Assembly (NCBI GenBank): GCA_024278415.1
Contig: JAJRTI010000427.1
Location: forward strand, 1-9,509
Reading direction: 5' to 3'
DNA length: 9,509 nt
Source: Planctomycetota bacterium
Lineage (GTDB): Bacteria > Planctomycetota > Brocadiia > JAJRTI01
In this document: positions 1-9,509 of the stretch, piece after piece
How the letters are laid out: each line of letters opens with the position of its first letter
How positions within the stretch are numbered: the first letter of the stretch is position 1
Notes under the pieces: generated by a model
Database searches by the model: none
The model's input: the letters and a program-made list of their open reading frames with translations, nothing else
Told to the model about the DNA's origin: nothing
Made by a program: the position numbers and the translations under genes

Positions 1-792
1 CGGCCGGCCGCCCACGGCCCACCACTTCATCCCGTCGCGTACGCGGCAGTAGTCGGGATTGGACTCGAAGCTGGAGTCGCCTAACTTGTTGCCCGACTTG
101 AGGCCCGCCGCGTTGGCGGCCTCCTGCGCGGAGACGATGCGCCACTGCTTGACCGGGGCGAACTCCTTGCGCAACTCATCCGCTTCCGAATCGCTCACAG
201 TGCGCAGGATGTAATCGTCGATCCAATACGTATCGCCCGCGCGCGCACCCCGGATGTAGATTCGCACCATCGCGATGCCGTTGTTCTTGGCCGGGTCGTA
301 TCGATAGATCGCGCCGGCGGTGCGCCAATCGCCGGGCCGGCGGATTTTCGTGGTGGTCCCCACCGCATGATAGTCGACATCGATCGCCAGGCCGTACACG
401 GTGCCGTGCCCGGCATGTTTGACGCGCAGCCCGTGATAGAGATACGCGGGCTGGGCCAGGCGGAAGTACCTCGCCTTCTCGCGCAAGAGGTAGTTGACGA
501 TGCACCCACCATCGGTGAGGAACTTCACGCGCAGGGCGTAGTTTCCCCTCCCGACGCGCACACGGCGAATCTCCACCTTCGTCGCCTGGCGCCACTTCTC
601 CACATGGCCCCATTCGTCCGGCATGCCGTCATCGTTGGCGTCGCGTTCGAAGCCGCCGTTGGCCAGCATATTCTGTCCTGGCTCGGGGACGATCTGTTTG
701 TAGCCCGCGACCGGCACTTGCCCGCCGTGAGCCGCATGGGCCAAGGACACGAGCGCAACACCCCACAGAACTCGACGTCTGGCTGAGATCAT
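1..792 (-). CDS. Secreted protein with tandem carbohydrate-binding-like modules (5' part, runs off window)
   Basis: The reading frame is open for 264 codons from an ATG at 792-790 to the window edge, so only the N-terminal part is present. Residues 1-23 form a signal peptide: an SARRR basic start, then a hydrophobic WGVALVSLAHA core. Residues 41-61 read NMLANGGFE followed by a D-rich stretch ending GMPDEW. This 'N-GGFE-D-N-DG-PD-W' pattern commonly opens CBM-like jelly-roll domains of secreted bacterial proteins. The module closes near YWIDDYILR (189-197). A second similar start (GDSSFE, about 238-243, then WW at 257-258) suggests tandem modules. GGAG lies 11 bases before the ATG. It sits 41 bases after the frameshifted TIM barrel in the same direction and is likely its operon partner. 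By inference it is exported and binds or acts on a glycan; any catalytic domain would lie beyond base 1. Confidence 0.75.
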   Translation of the reverse strand, partial: MISARRRVLWGVALVSLAHAAHGGQVPVAGYKQIVPEPGQNMLANGGFERDANDDGMPDEWGHVEKWRQATKVEIRRVRVGRGNYALRVKFLTDGGCIVNYLLREKARYFRLAQPAYLYHGLRVKHAGHGTVYGLAIDVDYHAVGTTTKIRRPGDWRTAGAIYRYDPAKNNGIAMVRIYIRGARAGDTYWIDDYILRTVSDSEADELRKEFAPVKQWRIVSAQEAANAAGLKSGNKLGDSSFESNPDYCRVRDGMKWWAVGGRP

Positions 793-833
793 CGACGGGC
801 TTTCTCCAGTATCTCGTTGATGGGCGGTCACGA

Positions 834-1635
834 TCAAGACGTGGCCGCGGCCCAGGCTCCTTTGATGAACTCCAAGCCGCGGACGACGCTCTCTCTTTCG
901 GACGGGCCGCCTGCTTCGAGCGAGAGCCAGCCGTCGAAGCCGGCCTCGTGCAGAAGGCGAAAGATCGTGGGGAAATCGACCGCACCGTCGCCGGTGACCG
1001 CATGCCCGCAGTGGGCGTATCGGTCGCTAACGTGAACGTGGACGACTCTGTCGGCCACGTGATGCAGCAGATCGACGGCCGAATGGGGACACCATCGGGT
1101 TTGAAGTGTCCAAATTGACCTTCAGCCGTTCGTCATCGACCCGATCGAGAATCTCGACGAAGTCCTCCACTCTCGTGCCTACGTCCGGGTGGTCTTCGAG
1201 CGCGATGGTGACTCCGCGTTGAGCCGCGACGTCCACGACACGACGCAGCGCGGCCGCGATCGTCCGGAGTGTTTCGTCCCGCGGCGCGCCTTCGGGCCAG
1301 CTCCCGCAGGTCATGCGCACGAGATCCGTCTCGAAGATCCCAGCGAGCCATGCGTCCTGCTTCACCGACTCGATCTGCCGGCGCTGCTCCTCTTCGTCCG
1401 GGTTCGAGAAGTCGCCGTAGCTCGTGAACATGGAAACCTCCAATCCCGCGTCACGCACCGCGTTGCTGACACCGCGGAGGCAGCTTTCGTCTTCGAGGTT
1501 CTGGAGGTACGGCTTGTACATCTCGATCCTATCGAACCCCATGTCCGCCGCCATCTGGATCCACTCCTCGACGGAGAGCGTCCGCTCGTCGAGCATTCGG
1601 CCGAAGAAGCAGATGGGGATGCAGCTCGTTTTCAT
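834..1635 (-). pseudogene. Sugar phosphate isomerase/epimerase-type TIM barrel, broken by a +1 frameshift
   Basis: The first 182 or so residues (ATG at 1635-1633) are a xylose-isomerase-like TIM barrel: MGFDRIEMYKP strand, then ALEDHP (E147) and VNLDTSNP (D176), two expected metal ligands. The frame then goes out of register and stops at 1027. A second frame carries the missing C-terminus: HHVADRVVHVHVSD (His ligand), then GFDGWLSLEAGG (last Glu ligand), ending at 834. Removing one C from the four-C run (gggg on plus, 1085-1088) joins them as ...NPMVSHSAVDLLHHVADRVVHVHV, about 266 residues, the normal family length. AGGA lies about 10 bases before the start, and the gene begins 18 bases after the preceding TIM barrel. 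It may be a sequencing or assembly indel, a recent mutation, or programmed slippage; the first is simplest. Substrate unknown. Confidence 0.85.
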
Positions 1636-1653
1636 CGCAGAATTTCCTGAGGG

Positions 1654-2544
1654 TTAGTCCGCGGGTCCATTGGGGCCGCGCTGCGCGTTTCCCCGCTGCT
1701 TGGAAACGTACTGTTCCACGTGGTACTGAAGGAATCGCAGTCCAATCACCATGACGCGTTCAAGGCCAAGATCGCGCAGCTCGGCGCTTTTTCGATGCGC
1801 CTTGTGGCCGGAGATCTCCAGCATCCACGGCCGATCGAATCCGACCTCGAAGAGCGCACGCACGATTCGCCCCCAATCCATTCTCCCGATGCCGGGCGGA
1901 AGATGGTCGTCTTGCTCTCCAAAACCATCGTGCAGATGCGTATTGAAAAGCTTGTCGCCCATGATGTGCACCGCGTCATGCGGGGCCGTGCCGTTCACGA
2001 GCGCGTGTCCCGTATCGCAACAGCACCCGACGTGCGCCTCGCCGATGGCGTCCACCACGCGCCGGGTATATTCCACGGAGAGGGTCAGGGGGTTCTCGAC
2101 CGCCATTTCCAGGCCATGATCGGCCGCGACGCGAGCGCTTTCCTTGAGCCGTTCAGCATCCCTATCGATGTCCTCGTCCACGCCCTCGACGCCGACGTGA
2201 TCCACAATCACGCGCACCCCCAAGATCTCTGCATTTCGGGCGCAGATTCGTTGCTCCTGTCGATAGCGCCGGTGCGCGTCGGGCGACTCCTCGGTGAGCA
2301 CCTTGGAGTGGGTCGCCCAAGGCTTGAGCCCCACCTCCTCGGTGTGAGCCTTGAGTACGACGGCTTCCTCGGCACTCAGATGAGCCAGGTGAGGGAACTC
2401 CACCCAAGTGTACCCGACCTTGCTGACACATTGCATTGCCTCTCGGTACTGGCACGGATTGAGGAATTCGGACGGACGGAGCGGATCGCCCGACTCCAAT
2501 TGAGCGCCGCAACAGAATTCTACGGCCGGGATGGCGCAAGGCAT
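1654..2544 (-). CDS. Sugar phosphate isomerase/epimerase-type TIM-barrel protein
   Basis: This 296-residue protein belongs to the xylose-isomerase-like TIM-barrel superfamily (AP endonuclease family 2 fold). The acidic and histidine metal site is readable in order: MAVENP (E150), CCCDTGHA (D177), NTHLHDG (H203/H205), MLEISG (E243). This is the Glu-Asp-His-Glu set seen in D-tagatose 3-epimerase-like enzymes. No signal peptide is visible, so it should be cytoplasmic. The frame is open further upstream to 2679, but that would overlap the end of the sialidase gene. The ATG at 2544-2542 has AGGGA seven bases before it and begins MPCAIPAVEF, so it is preferred. The C-terminal tail (QRGNAQRGPNGPAD) is low complexity. 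It lies between the sialidase gene and the second TIM barrel on the same strand. Expected role is isomerisation or epimerisation of a sugar or sugar derivative; the substrate cannot be read from sequence. Confidence 0.85.
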   Translation of the reverse strand: MPCAIPAVEFCCGAQLESGDPLRPSEFLNPCQYREAMQCVSKVGYTWVEFPHLAHLSAEEAVVLKAHTEEVGLKPWATHSKVLTEESPDAHRRYRQEQRICARNAEILGVRVIVDHVGVEGVDEDIDRDAERLKESARVAADHGLEMAVENPLTLSVEYTRRVVDAIGEAHVGCCCDTGHALVNGTAPHDAVHIMGDKLFNTHLHDGFGEQDDHLPPGIGRMDWGRIVRALFEVGFDRPWMLEISGHKAHRKSAELRDLGLERVMVIGLRFLQYHVEQYVSKQRGNAQRGPNGPAD

Positions 2545-2551
2545 GCGTGCG

Positions 2552-2556
2552 TCCCT
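2552..2556 (-). promoter_or_regulatory. Ribosome binding site fixing the start of the TIM-barrel gene
   Basis: AGGGA on the minus strand lies seven bases before the ATG at 2544. It decides for the 296-residue start over the longer open frame reaching 2679, which has no reason to begin inside the sialidase gene. Confidence 0.55.
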
Positions 2557-2608
2557 TTTCGGCCACTCATGGCCGCGCAAAGTCCGAGAGACATCTCCCT
2601 GAGTCCCT

Positions 2609-3754
2609 TCACTTTCCTTTGGAAACGAAGCCGGGCGGGATTCGATAGCCGCGAATGAACGGCTTCTGAGCGGGAGCATCGCCCGTTATGTACTGGACCA
2701 CGTAGATCGAGTTGTCGGGCAGTTCGACCCAGCCGGAGTAGCCCCAATCGGGACGGATGGGATTGGTGTCGTTGTCGATCAACAGCCATTTGGCTTGAGG
2801 AGGCACGGGCCCATCGAACGGCGCGGGCTGGAGCGCCACGTTCTGTGGCTCCATGTAGGCTCCGAGGTAATGCCCCGGCTGAGGTGCGCCCACACGAGTC
2901 GTCAGGAATACCTCGCCCGTGCTGAGCAGGCCCACGTTGGGGCGGCCGCTGTAACGCCACGGGCCGCTGCCGTAGAGCGGACCCCATGTCTTCCCGCCAT
3001 CACGGGAGATCGCTTTGACTCCGTTCTTCACGCCAGGCTGGTCGTCGCGCATGTAGCACACGACCTCGCCTGTGTCCATCTCAACGAAGTCGCCTTCGTT
3101 CGGCTGTCGTTTTGGATGCTTGGCCACGACGATCGGCCCTGCCCAGGTTTTGCCGTTATCGGTCGAGCGATGGACAACTTGGTACTGCCGCCAGTTATCC
3201 TCTTCGTCGAAGGTCGTGATCCCGATCAGGAGCGTTCCATCGCGCAATTGAGTGATACTGGGAACAACGCCTCCGCGCACCGTCGTCTTCTCTGGGCCCG
3301 CCCATGTCCTGCCGTTGTCAAAACTGCGGAACAGCCATATGACGGCTCGATTGTTGGTCCAGCAGTGATGTGCCCCGGGCGGTGGATTCTGAGGTATACA
3401 ATCTATCGCCAACAGAAGCGACTTGTCCTGAAGCCGAGTGATACGCGAGCAATTGAGCCAGCCATCCCGATGGCGGTTCGTGAGTTGCGCCACCACGGTG
3501 CGCTCACCCCATGTCGCGCCCCGGTCTGCGCTCACCCGAGTAACGATTGCGGACACGGGCCCGCCGCCGTGGCTGTCCGATTCCTGGTAGGTGACCACGA
3601 GATCGCCGTTGGCGGCCATGGCCAGGTCAGAGAAGCTCTCGTGCAGCTTGTCGTTTCGAGCCACCGTGAACTGCTGAATGGACCGAGCGCTGCTCATGGC
3701 TATCGCCTCCGACAGAATGGCGCCAATGACGGCAGTCTTAAGACTCCAGGACAT
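2609..3754 (-). CDS. Secreted sialidase-like (BNR/Asp-box) beta-propeller protein
   Basis: This 381-residue protein has four canonical Asp boxes (S-x-D-x-G-x-T-W): SADRGATW at 75-82, SFDNGRTW at 144-151, STDNGKTW at 197-204 and SRDGGKTW at 251-258. They are spaced as in a six-bladed sialidase/BNR propeller and the length fits a single catalytic domain. The N-terminus (MSWSLKTAVIGAILSEAIAMSSA) looks like a weak signal peptide, so export is likely. The ATG at 3754 is chosen because GGAGG stands six bases upstream; the open frame continues 27 codons further but begins in a GC-rich hairpin region. The family includes exo-alpha-sialidases, but many Asp-box propellers act on other glycans or lack activity. 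The catalytic arginine triad and Tyr/Glu pair cannot be assigned without alignment. Its place with two sugar-converting TIM barrels and a CBM-like secreted protein supports a glycan-degradation role. Confidence 0.85.
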   Translation of the reverse strand: MSWSLKTAVIGAILSEAIAMSSARSIQQFTVARNDKLHESFSDLAMAANGDLVVTYQESDSHGGGPVSAIVTRVSADRGATWGERTVVAQLTNRHRDGWLNCSRITRLQDKSLLLAIDCIPQNPPPGAHHCWTNNRAVIWLFRSFDNGRTWAGPEKTTVRGGVVPSITQLRDGTLLIGITTFDEEDNWRQYQVVHRSTDNGKTWAGPIVVAKHPKRQPNEGDFVEMDTGEVVCYMRDDQPGVKNGVKAISRDGGKTWGPLYGSGPWRYSGRPNVGLLSTGEVFLTTRVGAPQPGHYLGAYMEPQNVALQPAPFDGPVPPQAKWLLIDNDTNPIRPDWGYSGWVELPDNSIYVVQYITGDAPAQKPFIRGYRIPPGFVSKGK

Positions 3755-3760
3755 GGCATT

Positions 3761-3765
3761 CCTCC
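3761..3765 (-). promoter_or_regulatory. Strong Shine-Dalgarno of the sialidase-like gene
   Basis: GGAGG on the minus strand lies six bases before the ATG at 3754. It is the strongest ribosome binding site in the operon and excludes the longer in-frame start at 3835. Confidence 0.7.
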
Positions 3766-3780
3766 GAGTGCTACTCGATC

Positions 3781-3820
3781 CGGTCCGGCTCGAAACAGCC
3801 CGCCGGCCGGAGCCGGGCCG
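3781..3820 (-). repeat. GC-rich intercistronic hairpin between the UroD-like and sialidase-like genes
   Basis: CGGTCCGGCTC (3781-3791) and GAGCCGGGCCG (3810-3820) pair over 11 positions (ten Watson-Crick, one G-U) around an 18-base loop. The hairpin lies in the 142-base gap of the minus-strand gene set, 27 bases before the sialidase start. No T-run follows on the minus strand, so it is not a standard intrinsic terminator. It could be a transcript-processing or stability element, or chance in GC-rich sequence. Confidence 0.4.
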
Positions 3821-3896
3821 CCCACCGGTGAACACGAATTCAAGCGTCTCGCCTTTTTGTAGGCAGGTCCTCCCAACAGGCGCGGGACAGTATCGG

Positions 3897-5075
3897 CTAC
3901 ACTGCGAAGGGTGTCAAGGAGGAATGCGGCAGGAGTTTCCCCGAGCGCAGCCGCGCCGCGTCGAAATACGCGCGCACGTTCTCCACGGGCGTGCCCTCGC
4001 GCAGGCTGTCCGACGTGCCGAGGATGAATCCCGTCGGCCCGGCAATAGCGATGGCTTCCTTGACGGTCTGCTCGACGAGATCGGGCGTGCCGCGCTTGAT
4101 CACGTACAGCAGATCGACGTAGCCCATGAGGCAGACCCGGTCGCCGATGGTGCGCTTGAGTTCAGCCAAGTCCGTGTCGCCTACCGGCGGCGGGGTGAGC
4201 GTCTGGAGCACGTCCACGCCGGCGTCCGCGATCATCTGCGCCACCGGCATGACCTTGCCGTCGTCGTACATGTTCACCGTACCGCCCGCGGCGTGCACGC
4301 GGTCGCACATCTCCTGCAATTGCGGCGCAAAGACCTCTTTCCAGATGCGCGGGCTCCAGCCGACGGACATGGAATTGTAGTACCAGTTCGCGAAGAAGTG
4401 CTTCACTCCGGCCTGGATCGCGTGCTCCACCTCGTCCATCATCTCCCGCTGAAACAGCCCGACCAGTTCGTCGAAGAAACTGCGGTCGTCGTGGTACGCG
4501 ACCATCAGGTCTTCCATCGCCATCGCGTCGCCCGCGCGGTGGCACATCTGGGACATGATGTTCAGCTCTACGAGTCCGCGCTCGCCGAAGAGGCGCTCGG
4601 CCGCGAAGTAGGGCTCGTGCGAGACGCCGGCCTTGTCGGCGATGAGGTAGCGGAGGGCCTTGAGGTCGTCCTTGTCCTTGACCATGTATTCCGTGCGCAC
4701 GGGGTTGGGGCTCATGCCGTACGTGCGATCGCCGGGCGGCGGGACTTTGGTCACGTCGGTCAGCGTGCCTTCCGGCGTCTTGAAGATGCGGCGCACCACG
4801 CGCAGGTCGCGGTCCTGGCCCGCCTCGACCGACGCCTCGACGCTGGGCAAGCTGAAGCTGATGCTAGGCGTGAGAGCCGTGACGTGCGACGCCACGCTCA
4901 CGGCCACGTGGGGGTCGAAGTCAAACTCGTCCGCCATGCGCAGGAGCGTCTTGTGGCCCGAATCGCCGTAGTACTCCTTCATCCACACCCACACGCGCGG
5001 GCTGCACGGGACGCGGTCAACGGGCTTGTGCGCGTACGCGGCGAGCAGACGTTGGCGGGACGTCATCTCTTTCAT
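3897..5075 (-). CDS. Uroporphyrinogen decarboxylase (UroD/MtaA-like) family protein
   Basis: This 392-residue protein has the UroD-family layout: MTSRQRLLAAYAHKPVDRVP at the N-terminus, a GDRVCLMGYVDLLYVIKRGTP strand (311-330) and the C-terminal ILGTSDSLREGTPVENVRAY segment (351-370), which matches the 'GGFILGTGCSI-PGTP-ENV' signature of corrinoid methyltransferase-like members. It differs from MtaA/MtbA methyltransferases: the H-x-C zinc motif is replaced by NMYDDGK (268-274), and the later cysteine by serine or aspartate (TSDS). It is therefore probably neither a haem-pathway HemE nor a standard zinc methyltransferase. Such divergent members are often found beside sugar-catabolic genes, and their reaction is mostly unknown. 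The ATG at 5075 has AGGA about eight bases upstream. It is the first gene of the minus-strand cluster. Confidence 0.85.
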   Translation of the reverse strand: MKEMTSRQRLLAAYAHKPVDRVPCSPRVWVWMKEYYGDSGHKTLLRMADEFDFDPHVAVSVASHVTALTPSISFSLPSVEASVEAGQDRDLRVVRRIFKTPEGTLTDVTKVPPPGDRTYGMSPNPVRTEYMVKDKDDLKALRYLIADKAGVSHEPYFAAERLFGERGLVELNIMSQMCHRAGDAMAMEDLMVAYHDDRSFFDELVGLFQREMMDEVEHAIQAGVKHFFANWYYNSMSVGWSPRIWKEVFAPQLQEMCDRVHAAGGTVNMYDDGKVMPVAQMIADAGVDVLQTLTPPPVGDTDLAELKRTIGDRVCLMGYVDLLYVIKRGTPDLVEQTVKEAIAIAGPTGFILGTSDSLREGTPVENVRAYFDAARLRSGKLLPHSSLTPFAV

Positions 5076-5227
5076 GGTTCGTCCTTTCTCTCACGTAGTG
5101 CAGCCGTGGGCCGCAACCTAACGGACCGCGCGACGGCGCGAAGTTAGAGAATTCTGAGTTCAGAGTCCAGCGCTCAGGCTGCACTCAGACACGCGAAAGC
5201 GCACTTACCCGACGCCGCGTGGAGTGC

Positions 5228-5256
5228 TTGCGTGCAAGAAACCGTTCTGATACAAT
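5228..5256 (+). promoter_or_regulatory. Sigma70-type extended -10 promoter for the STAS-FHA pair
   Basis: A -35-like TTGCGT (5228-5233), a 17-base spacer and TACAAT (5251-5256, one mismatch from TATAAT) are preceded by TG at 5248-5249, an extended -10. Transcription would begin near 5263, leaving about 80 bases of leader before the STAS start at 5345. The promoter lies in the 269-base divergent gap (5076-5344). No comparably clear promoter was found there for the minus-strand operon. Confidence 0.6.
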
Positions 5257-5344
5257 CCGCGCGTGTTCGTTTGTTTGGCCTCATCCGTTGCGGCTCCGGC
5301 CGCTTGCCGCCGAGGCGCCATGCGGCTCATGCACAGCCACCTAC

Positions 5345-5713
5345 ATGGAACAACCGACTCCTGAAGTTGTAGAGATGCGGATCCAGGACGGCGCGATTTG
5401 CGCCCACGTCACCCCCTCGGACATTGTGGACGTGGCCGTGGCGAACCGCATCTTCGAGATTATCCGCCAGGCGACGGCCGAGCGGAATCCCCCTCGCCTG
5501 ATGATCAATCTCGGCGGGGTGAGGTTTGTTTGCAGTTCGGTCATCGCAGGCCTGTGCGCAATCTTCCGCGAAGTCGTAACGAAGCGCAACGGCAAGTTGG
5601 CCATCTGCTGTGTCAGCCCTGAGTTGCTCGAAACGTTGCGCCTGATGCGCTTGGACATGCTCTTGCCCCTCTATGAGACTGAGCAGGATTCCATGACGGC
5701 GATCGGCGCCTGA
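5345..5713 (+). CDS. STAS-domain protein (anti-sigma factor antagonist-like)
   Basis: This 122-residue protein is a single STAS domain. The central strand and helix LMINLGGVRFVCSSVIAGLCAIFREV (52-77) is the hallmark. S64/S65 sit where SpoIIAA-type antagonists carry the phosphorylated serine, while the usual preceding Asp is Cys63 and the following Gly is Val66. The C-terminal part (LAICCVSPELLETLRLMRLDMLLPLYET) completes the fold. The frame is open back to an ATG at 5219, but that codon lies upstream of the promoter at 5228-5256, so the ATG at 5345 is used although it has no clear Shine-Dalgarno. By family, such proteins bind an anti-sigma kinase or scaffold in a partner-switching system. No kinase or phosphatase partner is in the window; the neighbour is an FHA protein. 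Confidence 0.85.
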   Translation: MEQPTPEVVEMRIQDGAICAHVTPSDIVDVAVANRIFEIIRQATAERNPPRLMINLGGVRFVCSSVIAGLCAIFREVVTKRNGKLAICCVSPELLETLRLMRLDMLLPLYETEQDSMTAIGA

Positions 5714-5727
5714 CCCCGGCGCCGATC
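5701..5727 (+). repeat. Perfect 10-bp inverted repeat over the STAS stop codon
   Basis: GATCGGCGCC (5701-5710) and GGCGCCGATC (5718-5727) are perfect complements around a seven-base loop that begins with the TGA stop codon. No T-run follows. In mRNA this is a stable stem 23 bases before the FHA start, and may tune FHA expression or protect the STAS message end. Confidence 0.65.
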
Positions 5728-5750
5728 TCGTCACGGCGTGTGGGTTAGCG

Positions 5751-6188
5751 ATGGCAAACAAGGCTCAACTGAACGCGAATCAGCTTCGGGACGTGGACGA
5801 CTACCTGGGCAAGCTCGTCCACACCCAGCCCGAGGCCGATGAGGAGCTTTGTCCCACCTGCCAGCAGCCGGTGGTGAAGCGGAACGGGGCCGTACACAAG
5901 ATGCTCGTCGTGACCGGCAAGACCACAGGGGTCTACGTGCCGCTGCCAGAGGGCAAGGTGATGACGATCGGCCGGGGCAGCGCCTGCGATTTGAGGCTCG
6001 AAGACGCAGCCGCGTCCAGGCAGCATGCCCAGATCAGGGGCCAAGAGAAGCTTTGTGTGATTCGGGATCTCGACAGCGCCAACGGCACGCTCGTAAACGG
6101 CAAGCCCATCGAGTCCAGACAGCTCGCCGACGGCGATGTGGTCCAAATCGGCGCCACCCGGATCATCTTCTACGCGCAGAAGGACTAG
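5751..6188 (+). CDS. FHA-domain protein with N-terminal CxxC segment
   Basis: This 145-residue protein has one forkhead-associated domain at about 50-142, with all core signatures: IGRGSACDLRLED (73-85), SRQHA (89-93), RDLDSANGTLVNG (105-117) and QLADGDVVQIG (124-134). Arg75, Ser89, His92 and Asn111 fit a phosphothreonine-binding surface. The N-terminal 45 residues are hydrophilic with one CPTC pair (C34, C37), a half zinc-ribbon that would need a partner to bind metal. No membrane segment is present, so it is cytoplasmic. It starts 37 bases after the STAS stop and likely shares its transcript; its Shine-Dalgarno is weak. It probably reads threonine phosphorylation, but the kinase is not in the window. 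Its TAG stop is part of the CTAG duplication of the adjacent inserted element. Confidence 0.92.
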   Translation: MANKAQLNANQLRDVDDYLGKLVHTQPEADEELCPTCQQPVVKRNGAVHKMLVVTGKTTGVYVPLPEGKVMTIGRGSACDLRLEDAAASRQHAQIRGQEKLCVIRDLDSANGTLVNGKPIESRQLADGDVVQIGATRIIFYAQKD

Positions 6189-6189
6189 C

Positions 6190-6202
6190 CCGCATTTCTC
6201 AC
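6190..6202 (+). repeat. Left terminal inverted repeat of the MITE-like element
   Basis: CCGCATTTCTCAC, exact reverse complement of 6413-6425. It starts two bases after the FHA stop codon. Confidence 0.8.
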
Positions 6203-6353
6203 GAGTCCAGGCGGGTGTCGATGCAAGGCGCACGGTCGCGAAGGCGTGTTCGGCTCGAGCGCCGTGCAACGCAGCAGCGGCGCCCGACGGGGCTCGCCCG
6301 AAGGGCCTGCCCCTCCCGTTCGACGCGTGCATGTTGTTGCTCAACCCACGCGT

Positions 6354-6382
6354 CCGTCTGGGCCGGTCAGGTCTTCAGACGG
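6354..6382 (+). repeat. Internal hairpin of the MITE-like element, weak terminator candidate
   Basis: CCGTCTG (6354-6360) and CAGACGG (6376-6382) form a 7-bp stem, extendable by two G-U pairs, followed four to five bases later by TTTT (6387-6390). The short T-run after a stem could allow weak termination of the STAS-FHA transcript. Equally it may only be part of the element's palindromic make-up. Confidence 0.4.
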
Positions 6383-6412
6383 CCACTTTTCCGACACTTC
6401 TATCCCGGGCTG

Positions 6413-6425
6413 GTGAGAAATGCGG
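6413..6425 (-). repeat. Right terminal inverted repeat of the MITE-like element
   Basis: GTGAGAAATGCGG on the plus strand, matching the left end in inverted orientation and followed by C and then CTAG (6427-6430). Confidence 0.8.
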
Positions 6426-6443
6426 CCTAGGGGCGCCGTCAAC

Positions 6444-6497
6444 TCTGTTCGGCACGCGCCACGGCTGCCTCCTGAGGCAGATGGTGTGCCGAACAGA
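6444..6497. repeat. Long nested hairpin upstream of the unknown gene
   Basis: The outer stem is a perfect 12 bp: TCTGTTCGGCAC (6444-6455) with GTGCCGAACAGA (6486-6497). Within it GCCA (6458-6461) can pair with TGGT (6482-6485) with one wobble, and CTGCCTC (6465-6471) pairs perfectly with GAGGCAG (6474-6480) around two bases. No T-run follows on either strand. Without the adjacent insertion it would begin 13 bases after the FHA stop, so it may be the old end structure of that transcript, or a separate REP-like or cruciform sequence. It ends 55 bases before the next gene. Confidence 0.75.
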
Positions 6498-6552
6498 ATG
6501 GGAGCGCTGCCGGCATGGCCCGGGACGCGCACACAATAGGACGCCTCCATCT

Positions 6553-7182
6553 GTGCCCCAATGGCTCGACAACTTCCAGCAGACCGCGCAGCGACACGCG
6601 GCCGCGTTCGCCTCACCAGAAGCCTACCGCCAGCACGCGGCCTGGGCCGTGGACAAGTGCCGCACCGCGCAGGCGCTGCTCACCCTGAGCGCGCTCGAAG
6701 CCGCGTCGCCGCGAGACATCTACGACGCGCTCAAGCGCATCTGCCTCAACGTCGAAGCCCTCCCCTTCCGCATCACCCGCATCGCGGACAGCAACGAGGC
6801 CGACCGGCTACGCGGGGGGCTGCTGAAGCTCGCCACCACCAAGGGCACGGCCCAAGACAAGATGCGCGCAGCGGGGCTGCGCCAGTTCGGCGAAGCCACG
6901 CTGACCGAGATCCTCTGCATGCACCAGCCGCAACGCTTCGTCATGCGCAGCCGCCCCGTCATGAAGGGCCTCGTCAAGCTCTGCGAACTCTACACCGAGC
7001 GCCACCTGCGCGACATGACCTACGCCGAGTACGAGGATCTGCTGCGCGAGATGGAGAAGGTGTATCGCCGCGCGATCCTCGCCCGCCTCGACGTCGAGGA
7101 GTTCTACATCGAGCACAAGTGCCTGCTCGTGTGCCTGTTCCTCGCGGAGCATTCCGGCAAGGGGAAGCGGCCCTATGCATGA
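6553..7182 (+). CDS. Predicted helical protein of unknown function
   Basis: I do not recognise this 209-residue protein with confidence. It is almost wholly alpha-helical, with no signal peptide. The centre reads AAGLRQFGEATLTEILCMHQPQRFVMRSRPVMKGL (106-140). This resembles the 'G-FG-A--EIL----P-RF----R---GL' pattern of a small helical domain seen in some restriction-type and AAA-ATPase proteins, but that is memory of a pattern, not a match. A hydrophobic run (KCLLVCLFLAEH, 189-200) is too short for a clear membrane span. The GTG at 6553, with AGGA 11 bases upstream, is preferred. The frame is open back to 6136, but that stretch crosses the inserted element and a hairpin; an ATG at 6481 is an alternative. 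It overlaps the kinase-glycosyltransferase gene by 8 bases, so the two are probably translated together. Confidence 0.7.
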   Translation: MPQWLDNFQQTAQRHAAAFASPEAYRQHAAWAVDKCRTAQALLTLSALEAASPRDIYDALKRICLNVEALPFRITRIADSNEADRLRGGLLKLATTKGTAQDKMRAAGLRQFGEATLTEILCMHQPQRFVMRSRPVMKGLVKLCELYTERHLRDMTYAEYEDLLREMEKVYRRAILARLDVEEFYIEHKCLLVCLFLAEHSGKGKRPYA

Positions 7183-9256
7183 CTCCGAGGCTAGCCAGAC
7201 GTTCGAGCCCGGCCGCGTCCGGCCGACCGTGGCCCAGGGCTGCCCTCCAGACGCGATCCTGCGCCGCTCCGTGGGATGCTTCGCCAACAATGCTCAGTTT
7301 TGCCGAGAGACGCTCGACGGCCGCCTCACGCACCGGCGCAGGGACTTCACGCCGGACATGATCGACGCCGCGATTCGCAAACACGACGCGCTGCCCGACG
7401 ACGCGCCCGGCGCGCTGAAGGTCGTGCCGGGGCCGACGCGTGTAACGCTCGTCGATGTGGACGGACCGAGCGGCCCCCTGCGCGTATGCGTGAAAGAGTA
7501 CTTCGGCGAGCCCCTGGCAGGCCGTCTCAAGCACGCGTTGCTCCGCGCGCTGCGGCGCTGGCCGGCGCGGCAGTCCTTCGCGGCCGCGCATGGCCTGGTC
7601 ACGCGCGGCATCGGAGCGCCTCAGCCCCTGGCCGCGGTCGTGCCGCTCAACCCGCTGTCCGCGCGCAGCAGCTACTTCATCAGCGCGGGGCTCGTGGGCT
7701 CGCTCGGCGCAGACGTCTACGCCAGGGACAAGCTCGCCACCCCTGAGGGCCGACGGGCGTTCGCGGGGGCGCTTGGCGAGTTCTTCCGCCAGATCCACAG
7801 GGCAAACGTGTGGCACCGCGACCTCAAGGCCACAAACGTGCGCGTCACGGAGGCCGGCGAGCGCGAGTGGCAGTTCCACGTGGTCGACCTGGACCGAGTC
7901 AAGTTCGTGCGACGGCTCAGCGAGGAACGCCGGCTCAAGAATCTTGGCCAGATCGCGGCCGGCATGGTCCAACAGGGCGCGTTCACCCAGGACGACGTGG
8001 AGGCGCTTTGTCGCGGTTGCTCAGGCGCTTCGGCAGCGCCTGCCGAAGTGCACGCGCTCGCCGGGCGCGTCACCGCCGCGGCCGGCGCAGGGATCGGGCG
8101 TGAGCCGCGCGCCTGCGCGTCCCGCATCCTGCACGTGCTCTGCGACTGGAAGCTGACCGGCCCTTCGGAGCCTACGCTGAACTTATGCCTCGCGTTGCGA
8201 GAGGCCGGACACGAGGTCCAATTGGCCTGCCAGGCCGCGCCCGACTTGGACCGGCCATCGCTGCCCAAGGCCGCGGCCAGCGCCGGGCTTGAGCCGGTCA
8301 CCGCCCTGCGGCTCAAGCCGTCCGCCAACCCGAGGTCGTTCTGGCGCGACGTGAAGCAGCTTCGCTCGCTCGTGCGCGGCCGCGGCTTCGACATCGTGCA
8401 CGTGCACGACGACCATGGCATGCTCATGGCGCGTCTCGCACTTGGCGCCAAGGGCAAACGCCAGACGAAGATCGTCCGCTCGTTCCATAAGGCCGCGGCG
8501 CCTGGTGGTTGCATGGTCTGGCTCCACGCCGTGTGCGCCGATGGAGTGGTCACCGTCTCGCAAGCGCAGCGCGAGCGCTTCCTCACGCGCTTCTCGGAGC
8601 CTGCCGTGTCGCAGACGTTCGGCGCGACTGACCTGGAGCGTTGCCAACCCCGGCCCGCGACCGACCGCGGCCGCGAGCTGCTGGGCGTGGCGGCCGACGA
8701 CTTCGTCGTGGGTATCGTTGCGCGCGTGCAGCGTCGGCGCCGGTTCGACCTGTTCCTCGATGCCATCAAGCTCGCGCTCGACCGCGTGCCGAACCTGAAG
8801 GCCGTGGTCGTGGGCCGCGGCACGCACCGTGAGGACGTGGTCATCAAGCCCGCGCTCCAGATGGGCCTCGGCGACGTGGTTCGCTTCCCGGGCTACCTCT
8901 CTGGCGACGACTACCTCGACGCGCTCGCGGTCTTCGACGCGAAGATCTTCCTGGTGCCCGGCTCGGACGGCTCCTGCCGCGCGGCACGCGAACTCATGGC
9001 CATGGGCAAGCCTGTCATCTGCACCGACCGGCCTCCTCTGCCGGAGATCGTCGAGCACGAATCCTGCGGCTTGGTCTGCTCCGAGTCTGCCCAGGCTCTT
9101 GCCGACGCGATCGTGCGGCTCGCGCAGTCGCCCGAACTCGTCGAGTCCATGGGCCGCGCCGCGCGCCAGAGGGCCGAGACGCAGTTCGCGGCCGAGCGCG
9201 AGCGCGAAGCGGTGGAGTCGGTGTACCATGGCGTGCTTCCAGCGGGTCGTTGGTAG
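7175..9256 (+). CDS. WaaP/Kdo-type lipopolysaccharide kinase fused to a GT4-like glycosyltransferase
   Basis: This 693-residue protein joins two enzymes. Residues about 80-300 are a lipopolysaccharide-kinase (Kdo/WaaP/InaA) domain: VCVKEY gives the ATP-binding Lys107, NVWHRDLKATNVRV (211-224) is the catalytic loop with Asp216, and VVDLDRVKF (236-244) gives the metal-binding Asp238. Residues about 316-687 are GT-B fold, family GT4-like: RILHVLCDWKLTGPSEP (317-333), FDIVHVHDDHG (405-415), GVVTVSQAQRERFL, VVGIVARVQRRRRFDLFLDAI (511-531) and the donor site PGSDGSCRAARELMAMGKPVICTDRPPLPEIVE. There the usual E-x7-E is D598-x7-E606. AAGGGG stands 10 bases before the ATG, and the gene overlaps its upstream neighbour by 8 bases. 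No signal peptide, so the active domains face the cytoplasm. The likely role is phosphorylating and glycosylating an envelope glycolipid core or glycan; acceptors unknown. The first 60 or so residues match nothing I know. Its TAG stop lies in a REP-like repeat. Confidence 0.9.
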   Translation: MHDSEASQTFEPGRVRPTVAQGCPPDAILRRSVGCFANNAQFCRETLDGRLTHRRRDFTPDMIDAAIRKHDALPDDAPGALKVVPGPTRVTLVDVDGPSGPLRVCVKEYFGEPLAGRLKHALLRALRRWPARQSFAAAHGLVTRGIGAPQPLAAVVPLNPLSARSSYFISAGLVGSLGADVYARDKLATPEGRRAFAGALGEFFRQIHRANVWHRDLKATNVRVTEAGEREWQFHVVDLDRVKFVRRLSEERRLKNLGQIAAGMVQQGAFTQDDVEALCRGCSGASAAPAEVHALAGRVTAAAGAGIGREPRACASRILHVLCDWKLTGPSEPTLNLCLALREAGHEVQLACQAAPDLDRPSLPKAAASAGLEPVTALRLKPSANPRSFWRDVKQLRSLVRGRGFDIVHVHDDHGMLMARLALGAKGKRQTKIVRSFHKAAAPGGCMVWLHAVCADGVVTVSQAQRERFLTRFSEPAVSQTFGATDLERCQPRPATDRGRELLGVAADDFVVGIVARVQRRRRFDLFLDAIKLALDRVPNLKAVVVGRGTHREDVVIKPALQMGLGDVVRFPGYLSGDDYLDALAVFDAKIFLVPGSDGSCRAARELMAMGKPVICTDRPPLPEIVEHESCGLVCSESAQALADAIVRLAQSPELVESMGRAARQRAETQFAAEREREAVESVYHGVLPAGRW

Positions 9257-9316
9257 TAGGGCGATTTATCGCCCGTTGCTTCGGCACGGCTGACGGGCCA
9301 TAAATGGCCCTACTAC
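9253..9316. repeat. Inverted pair of GTAG-headed REP-like palindromes (BIME-like)
   Basis: Two 24-base arms (9253-9276 and the reverse complement of 9293-9316) match at 22 positions around a 16-base loop. Each arm starts with GTAG at its outer end and is itself a hairpin: GGGCGATTTATCGCCC (9259-9274) and GGGCCATAAATGGCCC (9295-9310), each 7 bp plus 2. The two differences between arms (9263, 9270) are a coupled swap that keeps each hairpin perfect. GTAG plus palindrome is the layout of REP sequences handled by RAYT (REP-associated tyrosine) transposases, and inverted pairs are called BIMEs. The head of the left copy supplies the TAG stop of the kinase-glycosyltransferase gene. Confidence 0.8.
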
Positions 9317-9476
9317 GAGCCTCTCCAGCCCCCTTCGCATCCGCTTCTCCGATCAAACACAGTGCGTCGAGCGACTTGCAAAACCCCAATAGGCCGAGGC
9401 CTCGCGCCTAACATCCTGCATGGCGGAGGTGTCGAACGCGGCGCCGCCGAGATGCGAGCGCGGGCGCGCTCCGCTT
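9317..9476. other. Intergenic stretch with no supported gene
   Basis: Only short structure is visible, such as the palindrome CGAGGCCTCG at 9395-9404. An ATG at 9420 opens a frame to the window edge (MAEVSNAAPPRCERGRAPLV), but it has no Shine-Dalgarno, recognisable protein pattern or visible end, and it runs through a REP-like palindrome. Confidence 0.5.
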
Positions 9477-9499
9477 GTAGTGGCGACCGTCAGGGCGCC
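9477..9499 (+). repeat. Second-type GTAG-headed REP-like palindrome
   Basis: GTAG (9477-9480) and T precede GGCGACC (9482-9488), loop GTCA and GGGCGCC (9493-9499), a stem with six of seven pairs. The head and layout match the REP pair 180 bases upstream, but the stem sequence is different, so it would be another REP class. A partner copy, if any, lies beyond the window. Confidence 0.5.
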
Positions 9500-9509
9500 C
9501 TCTGCGCCG

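Follow-up and report, generated by a model that had tools for sequence, protein, structure and literature searches.

A candidate IS1380-type miniature element at the stop codon of an FHA-domain gene in a planctomycete contig

Results

A 238-bp unit abuts the stop codon of an FHA-domain gene

The window, i.e. the whole stretch of Planctomycetota DNA analysed here (9509 bp, 65% G+C, four CTAG in total), contains a gene for an FHA-domain protein followed by a 238-bp unit (6189-6426), which is bounded on both sides by CTAG and carries 13-bp perfect inverted ends (Table 1). An earlier note on this DNA had described a non-coding unit of this length and with these terminal repeats between two CTAG copies, and had placed the TAG stop of the FHA gene inside the left copy. 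Both observations are confirmed: the coding sequence ends in AQKD-TAG, with TAG forming bases 2-4 of the left CTAG. The 13-mer CCGCATTTCTCAC (6190-6202) has its exact reverse complement, GTGAGAAATGCGG, at 6413-6425, and a single base stands between CTAG and the 13-mer on each side, C at 6189 and C at 6426 (G on the other strand). With this base counted, the terminal inverted repeat is 14 bp long with one mismatch and, together with CTAG, forms a 27-base arm that is 85% complementary; the likeness of the left arm to the right arm extends to 6211. At 238 bp, the unit is far below the size of a transposase gene.

Table 1 Features of the FHA locus and of the adjoining element
Feature	Position	Strand	Basis or remark
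FHA-domain protein gene, 145 aa	5751..6188	+	Pfam FHA, 70.8 bits
Putative IS1380-type non-autonomous element with its two flanking CTAG	6185..6430		Sequence, family matches, parents
Left 4-bp target copy CTAG	6185..6188		FHA TAG stop at 6186-6188; presumed duplication
Left terminal inverted repeat, CCCGCATTTCTCAC	6189..6202	+	Family consensus end
Internal part of element	6203..6412		Genome search
Right terminal inverted repeat	6413..6426	-	Outermost base off consensus (GCCGCATTTCTCAC)
Right CTAG copy	6427..6430		Sequence
Flank past right CTAG, GGGCGCCG	6431 onward
Perfect 12-bp hairpin, arms 30 nt apart	6444..6497		Starts 13 nt past right CTAG

Before the insertion, the hairpin downstream of the right CTAG would have followed the FHA stop at a distance of 13 nt. 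The element now parts the gene from it. No copy of the hairpin with the same inner arms and spacing was found in 334 loci. The next gene (209 codons, frame 6553-7179), for which no Pfam family scored above cut-off, probably starts with the GTG at 6553. We also observed a 348-codon open frame (6136-7182) that starts inside the FHA gene, crosses the whole element and enters this downstream gene; because the frame is open through the element, automatic gene calling may fuse the genes. The other neighbours include a STAS-domain gene and, at 7175-9256, a Kdo/WaaP-type kinase domain fused to a glycosyltransferase. Among 20 genomes, the best match of the latter (40% over 378 residues) is in G177, a genome of Candidatus Brocadiia, which is no more than a hint of kinship.

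The FHA protein has matches in 288 of 294 Planctomycetota genomes, whereas viral contigs gave none; identities reached at most 48% among the top matches in the genomes, so no close relative was found there. Five homologues were aligned. The closest three (92, 67 and 63% identity) share the end residue of the FHA protein and the other two (55 and 52% identity) end elsewhere; because it is the three closest that agree, the position of the stop is probably ancestral.

The end of the unit belongs to a multi-phylum family

When the window was Markov-shuffled 200 times, a perfect 13-bp inverted repeat with its arms 40-400 bp apart arose in 29 of the shuffles, so the inverted repeat by itself is not significant. 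The significance comes from the 18-base end, which matches a family spread over several phyla. Viral contigs contain this end (CTAG-N-CCGCATTTCTCAC, CTAGNCCGCATTTCTCAC) in 9 stretches and genome contigs in at least 119, the loci being picked in both cases by the CTAG end. Among the matches listed, the carriers include Gamma- and Alphaproteobacteria, Planctomycetota, Acidobacteria, Gemmatimonadetes, Opitutia, Eisenbacteria, Sumerlaeota and Myxococcales. A second end with at most 2 mismatches was identified in 56 of these at least 119 genome loci, giving units (both 4-mers included) of 54-311 bp, most commonly 184 bp; 23 of the 56 have no CTAG at the partner end. The remaining loci either run out within 330 bp (31) or are unpaired (32).

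The 13-mer was then counted in 12 genomes selected as carriers of the end: all 12 contain it, in 29-294 copies per genome, and the reversed 13-mer used as a control matched once over all 12 genomes. Among 57 distinct ends retrieved with only the 13-mer as query, 27 are preceded by CTAG and 11 by TTAG. The 18-mer is present in 11 of 80 genomes (G004, which is counted, and its relatives), and the pattern TAGNCCGCATTTCTCACNAG in 3 of the 9 genomes listed in the class of G177, Candidatus Brocadiia (10 in G162, 3 in G177 and 1 in G147), while being absent from two genomes outside that class.

The search for further copies suggested by the earlier note therefore had a mixed outcome: family copies exist in many genomes, but none of 392 Planctomycetota genomes contains a full-length copy of the window's own element. 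Short matches to it were found in 16 of the 392, one of them to its end, and a BLAST search against plasmids gave short matches in 5 records, each covering 15% of the query; among the matches listed, those to other loci fall at the element ends and not in the internal part. In two genomes (G002 and G007), several contigs stop approximately 80-120 bp inside an element end, and contigs ending in this manner indicate that such repeats break draft assemblies.

That the unit is immobile here, either an inverted repeat arisen by chance or a structure at the transcript end retained for its fold, is exceedingly improbable. Equally long repeats do arise in the shuffles, and the RNA fold of the element is strong (-133.9 kcal/mol, z-score -5.9), but a strong fold is expected of any unit with long inverted arms, which alone would raise the score, and an 18-base end shared with a family from several phyla argues against chance. 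Moreover, no promoter- or intrinsic-terminator-like site and no Rfam family above gathering score were found in 6000-6700. We take the element to be selfish, with little effect on FHA.

Relatives duplicate a 4-bp target

The window alone cannot show a target duplication, because CTAG is palindromic. We therefore turned to copies on plasmids, of which 13 loci were read, drawn from 250 and 180 matching records; one (L329) was read at one end only and was excluded. All 12 copies read at both ends are flanked by identical 4-bp direct repeats, CTAG in 10 and TTAG in 2. TTAG is not palindromic, and the two TTAG pairs (L332 and L333) are therefore direct repeats. In G162, a miniature element of 224 bp (L302) also lies between non-palindromic direct repeats, CTAC/CTAC. 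Empty sites were available for one plasmid copy, L272: its flanks plus one CTAG equal the uninterrupted length in 4 of 4 related plasmids (L285-L288), which read CGAA, not CTAG, at the target. For the window's own locus, the empty site that the earlier note had proposed to look for was not found.

These data bear on two other ways of reading the flanks. In one, the inverted repeat itself begins with CTAG and nothing is duplicated at all, which the palindromic CTAG of the window would equally allow and with which the frequent unequal flanks described below would agree. We consider this highly improbable, as all 4 of 4 empty sites exceed the length of the flanks joined without CTAG by 4 bp, and TTAG in the two plasmid copies of 12 that are informative, like CTAC in L302, is direct and not inverted; on the strength of the plasmid copies and L302, we rejected the reading that CTAG belongs to the repeat. 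In the other, the unit is a MITE of IS630/Tc1 type, so that only TA is duplicated within a CTAG target and the outer C and G are bases of the flank or of the end. IS630 has a taste for CTAG, and 24 of 50 draft pairs read NTAG...CTAN (17 with C/G and 7 with unequal outer bases). Duplication of TA with fixed G/C ends nevertheless fits neither the TTAG direct repeats (L332, L333) nor CTAC (L302), which largely refute it even though the CTAG of the window cannot decide, and the transposases identified between such ends belong to the IS1380 type (see below), which also counts against IS630. An IS630/Tc1 origin is thus very unlikely.

The picture in draft genomes is less uniform. The outer 4-mers are identical in 20 of 50 unselected pairs, and among the 29 pairs in which both 13-mers are perfect, 14 have equal flanks (CTAG in 12, TTAA in 2) and 15 unequal ones. 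Unequal flanks could stem from recombination between copies, from errors of assembly or from a different route of insertion. Four loci with both 13-mers perfect (L223, L224, L220 and L228) are flanked by sequences that are not direct repeats, and two pairs among them are mutually reverse-complementary, GGTA/TACC and CTGG/CCAG.

Returning to the 4-bp duplication, the CTAG/CTAG of the window fits that of the subgroup identified below, a true duplication being seen in the relatives only. The earlier note had claimed that target duplication preserved the FHA stop; the ends of the FHA homologues and the 4-bp duplication in the relatives support this, and at the present locus the stop would have been retained in the same way.

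The ends are those of an IS1380 subgroup

The largest cluster of open frames located beside such ends consists of four frames of L004, L033 and L034, and L034, the one tested, is IS1380. Pfam PF13701 scored over cut-off in 12 of 17 genomes carrying the element; in 14 control genomes, 3 gave a match and 1 exceeded the cut-off. No PF13701 match was obtained in 5 of the 17, G001 (the most element-rich genome searched, with 294 matches) and 4 others, and G162 likewise contains elements and no PF13701. In G001, the parent may have been lost, be missing from the draft or be of another family.

In L196, a unit of 1771 bp, a 524-codon frame encoding an IS1380-like transposase lies between near-identical ends. 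Its terminal 43 bases are identical (43/43) to one end of a paired miniature element in the same genome (L137) and, also in that genome, to an unpaired end whose partner lies beyond the contig (L082). The best NCBIfam match of the L196 transposase is IS1380 at 130.9 bits, below the cut-off of 180, and PF13701 scores 74 bits against a cut-off of 34.7; by these scores, it appears to be a distant IS1380 transposase. The transposases of L034, L179 and L183 pass the IS1380 NCBIfam cut-off, and in L179 and L183 this end is absent within 4 mismatches. Two other IS-sized units, L016 and L159, contained no transposase recognisable by eye among the frames listed.

On plasmids, IS1380 elements carry the exact end on both sides in L270 (P. 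putida) and L290 (Stutzerimonas), with one mismatch at one end in L271 (Bradyrhizobium), and with more mismatches in the R. leguminosarum elements (L272, L289 and L291). In the stretch read of four Acetobacter IS1380A copies, the end is absent even with 3 mismatches allowed. As IS1380A is without the end and the others have it, the parent is a subgroup of IS1380 and not the family at large. Within Candidatus Brocadiia, G131 contains IS1380 fragments (L323 and L324) with nearly the same end. Overall, an end within 3 mismatches was found in 16 of 40 PF13701 loci, several of which overlap, in 0 of 20 control loci and in 0 of 40 shuffled ones.

Insertion sequences with such ends, which the earlier note had suggested looking for, thus exist among IS1380 elements on plasmids and in the IS1380-like L196. 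The description of the unit as a MITE-like mobile element is well supported by its relatives, and this copy is presumably mobile too. Judged by its ends, the unit in the window is most readily classed as a miniature element of the IS1380 subgroup.

Elements of the family are enriched at TAG stops

We asked how often elements sit at a TAG stop. With the flanks joined and genes called crudely, this is the case for 16 of 64 elements and 40 of 624 control CTAG sites (p=1.2e-5). By the same crude gene call, stop and intergenic positions stand at 16:21 for elements and 40:188 for controls (p=9e-4), and 27 of 64 elements lie inside called genes as against 382 of 624 controls (p=0.005). A looser count by open-frame length gave 25 of 62 elements and 121 of 697 controls. 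The looser count leaves out L229-L248 and L269 onward and takes only pairs that have TAG on the left, CTA on the right and flanks of 350 bp or more; the count by gene call leaves out L179-L208 as well, with a flank of 400 bp and control loci of at least 2500 bases. The stop cases depend heavily on few genomes, G004 alone contributing 5 of the 16. The window itself is not among the 16, because its long overlapping frame placed it under ‘inside’.

A frame-wise comparison was also made. At 162 distinct CTAG ends, the frame of the TAG is open for at least 100 codons in 36 cases, as against 19 and 21 for the two remaining frames; the corresponding shares for 1393 control CTAG sites are 10% in the TAG frame and 21% and 10% in the others. 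The clearest single case is a G004 element (L255:1797-2047) that abuts the TAG of a phage-integrase-family gene: in 5 of 10 relatives, the gene ends in TAG at the same codon without an element there, and in the other 5 it is a few codons longer and uses a different stop.

We infer that the excess at stops stems from the survival of neutral insertions and not from active targeting. Selection against other insertions explains part of it; the excess over intergenic positions may be due to promoter harm, to gene-call error or to a real preference.

Discussion

The unit at the end of the FHA gene is very probably a miniature, transposase-less element that a DDE transposase of the IS1380 family, acting in trans, inserted at a YTAG target, with a 4-bp duplication that kept the stop. 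In this mechanism, the transposase would recognise the CCCGCATTTCTCAC ends of the miniature element and insert it into a 4-bp YTAG (CTAG most often, TTAG sometimes), of which the 4 bp would be duplicated. Because YTAG contains TAG, the stop would be kept in the left copy and the protein would remain unchanged. The end of the FHA gene would represent one such insertion, and elements at stops recur across the family. The copy in the window would accordingly be mobile, with a parent in the same genome and mobilisation in trans.

The closest known systems are the IS1380 elements of the subgroup with CTAG-C-CCGCATTTCTCAC ends (for example that of the annotated IS1380 transposase in NZ_AP015030.1, P. 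putida pKF715A), which have the terminal repeat and the flanking CTAG in common with the unit but are approximately 1.6-1.8 kb long and encode a transposase, whereas the unit has 238 bp and none. piggyBac, whose target is TTAA, resembles the subgroup in its 4-bp duplicated target; two TTAA/TTAA pairs occur among the copies analysed here. This eukaryotic element is described as distantly related to IS1380 in the text available of one report (PMC10140906). IS1247, an IS1380-family element of Paracoccus, is described with imperfect inverted repeats of 16/13 and a 5-bp duplication (PMC3281130, available text); it is like the subgroup in family and in its short imperfect repeats, and unlike it in duplicating 5 bp instead of 4.

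Other MITEs offer a comparison. MITEPye1 is an IS1182-type MITE (PMC11578231) and MITEAba12 has been compared with ISAba12 (PMC6382973); as far as the available text of these papers goes, both are, like the unit, small and transposase-less with IS-like ends, the parent families differ, and no stop-codon preference is mentioned. A target that supplies a stop is described for ISPsp10 (IS5 family, IS427 group), where TA is duplicated at +TAA (PMC4133298, available text); there, the stop serves the transposase gene, whereas the duplicated target in the window keeps the stop of the host gene. IS1380 is stated to be over-represented between genes in the available portion of PMC9208149, and such an intergenic excess fits silent landing sites. 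The available text of the open-access papers PMC4133298, PMC9330008, PMC3281130, PMC11578231, PMC9208149, PMC3542288 and PMC9998317 contains no IS1380-derived MITE and no CTAG target. In open-access text as far as available, the exact end had one match, in a CFTR paper, and its reverse strand none; the elements in the available text of the Pink Berry and Thiomargarita papers are different ones.

MITEs are a known kind of element; for this one, the parent family is identified, and the recurrent position at stop codons is unexpected. An anonymous repeat is thereby tied to a defined transposase family, and such miniature elements can abound in uncultured lineages, the highest count being 294 end matches for a genome of 3.5 Mb. 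A further caution is that open frames may extend across these elements. Tentatively, they might form a cross-phylum IS1380-type miniature group whose YTAR target is in effect a pyrimidine plus a stop codon, so that an element landing at the end of a gene restores the stop and many harmless 3’ sites become available; this choice of target may possibly have been selected for that reason. A target carrying its own stop codon offers a testable reason for the high copy numbers.
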